Below, piece after piece: positions 1 through 49,230 of a DNA stretch of 49,230 nt; positions within the stretch are counted from its first letter, which is position 1; each line of letters starts with the position of its first letter. Made by a program: the position numbers and the translations under genes. Source of the DNA: Candidatus Bipolaricaulota bacterium (GTDB taxonomy: Bacteria > Bipolaricaulota > Bipolaricaulia > Bipolaricaulales > Bipolaricaulaceae); NCBI GenBank assembly GCA_014361015.1, contig JACIWJ010000007.1, forward strand, positions 1-49,230, in the 5' to 3' direction. The notes beneath the pieces are model-generated. The model saw nothing but the letters and a program-made list of their open reading frames with translations, ran no database searches and was not told the DNA's origin.

Positions 1-2
1 AG

Positions 3-1046
3 GCGCACGTGGCCCACGTGCAGCACCGCCTGGCGCGCGTTCTGGCCGGTCCCGAGTCGCGCCCAACCCTTCCTCCGAGCCCCGCGCTGTGCCTCCCCCA
101 CCTCCGCACCCTCGCCCCACACCTAGACCGGAACGGGCTCCGTCTCCTTGCCGCGGGGCTGCGGGAGCGGCTGGCAGGCGATGTCCCCCGCGCCGCCCTG
201 AGTTGGATGTGGGGCGCTCCACCGCCGCCCCCCCTTGAGCGTGCCGGAGGGCTCGACGAGATCGACGCGGGGGATTCCACCACGCTGGGTGCGTTGCGAG
301 ACGCCCTCGCCGCGCCAGGTTGCCCCGTGTGTCGGGCCGAAACCCACGCTGCCCTCCAGTACACGCGCTGGCTCGCACGGGAGATCCGCCTCGCACCGAT
401 CCAGAGCTGGAACAACGCCCTCTGGCTGTGTCCGGAACACGGATGGCGTTTCGCACGAAGCGCTGCGGAAGACGCCCTGGAGCGGCTGGTAACGGAGACC
501 CAACGCTCATGGGCGGGCCGGCTTGCCGAGCTCACCCGCTCGCTCGCCGCGGTCCCCGCCGGCGGGCCCGGATTGCGCTGGCGATTCGTGCGTTTCAGGA
601 TGGGTTCACGAACTACCGCGCGGGGTGAAGCGTTCTGTGCCGCCCTCTCCGAGGCGCTGCGCTCCGGGCGGCGGGCTGCTCAGATCCAGGCACGCCGCAC
701 GTTCCGCCTCGAGCCGTGCCCTCTCTGTCAGGCCGTAGGGACAGCGCGGGAGCGAACGATCGCCCTCATCGCCGCTTCCCTCGGCGATCCTGCAATACGG
801 AAGGCCTACGAGATCGGGGACGGCCTCTGTCTACGCCACCTCCCCGCCGCCGTGGCCCGTGCCAAACGGGATGAACTCCTCATCTTGATCCGCCCCGTAC
901 GGGCCCGGTTGGCAGTCTTGGAGTGGGAACTAGAGGAGTTCCTTCGCAAACAGAGCTGGACCGTGCGTTACGAGGCGATGGGACCGGAGCGCGGGGCGTG
1001 GCAGAAGGCCGCGCAATCCCTCTCCGGGATAGATCCTGCAGCATGA
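3..1046 (+). CDS. Cys-motif repeat protein (DUF6062-like), 5' partial
   Basis: The frame is open to the left edge, so the N-terminus is missing; the GTG at 9 is only the first internal start codon. Three copies of a CPxC ... C-x-x-H module can be recognised. The first retains only its CLPH half near residue 28, the second has CPVC (about 103) with CPEH (about 141), and the third has CPLC (about 236) with CLRH (about 276). Regularly spaced Cys/His sets like these suggest zinc or another metal; the arrangement resembles DUF6062-type proteins, whose function is unknown. There is no signal peptide or membrane segment in the visible part. The stop overlaps the next start as ATGA at 1043, so the two genes are probably translated together. 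Confidence 0.75.
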   Translation, partial: AHVAHVQHRLARVLAGPESRPTLPPSPALCLPHLRTLAPHLDRNGLRLLAAGLRERLAGDVPRAALSWMWGAPPPPPLERAGGLDEIDAGDSTTLGALRDALAAPGCPVCRAETHAALQYTRWLAREIRLAPIQSWNNALWLCPEHGWRFARSAAEDALERLVTETQRSWAGRLAELTRSLAAVPAGGPGLRWRFVRFRMGSRTTARGEAFCAALSEALRSGRRAAQIQARRTFRLEPCPLCQAVGTARERTIALIAASLGDPAIRKAYEIGDGLCLRHLPAAVARAKRDELLILIRPVRARLAVLEWELEEFLRKQSWTVRYEAMGPERGAWQKAAQSLSGIDPAA

Positions 1047-1852
1047 TCTTCACGACTTCCCGCAACGAGATCCGACAGAGCATCGTCCGTAGCGAGCTCC
1101 GGATGAACCTCCTCCGGATCTGCTCCCGCCAGCCACGAACGATCCACGACCTCATCCACGCCCCATCCTATCCCGGAATCGAGACAAACCTGTTCACGAT
1201 CCAGTCCGAGATCGGCGTCACGATCGAGCTTGGCGAGTGCAAGAACCGCGAGCTCCTCGTTCGGGTTGGGCACGTCCCCGACCCGATCGCCCCGGAAGGA
1301 CATACCGAGCTTCTCCGAACGTCCCTTCTTGCGTTCTTGCTCGTTCCAGAGCTGGCCTATGCCGAGCCCGAGGCGTACAGGTTGTACCTGGACGCCTGGT
1401 TCGCGTCGCCCGCCGTGACGGAGGCGTTGGGCACCCAGGCCCCCGAGGTGCAGGCTCTGTTCCTCACTTTTCCCGAGCTCGCCCATCGCCTGTTCTGCGT
1501 GACCCACCCTGGCCGAGAGCGTCGGGCCGAGCTCCCGTACGATCTTGCCGAGAGTGAATGGATCCGGGTATTCAACCTCTACCACATCGCCGACCTCCCT
1601 GTCCGCCCGGCCCGTCTCCCGATTCGCGAGCTGCTGGCAGCCCTGCGCAAACCTCCGCTCGCCTTCGGCGGGGAGCGGCTTCAGGGGAGTCACTGGAAGA
1701 CCGTGGAGGGCCGCCGGATGCGGTCCTTGATCCGCTTGGCACGCATCCTTGGTCGCCCTCCGATCCGCGCCAACCCCTCCCCGTACACGATTTCCGACCT
1801 CGCGGGTCCCGAGCTCGTCGAGCACCGACTCCGTCCCTTCGCGGCCTCCTAG
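1043..1852 (+). CDS. hypothetical protein, coupled to the Cys-motif protein
   Basis: The ATG at 1043 is chosen because it overlaps the upstream TGA (ATGA). The same frame opens earlier, at 923, but that would overlap the upstream gene by more than 120 bases. The product is 269 residues, soluble and rich in Arg and Leu, with no membrane segment, Cys cluster or nucleotide-binding motif that I recognise. The N-terminal 60 residues (from MIFTTSRNEIRQSI) could form a helical, winged-helix-like unit, but this is only an impression. Tight coupling suggests it acts with the Cys-motif protein. Confidence 0.7.
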   Translation: MIFTTSRNEIRQSIVRSELRMNLLRICSRQPRTIHDLIHAPSYPGIETNLFTIQSEIGVTIELGECKNRELLVRVGHVPDPIAPEGHTELLRTSLLAFLLVPELAYAEPEAYRLYLDAWFASPAVTEALGTQAPEVQALFLTFPELAHRLFCVTHPGRERRAELPYDLAESEWIRVFNLYHIADLPVRPARLPIRELLAALRKPPLAFGGERLQGSHWKTVEGRRMRSLIRLARILGRPPIRANPSPYTISDLAGPELVEHRLRPFAAS

Positions 1853-1971
1853 GACCGTCACCACGGCAACCCGGTCTCCCCCAGGCCGGCCCCCGGTGCG
1901 GATCCCCGGCTCACCGGCAACCGCCATGGGTGGTGCAGGATTCCTGATCGGGAACGAATCCGCCCCTTGAC

Positions 1972-2007
1972 GAACCGCACCTCGTACGGCACGGGAGGTC
2001 GCGGTTC
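1972..2007. terminator. stem-loop between convergent genes
   Basis: In the 206-base gap between two convergent genes, the arms GAACCGCACCTC (1972-1983) and GAGGTCGCGGTTC (1995-2007) pair over 12 bp with one bulged C and an 11-base loop. No T-tract follows on either strand, so it may be a weak or bidirectional terminator, or only a structure. A smaller repeat (GGATTC 1938-1943, GAATCC 1956-1961) lies just before it. Nothing else is evident in the gap. Confidence 0.3.
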
Positions 2008-2058
2008 CCCACGTGGCTGAGCACCGGATGCCATCTCCCGCCGGCACAGCGCACGTCC

Positions 2059-3609
2059 TCAGAGCGAGCGGTCCACCGGTACCACCCACAGCTTGGCTAC
2101 CCCATCCCGGGATGCGGAGGCAAGGAGGCTTCCATCCGGGCTGAAGGCGAGCCCGGACACCCAATCCGTGTGCCCCTCCAACACGGCACGCTCCACGCGC
2201 CGGCGGACATCCCACAGCCGGATCGTCCCGTCCCACGACCCCGAGGCGATGGTTGTCCCGTCGGGGCTGATCACCACGCACTCCACACGTTCTGGAGGCC
2301 CGCGAAGGGTGTGAAGGACCTGCCGCGTGGCAGCGTCTCGGATCTCAACGGTCCCGTCGGCCCCCCCCACCGCCTCCCACGTCTCATCCGGGCTGGCAGC
2401 GGATGGAGGAACCCACCGACGGGAGACACCCCCGAGCGGCGAGGAGCCGCCGGGAACGGCCACTGGCGATGGGGCGGCTCCCTTGTCCTGCGGAGTCGCG
2501 ACCAGCCGTCCGGTATGAAGGTCCCACTGGAACCACTTTCCCTCGCGGGTTCGCGCCGCGAGCACGGTTCCCTCGGAATCGAAGCGCACCCGATCGACCC
2601 AGTTCAGGCGCGGGAAGATGCTCCGGACGAAGCTACCCGACCCCAGACGCCACACGCGAACGCTCTGGTCCTCCGACGCCGTGGCGACGAGATCTGCCCG
2701 AGGGTGGCAGGCGACGGCATTCACCCACCCCACATGCCCCCTCAGGGTGCCGACGGCTGCACCGGCAGGCACTGTCCACAGCCTGGCCATCTGATCCGTG
2801 CCTCCAGAGATCAACACCGTGCCGTCGGGACTGAACGTGACCGCAAGCACGGGCGCCGTGTGCCCGCGCAGGGTGCGCAGCGGTCTGCCGGTTAGTGTCT
2901 CCCATAGCCGGACCGTCTTGTCCACCGACGCCGAGGCCACGAGTTCCCCTCCGGGGCTGAACGCAACCGAGAGGACGTGGTCGACGTGCCCGTCCAGGGT
3001 GTGGACGAGCCTCCCGTCCGGCACACTCCACAGGCGGATCTTCTGATCCCACGAGCCCGAAGCGAGGAGGTCTCCGTGGGGATGGAAAGCCACGCACGCC
3101 ACCGACCACGCGTGAGCCTCGACCTCGCGCACCACCTCGCCCGTGGATGCCGCCCATAGCTTGATCTGACCTGGCGAGCCGGCGCCCCCCGAGGCAACGA
3201 ACGCCCCCGTGGGGGACACCGCCACCGACCAGACCGGCCCGGAGGCCCCCACGCCCGTCCACCGCGTCGCGCCGCTCGTCACCTCCCACAGCCGCACGGT
3301 CCCGTCTGCGGACCCTGAGGCTACGCTCTGTCCGTCGGGACCGAACGCAACCGAAGTCACGGCATCGGTGTGGCCTTCCAGCGTGCGAAGGACCTCCCAT
3401 GTGCTCGCGTTGATGAGCTGAACGCTGCTTCCTCCGCGGCCAGCGGCCGCCAGGAACCGGCCATCGGGGGAGAACGCGAGGGCGATCACTTGCCCGATGC
3501 CGAAGGTTCGCACGGGGAGCTCGCGCCTCCTCGACGTTTCAACCTGCGGTGCGCGACGATCCATCTGCTCGCCCGCGTCGGGGACCCGCGGCAGAGAACT
3601 CGCCTCCAT
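2059..3609 (-). CDS. WD40 repeat protein
   Basis: This 516-residue protein is made almost entirely of WD40 repeats. I count about eleven, each running from a GH/V-x-x-V-x-FSPDG start through a [S/A]SGS.D..[IV]RLW end; repeats 8 and 9 (about residues 320-420) are degenerate. Eleven blades suggest two stacked propellers or one closed ring with spare blades. No signal peptide, kinase or NACHT domain is attached, so it is probably a cytoplasmic interaction scaffold of unknown partner. ATG at 3609 is chosen because the repeats begin soon after it; the frame stays open upstream only because it runs antisense to the next gene. The Shine-Dalgarno match is poor, so the start is uncertain by some codons. 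Confidence 0.85.
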   Translation of the reverse strand: MEASSLPRVPDAGEQMDRRAPQVETSRRRELPVRTFGIGQVIALAFSPDGRFLAAAGRGGSSVQLINASTWEVLRTLEGHTDAVTSVAFGPDGQSVASGSADGTVRLWEVTSGATRWTGVGASGPVWSVAVSPTGAFVASGGAGSPGQIKLWAASTGEVVREVEAHAWSVACVAFHPHGDLLASGSWDQKIRLWSVPDGRLVHTLDGHVDHVLSVAFSPGGELVASASVDKTVRLWETLTGRPLRTLRGHTAPVLAVTFSPDGTVLISGGTDQMARLWTVPAGAAVGTLRGHVGWVNAVACHPRADLVATASEDQSVRVWRLGSGSFVRSIFPRLNWVDRVRFDSEGTVLAARTREGKWFQWDLHTGRLVATPQDKGAAPSPVAVPGGSSPLGGVSRRWVPPSAASPDETWEAVGGADGTVEIRDAATRQVLHTLRGPPERVECVVISPDGTTIASGSWDGTIRLWDVRRRVERAVLEGHTDWVSGLAFSPDGSLLASASRDGVAKLWVVPVDRSL

Positions 3610-3708
3610 GGAGGGAGTGTAGATCCCGTTGACCCCTTGCTCCACGCGGCGAACGGGCCGGCCCAGCAGACGAACCGGGGGTAGAATGGGGTCTCCATTG
3701 GAGGGACG

Positions 3709-4443
3709 ATGCAGCGAAGCAGTTTTTGCTACGTAGCCGGCACCCCTGTACTCGAAACGCAGGGCCTCACGAAGCACTACACCCTGGGCCAGGAGACCGT
3801 CCGCGCCCTCGATCGGGTCGACTTCACCGCGGTCCAGGGCGACTTCGCGGTGGTCAACGGGCCGTCGGGGAGCGGGAAGACGACGCTGCTGAACATGCTC
3901 GCGTTGATCGACCGGCCGAGCGAGGGCGAGGTCCTGTTCGAGGGGAGGCCGACCCGCCGCCTCTCGGAAGGGGAGCTCGCCCTCCTCCGCCGGGAGAAGA
4001 TCGGGCTCGTGTTCCAGACGTTCAACTTGATCCCCGTCCTCAGTGTGGCCGAGAACGTGGAGTACCCGCTTCTCCTCACGAAGACCCCGCGGGGCGAGCG
4101 GCGGGGGCGGGTCGCGGCGCGGCTCGAGGAAGTCGGGCTGTCGGGGTTCGAGAAGCGCCGACCGGACGAGCTCTCCGGCGGCCAGCGCCAGCGCGTGGCC
4201 GTGGCCCGGGCGCTCGTGACCGCGCCGCGGATCGTCCTCGCCGACGAGCCGACGGCGAACCTCGACTCGGCCACCGGGAGGCAGATCATGGAGCTCCTCC
4301 AGGGGCTGAACCGGGACCACTGCGTGACGTTCCTCGTCGTGACCCACGACCCGTCGGTCCTCGACTACGCCCAGCGCGTGCTCACGATCCGCGACGGCCG
4401 GATCCAGGGGGAGGAGAAGCGTGGCGCGCCTCGCCCTGCGTAA
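3709..4443 (+). CDS. ABC transporter ATPase, LolD/MacB type
   Basis: This 244-residue ATPase shows Walker A GPSGSGKTTLLN (about residue 51), signature LSGGQRQRVAVARA (about 152), Walker B IVLADEPTANLD and the H-loop VTHD. These features, and the short length without an extra domain, are typical of the LolD/MacB/FtsE class, which drives mechanotransmission rather than substrate import. ATG at 3709 has a good ribosome site (GGAGGG at 3700). The end overlaps the next start by 23 bases. It is the first gene of a four-gene plus-strand operon with two FtsX-type permeases and a LolA-like protein, and probably powers both permeases. Confidence 0.92.
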   Translation: MQRSSFCYVAGTPVLETQGLTKHYTLGQETVRALDRVDFTAVQGDFAVVNGPSGSGKTTLLNMLALIDRPSEGEVLFEGRPTRRLSEGELALLRREKIGLVFQTFNLIPVLSVAENVEYPLLLTKTPRGERRGRVAARLEEVGLSGFEKRRPDELSGGQRQRVAVARALVTAPRIVLADEPTANLDSATGRQIMELLQGLNRDHCVTFLVVTHDPSVLDYAQRVLTIRDGRIQGEEKRGAPRPA

Positions 4444-5629
4444 CCTGTCCCGCAACCGGCGCCGGACGCTCCTCTCGGCGGGGATCGTCGCGCTGGGGTG
4501 CGCGCTGTCCCTCGTCGTCCTCGGGTTCGTGGAGCGGTCGCGCGCCTTGATCCAGGAGACGACCGTCCAACAGTTCGGGAACCTCCAGATCGCGGACCCG
4601 AAGCTTCTGGATGGCAAGGCCGAGGGTTTCGAGTACCTCGTCTCCCCCGCCGTGCGGGCCCAGGTCGAGGGCCTTGTCCGCCCCGAGCGCGGGGTCGTGG
4701 GAACGACAGCCCAGCTCTCGCTCTCCGGGCTCCTCGCCGTGCGGCGGACCACGGCGGTGGTCCGGGCGGTGGGGGTTGTCCCCGAGAACGACGTCTTGGA
4801 CTACAACGACCTCGTCGTCACCGGGCGCGGGCTCCGGGCCGACGACGTGGGGACGGTCCTCGTCGGACAGACCCTCGCCGACGAGCTCGGGCTCCGGCCG
4901 GGGGACTTCGTCAACCTCACCGCAACGACCGTCGCCGGGGCGTTCAACGTGAGCCCGCTCGAGGTGGTGGGGTTGTTCCGGTTCTCCTCCGCGGAGGTCG
5001 AGCGGGCCCAGGTGTTCGTCCCGCTGGCGTTCGCCCAGCTCCTCCTCGCCACGGACGGGGTGGACCGAATCGTGGTCCGCCTCGACCGCCTCGGCCGGAC
5101 GTGGGCCGCCGCCCGCGCGATCGGGGCGCGCCTTGCCGCGGCGCAGCTCCCCCTCGAAGTGCGGACGTGGGACGTCCTGTCCCCGTTCTACCGTGGCCTG
5201 TCCGGGTTCTTCGACCTCCTGTTTGGGTTCCTCGTCGCCGCCGTGTTCATCCTCGTGTTCTTCATCGTGCTCCAGATCCTCACCCTGTCTTTCCTGGAGC
5301 GGACGCGGGAGGTGGGGACGATCCGCGCCCTGGGCACCCGGCGCGGCGAGGTGTTCGGCCTGTTCGTCGAGGAGAGCCTGTGGCTGGGGTTGGCCGGCGG
5401 AGGGATCGGCGTCGTCGCCGGCGTGGGGATCTCGCTCTTGTTCAACGCGGCCGGCATCCCGTGGCAGCCCCCGGGGACGGTCCAGGCGGTCACCCTCGGC
5501 GTGGACTTCACGGCCCCCGTGATCCTGATCCCCTTTGGCGTCAGCGTGATCTCCACGGTGGCCTCGGCGTTCCTCCCCGCGTACCAGGCGACGCGGGTGT
5601 CCGTCGTCGACGCGCTGCGCGCGGTCTAG
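4421..5629 (+). CDS. FtsX/LolC-E-type ABC permease 1
   Basis: The 402-residue product has the MacB/LolC layout: one transmembrane helix near residues 15-37, a large extracytoplasmic domain (about 40-260), then three C-terminal helices (about 264-287, 314-340, 365-392). The FtsX signature LERTREVGTIRALGTRRGEV sits between helices 2 and 3, and the protein ends with the usual VSVVDALRAV. The GTG start at 4421 lies behind GGAGGAGAAGC and within the end of the ATPase gene, implying coupled translation. In this family the permease extracts lipoproteins or other lipidated or hydrophobic cargo from the outer face of the inner membrane. Confidence 0.9.
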   Translation: MARLALRNLSRNRRRTLLSAGIVALGCALSLVVLGFVERSRALIQETTVQQFGNLQIADPKLLDGKAEGFEYLVSPAVRAQVEGLVRPERGVVGTTAQLSLSGLLAVRRTTAVVRAVGVVPENDVLDYNDLVVTGRGLRADDVGTVLVGQTLADELGLRPGDFVNLTATTVAGAFNVSPLEVVGLFRFSSAEVERAQVFVPLAFAQLLLATDGVDRIVVRLDRLGRTWAAARAIGARLAAAQLPLEVRTWDVLSPFYRGLSGFFDLLFGFLVAAVFILVFFIVLQILTLSFLERTREVGTIRALGTRRGEVFGLFVEESLWLGLAGGGIGVVAGVGISLLFNAAGIPWQPPGTVQAVTLGVDFTAPVILIPFGVSVISTVASAFLPAYQATRVSVVDALRAV

Positions 5630-5638
5630 GAGAAAAGG

Positions 5639-6850
5639 ATGACGATCAAGATCGCGGCGAGGAACGTGTTCCGCAATCGGCGCCGTACCCTGATCAGCCT
5701 CCTCGTGATTGGGATCGGCCTCACCATCCTATCGTTCGTCCTCGGGTTCGTGGGCGAGGCGATCACCGCCGCCCAACGATCGCTGGCGATGGAACTGGGA
5801 GCCCTCCAGATCGGGGATCCCCGAGTGCTCGACGGGAAGGCATCGGGGCTCGAGGGGTTGATCGATCCGGAGGTGGCGCAGCGGGCCCTCGCCCTGGTCG
5901 AGGAGCTCCCGAACGTCGCTGGGGTGACAACACAGGTCCGGTTCGCTGGGCTCGTGGGCGACGAACAGGGGAGCACCCTTCTCCTCGCCCGGGGGATCGT
6001 GCCCGAGGACTGCATGGCCAACTACGCGTGCCTGATCGTGGCCGGCCGCGGGCTCGAAGGCTCGGAGGCCCGCGAGATTGTCCTCGGCGAGCGACTGGCC
6101 GAACGGCTTGGGGTCGGTCCGGGAGACCGGGTGAACGTCGCCACGGGGACTGTGTCCGGAACGCTCAACGCGGCCACGGTGACCGTGGTCGGCGTGGTCC
6201 AGTACGGGGAGGCCCAGGTTGAGGAGCGGCTGGGGTTCGTCCCCCTCGGATTCGCACAGCGCCTGCTACGGACGAGTGGCGTGGAACGCATTCTGGTCTG
6301 GTTGGACGACCTTGACCAGGCTTCGGGGTTCGCTGGCCAGCTGACCCGGGCGTTCTCGAGCGCAGGGCTCCCCCTCGCGGTGCGGACGTGGGACGAGCTC
6401 ACGCCGTTCTTCGCCTCGCTCGAGACCTTCTGGAGCGCGTTCTCTGGGTTCACGACCCTCGCCGTGTTCGCCCTCGTGCTCTTCAGCGTGCTCGAGGTGC
6501 TCACGATCTCGTTCCTGGAGCGCACGCGCGAGGTGGGAACCGTGCGCGCCCTCGGCGCGTCGCGGGGGCGGGTGTTCGCGGGGTTCGTCTCCGAAGGGGT
6601 GCTGGTCGGCATCGTCGGCGGCTTGGGCGGGGCGGTCTCCGGGGCGATCGTGGCCGTCCTGTTCAACGCCCTCGGGCTGACGTTCGTCCCGCCGGGCGGG
6701 AACATGCCCCAGCCAATCCGCGTTGCGGTCAGCGCGTCCACCCTCGTCATCCCGTTTCTCGTGGCGCTGGGGGCGACGTTCCTCAGCAGTCTGTACCCGG
6801 CGGCGAAGAACGCCCGCCTCACGGTCGTCGAGGCGTTGCGCAGCCTGTAG
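5639..6850 (+). CDS. FtsX/LolC-E-type ABC permease 2
   Basis: This 403-residue paralogue of the preceding permease begins 9 bases after its stop, behind AGGAGAAAAGG. The N-terminus (RNVFRNRRRTLISLL) and the LERTREVGTVRALGASRGRV motif are nearly the same as in permease 1, and the four-helix topology is conserved, so the pair arose by tandem duplication. With a single ATPase gene, a LolC/LolE-like heterodimer is the simplest reading. The periplasmic domains differ more than the membrane parts, as expected if they divide cargo binding and carrier docking. Confidence 0.9.
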   Translation: MTIKIAARNVFRNRRRTLISLLVIGIGLTILSFVLGFVGEAITAAQRSLAMELGALQIGDPRVLDGKASGLEGLIDPEVAQRALALVEELPNVAGVTTQVRFAGLVGDEQGSTLLLARGIVPEDCMANYACLIVAGRGLEGSEAREIVLGERLAERLGVGPGDRVNVATGTVSGTLNAATVTVVGVVQYGEAQVEERLGFVPLGFAQRLLRTSGVERILVWLDDLDQASGFAGQLTRAFSSAGLPLAVRTWDELTPFFASLETFWSAFSGFTTLAVFALVLFSVLEVLTISFLERTREVGTVRALGASRGRVFAGFVSEGVLVGIVGGLGGAVSGAIVAVLFNALGLTFVPPGGNMPQPIRVAVSASTLVIPFLVALGATFLSSLYPAAKNARLTVVEALRSL

Positions 6851-6861
6851 AGGAGGTTCAG

Positions 6862-7596
6862 ATGCGGACAATCTTGATCACGGGACTCGTGCTGGCCGCG
6901 GTGGGATTGGCCCACGGGCAAGACAGGGAGCTGCTCGTCGCCCTTGACCGGGCGCGGTTCCTCGACTCGCCGGCAACCCAGCTCACGGCGATCGTCCGCT
7001 CGGAGACGGACGGCAAGGTCGAAGAGGCCGAGGTCCTCCTCGCGCTCAAGGAGGTCGAGGGCCAGGACTACGTGCGGATTGAGTTCGTCCGCCCGGAAGA
7101 GCAGGCGGGCCAGGTGTTCCTCGTCACGCCCCAGGGGACCTTCTTCTGGCAGCCAGACCTGTTCTCCCCGATCCGGACGAGCGGGGCCCAGGCCGCGTTT
7201 GGCGACGCGGCGGTGGGGCAGCTCTCGGGAATCCGGTTCGCCGACGACTACGAGATCGCCGAGCGACGGCAGGTCCTCGACAAGGAGGGGAACCCGCTCC
7301 TCGAGCTCGACCTTCGTGCCACGTCGCCGGAGGTCCCGTTCCAGGCCCTCACCGTAACCGTGGACGTCGCATCGGGACAGCCGCGCGAGCTCCAGCTTCG
7401 CGCCGTGACCGGAGTTCTCCTGTACCGGGTGCTCCTCACGGAGTACGCCGAGCTCGACGGGGACATCTACGTTCGCGAGCAGATCGTGGAGAACGCTCTC
7501 GTCGAGGGGAGCCGGACCGTCCTCACGATCGTCGACGTGTCGTTCGAGACGCTGCCCGACGAGGCGTTTGATCCCGCCCGGCTCGGGGAAGGGTAA
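6862..7596 (+). CDS. LolA-like outer-membrane lipoprotein-sorting protein
   Basis: The ATG at 6862 follows AGGAGG by 6 bases, and 11 bases separate it from the permease stop. The protein is 244 residues with a signal peptide (about 1-19, cleaved near AHG-Q) and no lipobox Cys, so it should be a free periplasmic protein. The rest is beta-rich with the pattern of the LolA-like lipoprotein-sorting family: YVRIEFVRPEEQAGQVFLV near residue 70 and a PxGTFFWQPDL segment. Its place after LolCDE-like genes suggests it receives cargo from the permease pair. No outer-membrane LolB-like partner is evident in the window. Confidence 0.8.
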   Translation: MRTILITGLVLAAVGLAHGQDRELLVALDRARFLDSPATQLTAIVRSETDGKVEEAEVLLALKEVEGQDYVRIEFVRPEEQAGQVFLVTPQGTFFWQPDLFSPIRTSGAQAAFGDAAVGQLSGIRFADDYEIAERRQVLDKEGNPLLELDLRATSPEVPFQALTVTVDVASGQPRELQLRAVTGVLLYRVLLTEYAELDGDIYVREQIVENALVEGSRTVLTIVDVSFETLPDEAFDPARLGEG

Positions 7597-7597
7597 G

Positions 7598-7612
7598 CGC
7601 CCCTACGGGGCG
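7598..7612. terminator. short GC hairpin at convergent gene ends
   Basis: CGCCCC (7598-7603) pairs with GGGGCG (7607-7612) around a 3-base loop. It lies immediately after the LolA-like stop and overlaps the stop codon of the convergent NYN gene. It has only 6 bp and no T-tract, so terminator activity is uncertain. Confidence 0.3.
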
Positions 7613-8430
7613 TGGCAGCCCTTGATGATGTAGCCGCCGGACTTCTCGTCCCGCTCGAGATCGAGGATCCCGCGCGCGCCAGCCTCCTCCAGGAGCTGGC
7701 CGAACGAGCTGAACCCGTGGTAGGACTCGCTGAACCCCGGGTTGCGGCGCTTGATCGTTTGCTTGACCATCGACCCCCAGATGTTCTCCCCCTCGCCGCG
7801 CTCCTTGAGGAGGGCCTTGTACGTCTCCACGACGAGGTTCCACGCCTCCTGCTTCTTGGCATCGGCCGGCGAGGCGGCAGACTTCTCATCCCTCTTCGTT
7901 GCCGGTTTCTTCCTCGACGCCTTGGGCTGGGGCTTGGCCGCCGGCCGGGCCGCCCGGACGAGGTCATCGTAGAAGATGAACTCATCGCAGTTGGCGATTA
8001 GGAGATCCGAAGTCGACTTCTTCACGCCGACTCCGATCACGGTGCGGTTGTTCTCGCGGAGCTTGCTCACCAGGGGGGAGAAGTCGGAGTCGCCGCTGAT
8101 GATCACGAACGTGTCCACGTGCGGCTTGGTGTAGCAGAGATCGAGGGCATCGACGACCATCCGGATGTCGGCCGAGTTCTTCCCAGACTGGCTCACGTGG
8201 GGGATCTCGATCAGCTCGAACGACGCTTCGTGCATCGGCGCCTTGAACTCCTTGTAGCGGGCCCAGTCGCAGTACGCCTTCTTCACCACGATGCTGCCCT
8301 TCACGAGCAGCCGCTCCAGCACCTTGCGGATATCGAACGCGGGGTAGTTCGCCTCCCGCACGCCGAGGGCAACGTTCTCGAAATCGCAGAACAACGCCAT
8401 GTTCGCAGTTTCCGCTCCCTGCATTTTCAT
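7603..8430 (-). CDS. NYN-domain RNase-like protein with C-terminal LOTUS/OST-HTH domain
   Basis: Residues about 10-155 form a NYN (PIN-like, DUF88/LabA) domain. FCDFENVALG supplies the first acidic residue, SADIRMVVDALDL the second, and VIISGDSDFSPLVSKLRE the third and fourth, so the metal-dependent nuclease site looks intact. A basic, Pro/Ala/Lys-rich linker (about 160-200) leads to a C-terminal OST-HTH/LOTUS-like domain (about 205-275) of a kind thought to bind RNA. This NYN-LOTUS layout is widespread in bacteria and its cellular role is poorly known. Starts are possible at 8430 or the later ATG before ALFCDF. It lies 100 bases downstream of the sigma-factor operon on the same strand and may be its last gene. 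Confidence 0.88.
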   Translation of the reverse strand: MKMQGAETANMALFCDFENVALGVREANYPAFDIRKVLERLLVKGSIVVKKAYCDWARYKEFKAPMHEASFELIEIPHVSQSGKNSADIRMVVDALDLCYTKPHVDTFVIISGDSDFSPLVSKLRENNRTVIGVGVKKSTSDLLIANCDEFIFYDDLVRAARPAAKPQPKASRKKPATKRDEKSAASPADAKKQEAWNLVVETYKALLKERGEGENIWGSMVKQTIKRRNPGFSESYHGFSSFGQLLEEAGARGILDLERDEKSGGYIIKGCHAP

Positions 8431-8530
8431 AGACTGTTACCATCTACCTGCGCACGTCAGACTGACGTCGCGCAGTCAGATTGTACCCGATGTCGTTCGC
8501 CGCGATCCAGGGCGAGCGGTCGCGTCCCGC

Positions 8531-8752
8531 CTAGCGCTGCCGAAGAAGGTCCAGGAAGCGAAAGGCGGTCCGGTATTCCCCGGCGAGAGCATCGGCCAAC
8601 GCGGCGGGCAGGCCCTGGCGGCGCAGCCGGCGGCGGAACCGGGCCACAGCCCAGCGCCGGACCCAGACGTACCCGATTGCGAACCCGATCAAGGCGGCGA
8701 GGAGGCGGAGCAACGCCCCCGCCGCCCTGATCCCATGCCAGAGGCGATTCAG
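8531..8752 (-). CDS. small single-pass membrane protein
   Basis: The frame encodes a hydrophobic helix (LLRLLAALIGFAIGYVWV) followed by an Arg-rich amphipathic tail that ends in RTAFRFLDLLRQR. The only standard start is TTG at 8713, giving 60 residues. A CTG at 8752 would overlap the upstream stop as CTGA, lies about 5 bases after a strong GGAGGACGA ribosome site, and gives 73 residues with a plausible Trp/His/Arg-containing N-terminus. I therefore place the start at the CTG, with moderate confidence. Function is unknown; it follows an anti-sigma factor gene and a 107-residue acidic protein. Confidence 0.5.
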   Translation of the reverse strand: MNRLWHGIRAAGALLRLLAALIGFAIGYVWVRRWAVARFRRRLRRQGLPAALADALAGEYRTAFRFLDLLRQR

Positions 8753-9072
8753 TCGTCCTCCTCGTTGTCGTCGACGTGAACGTGCACGCCTTCACCCGCT
8801 TTGATCCCTTTCTTGACCCCCCTGAACACCTCGCGGAGGTTGATCATGTACCCTCGCGCCATCTCGAGCGCCTCCTCCCTCGGAATGCCCGCTTCGACGA
8901 GCCTCTTGTAGAACGTCCCCACCGCATCGGCCATGTTCTCCGCGGCGTCCTTGGAGTAGAGCACGTCCCGCAGGCCCTTGAGGAGCCCTGGAACCTGCTG
9001 CGTGACCACGCTCAGCACCTCGCGCAGCTCCTCGACGTCCCCCACGTCTTTCTTCTCTTCATCGTTCATCAT
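8749..9072 (-). CDS. small acidic/amphipathic hypothetical protein
   Basis: This 107-residue protein starts at the first of two adjacent ATGs (9072 or 9069) behind TAGGAGGTCG. It is helical and charged, with the pattern DVEELREVLSVVTQQVPGLL near residues 10-30 and a very acidic tail (DDNEEDD) preceded by HVHV. No membrane segment or known catalytic motif is visible. It sits 11 bases after the anti-sigma stop, so it belongs to the ECF sigma operon. It may be a stress-related accessory protein, but the function is not recognised. Confidence 0.7.
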   Translation of the reverse strand: MMNDEEKKDVGDVEELREVLSVVTQQVPGLLKGLRDVLYSKDAAENMADAVGTFYKRLVEAGIPREEALEMARGYMINLREVFRGVKKGIKAGEGVHVHVDDNEEDD

Positions 9073-9083
9073 CGACCTCCTAT

Positions 9084-9440
9084 CTAGATTCTCAGCACCG
9101 GCATTTCCCGACCAAGGATGGACAAGCTCCCCGTGATCGGGGTCCCGGTTCTCGTTGCGCCCACGCTGAGGCTGAGCCCAGCCACCTCCGAACCAAGATC
9201 CACCTGGAGGAGAGGCATCCCCACCGTCCGCGCGGCGACGGAGAGCCACGTGCCCTCGGGCGCGCCCGGGAGGCGGGCGAACGCCGCGCGAAGCTCGTGC
9301 CCGAGCCGCATCGCCTCCACCAACTCCGCCTGGCACACCGTGCACTGCGCCACATGCGCGATGAGCACAGCGCCATCGGACTCGGAAAGGGCCCGCGCCG
9401 CATAGAGCGGGATCAACCCTTGCGCCTGGTCGCAGGTCAC
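9084..9440 (-). CDS. zinc-binding anti-sigma factor, soluble type
   Basis: The N-terminal half carries the ZAS/zf-HC2 signature HVAQCTVC (about residues 29-36) after an upstream Cys (C3), as in anti-sigma factors that hold ECF sigma factors inactive. The C-terminal half (about 60-118) is beta-rich and has no transmembrane helix, so this is a cytoplasmic anti-sigma factor rather than a membrane sensor. The GTG start at 9440 overlaps the sigma-factor stop as GTGA, which fixes co-translation of the pair. The zinc site could serve as a redox or metal switch, as in RsrA-like proteins; that is inference. Confidence 0.82.
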   Translation of the reverse strand: MTCDQAQGLIPLYAARALSESDGAVLIAHVAQCTVCQAELVEAMRLGHELRAAFARLPGAPEGTWLSVAARTVGMPLLQVDLGSEVAGLSLSVGATRTGTPITGSLSILGREMPVLRI

Positions 9441-9943
9441 GATCTCAGCACCTCAGCAAGCCTCTTCTTGGCGTGAAACATCCGTGATTTCACCGTTCCC
9501 TCCGGGACCCCCTGCACCCGGGCGATCTCCGCGTAGGGGAGACCCTCGTAGAACGCGAGGAACACGACCTCGCGCTGCTCGGGTGGCAGCTCCGCCACCG
9601 CGCGTCGCACGCGGACCTCTCGCTCCACCTCCCGACACGGATCCGCCTCTTCCCCCCGCTCCTCGGGAACCCGCTCCCCCTGCGCCTCGTCCCGCAACGT
9701 CCGATACGCCAGGTGGCGAGCGATCCCGAAGATCCACGTCGAGACCCGGGATCGGCCCTTGAAGCTCCCCGCCCCCTTCCATACCGCGATCATCGTCTCC
9801 TGCACCACGTCTTCGGCGAGGTGGCGATTGCGGAGGAGGGTGAGGGCGAACCGGAACACTCGATCCGCAAACCGTTCGTACAGGTCGCGGAACGCCCGCC
9901 CGTCCCCCCGTGCCACCTGTGCCAACAACTCCCCATCGTCCAC
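9437..9943 (-). CDS. ECF-family RNA polymerase sigma factor
   Basis: The product has 168 residues if the GTG at 9943 is used; it lies 8 bases after GGAGGAGAT, much better than the upstream TTG at 10036. Region 2 is clear (AFRDLYERFADRVFRFAL ... DVVQETMIAVWKG), region 4 ends in the usual helix-turn-helix (YAEIARVQGVPEGTVKSRMFHAKKRL), and the linker is short as in group 4 sigma factors. There is no extra C-terminal domain. It is followed by its anti-sigma factor with a 4-base overlap. ECF factors of this kind usually activate their own promoter; repeated CGGTC palindromes lie in the upstream gap. Confidence 0.93.
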   Translation of the reverse strand: MDDGELLAQVARGDGRAFRDLYERFADRVFRFALTLLRNRHLAEDVVQETMIAVWKGAGSFKGRSRVSTWIFGIARHLAYRTLRDEAQGERVPEERGEEADPCREVEREVRVRRAVAELPPEQREVVFLAFYEGLPYAEIARVQGVPEGTVKSRMFHAKKRLAEVLRS

Positions 9944-10068
9944 CCGAAGATCTCCTCCTCCCGCTGCATCCCCGCTGGAGAGGCCGCCCCATCTCTTCCG
10001 TCCCCCCGCGGGGGCCTCTCCCCGTTCTCCGTCCAACGGTATCCCAGGCCGTCCATCACCTCCTCGAT

Positions 10069-10080
10069 CGGTCCCGACCG
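10069..10080. promoter_or_regulatory. CGGTC-N2-GACCG palindrome, copy 1
   Basis: A 12-base inverted repeat, CGGTC-CC-GACCG, lies in the divergent gap between the sigma-factor gene and the propeller gene. A second version lies 42 bases away, about four helical turns. It could be a binding site for a dimeric regulator; no regulator is identified. Confidence 0.3.
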
Positions 10081-10110
10081 TGAGTGCCCGACCCCGACCT
10101 CAGGGTTCAC

Positions 10111-10124
10111 CGGTCGCCCGACCG
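10111..10124. promoter_or_regulatory. CGGTCG-N2-CGACCG palindrome, copy 2
   Basis: This 14-base inverted repeat has 6-base arms and a CC spacer. It shares the CGGTC/GACCG arms of the copy at 10069 and lies 52 bases before the ribosome site of the propeller gene. A third, unrelated palindrome (CGCTGC-AC-GCAGCG, 10149-10162) lies closer to that gene. Confidence 0.3.
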
Positions 10125-10175
10125 AGAGGAAAGGAGTAAGCTTGGGCGCGCTGCACGCAGCGAGGGAGGATGGAG

Positions 10176-11660
10176 ATGAGAAATGCGCACGGGTATAGAA
10201 CATGGCTCTGCCTCGTCGGCCTCACCCTGTGGACGCTCACCGCCGGCGGGCAGGTGATGCAGCTGACCCAATGGGACCTCCCCGCGACGAACGCCTCCCC
10301 TTACGGGATCGCGCTCGCCCCAGACGGGAAGGTGTACTTCACCGAATTCAACCTGAATCGGATCGGCCAACTGGACCCGGTCGCGAACGAGATCCGCGAG
10401 CGCCAGGTCGGCGAAGGACCGGCGGGGCTCGTGCTGGGCGACACCGGGGCCGTCTACTTCACCCTCAGCCAGGAGAACGCTCTCGAGCTCCTCGTGTTCA
10501 TCGGAGGTGGGGCGAAGTGGTCGCTCCCCACGCCCGGTGCGTGGCCGGAGGTGCTCGTCGCTGCGCCCACCGGCCCGGGGAAGGTCAACCTGTGGCTGAA
10601 CGAGCGGAACTCGAGCAAGATCGCCCGGTTCGCCCCAGCCCAGGTGTTCGTTACCCTCCCGTTGATCCTCTCCCCCCCTCAGCCTATCACGCCCATCGTC
10701 ACCGAGATCAGCCCGACGATCACATCCGTTTCCCCAGAGCTGTACCCGGGGAACCCGCTGCTTCCCCCCCCGATCGCCCTCCTCGTCCCCGCGACGAACG
10801 GCCCGTTCACGGAGTGGCAATCCATGATCACGGACTGCTACCTGGAACGGGTGGCGGTGGCCCCGGACGGCCGGGTGTGGTTCACACAAGGGGTGGCCCC
10901 GATCTCCGTTCTTGACCCAGAGACGAACACGGCCCTCGTCTACGGGATTCCGGGCGGGACGTCAGCTCTCGGGATCGTCGTTGGCCCCGACGGCAAGGTG
11001 TGGTTCACCGACACCCTGCGACCCGCAATCGGGGTTCTCGATCCCGCGACAGCGGACGTCCGGTTGTGGCCGATCCCCGACGGCCGCCAGCCGTTCGCCC
11101 TCGCCCTGGATGCCGAGGGGAACGTGTGGTTCACCGATCGGGAAGCGGATGCCGTGGGCTGCCTCTCCCCGGCGCGGAGCGAGATCGCCCTCTACGGCCT
11201 GCCCGCCGGCACGCACCCCCTGTTCCTCGCCCTCGATGAGGCGGGGAGCGTGTGGTTCACTGCCGAGCGGGGGAACTTCGTGGGCAAGCTGTCCATCGTC
11301 CCCGTGCTCGGGCCACCGCCCACGCTTCCCACTGCTGGCGCGTTCCAGTTCCTCAGCTACGGGCTGAGCCAGATCGGGAACCGGGCCTCCGGGACCGTCA
11401 CCTTTCTCTACGACGGCAGCGCCGGCTTGCCGGTGTGGATCTCGACAGAGGTTCTGCGGAGCGGAGTCGCGCTCCCCGGGTTCGTCGCGCCACCCGTGCG
11501 GATCGATGGGGCAGGTGCGGGCACGGCCGCGATCACCGTGGAGTACCGGGGGACCACACCTACTACCTCTGACGAAGTGCGGTTCTTCGTAAGCCTCAGC
11601 CCGGGTGGCCCCGCGCTGGCCGAGCAGCGGATCAGCTTCTCCACGACCTGGACCCCGTAG
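10176..11660 (+). CDS. secreted Vgb/NHL-type beta-propeller protein
   Basis: The second ATG (10176) is preferred because GGGAGG lies 6 bases before it; an ATG at 10170 is too close to the ribosome site. A signal peptide covers about residues 1-26 (hydrophobic LCLVGLTLWTLTAGG). Seven propeller-like repeats follow, most with the strand pattern APDGKVWFT ... IGVLDP as in virginiamycin B lyase (Vgb)-like and NHL proteins, with a Pro-rich insert of about 50 residues between blades 3 and 4. The last 110 residues form a separate beta domain, perhaps Ig-like. The catalytic residues of true Vgb are not evident to me, so streptogramin lyase activity is not implied. Location: periplasm or cell surface. 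Confidence 0.8.
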   Translation: MRNAHGYRTWLCLVGLTLWTLTAGGQVMQLTQWDLPATNASPYGIALAPDGKVYFTEFNLNRIGQLDPVANEIRERQVGEGPAGLVLGDTGAVYFTLSQENALELLVFIGGGAKWSLPTPGAWPEVLVAAPTGPGKVNLWLNERNSSKIARFAPAQVFVTLPLILSPPQPITPIVTEISPTITSVSPELYPGNPLLPPPIALLVPATNGPFTEWQSMITDCYLERVAVAPDGRVWFTQGVAPISVLDPETNTALVYGIPGGTSALGIVVGPDGKVWFTDTLRPAIGVLDPATADVRLWPIPDGRQPFALALDAEGNVWFTDREADAVGCLSPARSEIALYGLPAGTHPLFLALDEAGSVWFTAERGNFVGKLSIVPVLGPPPTLPTAGAFQFLSYGLSQIGNRASGTVTFLYDGSAGLPVWISTEVLRSGVALPGFVAPPVRIDGAGAGTAAITVEYRGTTPTTSDEVRFFVSLSPGGPALAEQRISFSTTWTP

Positions 11661-11675
11661 GAGCACAAGCGGTCT

Positions 11676-11705
11676 GCCGGCCCGTGCCTCGTGACACGGG
11701 CCGGC
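11676..11705. terminator. perfect 11-bp hairpin between convergent genes
   Basis: GCCGGCCCGTG (11676-11686) pairs perfectly with CACGGGCCGGC (11695-11705) around an 8-base loop. It fills the 51-base gap between the propeller gene and the convergent ABC-2 permease gene, so it could terminate both strands, although neither side has a T-tract. Confidence 0.5.
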
Positions 11706-11711
11706 CCTCCC

Positions 11712-12782
11712 TCAGCGCTGCCCGGCGCTGACCACGTAGCGCCCGAGGACGGGAAACAGGGCAGCCCCCACCGCAAACAACGCCCCCGTAACGAGGGCGA
11801 ACCGCGCGGCCGGCATGTCGGCCACGCCGGTCACGTAGCGCATCGCCTCGACCATGTACGTCAGCGGAAGGGCCCGGCTCACCGCGCGCAGGAACGACGG
11901 CATGATCTCCAGCGGGAAGTAGACGCCCGACAGGAGGAGCATGACCTGGGCGGAGATGTTCGCCACATTGCCCGCGCTCCCGGGCCGGCGGACGACGAGG
12001 GCGATCACTGTCCCCAAGCCCATTGCCCCGAGGGTCGCCGCAACCACGAACGCGACGAACAGCGGCCAGTTCACTTCGAACCGCACCCCGAACAGGGCCA
12101 CGGCCGCAACGAGGGTGGTCAGCGTGGCGAAGAACCCCGCGGCGAGCCGAACCCCGGCGATGGCCATGAGCAGCGCCCCCGGGGACATCGGCGTCACGAG
12201 CAGGCGGTCGAGGAGCTTCCGCTCCTTCATCTGGGTGATCCGCCCGGACACAGCGAGGAGGCCGGAAGCGAGGATGGAGAACGCCATGATCCCCGGGACG
12301 AGGAGGTTGAACCACCCCACGGCCACGGTCCGCCCCACGTTCTCCCGCTCCGCCCGCACTGGCGGGGCGAGGCCCTGCCGCTGGAGGTCGACCTCGGCCG
12401 CGATCCCGCGGGCGAGCTCGGCGAAGGCATAGCCCTCCTGCACCCGCGTCGGATCCTGGAGGAACACGAGACTTCGCCCATCCCAGACCAACCCCAGGTC
12501 CACCTTCTTCTTCGCGAGATCCTCCTCCAAGGCCGCCCGGTCGGCGTACGGGACCACGACCACCGCCTGCTGGGCAGCGAGGACCTCGGTGAGGACATCG
12601 TCTCCCCGGTCGAGGTGGACAAGGCCCAACCTCGCCCGCGCGGCGGGACCTTCCACCCCGCCCCACACGAACCCGAAGATGAGGACGAACACGATCGGGA
12701 AGAGCACCGTGAAGAACAGGGTGATCCGATCGCGCAGGAACACCCGCGCCTGAGTTCGGAAGAGCGCCCCCAGGCCGGTCAT
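11712..12782 (-). CDS. ABC-2 type transporter permease B
   Basis: The ATG at 12782 overlaps the upstream permease stop (ATGA). The 356-residue protein has the ABC-2/YhgE-like layout: one N-terminal helix (about 20-42), an extracytoplasmic domain (about 45-165), and five C-terminal helices starting at NLLVPGIMAFSILASGLLAV, with the cytoplasmic loop MKERKLLDRLLVTPMSP typical of ABC-2 exporters. It is the third gene of an ATPase-permease-permease operon. Such exporters move drugs, polymers or lipids; the substrate cannot be told from sequence. Confidence 0.88.
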   Translation of the reverse strand: MTGLGALFRTQARVFLRDRITLFFTVLFPIVFVLIFGFVWGGVEGPAARARLGLVHLDRGDDVLTEVLAAQQAVVVVPYADRAALEEDLAKKKVDLGLVWDGRSLVFLQDPTRVQEGYAFAELARGIAAEVDLQRQGLAPPVRAERENVGRTVAVGWFNLLVPGIMAFSILASGLLAVSGRITQMKERKLLDRLLVTPMSPGALLMAIAGVRLAAGFFATLTTLVAAVALFGVRFEVNWPLFVAFVVAATLGAMGLGTVIALVVRRPGSAGNVANISAQVMLLLSGVYFPLEIMPSFLRAVSRALPLTYMVEAMRYVTGVADMPAARFALVTGALFAVGAALFPVLGRYVVSAGQR

Positions 12783-13980
12783 CGGCCCACGTCCCACCGC
12801 AGCCGCCACGCGGCGACCACGGTCGACACCGCGATCCATCCCGCGGGGACCGCAACCGAAAGCGAGAGGGGGAGGACCGCTTGCCCGGAGCCAAGCGCAG
12901 ACCGCAGCCCATCCGCAAGGTGGCTCAGCGGGTTCAGGTAGAGGAGGATCTGGAGGAAGAACGGAAGGTCCGCCACGGGGAAGAACAGCCCGCTCAGGAA
13001 CATCACCGGGAGGTTGACGAGGTTCGCGATCGCCATCCCGGCCTGGGCGGTCTTGGCGAGCGACGCCACGAGGAACCCGAGCGCCAAGAACGTGGCCGCA
13101 GCCAACACCAGATAGGGGAGGGCGGCCGGACGGAGGAAGTCGACGCTCGCCCCAAACGCGAACCGCCCCAGCGCCCACAGAACGGCGAACTGCAAGAGGC
13201 ACAGGAATCCGTACCCGAGCGCGAACCCCGCGAGGTACTGCGGGACCCCGAGCGGCGTCACCCAGTACCGGCGGAGGATCTTCTGGTCGCGGGCGAAGAG
13301 GATCGTCCCCGGCACGCTGAACAACCCCCCAACGAAGAACGCCATCAACACGATCCCCGGAAGGAGGAAGTCCACGTACGCCACCGGCTGGTCCAGCCCT
13401 CCCACCCACTCCGTGTGCACCGCGAGAGCGGCCTCCGGCCGGTACAGGCCGGCAAGGGTGAGAAGCTCCTGGTTCAGACGCGCCAGGACCTGATCCACGA
13501 CGCTGCTCGCCATGCCCGACGCGGCGTTGGCCTCGTTCAGGTAGAGGTGAACGGCTGCCGCCGGCCCCCCTCCCCCCATCGCCGCCGCGGCGCGTTCGCT
13601 GAACTCAGCGGGAATCACCACGAGAAGGGCAAGGTTGCCCAGCCGCACCTCTTCCTGGGCACGGGCCAGGAACGCCCGCGGATCGTCCCCCTCCCGCGGA
13701 CGGCGGAGGGTGAACAGGGGTTCCTTCCCCGCCTCGCGCGGGACACTCAACGTGACGAATACCTCTTCGACCACGGCGGCGAACTGCGCCGGTCCGCGGG
13801 TCCCCTCGTCGAGGTTCACGAGCGCGACCGAGAAGCTCATCTGCCCCTCCCGACCCAGCCGGCCGAAGACGCCCGCCATCAGGGCGAGGAGCAGGACCGG
13901 GAACAGGACGAACCAGAACAAGGTCTCCCGCTCGCGCAGCGCGGCAAGCAGGGACAGCCATCCCAACCGGAGGACCACCT

Positions 13981-13984
<4 letters not shown>
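12779..13984 (-). CDS. ABC-2 type transporter permease A
   Basis: This 401-residue protein starts with GTG overlapping the ATPase stop (GTGA at 13981-13984). It has the same plan as its neighbour: an N-terminal helix (about 22-42), an extracytoplasmic domain of about 170 residues rich in Ala/Gly/Glu, and C-terminal helices from DFLLPGIVLMAFFVGGLF onward, with the loop DQKILRRYWVTPLG matching the family signature. The two permeases probably form a heterodimeric channel with the ATPase encoded upstream. Confidence 0.88.
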
Positions 13985-14901
<917 letters not shown>

Positions 14902-15025
14902 TTTCCCCCTCGCCCATCCTCCCCCATCGGAGAAGGACTGGCTCGAATCATAGCCCCACCGCCCGCGTTCATCCAAACCGGAGCGGCTGCCCCGCCCCGC
15001 TGCGTGGGCAGATCCGGGGGGTCGG

Positions 15026-15031
15026 TATAAT
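15026..15031 (+). promoter_or_regulatory. -10 element of the cyclase-TPR gene
   Basis: A perfect TATAAT lies 28 bases before the cyclase ATG, with a ribosome site GGAGGGG between them. No good -35 hexamer is visible at 16-18 bases upstream, so the promoter may rely on an activator or on another sigma factor contact. Confidence 0.45.
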
Positions 15032-15058
15032 GCGAACGGATGGAGGAGGGGAGCGACC

Positions 15059-17347
15059 ATGCCCGAAGAGGAACGCCGGCTGAGCGCGATTCTCATCACC
15101 GACATCGTCGGCTATACCCTCCTCGGGCAGACGAACGAGGACCTGTCGCTCAAGCTGCTTGAGGAGCACGACGCACTGCTGCGCCCGCTCTTTTCGTCCC
15201 ATGGGGGGCGCGTGGTCAAGTCGATGGGGGATGGGTTCCTCGTAGAGTTCGCAAGTGCCCTTGAGGCGACGAGGTGCGCGATCGCGATTCAGGAGGCCCT
15301 CCACGCGCGCAACGCTTCCCAGCCCCCCGACCACTGGATCCGGATCCGGATCGGGGTGCACGTCGGGGATGTCGTGCACCGTCAGGGCGACCTGTTCGGG
15401 GACGGGGTGAACATCACGTCGCGGATCGTCCCCCTCGCCGAACCCGAGGGGGTGTGCATCTCCGCCCAAGTGTACGACCACGTGTGGAACAAGGTCCACT
15501 TCCCGCTCGTCAGCATGGGCAAGCAGGCCCTAAAGAACGTCCGCGTGCCGACCGAGGTGTACTGCGTGGTGTTCCCGTGGTCGGAGGTGCAGCCGGAGGA
15601 CCCGCGCCCGGTGGACCGCACTCGGATCGCGGTCCTCCCCCTGACGAACATCAGCCCCGACCCGGCCGATGCGTTCTTCGCCGACGGGATGACGGAGGAG
15701 CTCATCTTCACCCTCTCCCGGATCCGCGGCCTGCGTGTGATCGCCCAGACCTCGGTCATGAAGTACAAGGGGACCCGGAAGTCGGCGGCAGAGATCGGCC
15801 AGGAACTGCGGGTGGCCACCGTGCTCGAGGGCAGCGTGCGCAAGGTGGACCACCGCGTGCGGATCAACCTCCAACTCGTGGATACCCAGAGCGAGGAGCA
15901 CCTCTGGTCCGAGGCCTACGATCGCCAGCTCGAGGACGTGCTCGCGATCCAGAGCGAGATCGCGCGCAAGGTGGCCGAGGTTCTGGAAGTGAAGCTCCTC
16001 GCCGGCGAGGAGCGGCGCCTCGCGCAGAGAGCAGCGCGGGACGCGGACATCTACATGCTGTACCTGAAGGGTCGCCACTTCTGGAACCAGCGCTCGGAGA
16101 GCGGCCTCAGGCGGGCGATCGAGATCTTCCGCGACGTCATCGCTGCAGATCCCCACTACGCGCTGGCCTACGCGGGCCTCGCGGATTCCTACAGCGTGCT
16201 CGCCAGCCAGGGCCACCTTCCCCTCCACGAGGCGATCCCCAAGGCCAAGGAGGCCGCCCAGAAGGCACTCGAACTGGACGAGCACCTCGCCGAGGCCCAC
16301 ACCTCCTTGGCTTTGATCGAGTGGCTGTTCGAGCACGACCTCGACCAGGCCACCGCCCGGTTCAAGCGGGCGATCGAGGAGAACCCCAACTATGCCACCG
16401 CCCGGCATTGGTACGCCAACCTCCTGAGCGACATGGGCCGCACATCGGAGGCGCTGGCCGAGATGAAGCGCGCCCTCGCCCTCGATCCCCTCTCCCCGAT
16501 CATCAACATGGCGATGTCGGGTATCCTGTGGGCATCCGGTCAGTTCGGCGAGGCCCTGGATCAGCACCGGCGGGCCCAAGCCCTCGCCGCGGACTTCGTC
16601 CAGGGGCACCTGTCGCTGGCGTCCGTCCTCCAGACGGCGGGGAAGTGGGCGGAGGCCGAGGCGGAGCTGAACAAGGCGCTCGACCTCGATCCCAACAGCA
16701 GCACCGTGCGGAGGATGTACGCCGAGCACCTCCTGTACCTCGGCCGGTTCGACGAGGCCCTGGAGACCCTGCACAAGGTCCTGGTCATGGAGCCCGACTC
16801 GCCGGTCGCCAACCACGCCTACGGGCAGGCCCTCCTCCTCGCCCGGCAGTACGAGGAGGCGGTGGCCCAGCTCCGGCGCACCCTCGACGTCGACCCGGAG
16901 GGGGTTCACGCCCGGGTGACACTGGGCATCGCCTGCACCCTCCTCGGCCGCCACGAGCAGGCCCTGGAGGCGTTCCGACAGGCCGAGGCCAAGCTCGCCC
17001 CGTTCGATCGCCTCCGGACAGAGATCCAGGCATGCCGGATCGTGACCTACGCGGGAATGGGGGAGATGACGACCGCTGAGGAGAACCTGAAGGCCCTTGA
17101 AGTAAAGAGCTCCGGGCTTGGGCACGCGTTCCTGGTTGCCGCGGCCCACCTCGCCCTCGGTCACCTCGACGAGGGGTTGGCGTGGTTGGAGAAGTCCTAC
17201 CGGACCCGCGACCCGGGGCTGCGCCTCCTCAACGTCCATCCCTGGTTCGACGCGGCACGTCCCGACCCTCGGTTCCAGGGGTACCTGGCCAAGATGGGGT
17301 TCTCCCCCGAGGGGAGCACGGGCCCCGCGCAGGCAGGCCAGCAATGA
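15059..17347 (+). CDS. class III nucleotidyl cyclase-TolB-like-TPR protein
   Basis: Residues about 6-165 form a class III adenylate/guanylate cyclase domain with intact key residues: metal Asp D15 (TDIVGYT), K54 and D58 in VVKSMGDGF, and the GDGVNITSR segment with transition-state N118 and R122. Residues about 183-310 are a TolB/FlgO-like region (IAVLPLTNIS ... ADGMTEELIFTLSRI), and about 320-740 hold some ten TPR units. There is no membrane segment, so it is cytosolic. The family is common in environmental bacteria; TPRs are thought to bind partners that set cyclase activity. It should make cAMP or cGMP. It is transcribed alone or with the downstream DUF362 gene (61-base gap). Confidence 0.9.
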   Translation: MPEEERRLSAILITDIVGYTLLGQTNEDLSLKLLEEHDALLRPLFSSHGGRVVKSMGDGFLVEFASALEATRCAIAIQEALHARNASQPPDHWIRIRIGVHVGDVVHRQGDLFGDGVNITSRIVPLAEPEGVCISAQVYDHVWNKVHFPLVSMGKQALKNVRVPTEVYCVVFPWSEVQPEDPRPVDRTRIAVLPLTNISPDPADAFFADGMTEELIFTLSRIRGLRVIAQTSVMKYKGTRKSAAEIGQELRVATVLEGSVRKVDHRVRINLQLVDTQSEEHLWSEAYDRQLEDVLAIQSEIARKVAEVLEVKLLAGEERRLAQRAARDADIYMLYLKGRHFWNQRSESGLRRAIEIFRDVIAADPHYALAYAGLADSYSVLASQGHLPLHEAIPKAKEAAQKALELDEHLAEAHTSLALIEWLFEHDLDQATARFKRAIEENPNYATARHWYANLLSDMGRTSEALAEMKRALALDPLSPIINMAMSGILWASGQFGEALDQHRRAQALAADFVQGHLSLASVLQTAGKWAEAEAELNKALDLDPNSSTVRRMYAEHLLYLGRFDEALETLHKVLVMEPDSPVANHAYGQALLLARQYEEAVAQLRRTLDVDPEGVHARVTLGIACTLLGRHEQALEAFRQAEAKLAPFDRLRTEIQACRIVTYAGMGEMTTAEENLKALEVKSSGLGHAFLVAAAHLALGHLDEGLAWLEKSYRTRDPGLRLLNVHPWFDAARPDPRFQGYLAKMGFSPEGSTGPAQAGQQ

Positions 17348-17408
17348 GGGTGGCGCACCCGGTCCCGTTCCTGTACACGCCCTTCGGCCCACGGGAGGGC
17401 CCCCGAGG

Positions 17409-18593
17409 GTGAGCCGCGCCACGGTCGCCCTGAAGAGGGTCCGTCGCTACGACGAGGCGGAGATCCGCTCCCGTGTCGCCGAAGCGCTGGCGGAGATCGG
17501 GGGCCTCCCCGCGATCGTCGCCCCGGGGGCCAGGGTGTTCGTGAAGATCAACCACCTCTCCCCGCCCTCGCCCCCCGAGCGGGGGATCGTCACCCACCCC
17601 ACGTTCACCGCAGCGGTCCTGACACTGCTCAAGGAGATCACCCCCCGCATCACGGTGGGGGATGACCTCAACCCCTCCACGCCCGACGGGTTCGAGGTCT
17701 CCGGGTACCGGGCGATGTGCGAGCGGTTGGGGGTGGAGCTCGTGAACCTGCGCGAGGTCGGGTTCGAGCGCGTCGAGCTCGCGGGAGAAGTCCTGAAGGA
17801 GACCTACTTCGCGCGGGCGCTCCTCGAAGCGGACGTCGTGGTGAACCTCCCCAAGCTGAAGACCCACTCCCTGACCCTGTTCACGGGCGCGGTGAAGAAC
17901 ATGTACGGCGTCATCCCTGGAGGGCTGCGGGTGACCTACCACGGGCAGCACAAGAACCCGGCGCAGTTCAACCAGCTCCTCGTGGACATCTTCGCCGCGG
18001 CCCGGCCGCACCTCACGATCATGGACGGGATCGCGGCGATGGAAGGGGCGGGCCCGGCCAACGGCTCCGTGCGCGAGCTCGGCGTGGTCCTCGCCAGCCG
18101 GGATGCGGTCGCGGTGGACGCCGTGGCGTGCCGGATCATCGGGCTGGAGCCGTCGTCCGTGGCGACCACCCGCTACGCCCACGCCCGGGGGGCGGGGGCC
18201 GGCGACCTGGACCAGATCGAGGTCGTGGGGGAGCCAATCGCGTCCGTGGGCGTGACCGACTTCCGGCTCCCCCCGCTCCCCGCGGGGGAGATCGTGGGCC
18301 GTGCCCCACGGTTCCTGACGTCGTTCGTCACCCGCCAGCTCGTCGTCCGGCCACGGGTCGTACCTCGCGCCTGCGTGGGATGCGGAGCGTGCGCCCGGAT
18401 CTGCCCCACCGGCGCGGCCACCGTCGTGGGCGGCAAGGCGCGGATCGACCGCCGCATGTGCATCCGCTGCATGTGCTGTCACGAGGTGTGCCGGTTCGAC
18501 GCGATCGCGCTCCGGAGGTCGGCCGTGGGGGAGCTCGTCCAGCCCCTCGTCCGGACCCGGCGCCGAGCCCGACGGCGTGCGCAGGCCGCATGA
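17409..18593 (+). CDS. DUF362 protein with C-terminal 2x[4Fe-4S] ferredoxin domain
   Basis: Residues about 5-300 match the DUF362 family (VFVKINHLSP ... ADVVVNLPKLKTHSLTLFTGAVKNMYGVIPG ... DGIAAMEG). The C-terminal 60 residues carry two full cluster motifs, CVGCGACARICP and CIRCMCCHEVC, each C-x2-C-x2-C-x3-C. The protein is therefore a soluble iron-sulfur protein, common in anaerobes, with unknown reaction; the DUF362 domain may bind a substrate or cofactor reduced through the clusters. The GTG at 17409 follows GAGGGCCCCCGA. The Arg-rich end overlaps the next start as ATGA, coupling it to the hemolysin III gene. Confidence 0.87.
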   Translation: MSRATVALKRVRRYDEAEIRSRVAEALAEIGGLPAIVAPGARVFVKINHLSPPSPPERGIVTHPTFTAAVLTLLKEITPRITVGDDLNPSTPDGFEVSGYRAMCERLGVELVNLREVGFERVELAGEVLKETYFARALLEADVVVNLPKLKTHSLTLFTGAVKNMYGVIPGGLRVTYHGQHKNPAQFNQLLVDIFAAARPHLTIMDGIAAMEGAGPANGSVRELGVVLASRDAVAVDAVACRIIGLEPSSVATTRYAHARGAGAGDLDQIEVVGEPIASVGVTDFRLPPLPAGEIVGRAPRFLTSFVTRQLVVRPRVVPRACVGCGACARICPTGAATVVGGKARIDRRMCIRCMCCHEVCRFDAIALRRSAVGELVQPLVRTRRRARRRAQAA

Positions 18594-19246
18594 ACCGTAG
18601 CCTCCCCGAGTACTCGATGGGAGAGGAGGTCGCGAACGCGGTCACCCATGGCGTGGCCACCGCGCTCAGCCTGGCGGGACTCGCCGCCCTGATCGTCCGC
18701 GGGGTCCTGAGGGGTGGAAACGGTGGCCAGATCGCGAGCCTTGTCGTGTACGGGACGACCCTCGTCCTGACCCACCTCGCCTCGACCCTCTACCACGCCC
18801 TCACGCACCGGGGGGCGAAGGCCGTGTTCCGGGTCCTCGACCACGCGTCGATCTACCTCCTCATCGCCGGGACCTACACCCCGTTCCTCGTGATCCGGCT
18901 GTGGAACCCGTGGGGGTGGAGCCTCCTCGGTGTCGTGTGGGCGATGGCCGCTGCGGGGGTGCTGTTCAAGACGCTCTTCCTCGGCCGGCTGCGCAAGGCA
19001 TCGGTGGTGACCTACGTCGCGATGGGGTGGCTCGTCGTGGTCGCGGCGCGCCAGGTCGTGGCGAACGTCCCGTTCGGCGCACTCGCGCTCCTGTTCGCCG
19101 GGGGGGCCATCTACACCTTGGGGATCGTGTTCTACGCGTGGAAAAGTCTCCCCTTCAACCACGCGGTCTGGCACCTCATGGTGCTCGCCGCGGGGATGTG
19201 CCACTACTTCGCGATCTTCCTCTACCTCCTCCCGAGCCAGGGGTAG
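18590..19246 (+). CDS. hemolysin III / TrhA-family membrane protein (PAQR superfamily)
   Basis: This 218-residue protein has seven predicted helices and the conserved His/Asp/Ser pattern of the PAQR superfamily: THG near residue 19, HLASTLYHAL at helix 2, DHASIYLLIAGTYTPF at helix 3 and NHAVWHLMVLAAGMCHYFA at the last helix. These residues bind zinc in PAQR receptors with ceramidase-like folds. Bacterial members (YqfA/TrhA) have been linked to membrane-fluidity control. The start is fixed by the ATGA overlap with the DUF362 gene. Confidence 0.93.
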   Translation: MNRSLPEYSMGEEVANAVTHGVATALSLAGLAALIVRGVLRGGNGGQIASLVVYGTTLVLTHLASTLYHALTHRGAKAVFRVLDHASIYLLIAGTYTPFLVIRLWNPWGWSLLGVVWAMAAAGVLFKTLFLGRLRKASVVTYVAMGWLVVVAARQVVANVPFGALALLFAGGAIYTLGIVFYAWKSLPFNHAVWHLMVLAAGMCHYFAIFLYLLPSQG

Positions 19247-19284
19247 ACAGGGTCGCGCGGGCCCCCCCGACAACGAGACGAGAC

Positions 19285-21132
19285 CTAGAACGAGAAGTTC
19301 CAGCCTATGTCCCAGTACTCGAGGGGGTCCGTCCGAGACAGGTCCATCATCCCCTTCGTGAACAGAACCAGGTCGGGCATCACCGGCACCTCCAAGCTGA
19401 GCCGGACCCGCCTGACCCCCCCCAGGAACGCGCCGTCGCCGAACCAGAGGTCGGCGTTGAACCACAGGTCTCCCCCGCAACAGCCCGCGCCCCGGTAGGC
19501 AAGTCCTAAGTACTCCCACTCCCCGCTGCGGAAGCTCAATGGGCTGACGCTGTTCATCTTCTCCCGATCGAACGCCGTCCCCGCCTCCAACCGCACCTCG
19601 CCCCACCAGCAGTAGATCCGGAACCCGTAGAGGGCGATCCCGTTCCAGGAAGAGTTCTCCCAGAGCGCATCGCCGTACACGCTGAGGCACCCCCGCGTCC
19701 CCGGCCACTTGGGCTCAAAGCGCACCGACTTCAGGTCGGGGGAGAAGGTGACCGAGAGGTCGGCGGTGAGCCCGCAGCAGAATAGAGGAAGGTCCTTGAG
19801 AGAGAACCCGACCGACTCCAACCCCCTCCCTTTGGTGAACCACAGGGACACATCGTAGGTGAGGCCACAGCACAGGGAGAGGCCCTCGCCCGCCACGGAC
19901 AACTGGCGGAACGAGAACCCGCTGCAGCAGTCGCCGAAGTCCACGGTGACCGTCCACGGAGCGAGGGTGTACCGGAACCGCCAGTTGATGTACGACGTGA
20001 GGTACGTTACTTCGGTGCAGCACGGGCTCCCCGAGGTCGAGGTGAGGTCCCCGGGAAGGACCACCGCGACCCCATCGATCACCGAGACCTTTCCGTACAC
20101 GCACACCTCGTTGGAGTACGAGGTGCTGGTCGTGGACCAGCCAGGATGGGCGGGCATGATCACCTCGACCCGGTTCCCGACCGTACTACCCCCGCCAACG
20201 CGAACACGGTAGTGGTTCGGGTACCCGTAGTAGTCCCCCGGGCCGGTGATGCTCGCCACCGGGCCCTGGACGTACACCGTCTGGCCCTCGTGGTTCTTGG
20301 CCTCGAACCAGCGGATCGTCGTCCCCGGGCAGCTCGGAGCGACGATCGTCCCCGCGCACGCACCCAGGGAGAGCGCGGACGGACTCGTGATCGACACCTC
20401 GGCCACCGAGTACCCGCCGTTACCCGGTCCCCCGGACGTGTACCGGTACCCCTTGATGGTTCCGCGCACACAGATCACCGGTTTCTCCGTGTTCCACGTG
20501 TCCCAGAATCCCGTTCCAAACACGGCTTCGAATGCAGAGACGTTAGCGGAAGGAATGTAGATCTGGAAGCGATCTTGATGGGGGTACGCCTGGCCGACGT
20601 TGACGTACACGGGCCCGGTACCGGATCGCGACGCGCTCATCACCTGGCCGGTCACCTGCACCTCCTGGGCCATGAACATCCAGGCGTCCTGCCACGAGAC
20701 GACCGGCAGCGGCGGCACGCACGGCCAGGGGCCGAACATGTCCCTGTCGGAAGAACTGTAGTCCGCGGAACTGGCCCAGTGGTTGAACGAGGACCGGAAC
20801 GTGCCTCCCCCGAGCGGGATCTCCGCGCTGAGCCACGCCTTCTGGTAGCGGACCTCCTGGGCGTGGAAGTAGATCTTCCCCCACACCCCGAAGTCGCCAA
20901 AACCCCCGCTCAGGTAGAAGTTCTGGTATCGCAAGAGGCCGTCGGAGTAGATCTTGGACTCGCTCTCGACCCGCCACCCGGGGGCAAACCCCCAGTTCAG
21001 GGTCAGGTCCGAGCTGTAGATCCGGGTGTTGGGCAGGAGCTCGAGCGTGAGGCCCCAGCTCCCGCTAAGCGACATCCCCTGGGCGACCCCGCCTGCCACC
21101 ACCAGCACGAAGACGACAAGATAGCTCCTCAC
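19285..21132 (-). CDS. Cys-rich beta-barrel envelope protein with OB-like inserts
   Basis: The GTG at 21132 follows GGGGGAGACA. The signal peptide covers about residues 1-19 (VVFVLVVAGGVAQG). The mature protein is beta-rich with alternating hydrophobic strands and ends in WNFSF, a C-terminal Phe as expected for an outer-membrane barrel. About residues 150-360 interrupt the strand pattern with two domains that look like OB folds: QEVQVTGQVMSASRSG ... VICVRGTIKGY, then QTVYVQGPVASITG ... EVCVYGKVSVIDG, both with the V-x-G-x-V pattern of OB/tOB folds. Cys pairs are frequent (CC at five or more places) in the barrel part. No close family is recognised. It may be structural or bind sugar, nucleic acid or metal. 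Confidence 0.75.
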   Translation of the reverse strand: MRSYLVVFVLVVAGGVAQGMSLSGSWGLTLELLPNTRIYSSDLTLNWGFAPGWRVESESKIYSDGLLRYQNFYLSGGFGDFGVWGKIYFHAQEVRYQKAWLSAEIPLGGGTFRSSFNHWASSADYSSSDRDMFGPWPCVPPLPVVSWQDAWMFMAQEVQVTGQVMSASRSGTGPVYVNVGQAYPHQDRFQIYIPSANVSAFEAVFGTGFWDTWNTEKPVICVRGTIKGYRYTSGGPGNGGYSVAEVSITSPSALSLGACAGTIVAPSCPGTTIRWFEAKNHEGQTVYVQGPVASITGPGDYYGYPNHYRVRVGGGSTVGNRVEVIMPAHPGWSTTSTSYSNEVCVYGKVSVIDGVAVVLPGDLTSTSGSPCCTEVTYLTSYINWRFRYTLAPWTVTVDFGDCCSGFSFRQLSVAGEGLSLCCGLTYDVSLWFTKGRGLESVGFSLKDLPLFCCGLTADLSVTFSPDLKSVRFEPKWPGTRGCLSVYGDALWENSSWNGIALYGFRIYCWWGEVRLEAGTAFDREKMNSVSPLSFRSGEWEYLGLAYRGAGCCGGDLWFNADLWFGDGAFLGGVRRVRLSLEVPVMPDLVLFTKGMMDLSRTDPLEYWDIGWNFSF

Positions 21133-21333
21133 TGTCTCCCCCTCTCTGGCCTGTTGCCGCTCGCCCTGCGCCCATCCTCCGCCCCCCCGTGGGGCCGCGC
21201 CTGCGGCAGGGCGCTAGCCCCTGGAGGGTACCGAGGAAGGGGAAAGGCGACAAGAGGGGAGTTTTGGCGCGCGACGGGATCATCGTCATGAAGATAGGTA
21301 ACCTAAGCGTGGGTTCTAAATGAGGGGGTGCTC

Positions 21334-23955
21334 CTACCCACGCGGGACCGGTTCGATCACGACCCGACCTTGAGCCCGATCGTACCGGAGCACGACCCGC
21401 TCCCCCTCGGCGACGTTCCCCTCGAGGAGGGCGCTGGCAAGCGGGTTCTCGACCTCGCTCCGGATGCGCCGCTTGAGCTCGCGGGCCCCGTACTCGGGTC
21501 GGTACCCCACCTCCGCCAGGTGGTCCACGAGCGAGGAATCGAACTCGAGTTCCACGCCCTGCCCCCGCGCCACCCGCCGCACCCGTTCCAGCTGCAGGAG
21601 GACGATGCTGCGGATGTGGTCCTTCGTGAGCGCGTGGAACACGATCACCTCGTCGATCCGGTTCAGGAACTCCGGCCGGAAGTGGCCGCGCAGGACGTCC
21701 ATCAGCCGTTCCTTGAGCGCCCCGTAGTCGAGCCGCTTCCCCTCCGGCGCGGTGAGGTTGGCCTGGATGAGGTCGCTCCCGACGTTGCTCGTGGCGATGA
21801 GGATCGTGTTCGAGAAGTCGACCACCCGGCCCTTGCCGTCGGTGAGCCGCCCGTCGTCGAACACCTGGAGGAGGATGTTGTGGACCTCGGGGTGGGCCTT
21901 CTCGATCTCGTCGAGGAGGACCACCGAGTACGGCCGCCGCCGCACCCGCTCCGTGAGCTGCCCGCCCTCCTCGTACCCCACGTACCCCGGCGGCGCCCCG
22001 ACGAGCCGGGACACGGTGTGCCGCTCCGTGTACTCGCTCATGTCGATCCGGACCATCGCCTCCTCGTCCCCGAACACAGCCCAGGCGAGGGTCTTGGCGA
22101 GCTCGGTCTTCCCGACGCCGGTGGGGCCGAGGAAGAGGAACGTCGCGATCGGGCGGTGCCCCTCCTTGAGCCCGGCCCGCGACAGGCGCACCGCGGCGCT
22201 CACCGCGGCCACCGCTTCGTCCTGGCCCACCACCCGCTCGTGGAGGACCTCCTCGAGCCGGAGGAGCTTCTCCTTCTCCTCGGCGGTGAGATCGGCGACC
22301 GGAATCCCGGTCAGGGAGGACACGATCTCCGCCACGTGCTCGGCGCGGACCTCGGGCGTCCCCGAGGCGACGCCCTTCTTCCACGTCTCCGTGGCCTGGG
22401 CGAGGGCCTTCTCCTTGTCGGCGATCGACGCCTCGATCTCCTTGGCCCGGTCGAACTGCTTCCGGGTCGTGGCGTAGTCCTGTTCACGCTTGAGGGCCTT
22501 GATCTCCGCCTCCAGCTCCTGGACCTCGGCCGGCCGGGACGTCGAGGAGATGCGGACCCGCGCCGCGGCTTGGTCGATGAGGTCGATCGCCTTGTCCGGG
22601 AGGTAGCGGCCGGAGATGTAGCGGTCGGAGAGCTCGGCCGCGGCCACGATCGCCTCGTCGGTGATCCGCACCTTGTGGTGGGCCTCGAACCGATCGCGCA
22701 GCCCGCGCAGGATGTGGACGGTCTGGTCCACGGTCGGCTCGGCGATGAACACCGGCTGGAACCGCCGCTCGAGCGCGGCGTCCTTCTCCACGTGCTTCTG
22801 GTACTCGTTCAAGGTCGTCGCGCCGATCAAGTGGAGCTCGCCCCGGGCGAGGGCCGGCTTGAGGGTGTTGGCGATGTCCAGGCCCCCCTCCGCCTGCCCG
22901 GCCCCCACGATCGTGTGGAGCTCGTCGATGAACAGGATCAGCTCGTCCTGGTGGGCGAGGATCTCGTCGAGGAGCTCCTTCACCCGCTCCTCGAACTCCC
23001 CGCGGTACTTCGTGCCTGCAACGAGGGAGTTCACGTTGAGCTCCACCAGGCGCTTCCCGCGCAGCACCTCCGGGACCTCGTCCCGGGCGACGCGCTGGGC
23101 GAGGCCCTCCACGATCGCCGTCTTCCCCACGCCCGGCTCCCCGATGAGGACGGGGTTGTTCTTCTTCCGGCGGGCGAGGACCTCGATCACCGTCTCGATC
23201 TCCTTGGCCCGGCCGATGACCGGGTCGAGCTTCCCCGCGCGGGCGAGCGCGGTCAGATCGCGGGAGTGCTTGTCGAGGATCGGGGTCGCCGACTTCGGCC
23301 CCCGGCCTGGGCCTGGCTCCCGCCCGGGGGTGCGCCGGAGCTGGCCCTGCACGGCGTCCGGGCTGAGGCCGAACCGACGCAGGACCTCGCCCCCCAGGCC
23401 GTCGGGCTCCGCGAGGAGCCCCAGGAGGAGGTGCTCCGGGCCCACGTAGGAGTGCCCGAGGTCGCGCGAGGCGTGGAACGCCGTCTCGAGGACCGCCTTC
23501 ACGCGGGGGCTCATCCCCACGCGCACCGTCTCCCCCCGCTCCGCCCCGAGCGTCCCCCGGGGCGCGTTGTGCTCGACGTAGCCCCGGATGTCGTCGGGAC
23601 TGAGCTGGGCCTTGCGGAGGACGTCCCCCCCGGCGTCGCTTTCGGCGAGGGCGTAGAGGAGGTGCTCGGTGTCCATCTCCCGCTTTCCGAACCCCACCGC
23701 CACCCGCGCCGCCCGCTGGAGGAGCTCCCGGCTCTCGTCGGAGAGGTACGATCCGAGGTCCGGCGCCTCGCGGTCCGGCCGCCGCCGCGGGGAGAGGAAC
23801 CCCTCCAAGAGCGACTCCCACGGCGAGAACCACTCCTCGCCGCGCAGCTGGGCGTAGTCCGCCTGGCACAGGTGCAGCACCCGCCGCTCGCCATCCTGAA
23901 CGACCTCGGCCGTGACCGTGGCCGGGCGGATCCGACACACATCGCACAACGGCAT
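21334..23955 (-). CDS. clpC: ClpC-type AAA+ unfoldase with N-terminal zinc-finger-like motif, no ClpP-binding loop
   Basis: An N-terminal motif (C4-x2-C7 ... H28-L-C30) resembles the ClpE/McsA zinc finger but lacks the fourth Cys. Clp_N repeats follow (about 75-205), then two AAA modules with Walker A GEPGVGKT (about 272) and GPTGVGKT (about 612). The middle domain between them is short and UVR-like, as in ClpC and not ClpB. In module 2, the stretch between SNVGSDLIQ and FRPEFLNRIDE lacks any [IVL]G[FL] tripeptide, the loop that docks ClpP in ClpA/ClpC/ClpX. ATG at 23955 overlaps the protease stop (TGATG) and sits 6 bases behind GGAGG. It likely acts as an unfoldase with another partner or as a disaggregase. 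Confidence 0.92.
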   Translation of the reverse strand: MPLCDVCRIRPATVTAEVVQDGERRVLHLCQADYAQLRGEEWFSPWESLLEGFLSPRRRPDREAPDLGSYLSDESRELLQRAARVAVGFGKREMDTEHLLYALAESDAGGDVLRKAQLSPDDIRGYVEHNAPRGTLGAERGETVRVGMSPRVKAVLETAFHASRDLGHSYVGPEHLLLGLLAEPDGLGGEVLRRFGLSPDAVQGQLRRTPGREPGPGRGPKSATPILDKHSRDLTALARAGKLDPVIGRAKEIETVIEVLARRKKNNPVLIGEPGVGKTAIVEGLAQRVARDEVPEVLRGKRLVELNVNSLVAGTKYRGEFEERVKELLDEILAHQDELILFIDELHTIVGAGQAEGGLDIANTLKPALARGELHLIGATTLNEYQKHVEKDAALERRFQPVFIAEPTVDQTVHILRGLRDRFEAHHKVRITDEAIVAAAELSDRYISGRYLPDKAIDLIDQAAARVRISSTSRPAEVQELEAEIKALKREQDYATTRKQFDRAKEIEASIADKEKALAQATETWKKGVASGTPEVRAEHVAEIVSSLTGIPVADLTAEEKEKLLRLEEVLHERVVGQDEAVAAVSAAVRLSRAGLKEGHRPIATFLFLGPTGVGKTELAKTLAWAVFGDEEAMVRIDMSEYTERHTVSRLVGAPPGYVGYEEGGQLTERVRRRPYSVVLLDEIEKAHPEVHNILLQVFDDGRLTDGKGRVVDFSNTILIATSNVGSDLIQANLTAPEGKRLDYGALKERLMDVLRGHFRPEFLNRIDEVIVFHALTKDHIRSIVLLQLERVRRVARGQGVELEFDSSLVDHLAEVGYRPEYGARELKRRIRSEVENPLASALLEGNVAEGERVVLRYDRAQGRVVIEPVPRG

Positions 23956-24806
23956 CACGCACCTCCGCGCGCCGGGCTCCGCTGGGGAGCGTAGGGGACG
24001 GGGATGAACTCCACGCCGGGCCGGCGCTGCCGGGCCTGGGGGTAGAGGTCCATCAGCTCGTACACCTCGCGGGGCATGTCCTCTCCCACCGGGAGGCCCA
24101 GTTCCCGCAGCTCCTCGGCCGTGATCGGGTAGTCATGCGTCCACCGCCCCTCGGAGAGCCTCCGCGCCACCTCCCGCGCCCGGTCGTCGGGGAGCTTGTC
24201 CCGGAGGAGGGCGTACACGGTCTCGTAGACCTGGCCGATCGCCTTCCGCGCCAGGTCGCCCAAGATGAGGGTCTGGTCGTCGCGGTTGGGGTTCGGCTCC
24301 TCGAGGGCCTTGAGGACCGACGCCGCGGGGTAGTACCCCTGACCGGTCCCCAGCTGGGGATCCACCGGTCCGAGGACCGCGTTGGGGTCCATCACGATCT
24401 CGTCAGCGGCGAGCGCGATGAGGGTCCCCCCGCTCATCGCGTAGTGGGGGACGAACACCGTCACCTTGCCCGGGTGGCGCTTGAGCGCACAGGCGATCTG
24501 CTCCGCGGCGAGGGTCAGCCCTCCCGGGGTGTGAAGGACGAGGTCGATGGGCATCTCGGGCGGGGTCATCCGGATCGCCCGCAGCACCTGTTCTGAGTCC
24601 TCGATGTCGATGTACCGCGCGAGCGGAACCCCGAGGAAGCTGACCGCTTCCTGGCGGTGGATGAGGGTCACGACCCGGCTCTTCCGCCTCCGCTCGAGGG
24701 CCTGAATCGCCAATCCCCGCCGGAACTCGAGGATCCTCCGCCCGAAGAACGGGACCAACGCCTGGAGGAGGAACAGAAGAAACAGCAGGTTGATGATGTC
24801 GCCCAT
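23955..24806 (-). CDS. membrane-anchored ClpP-fold serine protease (SDH/PF01972 family)
   Basis: This 283-residue protein starts with an N-terminal membrane helix (about 4-21, IINLLFLLFLLQALVPFF), then a Clp/crotonase-fold domain of the serine dehydrogenase proteinase family. The HTPGG at about 92-96 would form the oxyanion site, and S125 in HYAMSGGTLIAL is the expected nucleophile; LGPVDPQLG follows as in SppA-like proteins. The catalytic domain should face the cytoplasm if the short N-terminus stays outside, but topology is uncertain. It lies between hsp20 and the Clp ATPase, with a TGATG overlap to the latter, suggesting a joint role in membrane protein quality control. Confidence 0.88.
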   Translation of the reverse strand: MGDIINLLFLLFLLQALVPFFGRRILEFRRGLAIQALERRRKSRVVTLIHRQEAVSFLGVPLARYIDIEDSEQVLRAIRMTPPEMPIDLVLHTPGGLTLAAEQIACALKRHPGKVTVFVPHYAMSGGTLIALAADEIVMDPNAVLGPVDPQLGTGQGYYPAASVLKALEEPNPNRDDQTLILGDLARKAIGQVYETVYALLRDKLPDDRAREVARRLSEGRWTHDYPITAEELRELGLPVGEDMPREVYELMDLYPQARQRRPGVEFIPVPYAPQRSPARGGA

Positions 24807-24830
24807 CGCCTCTCCTTGGGATCAGAGGTC

Positions 24831-24856
24831 GGGGGGAGGATACGTCTCCTCCCCCC
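24831..24856 (-). other. 10-bp GC hairpin between hsp20 and the protease gene
   Basis: GGGGGGAGGA (24831-24840) pairs perfectly with TCCTCCCCCC (24847-24856) around a 6-base loop. It lies in the 57-base gap between hsp20 and the protease gene and is not followed by a T-tract. It may protect the hsp20 mRNA end or partly stop transcription, so that hsp20 is made in excess of the protease and Clp ATPase. Confidence 0.5.
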
Positions 24857-24863
24857 TCCCGCC

Positions 24864-25313
24864 TCACTCGACCTTGACCTCGAACTCCCCCTCGGTCTCG
24901 GGGACCCGCATCAGGGGCACCTCCACGACGAGGATCCCGTTCTCGAACCGGGCCTTGATCCCCTTGCGGTCCTCGACGTCCTCGGGGAGGGGGAACACCC
25001 GCCGGAACGCCCCGTAGCGGCGCCCCATCCGGATGTAGTTCTCCTCCCGGACCTCTTCGGACCGCTTCACCTCGCCGGTGATGACGAGCCGGTTCCCCTC
25101 GACCTTCACCTGGACGTCGTCCCTCGCCACCCCAGGGAGCTCGGTCTCGATGACGAGCTTCTTGTCCTTCACGTACACGTCGCTCCGGCCAAAGCTCGGG
25201 AAGAGCTCGAGGTCGGCGAACGTCCCGAAGTCCCTGAAGAACTCGTCCATGATCCGCTCCATCCGTGAGGCGATGGAGAACGGCTCACGCCACAGCACAG
25301 GCAGTCTCACCAT
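24864..25313 (-). CDS. hsp20: Hsp20 small heat-shock protein (alpha-crystallin family)
   Basis: This 149-residue protein has the alpha-crystallin domain (about 45-135) with DVYVKDKKLVIETELPGVARDDV at its start and the signature ARFENGILVVEVP near the end. A short helical N-terminus (MERIMDEFFRDF) and an acidic tail complete it. ATG at 25313 is chosen because AAAGGAGG lies 8 bases upstream; a GTG at 25322 touches the ribosome site. It is a holdase chaperone and the first gene of the heat-shock unit, with its own consensus promoter and a CIRCE-like element. Confidence 0.95.
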   Translation of the reverse strand: MVRLPVLWREPFSIASRMERIMDEFFRDFGTFADLELFPSFGRSDVYVKDKKLVIETELPGVARDDVQVKVEGNRLVITGEVKRSEEVREENYIRMGRRYGAFRRVFPLPEDVEDRKGIKARFENGILVVEVPLMRVPETEGEFEVKVE

Positions 25314-25328
25314 GACGCTCACCTCCTT

Positions 25329-25355
25329 TTAGCAGTCTTACCACGAGACTGCCAG
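25329..25355. promoter_or_regulatory. CIRCE-like inverted repeat (possible HrcA operator)
   Basis: The element reads TTAGCAGTC-N9-GACTGCCAG. The HrcA operator CIRCE is TTAGCACTC-N9-GAGTGCTAA. Arm length and spacer agree exactly, the left arm matches 8 of 9 and the right arm 6 of 9. The mismatch at position 7 of the left arm (C to G) is matched by G to C in the right arm, so pairing and symmetry are kept. It sits between the -10 element and the ribosome site of hsp20, the normal CIRCE position. Confidence 0.6.
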
Positions 25356-25356
25356 A

Positions 25357-25385
25357 ATTATAGGGACGGGGGCGGGGGGTGTCAA
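25357..25385 (-). promoter_or_regulatory. consensus sigma-70 type promoter of hsp20
   Basis: On the minus strand, TTGACA (25385-25380) and TATAAT (25362-25357) are separated by exactly 17 bases: a perfect consensus for the housekeeping sigma factor. Transcription would start near 25350, inside the CIRCE-like element. A promoter of this strength needs repression, which fits HrcA control. Confidence 0.85.
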
Positions 25386-25394
25386 GTCCGTGGC

Positions 25395-25428
25395 GGGGGG
25401 CGGTGCTGGGGGTGTGGGCTGTCCGGGG
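25395..25428 (+). other. G-quadruplex motif between hsp20 and pncB
   Basis: Four G-runs of 6, 5, 3 and 4 bases with loops of 7, 3 and 6 bases meet the usual G3+N1-7 rule, and further G-runs lie at 25363-25379. The motif is on the non-template strand just upstream of a possible -10 (TAAGAT, 25429-25434) that lies only 8 bases before the pncB ATG. Confidence 0.4.
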
Positions 25429-25442
25429 TAAGATCGGGCGAG

Positions 25443-26747
25443 ATGGGGCAGGGCGCGTTCGTGGACCTCTACGAGCTGACGATGGCCCAGTCGTACCTCC
25501 GGCAGGGGCTGACGGGGGAGGCGTCGTTCGCCTACTTCGTCCGTGCTCCGGTTCCCCACCGGCGGTTCCTCCTCTTCGCCGGGCTGGACCCGCTCCTCGG
25601 TGTGCTGGAGGGGTTCGGGTTCGGGGAAGACGACCTCGCGTACCTGGAGGGGCTCCGTTTGTTCGACGGCGCGTTCCTGGCCCATCTGGAGCGGCTCCGG
25701 TTCACGGGGGAGGTGCGGGCGGTGGAGGAGGGGGAGGTGGTGTTCCCCGGGGAGCCGCTCGTCGTCGTGACCGCGCCCCGGATCGAGGCCCAGCTCGTGG
25801 AGACGGTGCTCCTCAACCTCCTCAACTACGCGACCCTCGTCGCGACCAAGGCGGCGCGGATCGTCCTCGCGGCGGGGGAGGAGGCGGTGCTGGTGGACTT
25901 CAGCCCCCGGCGGGACCACGGAGTGGAGGCGGCGCTCCACGCCGCGCGCGCCAGCTACCTCGCCGGGTTCCACGCCACCTCGAACGTCGAGGCGGGGAAG
26001 CGCTACGGGATCCCCGTCGCCGGGACGATGGCCCACTCCTACGTGATGAGCTTCCCCGATGAGCTCCGCGCGTTCCGCGCCTTCGCCCACGATCACCCGC
26101 AGCCGATCCTCCTCGTCGACACCTACGACCCCCTCCAGGGGACCCGCCACGCGGTCCAAGTGGCGCGCGAGCTGCGCCAGGTTGGGCGGGAGCTGTTCGG
26201 GGTCCGGCTCGACTCCGGGGACCTCGCCGCCCTGTCCCGGGAGGTGCGGGCGATCCTCGACGGGGCCGGGTTCCCCGCGGTGCGGATCTTCGTGTCCGGG
26301 GACCTCGATGAGGAGCGGATCCAGGAGTTCCGGGCCCGGGGCGGGGTGGCGTGGGGGTACGGCGTGGGGACCCGCCTCGGGGTGTCGTGGGACCTCCCCG
26401 CGCTCGGCGGGGTGTACAAGCTCGTCGAGGACGACAGGGGACCGCGGAGGAAGACGAGCCCGGGGAAGGTGAGCCTCCCCGGGCGGTGCCAGGTGTGGCG
26501 CGACGGGTTCCGGGACGTGGTCGGGCTGATCGGCGAGCAGGGGGAGGGTCGGCCGCTCCTCTCGGTGGTGATGGAGGGCGGGCGGAGGGTGGCGGGACCG
26601 CCCGACCTCGCCCAGCGGCGCAGCGTGGTGCGAGAGGCCCTGTTCTCCCTTCCGCCCGCGCTCGCCGACCTGTCGCCGGTGGCGGACCCCCACTACCCGG
26701 TGGAGCTCTCCCCCCGCCTCGGGGCCCTCACCGCGGGAGGGAGGTGA
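25443..26747 (+). CDS. pncB: nicotinate phosphoribosyltransferase
   Basis: PncB joins nicotinate to PRPP to make nicotinate mononucleotide in the NAD salvage pathway. The 434-residue protein opens with the family N-terminus DLYELTMAQSYL and carries FSPRRDHGVEAALHAARASYLAGFHATSN, GTMAHSYVMSF (catalytic His region), the phosphate-binding RLDSGDLAALSREVR and IFVSGDLDE. Length is normal. There is no Shine-Dalgarno sequence before the ATG, and a TAAGAT lies 8 bases upstream, so the mRNA might be leaderless. It overlaps or nearly overlaps pncA, forming a two-gene salvage operon. Confidence 0.95.
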   Translation: MGQGAFVDLYELTMAQSYLRQGLTGEASFAYFVRAPVPHRRFLLFAGLDPLLGVLEGFGFGEDDLAYLEGLRLFDGAFLAHLERLRFTGEVRAVEEGEVVFPGEPLVVVTAPRIEAQLVETVLLNLLNYATLVATKAARIVLAAGEEAVLVDFSPRRDHGVEAALHAARASYLAGFHATSNVEAGKRYGIPVAGTMAHSYVMSFPDELRAFRAFAHDHPQPILLVDTYDPLQGTRHAVQVARELRQVGRELFGVRLDSGDLAALSREVRAILDGAGFPAVRIFVSGDLDEERIQEFRARGGVAWGYGVGTRLGVSWDLPALGGVYKLVEDDRGPRRKTSPGKVSLPGRCQVWRDGFRDVVGLIGEQGEGRPLLSVVMEGGRRVAGPPDLAQRRSVVREALFSLPPALADLSPVADPHYPVELSPRLGALTAGGR

Positions 26748-26749
26748 CG

Positions 26750-27355
26750 GTGGACGTCCCCCAGATCCGGTGGACGGACGGGGTGAAGCTCCCCGCGGCG
26801 CGGACCGCCCTGCTCGTGGTCGACATGCAGAACGACTTCGTCGACCCACGGGGAGCGTTGCCCGTCCCCGCCGCGGCGGGAACGGTGGGGCCGATCGCCG
26901 CGCTCCTCGCCCGGGCGCGGGAGGCGGGGGTCCCGGTCCTCTACACCCAGGACTGGCACCTCCCCGACGACCCCGAGTTCCGGATCTGGCCCCCCCACTG
27001 CGTGGCGGGGACGTGGGGGGCGGAGGTGGTGGACGCGCTGGCCCCGCAACCGGGGGAGACGCGGATCCGGAAGACGACGTACGACCCGTTCTTCCGAACT
27101 CCCCTCGAACCGGTGCTGGACGAGCTGGGGGTGGAGGAGCTCGTGATCGTGGGCACGGTGGCCAACATCTGCGTTCTGCACGCCGCGGCGTCGGCTGCCC
27201 TGCGGGGGCTCCGGCCCGTGGTCCCGCGGGACGGGGTGAGCGCGCTCACCAAGTTCGACCTGCACCTGGCGTTCCACCAGGTGGCGTCCCTCTACCGGGG
27301 CGTCCCCCTCGCCGGGGCGGATGGGGCGCGGTTCGTCCCACAAGCCAGGGCCTAG
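26750..27355 (+). CDS. pncA: nicotinamidase
   Basis: PncA hydrolyses nicotinamide to nicotinate, the substrate of PncB encoded just upstream. The isochorismatase-like fold is clear: catalytic Asp in LLVVDMQNDFVDP, metal-site residues in TQDWHLPDD, catalytic Lys in RIRKTTYDPF and nucleophile Cys in GTVANICVLHAA. GTG at 26750 has the better ribosome spacing (GGGAGG, 5 bases); a GTG at 26744 overlapping the pncB stop (GTGA) is an alternative. The stop overlaps the glpK stop on the other strand by sharing CTAG. Confidence 0.93.
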   Translation: MDVPQIRWTDGVKLPAARTALLVVDMQNDFVDPRGALPVPAAAGTVGPIAALLARAREAGVPVLYTQDWHLPDDPEFRIWPPHCVAGTWGAEVVDALAPQPGETRIRKTTYDPFFRTPLEPVLDELGVEELVIVGTVANICVLHAAASAALRGLRPVVPRDGVSALTKFDLHLAFHQVASLYRGVPLAGADGARFVPQARA

Positions 27356-28830
27356 TCGGCCGGGGCCGCCCACCCGCGAGCCCGGTCCAACGCCCTCCTC
27401 CACCCGGAGAGCTGGCGCGCCGTCCGGGCGGCGGCGCCGGTGGGGAGGAATCGGGTCAGGTCCGCGGCCGCAGCCTCCGCCACCTCGTCCTCCGTCCACA
27501 GCCCGGCGGCGTGCCCCGCGGCGAGGGCCGCCCCCCGGGAGGTCGTCTCGAGGTCCGCTGGCCGGAGGACCGGGATCCCGAGGACGTCGGCCTGGAACTG
27601 ACACAGGAAGTCGCTCCGCGCGGCTCCACCGTCCACGTGCAGCTCCCGCAGCTCCTGCCCGGTGTCGGCCTCCATCGCCCGCACCAGGTCGTGGGTCTGG
27701 TACGCGATCGCCTCGAGGGCGGCCCGCGCCAGGTGGGCCCGCGTCGTGCCCCGGGTCAGGCCAAGGATCGTCCCCCGGGCGTGGGGGTCCCAGTGGGGGG
27801 CGCCGAGGCCGGCCAGGGCGGGGACGAAGTACACCCCGTCGTTGTCCGGAAGCGACGCCGCCAGCGCGTCCGCCTCCGCCGCCGCGGCGAGGATCCCCAG
27901 CCCGTCCCGCAACCACTGCACCGCCGCCCCGGCGACGAACACCGACCCCTCGAGCGCGTAGCAGGCCTCCCCCTCGCCGCGGGCGTGGGCCACGGTCGCC
28001 ACGAGCCCGTGCCCGCTGTGGACCGGAGCCGGTCCGACGTTGAGGAGGAGGAACGCCCCCGTGCCCCACGTCACCTTCGCCCGCCCCGGGGCGATCCCCC
28101 CCTGCCCGAACAGGGCCGCCTGCTGGTCCCCGAGGACCGCGGTCACGGGAACCCCCTCCCAGCGGCCGAACGACGACAAGCTCGGCCGGACCGCGGGGAG
28201 CCACGCCGCGGGCACGCCGAACAGCTCAAGGAGCTCGGGGTCCCACTCCCGGCGGTGAAGGTCGAAAAGGAGGGTCCGGGAGGCGTTCGTGGGGTCGGTG
28301 GCGTGGGCGCCGGTGAGGTTCCACACGAGCCACGCGTCGACCGTCCCCCAGAGGGCGTCCCCCCGCTCCGCCTGCGCCCGCAGCCCCGGGATGCCCTCCA
28401 GGAGCCAGGCGAGCTTGGTGGCCGAGAAGTAGGGGTCGAGGGGCAGTCCCGTCCTCCTCCGCACCCAGTCCGCGTGCCCCTCCGCGCGCAGCCGCTCGCA
28501 CAGCGGGGCGGTGCGGCGGTCCTGCCACACGATCGCCGGGGCGAGCGGCCGCCCGGTGGCGCGATCCCAGACGACGACCGTCTCCCGCTGGTTCGTGATC
28601 CCGAGCGCGGCCACGCCCGCCGGGGAGAGCGAGGCGCGGGCGAGGGCCTCGGAGAACACGCCCCGCGCCGCGGCGATCATCTCCTCCGGATCCTGCTCCA
28701 CCCACCCCGGCTGGGGGAGGCGGAGCGGGAGCTCGCGGTACGCCGTGGCGACGGGCCGCGCCCGGTGGTCGTAGATCACGCACCGCACCCCGGTCGTGCC
28801 GAGGTCGAGCGCCCCCACCCGCTCCGGCAT
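27352..28830 (-). CDS. glpK: glycerol kinase
   Basis: This FGGY-family kinase (492 residues) phosphorylates glycerol to G3P. It shows the phosphate-1 motif ALDLGTTGVRCVIYD, substrate residues in ITNQRETVVVWD and WQDRRTAPLCERL, LGDQQAALFGQ, the phosphate-2 segment KVTWGTGAFLLLN, and the C-terminal signature HVDGGAARSDFLCQFQADVLGIPV. Length and motifs are normal. It is the last gene of the minus-strand operon, 8 bases after the Ldh2-family gene. The PTS-type His phosphorylation site of Firmicute enzymes is not obvious here. Confidence 0.94.
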   Translation of the reverse strand: MPERVGALDLGTTGVRCVIYDHRARPVATAYRELPLRLPQPGWVEQDPEEMIAAARGVFSEALARASLSPAGVAALGITNQRETVVVWDRATGRPLAPAIVWQDRRTAPLCERLRAEGHADWVRRRTGLPLDPYFSATKLAWLLEGIPGLRAQAERGDALWGTVDAWLVWNLTGAHATDPTNASRTLLFDLHRREWDPELLELFGVPAAWLPAVRPSLSSFGRWEGVPVTAVLGDQQAALFGQGGIAPGRAKVTWGTGAFLLLNVGPAPVHSGHGLVATVAHARGEGEACYALEGSVFVAGAAVQWLRDGLGILAAAAEADALAASLPDNDGVYFVPALAGLGAPHWDPHARGTILGLTRGTTRAHLARAALEAIAYQTHDLVRAMEADTGQELRELHVDGGAARSDFLCQFQADVLGIPVLRPADLETTSRGAALAAGHAAGLWTEDEVAEAAAADLTRFLPTGAAARTARQLSGWRRALDRARGWAAPAD

Positions 28831-28838
28831 CGCTGCCC

Positions 28839-29951
28839 CTAGAATGGGAGCCGGTCTCGGTCGAGCCCGAGCTCGTCCCGAATCGCCCGCAGTTCGGTCT
28901 GGAGGGCGGGGGTGACCGGGACCCCCTCCGCGCGGATCCGCTCCTCGCGGGCATGCCCCTTCTCCCCCGCGGTGTAGATCCGCTCCTCGCCGGGGGCCTT
29001 GGCCGCGGCGCGCAGCTCGCGGAGGATCCCCCCCACGGTCTTCTTGAACTCGACAAGGGGGACGAACTGCTCGACATCCACGGCGAGGAAGAAGTGGGCA
29101 AGCCGGTGCGGGCGCGGCGTCCCGTCCCGCTCCATCCCCGACAGGGCCCACAGGAACGCGCCCGAAGAAAGCCCAGCGCACAGGATCTCGACCATCGTCG
29201 CCAGGCCGTACCCCTTGTGCCCGCCCATCTCCTCCCCCGCCCCGCCGAGCGGGAGGAGGGCGTAGAGCTCCTTGGGGATCCCGCGGAGGATCGCCGCCGT
29301 GTCCGTGGCGAGCCGGCCGCTGCGATCCACGACCCAACCCTCCGGGGTCGGCTTCCCCTCCCGGGCGAGGACCTCGATCTTCCCCCGCTGGGTGATCGAG
29401 GTCGCAGCGTCGAACAGGAAGGGGAACCCCTCATCGGAGGGCGCAGCGAAGGCGATCGGGTTCGTCCCGAGCATCGGCTCGACCCCGAACGTGGGGGCGA
29501 CCGAGGGGCGGGCGTTCGTGAACGAGAGCCCAACCATCCCCGCCTCGGCCGCCATCCGCGCGTAGTACCCGGCGATCCCGTAGTGGGACGAATTGCGCAC
29601 CGCCACTGCCCCCAGCCCGTACCGGCGCGCCTTGGCGATCGCGAGCCCCATCGCGCGGTGGGCGATCGGGTGGCCGAGGCTGGTGTGGGCGTCCACAACC
29701 GCCGTCGTCGGACCCTCGCGGACGACCTCGAACCGGACGCGGGGGGAGATGATCCCCTTCTTGATCCAGTCGTAGTACATCTTGAGCCGCCCCACCCCGT
29801 GGGACTCGATCCCGTGGAGGTCGGACGCGAGGAGGACGTCCGCCGCGATCGTGGCGTCGTCGGCCTCCGTGCCGACCCCAACGAACACGTCGCGCACGAA
29901 TTCCCGCAGAGTTTCCACCGGTACCCTCACTGTCTGGTCCTGCATCTGCAT
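28839..29951 (-). CDS. Ldh2/malate-lactate dehydrogenase family oxidoreductase
   Basis: This 370-residue protein belongs to the Ldh_2 family (NAD(P)-dependent malate, lactate, ureidoglycolate or sulfolactate dehydrogenases), with SDLHGIESHGVGRLKMYYDWI near the start, catalytic-region RNSSHYGIAGYYARMAAEAG, GTNPIAFAAP and MGGHKGYGLATMVEILCAGLSSGAFL. Substrate cannot be predicted safely; a C3 hydroxyacid such as glycerate or lactate would suit a glycerol operon. The start at 29951 overlaps the HAD-gene stop (TGATG); a second ATG at 29945 is better spaced from GAGGTG. Confidence 0.9.
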   Translation of the reverse strand: MQMQDQTVRVPVETLREFVRDVFVGVGTEADDATIAADVLLASDLHGIESHGVGRLKMYYDWIKKGIISPRVRFEVVREGPTTAVVDAHTSLGHPIAHRAMGLAIAKARRYGLGAVAVRNSSHYGIAGYYARMAAEAGMVGLSFTNARPSVAPTFGVEPMLGTNPIAFAAPSDEGFPFLFDAATSITQRGKIEVLAREGKPTPEGWVVDRSGRLATDTAAILRGIPKELYALLPLGGAGEEMGGHKGYGLATMVEILCAGLSSGAFLWALSGMERDGTPRPHRLAHFFLAVDVEQFVPLVEFKKTVGGILRELRAAAKAPGEERIYTAGEKGHAREERIRAEGVPVTPALQTELRAIRDELGLDRDRLPF

Positions 29952-30745
29952 CACCTCGTGTTCAGCTCGCGGTCGATCCGCGGCAGGTCCCCGATCCCAT
30001 CGATGACGTGATCGGGTTGGACGGAAGCCCGAGCGAGGTCGCCGCGGCGGGTGACCCCGGTCAACGTGAGCACGGCCACCAGCCCACGGTCCTTGGCCAT
30101 CCGGATGTCCGTCTCCACCCGATCGCCGACCACCGCGCACCGTTCCGGGGGGAGGCCCAGGGTGGCCAGGGCGAGGTCGACGATGTGGCGGGACGGTTTT
30201 CCAAACACGTCCTCCACCGGGCGGCCAGTGGTCGCCTCCAGCGCGGCGATCACCGCCGCCGCGTCGGGGATCTCCCCCTCCTCCACCGGGCACGTCCGGT
30301 CGGGGTTCGTGGCGAGGAACCGCGCCCCGCGCCGCAGGGCCTGGAACGCGATCGCGAGCTTGCGGTAGTCGAACGTGCGATCGAACGCGGCGATCACGTA
30401 CTGGATCTCCGACGGATCCTCGGTCAGTCGGAGCCCAGCCCGGGTCAGCTCCGCCAGGAGCGGGGGCTCGCCGATCGCGAACACCCGCGCCCCGGGGGCG
30501 TGCTGGCCGAGGTGCCGAGCGAGGACGAACGAGGAGTTGATCACGTCCCCTTCGTCCGCGGGGATCCCGAGGCGGGAGAGCTTCTGGGCGTAGTCCCGGC
30601 GCGAGTGGAGGGGTTTGTTGGACAGGAACAAGACCTTCCGCCCGCGGGCCCGCAGTTCGGCGATCGCCCGATCGGCCCCGGGGACGAGCCGCTCCCCGAC
30701 GTACACCGTGCCGTCCAGATCCAGGATGTAGCCCTCGATCGGCAT
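29951..30745 (-). CDS. HAD-IIA phosphatase (NagD/AraL/G3P-phosphatase-like)
   Basis: This 264-residue HAD hydrolase has motif I DLDGTVYVG (nucleophile D9, acid D11), motif II LSNK, a type IIA cap (about 80-175) and motifs III/IV in FGKPSRH and VVGDRVETDIRMAK. Subfamily IIA includes NagD, AraL, p-nitrophenylphosphatases and phosphoglycolate/G3P phosphatases. In this operon a glycerol phosphate, dihydroxyacetone phosphate or phosphoglycolate is a reasonable substrate (inference). Start and stop both overlap neighbours as TGATG. Confidence 0.9.
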   Translation of the reverse strand: MPIEGYILDLDGTVYVGERLVPGADRAIAELRARGRKVLFLSNKPLHSRRDYAQKLSRLGIPADEGDVINSSFVLARHLGQHAPGARVFAIGEPPLLAELTRAGLRLTEDPSEIQYVIAAFDRTFDYRKLAIAFQALRRGARFLATNPDRTCPVEEGEIPDAAAVIAALEATTGRPVEDVFGKPSRHIVDLALATLGLPPERCAVVGDRVETDIRMAKDRGLVAVLTLTGVTRRGDLARASVQPDHVIDGIGDLPRIDRELNTR

Positions 30746-31662
30746 CAGCGACCCCCCCCGCCTCGCCTGCCTTGGACCATCCCCGCCCCGAGGAGGACGA
30801 TGGCCATGGCCACGAGCCTCAGCGGGGAGAGCGTTTCCCCAAGGGTCACCCACGCGAGGAGGGCGGTGCCCAGCGGGCTCAGGTTGAGGATCACGTTCGC
30901 CTCCACCGCGGTGAGGTGACGCAGGGCGTGGTTGTAGACGAGGTACGCCAACGCCGTGTTCACCACCGCAAGGCCCACGATCACTCCCCACATCGCGAGG
31001 GGCAGCTCGGGCACCCCTTCCCAGGCCAGGGCCCCCCCGAGGAGGATCCCGCCCCCGATCCCGAGGGGGATCGCGGTGAGGGGAACCGTGCCCACGCTCC
31101 CCGCGCGGGCGAGCTCGCGCCCCACCACGGGGAGGACCGCGAACGCGAGGATCGCCACCGCGAGGGCCCCCAACGCCGCCGCGTCGCCGGCCTCGACCGT
31201 GGGAAGGAAGAACAGGACGCTCCCGCCCACAGTAAGGGCCAGCCCGAGGAGGGCCACCCCCGAGGGGCGCTCCCGCAACCAGACGATCTGGAGGAGAAGG
31301 ACGACGATCGGGACGAGGGACAGGCTCAAGCTCCCCGCGGCTGCAGACAGGGTGCGGAGCGACCAAAACAGGGCGCCGTTGCCCACCGTGTACTGGGCAA
31401 TCCCGATCAGGGCCAGCCGCGGCCACGCCCCCGCGGGAAGGGCGCCCCGGCCCCGCCCGAGCAGGGGGAGGAGGAGGAGGAACGCCAGGGTGTAGCGGAG
31501 GCCGGCCACGGTGAGGGGGCCCGTGTGGGCGAGGGCGGCCTTGACCCCCACGAACGACGACGCCCAGATCCCGGCCGCGAGCAGCGCCTCCGCCCCCGCC
31601 ACGGCGCGCGCTGGCGTCCGCCTCGGCACCGTTGAAGCAACCGCCACGCGTGAAGGGCCCAT
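30745..31662 (-). CDS. EamA/DMT-family transporter
   Basis: The 305-residue protein has ten predicted helices in two homologous EamA halves (about 25-150 and 170-295), with the usual GxxxxxxF and P-x-[VL]-x-x-L patterns, for example SLSLVPIVVLLLQIVWLRERPS at the end of the first half and NLSPLGTALLAWVTLGETLSP in the second. DMT proteins export metabolites or amino acids, or exchange phosphorylated compounds. It starts 9 bases after a UgpE-type gene and may export a product of the pathway. The ribosome site GAGGGG touches the ATG, so a later GTG is possible. Confidence 0.85.
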   Translation of the reverse strand: MGPSRVAVASTVPRRTPARAVAGAEALLAAGIWASSFVGVKAALAHTGPLTVAGLRYTLAFLLLLPLLGRGRGALPAGAWPRLALIGIAQYTVGNGALFWSLRTLSAAAGSLSLSLVPIVVLLLQIVWLRERPSGVALLGLALTVGGSVLFFLPTVEAGDAAALGALAVAILAFAVLPVVGRELARAGSVGTVPLTAIPLGIGGGILLGGALAWEGVPELPLAMWGVIVGLAVVNTALAYLVYNHALRHLTAVEANVILNLSPLGTALLAWVTLGETLSPLRLVAMAIVLLGAGMVQGRRGGGGR

Positions 31663-31671
31663 CCCCTCGCC

Positions 31672-32511
31672 CTACTTCGTGCTCTGCATCGCAATCCCCT
31701 GGGCGAACTGCCGCCGCATCGCGATGAGCACCACCAGCGGCGGGAGCATGATCAGCACCGCGCCCGCCATGATGATGTTCCACTCCGCTGCCGTCCGCTC
31801 GCTCGTGATCATCATCTTGAGGCCGATCTGAGCGACCCGCATGTTCGGGACGGTCGTGACAATCAGAGGCCACAGGTACTCGTTCCACATGTACACGAAC
31901 TCGATCACGAACAGCGCGGCGATATTCGTCTTCGACAACGGCAGAAGGACGCTCACCAGGTAGCGCAGTGGCCCCGCCCCGTCGACCCGGGCCGCGTCGG
32001 GCAGCTCATCGGGCACCGTGAGGAAGAACTGGCGGAACAGGAGGAGCCCAGTGGTGCTGGCCAGGTAGGGGACGATGAGGGCGTAGTACGTGTTCAACCA
32101 GCCGAAGCTCGCCATGAGGCCGTACGCGGGAACAATCCGCACCGGCAGGGGCAACATCTGGGTGATCATGGACAGGGGGAAGAGGAGGACCCGGCCCCGA
32201 AACCGGAAGTGGGTGAACGCGAACGCGGCGAGGATCGAGAGCACGATCTTCCCCACGGTGACGGCAACCGCGACCACCGTGCTGTTGAGCATGAGCCGAC
32301 CGAGGTTCACGCGCTGCCAGACCTCGCTCACGTTCCTCCACAGCTCCCCCCCCGGCACCAGCTTCGGCGGGAACGCGTAGGCATCCTGATGGCTGAGCGT
32401 CCCCATGACGACCGCGAAGTACACGGGGAAGGCCACCGCCATCAGGATCAGGAGCAGGGTGGCGTGGATGCCCACCTGGTACAGGACGCGTCGGCGCACG
32501 CGGAATCTCAT
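31672..32511 (-). CDS. ugpE: ABC importer permease, UgpE/MalG type (cluster 3)
   Basis: The 279-residue permease has six predicted helices and the EAA loop in the form LPDAARVDGAGPLRYLVSVLLPLSKTNIAAL. The MWNEYLWPLIVTT motif near the end is typical of UgpE/MalG. ATG at 32511 overlaps the partner permease stop (ATGA). It forms an importer with the UgpA-type and UgpB-type proteins encoded upstream; no ATPase gene is in this cluster. Confidence 0.9.
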   Translation of the reverse strand: MRFRVRRRVLYQVGIHATLLLILMAVAFPVYFAVVMGTLSHQDAYAFPPKLVPGGELWRNVSEVWQRVNLGRLMLNSTVVAVAVTVGKIVLSILAAFAFTHFRFRGRVLLFPLSMITQMLPLPVRIVPAYGLMASFGWLNTYYALIVPYLASTTGLLLFRQFFLTVPDELPDAARVDGAGPLRYLVSVLLPLSKTNIAALFVIEFVYMWNEYLWPLIVTTVPNMRVAQIGLKMMITSERTAAEWNIIMAGAVLIMLPPLVVLIAMRRQFAQGIAMQSTK

Positions 32512-33395
32512 CGGCTGTAGACCGCCTTTCGGGTGGCGACCCGCAGCTGGAACAGCGCCGCGGCCGCCACCATCAGGAACAGGACGACCGACTGCGCCGA
32601 GGCGAAGTTCCCCCGCAAGCGGATGAATGCATCCCGATACAGTTTGTAGACGAGGATCTCCGTCGCGCCCCCTGGGCCGCCCTGGGTCATCACATCGATC
32701 AGACCAAACACCTGGAAGAACGCGTAGACCATGTTCACGAAGAGGAGGAACGCGGTGGTGGGAGAGATCATGGGAAACGTCACCCGCCAAAACGTCCTCC
32801 ACACCCCGGCCCCATCCACCCGCGCCGCCTCCTCAAACTCCTTGGGCACGTTCTGCAGGCCGGCGATGAAGAAGCAAATGTTGTACCCCAGCATGTTCCA
32901 CGCCGCTGCGGTGGCGGCGATGAGGAGGGCGACCGTCCCCTGGACCATCATATTGATCCGGTACCCGCTGATGAGCTGGATCACGTACGTCCCGAGGCCC
33001 ACCGCGGGGTCGAACAGGAGGGCCCAGATGATCCCCGCCACCGCGGGGGACAGGGCGTACGTCCAGATGAACGCCACCTGGTAGAACCCGAGTCCGCGGA
33101 TCCGTCGGGTGACGAGGATCGCGATCCCCAGGGATGCCACCAACCCTCCCACGATCACCAACCCCGCGAACCCGACGGTGGTCACCAGGCTGCGCAGGTA
33201 CTCCGGCGTCGAGAAGATCTGGACGTAGTTGTCCCACCCCACGAACCGGGTCGTGGTCCCGAACGGGGAGGTCCGGTAGAAGGACTGCTGCACCGCCTGC
33301 GCGAACGGCACGACCAGGAACACGGCGATCACCGCCACCGACGGGAAGATGAGGAGGTAGGGGAGCAGGCGGTACCCGGGGAACTTCGACTCCAT
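32508..33395 (-). CDS. ugpA: ABC importer permease, UgpA/MalF type (cluster 3)
   Basis: The 295-residue permease has six helices, an N-terminus LLPYLLIFPSVAVIAVFLVVPF typical of UgpA, and the EAA loop [36 protein letters not shown] at 33395 follows AAGGAG by 5 bases. It starts 19 bases after a strong hairpin that separates it from the binding-protein gene. It heads a tight run of six genes down to glpK. Confidence 0.9.
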   Translation of the reverse strand: MESKFPGYRLLPYLLIFPSVAVIAVFLVVPFAQAVQQSFYRTSPFGTTTRFVGWDNYVQIFSTPEYLRSLVTTVGFAGLVIVGGLVASLGIAILVTRRIRGLGFYQVAFIWTYALSPAVAGIIWALLFDPAVGLGTYVIQLISGYRINMMVQGTVALLIAATAAAWNMLGYNICFFIAGLQNVPKEFEEAARVDGAGVWRTFWRVTFPMISPTTAFLLFVNMVYAFFQVFGLIDVMTQGGPGGATEILVYKLYRDAFIRLRGNFASAQSVVLFLMVAAAALFQLRVATRKAVYSR

Positions 33396-33414
33396 GGGGT
33401 CTCCTTGCCCTGAA

Positions 33415-33448
33415 CGCCACTGGGGCAGCCGCAGCTGCCCCAGTGGCG
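33415..33448 (-). other. 15-bp hairpin after binding-protein gene (cluster 3)
   Basis: CGCCACTGGGGCAGC (33415-33429) pairs perfectly with its complement at 33434-33448 around a 4-base loop. It lies 9 bases after the binding-protein stop and 19 bases before the permease start. No T-tract follows. Hairpins at this place in importer operons commonly protect the upstream mRNA from 3' decay, giving more binding protein than permease. Confidence 0.7.
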
Positions 33449-33457
33449 CATCCGGCA

Positions 33458-34756
33458 TTACTGAACGAGCTCCCGATACTCGCGGAGCGCCCGGTTGGCG
33501 TTGGTCGCCGCCTCGGCGAGGGCCGCCTCCGGCGAGAGGGTACCGGCCACCGCCTTCTCCAGCGCCGTCCGGACGTAGTCCCGGATCTCCACGAACGGGC
33601 CGAGCCGGACCCCGATCGAGGCCGCCGTATCCTGGCGCCCGGAGAGGATCTGCAAGAACGCGGTGAGGTGGTTCGGGCTCTGCGCGAACCACCCCTCATC
33701 CATGAGCTGCTTCATCGCTCCGCTCGTGGCCGGGAAGTACCCCGTTCCCTTGTGCCAGAAGATGTCGACCTCGGGTCGGCTCAGGTACTTGAAGAACTCC
33801 CACACCGCGCGGAGCTCCTCCGGCCTCTGGCCCTTGCGGACCCAGAGGCTTCCCCCACCGACGACCGAGTTGCCCCGCGGCTCGTCGGGGAACCGGGGCA
33901 GGAACGATGTGCCGACTTCGAACTTCGCCGTCTTGAGGATTCCATCGAGAGATGATGTGGACTGGAAGAGCATGGAGATCGTCCCGCTCGTGAAGGCGGA
34001 GTTCGCGTTGTACTCCGGCCCCCCGTACAGGAAGATCCCCTCGCGGGCCAGCTCCGTCCAAGTCGTGAACACCTTCACGCTGAACGGATCCGGCCAGGTC
34101 ACCGCGGTGGCGAGCCCGGCGCGGCCGTTGTCGCTGTCCGCATAGAGGTAGTTGTGGATCGCCAGTTGCTGCTCGAACTGCCAATCCGGCCACCCGAACG
34201 AGAGGACGTTCGTAACGACTCCCGCTTGGATCAGCGCCCGTCCAATCGCGAACATCTCGTCCCACGTCGTGGGGGGCTTGTTGGGATCCAAGCCGGCCTG
34301 GCGGAAGTGGTCCTTGTTGTAGTAGAGCATGGACGTCGACGAGTTGAACGGGAACGACCACAGGTTTCCGTCGACGGAGTAGTAGAGCAGGATCGGTCGC
34401 ACGTACTGCGCCCAGTCCCACGTCTCGCCGAGCATCCCCGGGATTTGGTACACGGGGACGATCGCTCCGCTGTCGATCATGGTCTGGGTCCCAACCTCGT
34501 ACACCTGGACGAAGTTCGGGGCTGTGCCCGCCCGGTAGGCGGCGATGAACTTGGTGAGCGTCTCCTCGTATGTCCCCGTGAACACCGCGCGCACCTCGTA
34601 GTCCGGGTGCGTCGCGTTGAAGTCAGACACGATCTTCTCCAGCACGGCAAGCCGCGAGCCGCTCATCGCGTGCCAGAACTCCACCGTCGTCTTGGCCTGG
34701 GCCAAGCCGACGCCCAACGCGACCAATGATGCGATCACGAGCAAAGCGCGCTTCAA
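33458..34756 (-). CDS. UgpB-type solute-binding protein (cluster 3)
   Basis: The TTG at 34756 is chosen because AAGGAGGG lies 5 bases before it; the ATG at 34774 is itself upstream of that ribosome site. The 432-residue protein has a signal peptide (about 1-21, LVIASLVALGVGLAQA) without a lipobox, so it is free in the periplasm. Family signs: VEFWHAMSGSR near the mature start, SFPFNSSTSMLYYNKDHFRQAGLDPNKPPTTWDEM, and GGGSLWVRKG. It resembles UgpB (G3P/glycerophosphodiester binding), and its GDPD neighbour fits. It is a diverged paralogue of the protein at 37591. Confidence 0.88.
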   Translation of the reverse strand: MKRALLVIASLVALGVGLAQAKTTVEFWHAMSGSRLAVLEKIVSDFNATHPDYEVRAVFTGTYEETLTKFIAAYRAGTAPNFVQVYEVGTQTMIDSGAIVPVYQIPGMLGETWDWAQYVRPILLYYSVDGNLWSFPFNSSTSMLYYNKDHFRQAGLDPNKPPTTWDEMFAIGRALIQAGVVTNVLSFGWPDWQFEQQLAIHNYLYADSDNGRAGLATAVTWPDPFSVKVFTTWTELAREGIFLYGGPEYNANSAFTSGTISMLFQSTSSLDGILKTAKFEVGTSFLPRFPDEPRGNSVVGGGSLWVRKGQRPEELRAVWEFFKYLSRPEVDIFWHKGTGYFPATSGAMKQLMDEGWFAQSPNHLTAFLQILSGRQDTAASIGVRLGPFVEIRDYVRTALEKAVAGTLSPEAALAEAATNANRALREYRELVQ

Positions 34757-34830
34757 AGTTCCCTCCTTATCCATCCTCGCGTGATGTCCTCAACCTGGCA
34801 CTGATCGTTCTCGTCCCGTCGCTCACCTCC

Positions 34831-35682
34831 TTACCGCGGACCACCCGGATGGTACCCCGTCGGCCCGAGGATCGTCCGCAGCCGCTGCGGCCAGTCGGTG
34901 ATGATCCCGGAAACACAGGGATCAGCCGCGAAACGGGCCAGTTCGTCCGGAGCGTTCACGGTCCACAGGTACACCCCGTACCCCGCCGCGCGAAGCTGCC
35001 GAGCGCTTCCCCCGTCGTAGGCCGTGGCTTGAGGGTTCAAGGCATCCGCCCCATACCCCTTCACGTACCCCACCGGGTCGGAAGGGAGGACCAGCACGAG
35101 CAGCGCCGCTGGGATGTCAGGGGCGATCGCCTTGAGATAGCGGATCCGCTCGTGGTCGAACGAGGAGACGATCACCCCCTCGACGAGCCCGAGCTCGCGG
35201 ACGAGGGCCACCACCTTCTCCACCATCTCCCGGCCCTGCGGGGAGAGGGGAGCGAGCGGGGTCCCCTTGAGCTCGATGTTCACGACCAGGCCGAGGTCGG
35301 CGCTGAGGAGGAGCGCCTCGCGGAGCGTGGGGACCCGCTCTCCGCGATAGGCCTGCGCTTCATCCCTCGTCACTTCTCCGCCCGCAATCGTCCCGAACGG
35401 GTCCTCCCGCATGAACCAGGACCCCGCGTCGAGCGTTCGGATCTCGTCGAGGGTGAAGTCGGCCACCCTCCACGGGGCCCGCCCAGGGAACACGGACGCG
35501 GCGTCGGTGGTCCGGGTCAGCGTCCCGTCGTGCATGACGATGAGCTCCCCATCCGCGGTGAGCTGGACGTCGAGCTCCCAGCCATCCGCCCCGAGCTCGG
35601 CGGCGCGCCGCGCCGCGGCGAGGGTGTTCTCCGGCGCGACCGACCGCGCCCCGCGATGGGCCAGCACCAGGGGCTTGGACAT
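34831..35682 (-). CDS. ugpQ: glycerophosphodiester phosphodiesterase (GDPD/UgpQ family)
   Basis: GDPD hydrolyses glycerophosphodiesters to G3P and an alcohol. Catalytic and metal residues are all present: LAHRGARSVAPENTL (His and Glu), WELDVQLTADGELIVMHDGTLTRTT (Glu, Asp, His), VVNIELKG and ITDWP at the end. ATG at 35682 has a strong site (GGAGG, 4 bases) and gives a 283-residue cytoplasmic enzyme. A GTG at 35772 would add 30 residues that look like a signal peptide (RVIWVGLLTFMLAA) and would send it to the periplasm, so location is open. Confidence 0.92.
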   Translation of the reverse strand: MSKPLVLAHRGARSVAPENTLAAARRAAELGADGWELDVQLTADGELIVMHDGTLTRTTDAASVFPGRAPWRVADFTLDEIRTLDAGSWFMREDPFGTIAGGEVTRDEAQAYRGERVPTLREALLLSADLGLVVNIELKGTPLAPLSPQGREMVEKVVALVRELGLVEGVIVSSFDHERIRYLKAIAPDIPAALLVLVLPSDPVGYVKGYGADALNPQATAYDGGSARQLRAAGYGVYLWTVNAPDELARFAADPCVSGIITDWPQRLRTILGPTGYHPGGPR

Positions 35683-35779
35683 CGATCCTCCGGGAAGAGC
35701 TTGTTCCCCGCGGGCCGCCAACATGAAGGTTAGCAGGCCCACCCAGATCACCCGCGCCAGCGGCCGCGCCACTCCACCC

Positions 35780-36631
35780 TCACTTCTCCGTCTCCACGAG
35801 TCCCTTCACCAGCCACTTCTGGAACAGGATCACCACGGCGATGGGGACAGCCATCGCCATCACCGTGGTCGCCATGACGAGGTTCCAGTCCATGAGTGAC
35901 TCGGATGTCCCCAACATCTTCACGATCCCGATGACGATGGTGTCCATGCTCCTCTCCGTCGTGATGAGGAGCGGCCACAGGTACTGATTCCACCCGTAGA
36001 CGAAGAGGATCACGAACAGGGCGGCGATGCTCGGCCGCCCCAGCGGGAGGATGATCGACCACAGACAACGCATCGGCCCCGCCCCATCGATCTTCGCCGC
36101 GTCGAGGAGCTCCTTGGGAACCGTGAGGAACACCTGCCGGAAGAGGAGTGTCCCCGTGGCGGACACCATCAGGGGCAGGGTCAGGCCCGCCAGCGAGTTG
36201 AGAAGCCCCAGATCGGATACGACCTTGTAGCTGGGGATGATGCGGACCTCGAGGGGAAGCATGAGGGTGATGAAGATGAGCCAGAAGAAAAACATCCGCA
36301 GCGGGAACCGGAAGAACACCACCGCGTACGCAGCGAGGATGGATACCGCGATCTTGCCCAGGGCAATCGAAATCGCCATGACGAGTGAGTTCGCCATCAT
36401 GGTGCGCACCGGAGTGCCCGAGACACGCTCCCCCGTGCCATAAGCCCAGGCCTGGACGTAGTTCTCCGCCATGTGGGAGCCGGGAGTGAGAGGGAGGCGG
36501 CCCCGCCCGATGGTCGCCGCATCGTGGGTCGAACCGACGACGGCCATGTACACCGGAAAGACGAGCACAATCACCCCGACGATGAGGATGAGGTGAGCGA
36601 ACCCGTTCCGCGACACGCGCTTCCTCCTCAT
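35780..36631 (-). CDS. ugpE: ABC importer permease, UgpE/MalG type (cluster 2)
   Basis: The 283-residue permease has six helices and the EAA loop KELLDAAKIDGAGPMRCLWSIILPLGRPSIAAL. YGWNQYLWPLLITT matches the UgpE/MalG C-terminal motif. It starts 9 bases after its UgpA-type partner. It is a paralogue of the permease at 31672 but clearly diverged, so the two importers probably differ in substrate. Confidence 0.9.
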   Translation of the reverse strand: MRRKRVSRNGFAHLILIVGVIVLVFPVYMAVVGSTHDAATIGRGRLPLTPGSHMAENYVQAWAYGTGERVSGTPVRTMMANSLVMAISIALGKIAVSILAAYAVVFFRFPLRMFFFWLIFITLMLPLEVRIIPSYKVVSDLGLLNSLAGLTLPLMVSATGTLLFRQVFLTVPKELLDAAKIDGAGPMRCLWSIILPLGRPSIAALFVILFVYGWNQYLWPLLITTERSMDTIVIGIVKMLGTSESLMDWNLVMATTVMAMAVPIAVVILFQKWLVKGLVETEK

Positions 36632-36640
36632 CGGCCCCCC

Positions 36641-37525
36641 TCACAGGTAGTGGACACGGCGCTCGATGAACCGGAACTGAAAGGCGGTGAGCACGATCAC
36701 GAGCGCCATCAAGATCACAGATTGGGCAGCAGAGCTGTTGATCTTGAAGTTCTTGAACCCGTCCACGTAGAGTTTGTACACCATCGTCTCCGTGGCCTTC
36801 CCCGGCCCGCCCTTGGTGAGGGCATCGATCGCGCCGAACGTGTCGAAAAACGCGTACACGGTGTTCATGACGACGAGGAAGAACGTGGTCGGGGTGAGAA
36901 GGGGGAACACGACGGACCAGAAGGCGCGGGTGGAGGTGGCCCCGTCCACCCGGGCCGCCTCGATGAGGGACTTTGGGATCGCCTGGAGACCAGCCAAGAA
37001 GAAGATGAAGTTGTAGCTCACCTGCTTCCAGACCGAGGCCAAGATCACGAGGAGCAGGGCCTGTCCCCCGTTCAGGGTGTAGTTCCAGTGGATGCCTATG
37101 TCCTGCAATCCACGCGCGAGGATCCCAATCGATGGCTGGAACAGAAACAGCCACAGCACCGCTGCCATCGCCGGTGCCAACGCGTACGGCCAGATGAGGA
37201 GGGTCTTGTACACCTTCGCCCCCCGGAGCGGCTTGTTCGCCATCACCGCGAGGAGGAGGGCAACGGAAAGGGCGGTGAGGGCCACCGCTGCCGAAAAGAG
37301 GAACGACAGGCGGACCGAGCCCAGGTAGTAAGGATCAGCGAACAACGCCCTGAAGTTATCCAGGCCAACGAACGTCGTGCGCAAACCGAACGGATCGGAG
37401 CGGAGGACGGACTGCTGAATCGCCTGAACGGCTGGCCAGACGAAGAACACGGCCGTAACGATGATCTGAGGGGCAACAAGCAGATAGGGCAGGAACTTGT
37501 TCGAGAACGTGGCCTTGCCCTTCAA
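36641..37525 (-). CDS. ugpA: ABC importer permease, UgpA/MalF type (cluster 2)
   Basis: The start is TTG at 37525, 9 bases after AGGAGG. The 294-residue permease has six helices, an N-terminal [21 protein letters not shown], and the EAA loop [57 protein letters not shown] near the end is typical of UgpA. A hairpin separates it from the binding-protein gene upstream. Confidence 0.9.
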
Positions 37526-37550
37526 CGGAGCTCACCTCCTCGCGGGAAAG

Positions 37551-37580
37551 GGGGGCACGCCCGCCAGGGCGCGTGCCCCC
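37551..37580 (-). other. 10-bp hairpin after binding-protein gene (cluster 2)
   Basis: GGGGGCACGC (37551-37560) pairs with GCGTGCCCCC (37571-37580); the 10-base loop can add three G-C pairs with a bulge. It lies 10 bases after the binding-protein stop and 25 bases before the permease start, the same place as in the two other importer clusters. Confidence 0.6.
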
Positions 37581-37590
37581 TCCCACGGGC

Positions 37591-38913
37591 CTATTTGTAG
37601 ATGGCCTCGAACTCGCGGAGGATGGCGTTCCCCCGCCGCACGACGTTGTCCATGGCCTGCTGGGCGGTCTGCTGACCTTGAAGTGCCTTCTCAACCTCTT
37701 CGTAGATCACAACACGGATTTCCGGGAGGTTGCCCAACCTGAGCCCGCGCGTGTTCTCCGTCGGGTTGGGCCGGGCCAGCTGCAGGATCGCCAGGTCGGC
37801 CCCCGGGTTGGCATCGTAGTACCCCTGGGCCTTGGCTGCCTCGTATCCCCCAAACGTGAGGGGCACGTAGCCCGTCATGATGTGCCACTTCGCATCCGTA
37901 GCTGCCAGGCCGAGGTAGGCGAAGAACTCGGCAACGCCCTTGTATTCAGCCGCCGTTGCGTCGGGCCGTCGCATCACCCACAGCGAAGCTCCGCCGATGA
38001 TCGAGTTCTTCGGTTCCGCGATGAAGTCGTCGTAGTAGGGGAGGTAGGTCACACCCCACTCAAACTGCGCTTCCCTCATCACCCGGGCACGGAGGGCAGA
38101 CGAGGCCATGAGCATCGCCGCCTCACCGGACCCGAACAGCGCATCCGGAGCCGAGTCGCGGCCGGCGTACGTGAACGACCCCTCGGCCTGCATATCCATC
38201 AGGGTCTGCACATGGCGCACGAAAAGCGGGTGGTCGAGGGCCAGGACGGCGTCCATGCCCTCAAACCCGTTGGACTTCGTGGCGAACGGGAGGTCGTGCA
38301 GCGCAGCGAACTGCTCAAACTGGATCCAGGTCAGCCACGATGTGGCCAACCCCATCTTCGCCGCTCCTGCGTCCACGATCGCCTTGGCCGCCGCCCGCGC
38401 CTCGGCCCACGTCCGCGGTGGGTTGTCGGGGTCGAGTCCGGCAGCCCGGAACGCGTCCTTGTTGTACCAGAGGAGCGCCGTCGAGCTGTTGAACGGCATC
38501 GAGATCATCTTCCCGTCCGCCGAGCTGTAGTACCCCTTCACCGGGGCAATGTACTGCTCGGGGTCAAACGGGGTGTTGGTATCGGCCATCAGCTGATACA
38601 CCGGATAGATCGCACCCGCGGCTGCCATCATCGTTGCCGTACCCACTTCGAAGATCTGGACGATGTGGGGTGGCTGGCCCGCGCGGAACGCAGCGATCGC
38701 GGCGGACATGGTCTCCGTGTAGGAGCCCTTGTAGACAGGGTTAACAACGTACACGTCCTGAGACGCGTTGAACCCAGCTACCACCTCGGTCAACGCCGCC
38801 GCCAACGCCCCGGTCGCCGCGTGCCAGAATTCGATCTGCACCCTCTGGGCCACAGCCACGGATCCCAGAGCCAGAACCGCCAAGACCACGATCACAAGCT
38901 TGTGCCGCTTCAT
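37591..38913 (-). CDS. ugpB: UgpB-type G3P-binding protein (cluster 2)
   Basis: The 440-residue protein has a signal peptide (about 1-22, LVIVVLAVLALGSVAVAQ) with no lipobox. It is very UgpB-like: IEFWHAATGA, NPVYKGSYTETMSAAIAAFRAGQPPHIVQI, MPFNSSTALLWYNKDAFRAAGLDPDNPPRTW, and ATSWLTWIQFEQFAALHDLPFATKSNGF, the segment equivalent to the one lining the E. coli G3P site. ATG at 38913 lies 8 bases after AAGGAGG. A short upstream reading frame ends on this ATG (TGATG). It should bind G3P or glycerophosphocholine in the periplasm. Confidence 0.92.
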   Translation of the reverse strand: MKRHKLVIVVLAVLALGSVAVAQRVQIEFWHAATGALAAALTEVVAGFNASQDVYVVNPVYKGSYTETMSAAIAAFRAGQPPHIVQIFEVGTATMMAAAGAIYPVYQLMADTNTPFDPEQYIAPVKGYYSSADGKMISMPFNSSTALLWYNKDAFRAAGLDPDNPPRTWAEARAAAKAIVDAGAAKMGLATSWLTWIQFEQFAALHDLPFATKSNGFEGMDAVLALDHPLFVRHVQTLMDMQAEGSFTYAGRDSAPDALFGSGEAAMLMASSALRARVMREAQFEWGVTYLPYYDDFIAEPKNSIIGGASLWVMRRPDATAAEYKGVAEFFAYLGLAATDAKWHIMTGYVPLTFGGYEAAKAQGYYDANPGADLAILQLARPNPTENTRGLRLGNLPEIRVVIYEEVEKALQGQQTAQQAMDNVVRRGNAILREFEAIYK

Positions 38914-38993
38914 CAGGCATCCCTCCTTAGAGAGTGTGGGTCATCCAAACAAAGCGATACCACAATCCGCGACCTCCCGATCCCGCGCCTCAT
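38913..38993 (-). other. possible 26-codon leader ORF before ugpB
   Basis: From an ATG at 38993, directly after GGAGGTG, a frame of 26 codons (MRRGIGRSRIVVSLCLDDPH and six more) runs to a TGA that overlaps the ugpB ATG as TGATG, the coupling used elsewhere in this region. Ribosome spacing is only 2 bases, which is unfavourable. It may be chance, or a leader peptide that tunes ugpB translation. A weak -10 (TACAAT, 39028-39023) lies upstream. Confidence 0.25.
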
Positions 38994-39069
38994 CACCTCC
39001 CTTCCCGCCCCAGCGGAGCACAATTGTATCCCCCCGTCCCAGGGGCCGGTGCCCCTCGATCGAGGGCCC

Positions 39070-40053
39070 TCACACGGCTCCGATCACCGTGTTCATCGTG
39101 ATGTACCCCTCCCGCCCAAAGCGGCTTGCCACCCGGCCCTGCAGCTCCGTGCCCGGGGTGAGGGCGAGCATGTACCCGCCCCGCCCCCCGCCCGTGACCT
39201 TGGCCCCCCATGCCCCAGCCGCGACCGCCCGTTCGGCCATCCGGACGATCTCCGGGTGGGAGAGGTCCATGTCAATCAGGAGACGGTGGTTGTCGTTCAT
39301 GATCCGTCCCACCGCGCGCAGGTCGCCGCGGACCAGCGCCTCCCTCATCGCCCCGGCCTGAGCGGAGATGAGATCTAGGTAGGAGGCGAACTTCGCGGGT
39401 TCCCTCCGCTCGAAGGCGGCGATGTGCGCTCGCTTCCCGGCCGTGTCCACCGTGACCCCGCTGTTGACGAGGACCGCCTCCACCGGTTGAGCAAGGCGAA
39501 GCCGCTCGATGTCGTTGGACCCGGTGGACGGATCCTGCCTGAACACGAGGACGCCCCCGAAGCACGACGCGGTGTTGTCGATCCCGCTCGGCTTGTTGTG
39601 GTACGCGAACTCCCCCCGCCACGCGGCGTGATTGACCTCGTCATCCGTGAGCCCAAGCGAGAACCTCTCGTTGAGCGCCCGCACAATGGCCACACAACTC
39701 GCTGCACTGGCCCCGACCCCACTTCCCGCCACGAGGTCCCCCCCGAGCTCGATCTCCAGCCTCAGCCCCGGGCGAGCGGACAAGCCCAGCCAGCTCAGGA
39801 TGTCGCTGATCGAGCGGACCTGCTGATCCCTCTTCGCTTCCTTGTACCCCGGCACTTCGGGCCGGTTGTCGAGGAGCGTCCACCCCTGCTCCCGCCCTTC
39901 CCGGACCACGGCCACCGTGGACTGGGGTATCGCGGACACGATCGCGGGAATCCCAAGGTACACGAACATATCGCCGATGAGGATGGTCTTCCCATACCCG
40001 CGGCCCGTTCCGATCCCCGTCGCTGCACTTCTTCCCTCGCCGCGATCCATCAT
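39070..40053 (-). CDS. GHMP-family small-molecule kinase
   Basis: The 327-residue protein has the GHMP kinase motifs: motif 2 as GSGVGASAASCVAIV (the usual PxxxGLGSSAA, altered), and motif 3 as AKVTGGGRGGYMLAL near residues 281-295. The general layout resembles mevalonate or sugar/polyol kinases of Thermotogae and archaea. It follows the ATPase gene with an ATGA overlap and is therefore probably tied to the transported compound. The substrate is unknown; in this setting a polyol or sugar is more likely than mevalonate, but that is inference. Confidence 0.85.
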   Translation of the reverse strand: MMDRGEGRSAATGIGTGRGYGKTILIGDMFVYLGIPAIVSAIPQSTVAVVREGREQGWTLLDNRPEVPGYKEAKRDQQVRSISDILSWLGLSARPGLRLEIELGGDLVAGSGVGASAASCVAIVRALNERFSLGLTDDEVNHAAWRGEFAYHNKPSGIDNTASCFGGVLVFRQDPSTGSNDIERLRLAQPVEAVLVNSGVTVDTAGKRAHIAAFERREPAKFASYLDLISAQAGAMREALVRGDLRAVGRIMNDNHRLLIDMDLSHPEIVRMAERAVAAGAWGAKVTGGGRGGYMLALTPGTELQGRVASRFGREGYITMNTVIGAV

Positions 40054-41177
40054 GGGCCCGCACTCCTTTCTCTCACCAACTCCCCCGTGTCCCGCCGGTA
40101 GAGGAGGATCCGCGCGGAGGGCAGAAACAAGTTGACCCGGTCCCCGACCTCAATCGCGATCCCCTTGCCAAAGACCACTGTCCAGGTACGGCCGCCGACG
40201 TCGACGTGCGCTGTGGATTCTCGCCCCGCGGGGAACACCGCTTTGACCGTGGCCGTGAGACACCCCCCTTCTCCCGCCGGCGGGGGCACCTCGCCCGGAA
40301 CGAGGACCACGTCTTCAGGCCGGATCGCCAGCATCAGCTCCTCGCCCGTCGCGGAGGGAGGCCCCTCCGTCGGAACGACGACCTCGGGGTGAACAAAGCA
40401 CGCGCGGCCGTGCTCCACGGCCAACCGCCCCTCGATGAGGTTGACGGGGTAGCTCCCCACGAACTCCGCCACGAACAGGTTGGCGGGACGTTCGTACAAG
40501 GTCGACGGCGCCGCGTCTTGCTGGATCGTGCCGTCCTTCATCACCACGATGCGCGAGGCAAGGGTGAGGGCCTCCAGCTGGTCGTGCGTCACGTACACGG
40601 TGGTGGCGGTGAGGTCGCGATGGAGCCGTTTGAGCTCGGCCCGCATCTCCGTGCGCAGCTTGGCGTCGAGGTTGGAGAGAGGCTCGTCCATCAGGAACAC
40701 AGCGGGGCGGGCCACGATCATCCGCGCCAGGGCCACCCGTTGCTGCTGCCCCCCGCTCAGCTCATGGGGGTACCGCCGCTCCAGGTCCTCGAGTTGCATG
40801 TAGGCGAGGACCGTCCGCACCTCGCTCCGGATGACACTCCTCGGCTTCCTCTGCACCCGCAGGCCGAACGCCACGTTCTCGAACACCGTCATGTGCGGCC
40901 ACAGGGCGTAACTCTGGAACACCATCCCCACGTTGCGCCTCTGGGGAGGGACCACGATCCGCTCCTGGGCTGAGAACACCCTCCGCCCGGCAAGGTGGAT
41001 CTCCCCATCATCGGGGACCTCGAGGCCCGCGATCATGCGCAGGGTCGTGGTCTTCCCGCAGCCGGATGGTCCGAGAAGAGCGACGAACTCGCCTTTCTCG
41101 ATGGAAAGCGACACGCGATCGACGGCAACGACCGGCCCGAACGCCTTGGCTACGCAACGCAGATCGACAAGTCCCAT
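40050..41177 (-). CDS. importer ATPase, MalK/UgpC/PotA type
   Basis: The 375-residue ATPase has Walker A GPSGCGKTTTLRM (about 38), Q-loop MVFQSYALWPHMTV, signature LSGGQQQRVALARM, Walker B VFLMDEPLSNLD and the H-loop VTHDQLEAL. A C-terminal TOBE/OB region (about 240-370) is typical of MalK/UgpC and FbpC/PotA proteins. ATG at 41177 overlaps the upstream permease stop as TGATG and sits behind GGAGGATCG. It is the only importer ATPase gene in the 21-kb cluster, so it may serve its own AfuB-like permease and both UgpAE pairs. Confidence 0.93.
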   Translation of the reverse strand: MGLVDLRCVAKAFGPVVAVDRVSLSIEKGEFVALLGPSGCGKTTTLRMIAGLEVPDDGEIHLAGRRVFSAQERIVVPPQRRNVGMVFQSYALWPHMTVFENVAFGLRVQRKPRSVIRSEVRTVLAYMQLEDLERRYPHELSGGQQQRVALARMIVARPAVFLMDEPLSNLDAKLRTEMRAELKRLHRDLTATTVYVTHDQLEALTLASRIVVMKDGTIQQDAAPSTLYERPANLFVAEFVGSYPVNLIEGRLAVEHGRACFVHPEVVVPTEGPPSATGEELMLAIRPEDVVLVPGEVPPPAGEGGCLTATVKAVFPAGRESTAHVDVGGRTWTVVFGKGIAIEVGDRVNLFLPSARILLYRRDTGELVRERSAGP

Positions 41178-42988
41178 CACGATCCTCCGCTCTGTCCGCC
41201 TAGCTTGCGTATCGCCCATACCCCGATCACGCTCATCACCACCAGGACGACCGTAATCGCGTTAGCGAACTGCACGAACCCCTGCTCCTGGTACCGCATG
41301 GTCATCGTGGTCAGGGTTCGGGTCTGGGGCGTTACAAGGAGGATGATGAGCGACAGCTCCCGCATCGTCGTCATGAAGACAAGGCTAAACCCGACGATCA
41401 TCCCGCGGATGGTCAAAGGGAACACGACCCGCCGGAACCGATAGAACCAGCCGGCCCCGAGCGTCTGGGCAGCCTCCTCCAACTCCCCGCTCACTTGGAT
41501 CATCGTCGAGACCCCGGACCGCGCCGCGAACGGCAAGTTCCTGAACGCGCACGTGAGGACAAGCAGGAGGAACGTCCCGTAGAGGGCCGGGATCGGCCCC
41601 CACGGGCGGATGAACACGTTGAGGTAGATCGCCCCGAAGGCGATGCTCGGGATGAGGTAAGGCAAGAAGGAAACCTGCTCGATGGCCTTGGAGATGACGG
41701 TCCCCCTCCCTTTCACCACCACGTAGCCGATCAAGCTCCCCAGCACCGCGGCGACGAGCGCCGCCGTTGCCGAGAGTCGAACGCTGTTCCAAGCGGCGCG
41801 GAGGACCTCCGGGTTCCGCAGGAGGCCCGGCTCCCCCTCCGTGAGCCGCGTCCCCGCCGGCGCCAGCCAGAAGGCCGAGGTGAAATTGGAGAAGGAGTAG
41901 GTCCCCGCGTACTCCATAACGCTCTGCCAGAAGAACATGATGAACGGCAACACAGCCGCGAACAGGATCACCGAGCCCGTGATGGCGAGGGCGGGGTACT
42001 TCCACCGCCCCAGCTCGACCGGCTTGTGGCGGAACCCTTTGCCGGAGATGGTCACGAAGCTTCGCCGGACCCCCACCATCTTCTGGCTCACAAAGATGAG
42101 GATTGTGGACAGGACGATGAGCACGAGAACGAGGATGTTGGCCGTGGAGGGAAACCGCATCCCGATGTTGCTGTAGATCATCGTGGGGAGGGTGAAGAAC
42201 CGCACCGGAGACCCAAGGAAATAGGGGGTACCGAACGCCCCGATGGCCCGAGAGAACGTGAGGATCGTGCCCGAGAGGACAGCAGGGAGGATCACGGGCA
42301 AGGTGATGCGCCTCAGGACGAGCGATCGGGGGGCCCCCAGCACCTCCGCGGATTCCTCCAGCGACGTGTCCACGCTCGCCAGCGCGTTGGAGATGAGGAG
42401 GAACACGAACGGGTAGTAATGCAGCGCCAGCACGATCACGGTGGGGAAGAACCCGTACGCCACCCAGTCGGGGGGGGCGACGCCCGTCAAGTACTGGAAC
42501 AAGCCCGCGGTGCCTCCAATCCGTTGGTTCTTGAACAAGGTGAGCCATGCCAGGGCGAGGGTGTAGGAGGGGATCATGTACGGCACGACGGCCAGGGCCC
42601 CGGCCACGCGGCGGAACGGCATGTCGGTCCGCACCACGAACCAGGCAAGCAGCCCCCCCAACGCCAGGGACAGGGCCGCCGTTCCCACGCCCACCAGGAT
42701 CGAGTTGACGAGCGGCGTCGTGAGGAGATGCCCGGTGAGCGGGCTGCGAAACACCCGTTGCCAATGGAACAGGGTGAGGGCCCCCGGTTGCGCCTCCCGC
42801 GACAGGCGCACATCGCCCGCCTGCCACACGAACGTGTCCACCGCGATCGTGCCCACAGGCACGATCACGAACACGGCCAGCACAACGAGGAGAACGGCCG
42901 ATAGCAGAAACTGCGGCGTTCCCAGCTTACGCGGGGCGCCCCTCCACAGGCCCCTGGCGCTCGATCTGCGGTTCTCGCGCATCTCCAT
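41177..42988 (-). CDS. fused ABC importer permease, FbpB/AfuB type
   Basis: About 603 residues hold two permease halves, each with six helices and an EAA loop: TSLEESAEVLGAPRSLVLRRITLPVILPAVLSG in the first, GELEEAAQTLGAGWFYRFRRVVFPLTIRGMIVG in the second. Fused two-domain permeases of this type serve ferric-ion, 2-aminoethylphosphonate and hexose-phosphate (AfuB) importers. Both candidate ATGs (42988, 42982) have poor ribosome sites. The gene lies downstream of its binding-protein gene, separated by a hairpin, and is coupled to the ATPase gene. Confidence 0.9.
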   Translation of the reverse strand: MEMRENRRSSARGLWRGAPRKLGTPQFLLSAVLLVVLAVFVIVPVGTIAVDTFVWQAGDVRLSREAQPGALTLFHWQRVFRSPLTGHLLTTPLVNSILVGVGTAALSLALGGLLAWFVVRTDMPFRRVAGALAVVPYMIPSYTLALAWLTLFKNQRIGGTAGLFQYLTGVAPPDWVAYGFFPTVIVLALHYYPFVFLLISNALASVDTSLEESAEVLGAPRSLVLRRITLPVILPAVLSGTILTFSRAIGAFGTPYFLGSPVRFFTLPTMIYSNIGMRFPSTANILVLVLIVLSTILIFVSQKMVGVRRSFVTISGKGFRHKPVELGRWKYPALAITGSVILFAAVLPFIMFFWQSVMEYAGTYSFSNFTSAFWLAPAGTRLTEGEPGLLRNPEVLRAAWNSVRLSATAALVAAVLGSLIGYVVVKGRGTVISKAIEQVSFLPYLIPSIAFGAIYLNVFIRPWGPIPALYGTFLLLVLTCAFRNLPFAARSGVSTMIQVSGELEEAAQTLGAGWFYRFRRVVFPLTIRGMIVGFSLVFMTTMRELSLIILLVTPQTRTLTTMTMRYQEQGFVQFANAITVVLVVMSVIGVWAIRKLGGQSGGS

Positions 42989-43007
42989 TCGCAACTGACT
43001 AAGGGGA

Positions 43008-43034
43008 GACACGGGGCCTCCGCGGCCCCGTGTC
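43008..43034 (-). other. 11-bp hairpin after binding-protein gene (cluster 1)
   Basis: GACACGGGGCC (43008-43018) pairs perfectly with GGCCCCGTGTC (43024-43034) around a 5-base loop, 16 bases after the binding-protein stop and 19 bases before the permease ATG. It is the third hairpin with this placement in the region. Confidence 0.65.
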
Positions 43035-43050
43035 GTCCCCGTGATCCTTC

Positions 43051-44214
43051 CTACCGGTTCAGAGTCCAGAAGTCCACGATCTTCCCGTAGTTGTCCCACA
43101 CGAAGTCAGCATCCGTGTTCCAGTACGCCAGTTCCGCCAGCGCGGGGACCCCACTGGGAGCGGGGACATCCACGCGGGTCGGCCAGTTACCGAACACGTG
43201 ATAGGGCGCGTAGCCCCATCCACCGCGGTCGTCGCCCATCATCCACTGGATGAGGAGCTTGGCCGCGTTGGGGTGAGGCGCTCGGTTCACGATCGCCACC
43301 ACCACCTGGTGCTCCACACCCAGCACCGGCCCCATCCCGTACGCCACGTCGAACGCCAGCTGCGGGTTCTTCTCCTTGTCGCGGAGTCGGGAGAACGCCG
43401 TCAACCCAACGGGCGGGGCCACCTGGCCCGGCGCGCCAACAGCGTTGGAGACGTCATCGGTCGAGCGGACGATCACTGCCCCGTTCCCGAGCATCCGCTT
43501 GATCCACTCGTAGCCAGCGTTCTCCACGCCTGGAGAGAGGACGAGGGGCTCGCCGAACGCCTCCGCGTAGGCCGCCGCCATCGCATCCGCGTTCTGGACG
43601 ATCGTCGCCAGAACCTCGATGTACTCGGTGGTGACGAGGGGATCAGGCATCAGGAACTTGCCCCTCCACTCCGGGCGGGTGACGTCCCAGATGTTCGTGA
43701 TCGGAGAAGAGTCGTACACCTCTGTGTTGTAGATGAACACGTCGAGGCTGATGTGGTGGACGAGGAGAGGCTCCCTGTAGTGCGGTGGGAGGAGGTGTTT
43801 GATGTCGGGTGGGATGTAGTTGAACACGTAGCCGGGCTCGTAGAGCTCGGCGATGACCGCTGCCGGGTCCTTGAGATAAATGACATCAGCGCTGAACCGA
43901 CCTGCGCGCTGCTCGGCGAGGACCTTGGTGAGGATCTCGCCAGAATCCATGTCAAACGCGTTGACCTTGATCCCCGGATAACGAGCTTCGAACGTCGCCG
44001 CGAAATTGTGTACGCGCGACGAGTAAGAGTAGATGGTGACTTCCCCCTCCGCAAGCGCCAGCTCGTACAGAGTGGCCTCCTGGTAGGGCCCCACCTTCAC
44101 CTGCTGCAACCACGCCCGCGTCGCCTCGTCAATCTTCTGCCCCTCGGCGAGACCGATCACCAGTCCCCCGATCAGCAAAGCCAATACCATGCATCCAACC
44201 CTCTTGACCCTCAT
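43051..44214 (-). CDS. Fbp/AfuA-type solute-binding protein (cluster 1)
   Basis: This 387-residue protein has a signal peptide (about 1-25, MVLALLIGGLVIGLAEG) without a lipobox. The fold family is that of ferric-, phosphonate- and hexose-phosphate-binding proteins: GEVTIYSYSSRVHNFAATFEARYPGIKVNAF, DSGEILTKVLAEQRAGRFSADVIYL and RPEWRGKFLMPDP. Paired Tyr residues of true iron-binding proteins are not evident at the usual place, so an anionic organic substrate, as in AfuA, is more likely here (inference). Of the two adjacent ATGs, 44214 has better spacing from GAGGAGG; 44217 is possible. Confidence 0.87.
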   Translation of the reverse strand: MRVKRVGCMVLALLIGGLVIGLAEGQKIDEATRAWLQQVKVGPYQEATLYELALAEGEVTIYSYSSRVHNFAATFEARYPGIKVNAFDMDSGEILTKVLAEQRAGRFSADVIYLKDPAAVIAELYEPGYVFNYIPPDIKHLLPPHYREPLLVHHISLDVFIYNTEVYDSSPITNIWDVTRPEWRGKFLMPDPLVTTEYIEVLATIVQNADAMAAAYAEAFGEPLVLSPGVENAGYEWIKRMLGNGAVIVRSTDDVSNAVGAPGQVAPPVGLTAFSRLRDKEKNPQLAFDVAYGMGPVLGVEHQVVVAIVNRAPHPNAAKLLIQWMMGDDRGGWGYAPYHVFGNWPTRVDVPAPSGVPALAELAYWNTDADFVWDNYGKIVDFWTLNR

Positions 44215-44236
44215 CATCGCCTCCTCGTGAGATCAC

Positions 44237-44261
44237 TCGACCGACCGTTCCGGTCGCTCGA
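44237..44261. promoter_or_regulatory. interrupted palindrome upstream of the binding-protein gene
   Basis: TCGA-c-CGACCG-ttc-CGGTCG-c-TCGA pairs over 10 bp with one C-C mismatch. It lies in the 89-base gap between the DeoR-family gene and the binding-protein gene. It could be an operator or an mRNA hairpin. No separate promoter is obvious in the gap. Confidence 0.35.
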
Positions 44262-44303
44262 TGGAGCACACGGCAACGCTTGTCCCCCTCGATCACCCCC
44301 TTC

Positions 44304-45092
44304 TCATGCCACCACGAGCTCCACCCCGCGTTGGGCCAGGTCCCGCGCGAGCCCCGGGGCGACCTCGCGGTCGGTGATCAGGGCGTCCAGCTCATCGATT
44401 CTGGCGATGCGGCCGTGGGCGGCCGCCCCGAACTTCGTATGGTCCACGACGGCCACCACCTTCCGCGCGTGCCCGACGATCTCCGCCGCCGTCTCCGCCT
44501 CCTCCAGGGATGGGATCGTGATCCCATGGTCGAGGGACACCCCGTTGGCCCCCAGGAACGCGAGGTCGAAGTACACCCCCTCCAAGGCCTGCCGGGCCAG
44601 CGAGCCGACCATCGCGAACGACACGCCGCGCAAGTACCCCCCGATCACGTACACCTCCACCCCGGGGATCTCCGCGAGCTCGGTGGCATGGGTGAGGGCG
44701 TTGGTGAAGACCTTGATCCCCACGGGGGGGCGCTCCGCAAGCGCGCGCACGATCTCGATCGTCGTGGTCCCGTTGCCGATGAACACCGCCATCCCGTCCT
44801 CGATGAGCGACGCCGCCCGGCGCCCGATGCGCCGCTTCTCGTCGAGGTTCCGGGCCGCCTTCTCGTAGTAGGAGGGCTCCCGGGCCACCCGCTCCCGGAG
44901 CATCGCCCCTCCGTGGACGCGGAGGAGGTCACCCTTCCCCTCCAGAGCGGCGAGATCGGTGCGGACCGTCATCGGGGAGACGCCGTGCCTCCGCGCGAGC
45001 TCCGCCGTGCGCACCACGCCGCGCTGCCGCAGCTCCTCCAGGATCATCCGGCGGCGTTCCTCGGTCAGCGCTCGGCTTCGTTTTCTCGCCAT
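44304..45092 (-). CDS. DeoR-family transcriptional regulator (GlpR-like)
   Basis: The 262-residue protein begins with a DeoR helix-turn-helix (ALTEERRRMILEELRQRGVVRTAELARRHGVSPMTVRTDLAALE, about 8-52) and has the phosphosugar-sensing DeoRC domain (GNGTTTIEIVRAL, VIGGYLRGVSFAMVG, LGANGVSLDHGITIP). In this setting G3P is the likely effector and the surrounding regulon the likely target. ATG at 45092 is supported by the family N-terminus. It has its own strong promoter with a leader of only about 8 bases and no ribosome site. Its first 55 codons overlap the DUF1667 frame. Confidence 0.92.
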   Translation of the reverse strand: MARKRSRALTEERRRMILEELRQRGVVRTAELARRHGVSPMTVRTDLAALEGKGDLLRVHGGAMLRERVAREPSYYEKAARNLDEKRRIGRRAASLIEDGMAVFIGNGTTTIEIVRALAERPPVGIKVFTNALTHATELAEIPGVEVYVIGGYLRGVSFAMVGSLARQALEGVYFDLAFLGANGVSLDHGITIPSLEEAETAAEIVGHARKVVAVVDHTKFGAAAHGRIARIDELDALITDREVAPGLARDLAQRGVELVVA

Positions 45093-45486
45093 TGCTTGCG
45101 TTAGCCATTATAGGCGGCGCCCGCGGGGGGTCAACGGGCGGGACGCGGCGGGTGGCGACGAGGTCCGCGCCTGTGCCGAGGATGTTCGGGGCCACGACCT
45201 GGCCCACCTCCACCGGGGCGCGAACGACGAGCGCGCGGGCGAGGGCCATCGCCGCGGGGATGAGCGGGCGGGGGATCGGGGTCGAGGTGCGCACGGAGGC
45301 GAGGGGGAGGTCCCCCCCGACGACGCGCACGCTCGTCGTGAGGACCCGCCGCGGGTGGAGGGCCTCCTCCCGAGCGTAGGCCTCCCCGCGCGGGCAGCCG
45401 TGCCCACGGACGCGGGTCGGAGACCCCTCCGCGATCTCCACCTCCACCGTGCACCCCACCGGGCAGGCCACGCAAACAACTCTCAT
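44929..45486 (-). CDS. DUF1667 protein with run-on C-terminus
   Basis: The first 120 residues are a normal DUF1667 protein: CVACPVGCTVEVEI, GCPRGEAYAREE (four conserved Cys), RVLTTSVRV and the end VVAPNILGTGADLVATRRVP. Family members stop about here. This frame continues about 60 codons more, through the DeoR promoter and over the first 164 bases of the DeoR gene, before a TGA at 44929. The tail is Pro/Gly/Ala/Arg-rich and looks non-conserved. DUF1667 follows the G3P dehydrogenase/oxidoreductase pair in Thermotoga (TM1434) and probably binds a metal or cluster for electron transfer. Start overlaps the upstream stop (TGATG). Confidence 0.85.
   Translation of the reverse strand: MRVVCVACPVGCTVEVEIAEGSPTRVRGHGCPRGEAYAREEALHPRRVLTTSVRVVGGDLPLASVRTSTPIPRPLIPAAMALARALVVRAPVEVGQVVAPNILGTGADLVATRRVPPVDPPRAPPIMANASNGEKTKPSADRGTPPDDPGGAAAARRGAHGGARAEARRLPDDGPHRSRRSGGEG
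45107..45134 (-). promoter_or_regulatory. promoter of the DeoR-family gene
   Basis: On the minus strand, TTGACC (45134-45129) and TATAAT (45112-45107) are 16 bases apart. The start point would be near 45100, giving a leader of about 8 bases before the ATG. The promoter lies inside the run-on part of the DUF1667 frame. Confidence 0.75.
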
Positions 45487-46718
45487 CAGGCAGGGATCAC
45501 CTCCACCGTCGCGTTCCCGGCGCGGGCAAGCGCCTCCGTCTCCTCGGGAGAGAGGCGGACCCCGATCATCTCCGCAGGGCGGACCCCGTGCACGGTGCGC
45601 CCGACGATCCCCGCGCCCACCGCCACCCAGGCCCGGGCCAGCGGCCGGGACGCCCGGAGGTAGAGGGTCGCCTCTTCGCCGGGGACGAGGGAGGAGGGGA
45701 CGAGGGCGGCGACCCCCGGTCCCCGGCCGATGGCGACCGCCGGGGCGGGGGAAAGCTCTCGCCGCGCGTACCGTGCCGCGGCGGTCCCCGCCCGCGCCCC
45801 GAGGGCAGCCACCGTGTCCACGAGGTCGAACGGGGCGAGGCAGTTCCCGGCGGCAAACAGCCACGGAACCGCGGCCTGCAGCCGAGAGGTCACGGCGAGG
45901 CCGCCGGTCGTCGGGTCGCGGGGGGCGAACGGGATCCCCTCCACCTCGGGGACGAGGCCGACGGAGACGAGGAGCGTGTCGGCCGCCACGAACCGCGCCG
46001 TGTCCGGCCGCGGGGCGCCCGTTTCATCCACCTCGGCCAGCGTCACCCCGGACAGCCTCCCCCGGCCGTGGACCTCGACCACGGTGTGGGAGAGGAGGAG
46101 GGGGATTCCGAAGTCGTCCAGGCACTGGATGACGTTGCGGAGGAGCCCGCCGGGGTAGGGTCGGATCTCCACCACCCCCATCACCTCCACCCCCTCGAGG
46201 TGCAGCCGGCGGGCCATGATGAGGCCGATGTCGCCCGAGCCCACGACGAGGGCCCGCCGCCCCGGCAGGAGCCCGTGGATGTTCACCAGCCGCTGGGCGA
46301 GTCCCGCCACGAAGATCCCCGCCGGCCGCGCTCCGGGAACGCGCAGCGCCCCGAGCGGCCGCTCCCGCGCCCCGGTTGCCCACACCACGGCCTGTGCCGC
46401 GATCTCCACCGCTCCCGCTGTCCCCACCGCCCTCGCCCGCGGCCGCTCCGGCTCGACCTCGAGAAGCGACTGCCCCGTCCACACCTCGACCCCCGCGAGC
46501 TCCGCCACCAGGCGGGCGGCGAACTCGGGGCCGGTGAGCTCCTCCCGGTAGCGGTGGAGGCCGAACCCGGGGTGAATGCACTGGTCGAGAACGCCCCCCA
46601 GGCGCGATCCCTCCTCCACGAGGAGCGTTCTCGCTCCCTCCCCCCCCGCGGACGCCGCCGCGGCCATCCCCGCCGCCCCTCCCCCCACGACGAGCACGTC
46701 CACCCGGTGCGTCCTCAC
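45486..46718 (-). CDS. FAD/NAD(P)-dependent pyridine nucleotide-disulfide oxidoreductase (TM1433-type)
   Basis: The 410-residue protein has an N-terminal FAD-binding motif (VDVLVVGGGAAGMAAAASAG), a central NAD(P) motif (RRALVVGSGDIGLIMARRL) and the second FAD contact VPWLFAAGNCLAPFD. It lacks a redox-active CxxC; Cys-Ile-His (LDQCIHPGFGLHRYREELTG) near residue 47 is conserved in this subgroup. It matches the NoxA-like partner encoded beside anaerobic G3P dehydrogenases and probably passes electrons between that enzyme and NAD(P). The GTG start at 46718 overlaps the upstream stop (GTGA). Confidence 0.9.
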   Translation of the reverse strand: MRTHRVDVLVVGGGAAGMAAAASAGGEGARTLLVEEGSRLGGVLDQCIHPGFGLHRYREELTGPEFAARLVAELAGVEVWTGQSLLEVEPERPRARAVGTAGAVEIAAQAVVWATGARERPLGALRVPGARPAGIFVAGLAQRLVNIHGLLPGRRALVVGSGDIGLIMARRLHLEGVEVMGVVEIRPYPGGLLRNVIQCLDDFGIPLLLSHTVVEVHGRGRLSGVTLAEVDETGAPRPDTARFVAADTLLVSVGLVPEVEGIPFAPRDPTTGGLAVTSRLQAAVPWLFAAGNCLAPFDLVDTVAALGARAGTAAARYARRELSPAPAVAIGRGPGVAALVPSSLVPGEEATLYLRASRPLARAWVAVGAGIVGRTVHGVRPAEMIGVRLSPEETEALARAGNATVEVIPA

Positions 46719-48166
46719 CGCACCCTCCCCACCACGAGCGCCGACCCAGGGCCCTGGACGGAGACCTCCTCCGGATCCCGACCCGTCTCCCGGGCAAGGA
46801 GCGCCAGAACCCGGTCCGTGCACGTCCCGCCCTGGCACCGCCCGAACCCGGCGCGGGTGCGGAACTTCACCCCGTCGACCGTCCGCGCCCCGCGGCGGAT
46901 CGCCTCCACGATCTCCCCCTCCGTGACCCGGTTGCAGCGGCACACGATCCGCCCGTAGCGGGGATCGCGGGCGATGAGCGCATCCCACTCCGCCGGCGGG
47001 AGGCCGGCCACCCGTGGGGGCGGCCGACGGAGGGGAGAGAACGAGGGTCGCAGCGCGAGCCCGAGGTCGCAGGCGATCTCCGCGGCCAGCCCGCGGGCGA
47101 TCGCCGGAGCGGCGGTGAGGCCGGGGGAGCGCATCCCCGCCGCCTGGTAGAAGCCCCGCACGCCCGTTCGCCCGAGCCAGAAGTCGCCACCCGCCGGTTC
47201 AGGGCGCAGCCCGGCGAACGCTTTGACGACGTTGCCCACCGGAAGGGCGGGGACGAGCCGCCGCGCCCCGGCGAGGGCGCGGGCGAGGCCCTCGGCCGTC
47301 GTCTCCGTGGCCTCCCCCTCCTCCGGCGCGAGGTCGGCCGCGGTCGGGCCAAGGAGGAGCCCCCCGTCCACGGTCGGCACGACGAGGATCCCCTTGGAAT
47401 GGGGAGTGGGAACGGGAAACAGGACCGCCGGGCGCAGGGAAGGGGGAACGTCCACGAGGAGGAGGTACTCCCCCCGCCGGGGGGTGATCCGGGGGACGGG
47501 GACCCCCGCCAGCGCCGCGATCCGATCGGCAGCGAGGCCGGCGGCGTTCACCACCGCGCCCACCCCGTACGTCCCCCAGCCCGTCGTCACCGCGCGGACC
47601 CGCCCCCCCTCGACCGCGACCCCCGTCACCTCCTCCCCCAGGTGGAGGGCCACCCCGTTGTCGACCGCGTTCTCTACCGCCGCGAGGGCGAGCGCCCACG
47701 GCTCGGTGATCCCGACCGTGGGCGCCCACAGGGCGGCCACGACGTCGGGGTTCACGTGGGGGAGCCGCCTCCGCACCTCGTCCCCGTCGAGGAGGGCGAG
47801 GCCCGGGACCCCGAGCTCCTCGCCCCGCGCGCGGAGATCCTCCACGGCGGCCCGCTCGCCGTCCGCCAGCGCCAGGACGTACGCCCCGATCCGCTGGAAC
47901 GGGACCCCAAGCTCGCGGCACACCTCGGGAAACAGGGCGTTCCCCGCCACGCAGAGCCGGCCGCTCGCCGTCCCCGGCTGCTCGTGGAACCCGGCGTGGA
48001 CGATCGCCGAGTTGGCCTTCGTTACCCCCCACCCCACGTCCACCTCCCGCTCGAAGAGGAACACCTCCCCCCCGTAGCGGGAGAGCTCCCGGGCGATGAG
48101 CGCCCCCACCACCCCCGCCCCGATCACCGCCACGCGCCGCCGAGCCCTCTTTGCATTGCTTGCCAT
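46715..48166 (-). CDS. FAD-dependent glycerol-3-phosphate dehydrogenase with BFD-like [2Fe-2S] domain (GlpA/TM1432-type)
   Basis: The 483-residue protein has the FAD motif RVAVIGAGVVGALIARELSRYGGEVFLFE near the start, a DAO-type domain to about residue 375 (HSKGILVVPTVDGGLLLGPTA, FAGLRPEPAGGDFWLG) and a C-terminal BFD-like domain with four Cys in IVCRCNRVTEGEI and GRCQGGTCTDRVL. It oxidises G3P to DHAP, passing electrons through the cluster. 2-Hydroxyglutarate oxidase (LhgO) is a relative, but the neighbours favour G3P. ATG at 48166 follows a weak purine-rich site. It heads the regulon behind its own promoter. Confidence 0.88.
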   Translation of the reverse strand: MASNAKRARRRVAVIGAGVVGALIARELSRYGGEVFLFEREVDVGWGVTKANSAIVHAGFHEQPGTASGRLCVAGNALFPEVCRELGVPFQRIGAYVLALADGERAAVEDLRARGEELGVPGLALLDGDEVRRRLPHVNPDVVAALWAPTVGITEPWALALAAVENAVDNGVALHLGEEVTGVAVEGGRVRAVTTGWGTYGVGAVVNAAGLAADRIAALAGVPVPRITPRRGEYLLLVDVPPSLRPAVLFPVPTPHSKGILVVPTVDGGLLLGPTAADLAPEEGEATETTAEGLARALAGARRLVPALPVGNVVKAFAGLRPEPAGGDFWLGRTGVRGFYQAAGMRSPGLTAAPAIARGLAAEIACDLGLALRPSFSPLRRPPPRVAGLPPAEWDALIARDPRYGRIVCRCNRVTEGEIVEAIRRGARTVDGVKFRTRAGFGRCQGGTCTDRVLALLARETGRDPEEVSVQGPGSALVVGRVR

Positions 48167-48196
48167 TTCTTCTCTTTTCTTGCGCTCGCCTGCGCT

Positions 48197-48225
48197 ACAC
48201 TACCCTGGGCGGGGCCCGGTGTCAA
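48197..48225 (-). promoter_or_regulatory. promoter of the G3P dehydrogenase operon
   Basis: On the minus strand, a consensus TTGACA (48225-48220) and TAGTGT (48202-48197, 4 of 6) are 17 bases apart. The leader would be about 24 bases. It lies almost back to back with the plus-strand promoter at 48234. The 10-mer CATTGCTTGC (48154-48163), also found at 45090-45099, lies just past the start codon. Confidence 0.65.
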
Positions 48226-48233
48226 GCGGAAGA

Positions 48234-48262
48234 TTGACGGGCCTGGCGATGACGGGTATTCT
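48234..48262 (+). promoter_or_regulatory. promoter of the small membrane protein/mscS operon
   Basis: TTGACG (48234-48239) and TATTCT (48257-48262) are 17 bases apart. Transcription should start near 48269, at or within two bases of the first possible start codons (GTG 48268, ATG 48271), so the mRNA may have no leader. Confidence 0.65.
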
Positions 48263-48270
48263 CGAACGTG

Positions 48271-48456
48271 ATGGTGCGGTTCACGACGGTCGTCCGCCTG
48301 GTGGCACTCGCCCTCGGGGCAGGCCTGTTGGGGATCGTGATCGGGACCCTCATCGATTCGCTCGACACCGCGGTCACGGTGATCTTGTTCGCGATCGCGC
48401 TCCTGTGCATCGTGATCGCGGTCCTGCGTTTCCCCCGACGGGGAGGGTCCAGGTAG
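48271..48456 (+). CDS. small two-helix membrane protein
   Basis: This 61-residue protein has two hydrophobic helices (VVRLVALALGAGLLGIVIG and AVTVILFAIALLCIVIAVL) joined by TLIDSLDTA, and a basic end (RFPRRGGSR). No family is recognised. ATG at 48271 is preferred (GTG at 48268 also possible); neither has a ribosome site, and the promoter would start the mRNA here. It ends 3 bases before the mscS ATG, so it may be a channel partner or simply a leader gene. Confidence 0.65.
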   Translation: MVRFTTVVRLVALALGAGLLGIVIGTLIDSLDTAVTVILFAIALLCIVIAVLRFPRRGGSR

Positions 48457-48459
48457 GCG

Positions 48460-49230
48460 ATGGGGTTCTTCCACCGCGTTCTGGCGGGGAACGAGGCCTG
48501 GATCTGGTTCCTCGGGTTGGGGATCGCCGCCCTGACGTTCGCCGTCCTCCGGGTGGGGCGGTGGGCGGTCGTGCGCGGGCTCGCGGCGCAGCACGAGCGG
48601 AAGAAGGGGGAGGTACGGCGGCTGGTGGTGGACCTCGTCCGCCGCACGAACCCCTTGTTCCTGTTCGCCGTCTCCGTCTGGGCCGGTTCCCTTGCCGTGG
48701 CGCTCCCCGAGGCCGCATCCCGCGCGTTGGGGGCGATCGCGCTCCTGGCGTTCCTCCTTCAGGTGGCAAGCTGGGCGAGCCGGTTCATCACGTTCTGGGT
48801 GACCCGCGAGGCGCGGCACAAGCTTGAGGAGAAGGACGCCGCCGCCGCCACCACCCTCAACGCGGTGGGGTTCATGGCCAAGCTCGTCCTGTGGACCCTC
48901 GTCCTCCTCCTCGCCCTCCAGAACCTCGGGATCGATGTCACCGCCCTCATCACCGGCCTTGGAATCGGCGGGATCGCGGTGGCCCTCGCCCTGCAGAACG
49001 TGCTCGGGGACTTGTTCGCCTCGGTGTCGATCGTCGTTGACAAGCCTTTCCTGGTGGGGGATTTCATCATCGTGGGCGACATGCTGGGGACGGTGGAGCG
49101 GATCGGGCTCAAGACGACCCGCATCCGGAGCCTGACCGGGGAGCAGCTCATCTTCTCCAACTCCGACCTCCTGTCGAGCCGGATCCGGAACTTCAAGCGG
49201 ATGCGCGAGCGGCGGGTCGCGTTCTCGTTC
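48460..49230 (+). CDS. MscS-family mechanosensitive channel, 3' partial
   Basis: The frame opens with ATG at 48460 (AGGTAGGCG before it) and runs open to the window edge, 257 codons, so the C-terminus is missing. Three or four N-terminal helices are followed by the MscS pore helix and beta domain: ALITGLGIGGIAVALALQNVLGDLFASVSIVVDKPFLVGDFI, then GTVERIGLKTTRIRSLTGEQLIFSNSDLLSSRIRNFKR. These are the family's most conserved segments. It opens under membrane tension to release solutes on osmotic downshift. Confidence 0.93.
   Translation, partial: MGFFHRVLAGNEAWIWFLGLGIAALTFAVLRVGRWAVVRGLAAQHERKKGEVRRLVVDLVRRTNPLFLFAVSVWAGSLAVALPEAASRALGAIALLAFLLQVASWASRFITFWVTREARHKLEEKDAAAATTLNAVGFMAKLVLWTLVLLLALQNLGIDVTALITGLGIGGIAVALALQNVLGDLFASVSIVVDKPFLVGDFIIVGDMLGTVERIGLKTTRIRSLTGEQLIFSNSDLLSSRIRNFKRMRERRVAFSF

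What the first reader, a model, noticed from the sequence alone, without database searches (positions are those of the whole stretch)
25329..25385. Perfect consensus promoter with a compensated variant CIRCE in front of hsp20
TTGACA-N17-TATAAT is exact. Directly downstream sits TTAGCAGTC-N9-GACTGCCAG, with CIRCE's exact 9-9-9 geometry and a paired C/G to G/C exchange in the arms. The exchange keeps symmetry, which suggests co-evolution with an HrcA-type repressor of altered specificity. It would place Hsp20, the membrane protease and the Clp ATPase in one HrcA regulon.
Basis: partly seen in the sequence, partly recalled or inferred. Interest (0 to 1): 0.65.

Follow-up and report, generated by a model that had tools for sequence, protein, structure and literature searches.

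The report
HrcA-type operator before hsp20 operon
In front of a small heat-shock protein gene sits a strong promoter with the binding site of a common bacterial heat-shock repressor laid over its start point; the spelling of the site looks unusual but turns out to be a widespread ordinary version, so this is a well-supported but mostly routine heat-shock switch.

Summary
It is not chance: 61 of 69 hsp20 genes in relatives of the class carry such an operator, most with near-consensus promoters at fixed distance. The genome has one hrcA, with CIRCE-like sites before hrcA-grpE-dnaK-dnaJ and groESL, so HrcA control of hsp20 is very likely. In related genera the downstream Clp ATPase gene has its own operator of this kind, supporting the proposed regulon. 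The 'HrcA of altered specificity' idea is not supported: the exact variant TTAGCAGTC-N9-GACTGCTAA occurs in many phyla before groES, hrcA, dnaK, htpG, clp and rpoH; genomes with a single HrcA carry canonical, variant and mixed sites together; the recognition helix here is ordinary. CIRCE before small-Hsp genes is already reported in lactobacilli. Left unexplained: within this class the hsp20 operator has more symmetric inner arms than the hrcA and groES operators of the same genome (39 of 46 and 34 of 37 genomes, never the reverse), perhaps graded repression. Binding is inferred, not measured.

The parts
25380..25385 (-). -35 box TTGACA
   Evidence: conserved in most relatives
25357..25362 (-). 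-10 box TATAAT
   Evidence: conserved in most relatives
25329..25355 (-). HrcA-type (CIRCE-like) operator CTGGCAGTC-N9-GACTGCTAA, over the predicted transcription start
25318..25327 (-). Shine-Dalgarno AGGAGGTGAG of hsp20
24864..25313 (-). hsp20 gene (small heat-shock protein, ATG start; open frame reaches to GTG 25322)
   Evidence: PF00011 72.8 bits
23955..24806 (-). SDH-family Clp-fold serine protease gene, second gene of the putative operon
   Evidence: NF047768 408 bits over cut-off 250
21334..23958 (-). ClpG-like Hsp100 ATPase gene, third gene of the putative operon, overlaps the protease gene by 4 nt
   Evidence: NF033607 1248 bits, below its cut-off of 1900; order conserved

Best explanation
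This is the HrcA operator and housekeeping-sigma promoter of an hsp20-(SDH protease)-ClpG operon. HrcA, made from its own autoregulated hrcA-grpE-dnaK-dnaJ operon, binds the 9-9-9 inverted repeat as a dimer, reading mainly the outer TTAGCA/TGCTAA cores. Because the repeat starts 1 nt after the -10 box, bound HrcA blocks initiation at an otherwise very strong promoter. On heat stress GroEL is occupied by unfolded proteins, HrcA loses activity, and the operon switches on together with groESL and dnaK. The G/C instead of C/G pair at arm position 7 is within the ordinary tolerance of HrcA operators. Shown here: sequence, conservation, a single hrcA, sites at the two classic HrcA operons, promoter geometry. 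Inferred: binding, heat induction, GroEL-dependent control (from HrcA work in other bacteria), and that the three genes form one transcript.
For: One hrcA with its own site, and a groES site; operator before 61/69 hsp20, 65/70 hrcA and 50/51 groES genes in relatives with invariant core bases; consensus promoter and fixed spacing; same operator before clpG/clpB genes in other genera; loss at hrcA and hsp20 together in genera g7 and g13; exact variant before groES, hrcA, dnaK, htpG, clp, rpoH elsewhere; usual recognition helix; no second HrcA-like repressor.
Against: No binding or expression data. The hsp20 site differs from canonical CIRCE at 4 of 18 arm positions and from the own hrcA and groES sites in the inner right arm. 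A different repressor with a similar core cannot be excluded by sequence. The genome is 94% complete.
Confidence: 0.88

Rival explanations
1. An HrcA of altered specificity co-evolved with the exchanged base pair.
For: The hsp20 operators of the class are mostly symmetric in the exchanged form (44 of 62 have G/C at 7/21); left-arm position 7 is rarely C at hrcA or groES too.
Against: Right arms at hrcA and groES keep the standard G at position 21 in most genomes. The exact variant is widespread in unrelated phyla. Canonical and variant sites coexist in genomes with one HrcA. Helix ordinary.
Confidence: 0.04
2. The repeat belongs to another repressor that reads TTAGCA cores and controls only hsp20 and clp genes; HrcA controls hrcA and groES.
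For: Inner arms differ consistently between hsp20 and hrcA/groES operators of the same genome.
Against: Identical outer cores and 9-nt spacer in all three; no HrcA paralogue; the exact hsp20-type operator sits before hrcA and groES in other phyla; joint loss at hrcA and hsp20 in g7 and g13.
Confidence: 0.05
3. The repeat acts mainly as an RNA hairpin at the 5' end of hsp20 mRNA (thermometer or stabiliser), not as a DNA operator.
For: It would lie at the mRNA 5' end; predicted stem of -12.1 kcal/mol; mean hairpin energy -10.0 at hsp20 against -6.3 at hrcA and -5.6 at groES; changes at 7/21 and 8/20 are compensated more than expected (51/62 and 58/62).
Against: The core is invariant in sequence, not only in pairing. 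Outer positions 1 and 3 break pairing in the window's genus. The Shine-Dalgarno sequence is outside the hairpin. No Rfam match. Pairing with the coding start is not conserved.
Confidence: 0.03

Closest known systems
CIRCE/HrcA operators (TTAGCACTC-N9-GAGTGCTAA) of groESL and hrcA-grpE-dnaK-dnaJ operons
   Same: 9-9-9 geometry, TTAGCA/TGCTAA core, place at the transcription start, hrcA in the genome with its own site.
   Different: Base pair at arm position 7 exchanged (G/C for C/G), outer bases CTG; target is hsp20.
CIRCE before small heat-shock genes in lactobacilli: L. acidophilus hsp16 (PMC3179173), L. plantarum hsp1 (PMC3842655)
   Same: CIRCE-type operator in the promoter of a small-Hsp gene; for hsp1 supported by hrcA and ctsR mutants.
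   Different: Canonical sequence at hsp16; hsp1 is also under CtsR; the gene is not reported there as leading an SDH protease and ClpG-like operon.
CIRCE before rpoH and CTGGCACTC-type CIRCE at groESL in delta-proteobacteria (PMC545781)
   Same: Shows the same outer-base deviation (cTgGCACTC...GAGTGCcAA) and HrcA targets beyond groE/dnaK.
   Different: Arm position 7 is canonical there.

Membership tests
CIRCE/HrcA operator | Inverted repeat with 9-nt arms and 9-nt spacer | tested here: met
   7 of 9 arm positions complementary in hsp20 direction
CIRCE/HrcA operator | Arm sequence TTAGCACTC/GAGTGCTAA | tested here: inconclusive
   14 of 18 arm bases match; the differing pair at 7/21 is a common form before HrcA targets in other phyla
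CIRCE/HrcA operator | hrcA in the genome, with sites before hrcA-dnaK and groESL | tested here: met
CIRCE/HrcA operator | Position at the promoter or transcription start | tested here: met
   1 nt after the -10 box, conserved; the start itself is predicted, not mapped
CIRCE/HrcA operator | Bound by HrcA; derepressed on heat shock | not testable with these tools
   needs gel shift and expression data
hsp20 RNA thermometer | Structure that masks the Shine-Dalgarno sequence, or a match to a known family | tested here: not met
   The operator hairpin leaves the Shine-Dalgarno sequence out; no Rfam match up to E = 1

The most novel reading that the evidence does not exclude
In this bacterial class one HrcA sets a graded heat-shock programme through operator symmetry: hsp20 (and less strictly clp) promoters carry palindromic inner arms that bind tightly and keep the genes off, while hrcA and groES operators keep mismatched inner arms so that essential chaperones have a basal level. 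The same palindrome may also cap the hsp20 mRNA with a hairpin.
Probability: 0.3. Interest if true: 0.42.

Novelty: new member of a known kind. Interest (0 to 1): 0.24.

Why it matters
It gives a little-studied bacterial class a well-supported HrcA regulon (hrcA-grpE-dnaK-dnaJ, groESL, hsp20, clp, in some lineages a sigma factor). It shows that the textbook CIRCE consensus is too narrow at arm position 7, so scans with the strict consensus will miss likely HrcA sites. The within-genome symmetry difference is a simple, testable hypothesis for graded repression by one repressor.

Tried and rejected
(1) Alternative pairing of the operator's left arm with GAGACTGCC at the start of the hsp20 coding region: 10 bp including G-U in the window's genome, but not conserved even in the genus, so dropped. 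(2) Known RNA thermometer: no Rfam match, Shine-Dalgarno not in the hairpin. (3) HrcA paralogue: the PF03444 scan found only weak hits in other short proteins. (4) A fourth operator-like hit in the own genome (C14:19869) lies inside a coding frame, taken as chance. (5) Loose 6-6 pattern scans at 2 mismatches are at background (198 against 230 in the control), so they cannot define the regulon. (7) A text search for the variant letters gave only unrelated papers at the top of the list. (8) A PDB sequence search with the own HrcA found nothing at E 0.001.

Full report
Observation. The sequence is exactly as described: in hsp20 direction TTGACA-N17-TATAAT, one base, CTGGCAGTC-TCGTGGTAA-GACTGCTAA, Shine-Dalgarno AGGAGGTGAG, ATG. 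The promoter scan gives this one site with 12/12 matches against 0.1 expected. The arms are fully complementary over GCAGTC/GACTGC, the only zero-mismatch case in the window and in the genome. The outermost bases (CTG against TAA) are not symmetric.

Surroundings. hsp20 (PF00011) is followed at about 57 nt by an SDH-family Clp-fold serine protease gene, which overlaps a ClpG-like Hsp100 ATPase gene by 4 nt. The NCBIfam ClpG model matches at 1248 bits, below its 1900-bit cut-off, so 'ClpG-like' is as far as I go. clpG follows hsp20 in all ten genus members that have hsp20, with the SDH gene in between in five of them; hsp20-SDH-clpG is also found in genera g5 and g12. A nicotinate phosphoribosyltransferase gene diverges on the other side.

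The regulator. The genome (1.5 Mb, 94% complete) has one hrcA. A CIRCE-like site, TTAGCAATC-N9-GAGTGCTAA, lies directly before hrcA-grpE-dnaK-dnaJ, and TTAGCAGCC-N9-GAGTGCTAA before groES-groEL.

Conservation. In 100 genomes of the same class I compared upstream regions of hsp20, hrcA and groES where they could be fetched. Operators were found before 61 of 69 hsp20 genes (58 with at least 10 of 12 core bases, plus three genus members at 9), 65 of 70 hrcA and 50 of 51 groES genes. Arm positions 2, 4, 5, 6 and their partners do not vary among these; since sites were picked by their core, some of that constancy is by construction. Before hsp20 the promoter is consensus or nearly so in most, and in most the operator starts -1 to +5 nt from the -10 box. 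Genera g7 and g13 lack the operator at both hrcA and hsp20, which fits a shared repressor. In other genera the same operator stands 4-15 bp before most of the clpG or clpB genes found this way, in one case with the SDH protease gene directly after clpG (L249). In family f5 a sigma-70 factor gene has one too.

The variant is not special. Among the 80 loci listed the neighbours were groES 33, hrcA 14, groEL 2, dnaK 1, hsp20 1, clp 1 and a sigma factor 14, with 14 unassigned. The sigma factor tested is RpoH, and among the unassigned several are htpG and one is ftsH. These lie in Clostridia, Chloroflexota, Patescibacteria, Cloacimonadota, Xanthomonadaceae and others. Sixteen of these genomes were searched for all related sites. 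Several mix forms: G105 and G106 have canonical sites at groES and the variant at hrcA; G111 has near-canonical sites at hsp20, clp and groES, and the variant at dnaK; G110 has the variant at hsp20 and mixed sites at groEL and clp. Each of the eight genomes checked has a single HrcA match. One HrcA thus faces both forms, so the exchange needs no altered specificity. The HrcA recognition helix in this class is of the usual (S/C)(S/P)AT(I/V)RN(E/D) type ('usual' from general knowledge of HrcA).

Mechanism (inferred from known HrcA biology). HrcA at the start site blocks RNA polymerase at a strong promoter. Under heat, free GroEL falls, HrcA becomes inactive, and the operon is induced with groESL and dnaK. 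Footprints of Campylobacter HrcA over transcription starts (PMC7464140) match this layout.

What is left over. Inner-arm symmetry differs between targets. At position 7/21 complementary bases occur in 51/62 hsp20, 2/65 hrcA and 5/50 groES operators. In paired comparisons within genomes hsp20 is more symmetric than hrcA in 39 of 46 (7 equal, 0 less) and than groES in 34 of 37 (3 equal, 0 less). Several different base pairs serve at hsp20 (GT/AC, GA/TC, AA/TT, CT/AG). I read this as possible tuning of repression strength, perhaps with an mRNA 5' hairpin as a by-product. At hrcA the Shine-Dalgarno sequence lies in the operator spacer, so a perfect hairpin there could harm translation; at groES that reason does not apply. 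Relatives are not independent samples, and I did not correct for phylogeny.

Known or new. CIRCE before small-Hsp genes is described for L. acidophilus hsp16 (PMC3179173) and supported by mutants for L. plantarum hsp1 (PMC3842655). In C. acetobutylicum hsp18 is instead CtsR-linked and HrcA-independent (PMC3828012). CTGGCACTC-type outer bases and CIRCE at rpoH are in PMC545781. This is a new member of a known kind. The organism's name was not established.

Noticed in passing
L266 about 1481-2518; L267 2195-3211; L117 (G043) 1297-2094: A sigma-70 (RpoD-like) factor gene lies behind its own operator of this kind in family f5, and behind hsp20 in family f4: a possible HrcA-controlled sigma factor cascade.
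   Followed up: partly
L289, L283, L310, L336 and other Xanthomonadaceae loci: The exact variant operator lies within a few bases of the start of a sigma factor gene (RpoH in the one tested, L289) in Stenotrophomonas, Lysobacter and relatives.
   Followed up: partly
L293 3922-4250; L304 4691-5159: The exact operator also lies close before FmdB-type zinc-ribbon proteins (family match tested in L293 only), a possible unrecognised HrcA target.
   Followed up: no
G026:C1:31187-31309; hsp20 upstream regions of G070, G082, G092, G094: Two operators in tandem near hsp20 in some relatives.
   Followed up: no
L002 1501-1540 (hrcA of the own genome): The Shine-Dalgarno sequence of hrcA (AAGGTGGTGA) lies inside the operator spacer and right arm, conserved in the genus.
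   Followed up: partly
25300-25309: GGCAGTCTC at the start of the hsp20 coding region (plus strand) repeats the operator's left arm and could pair with it in mRNA; not conserved in relatives.
   Followed up: yes
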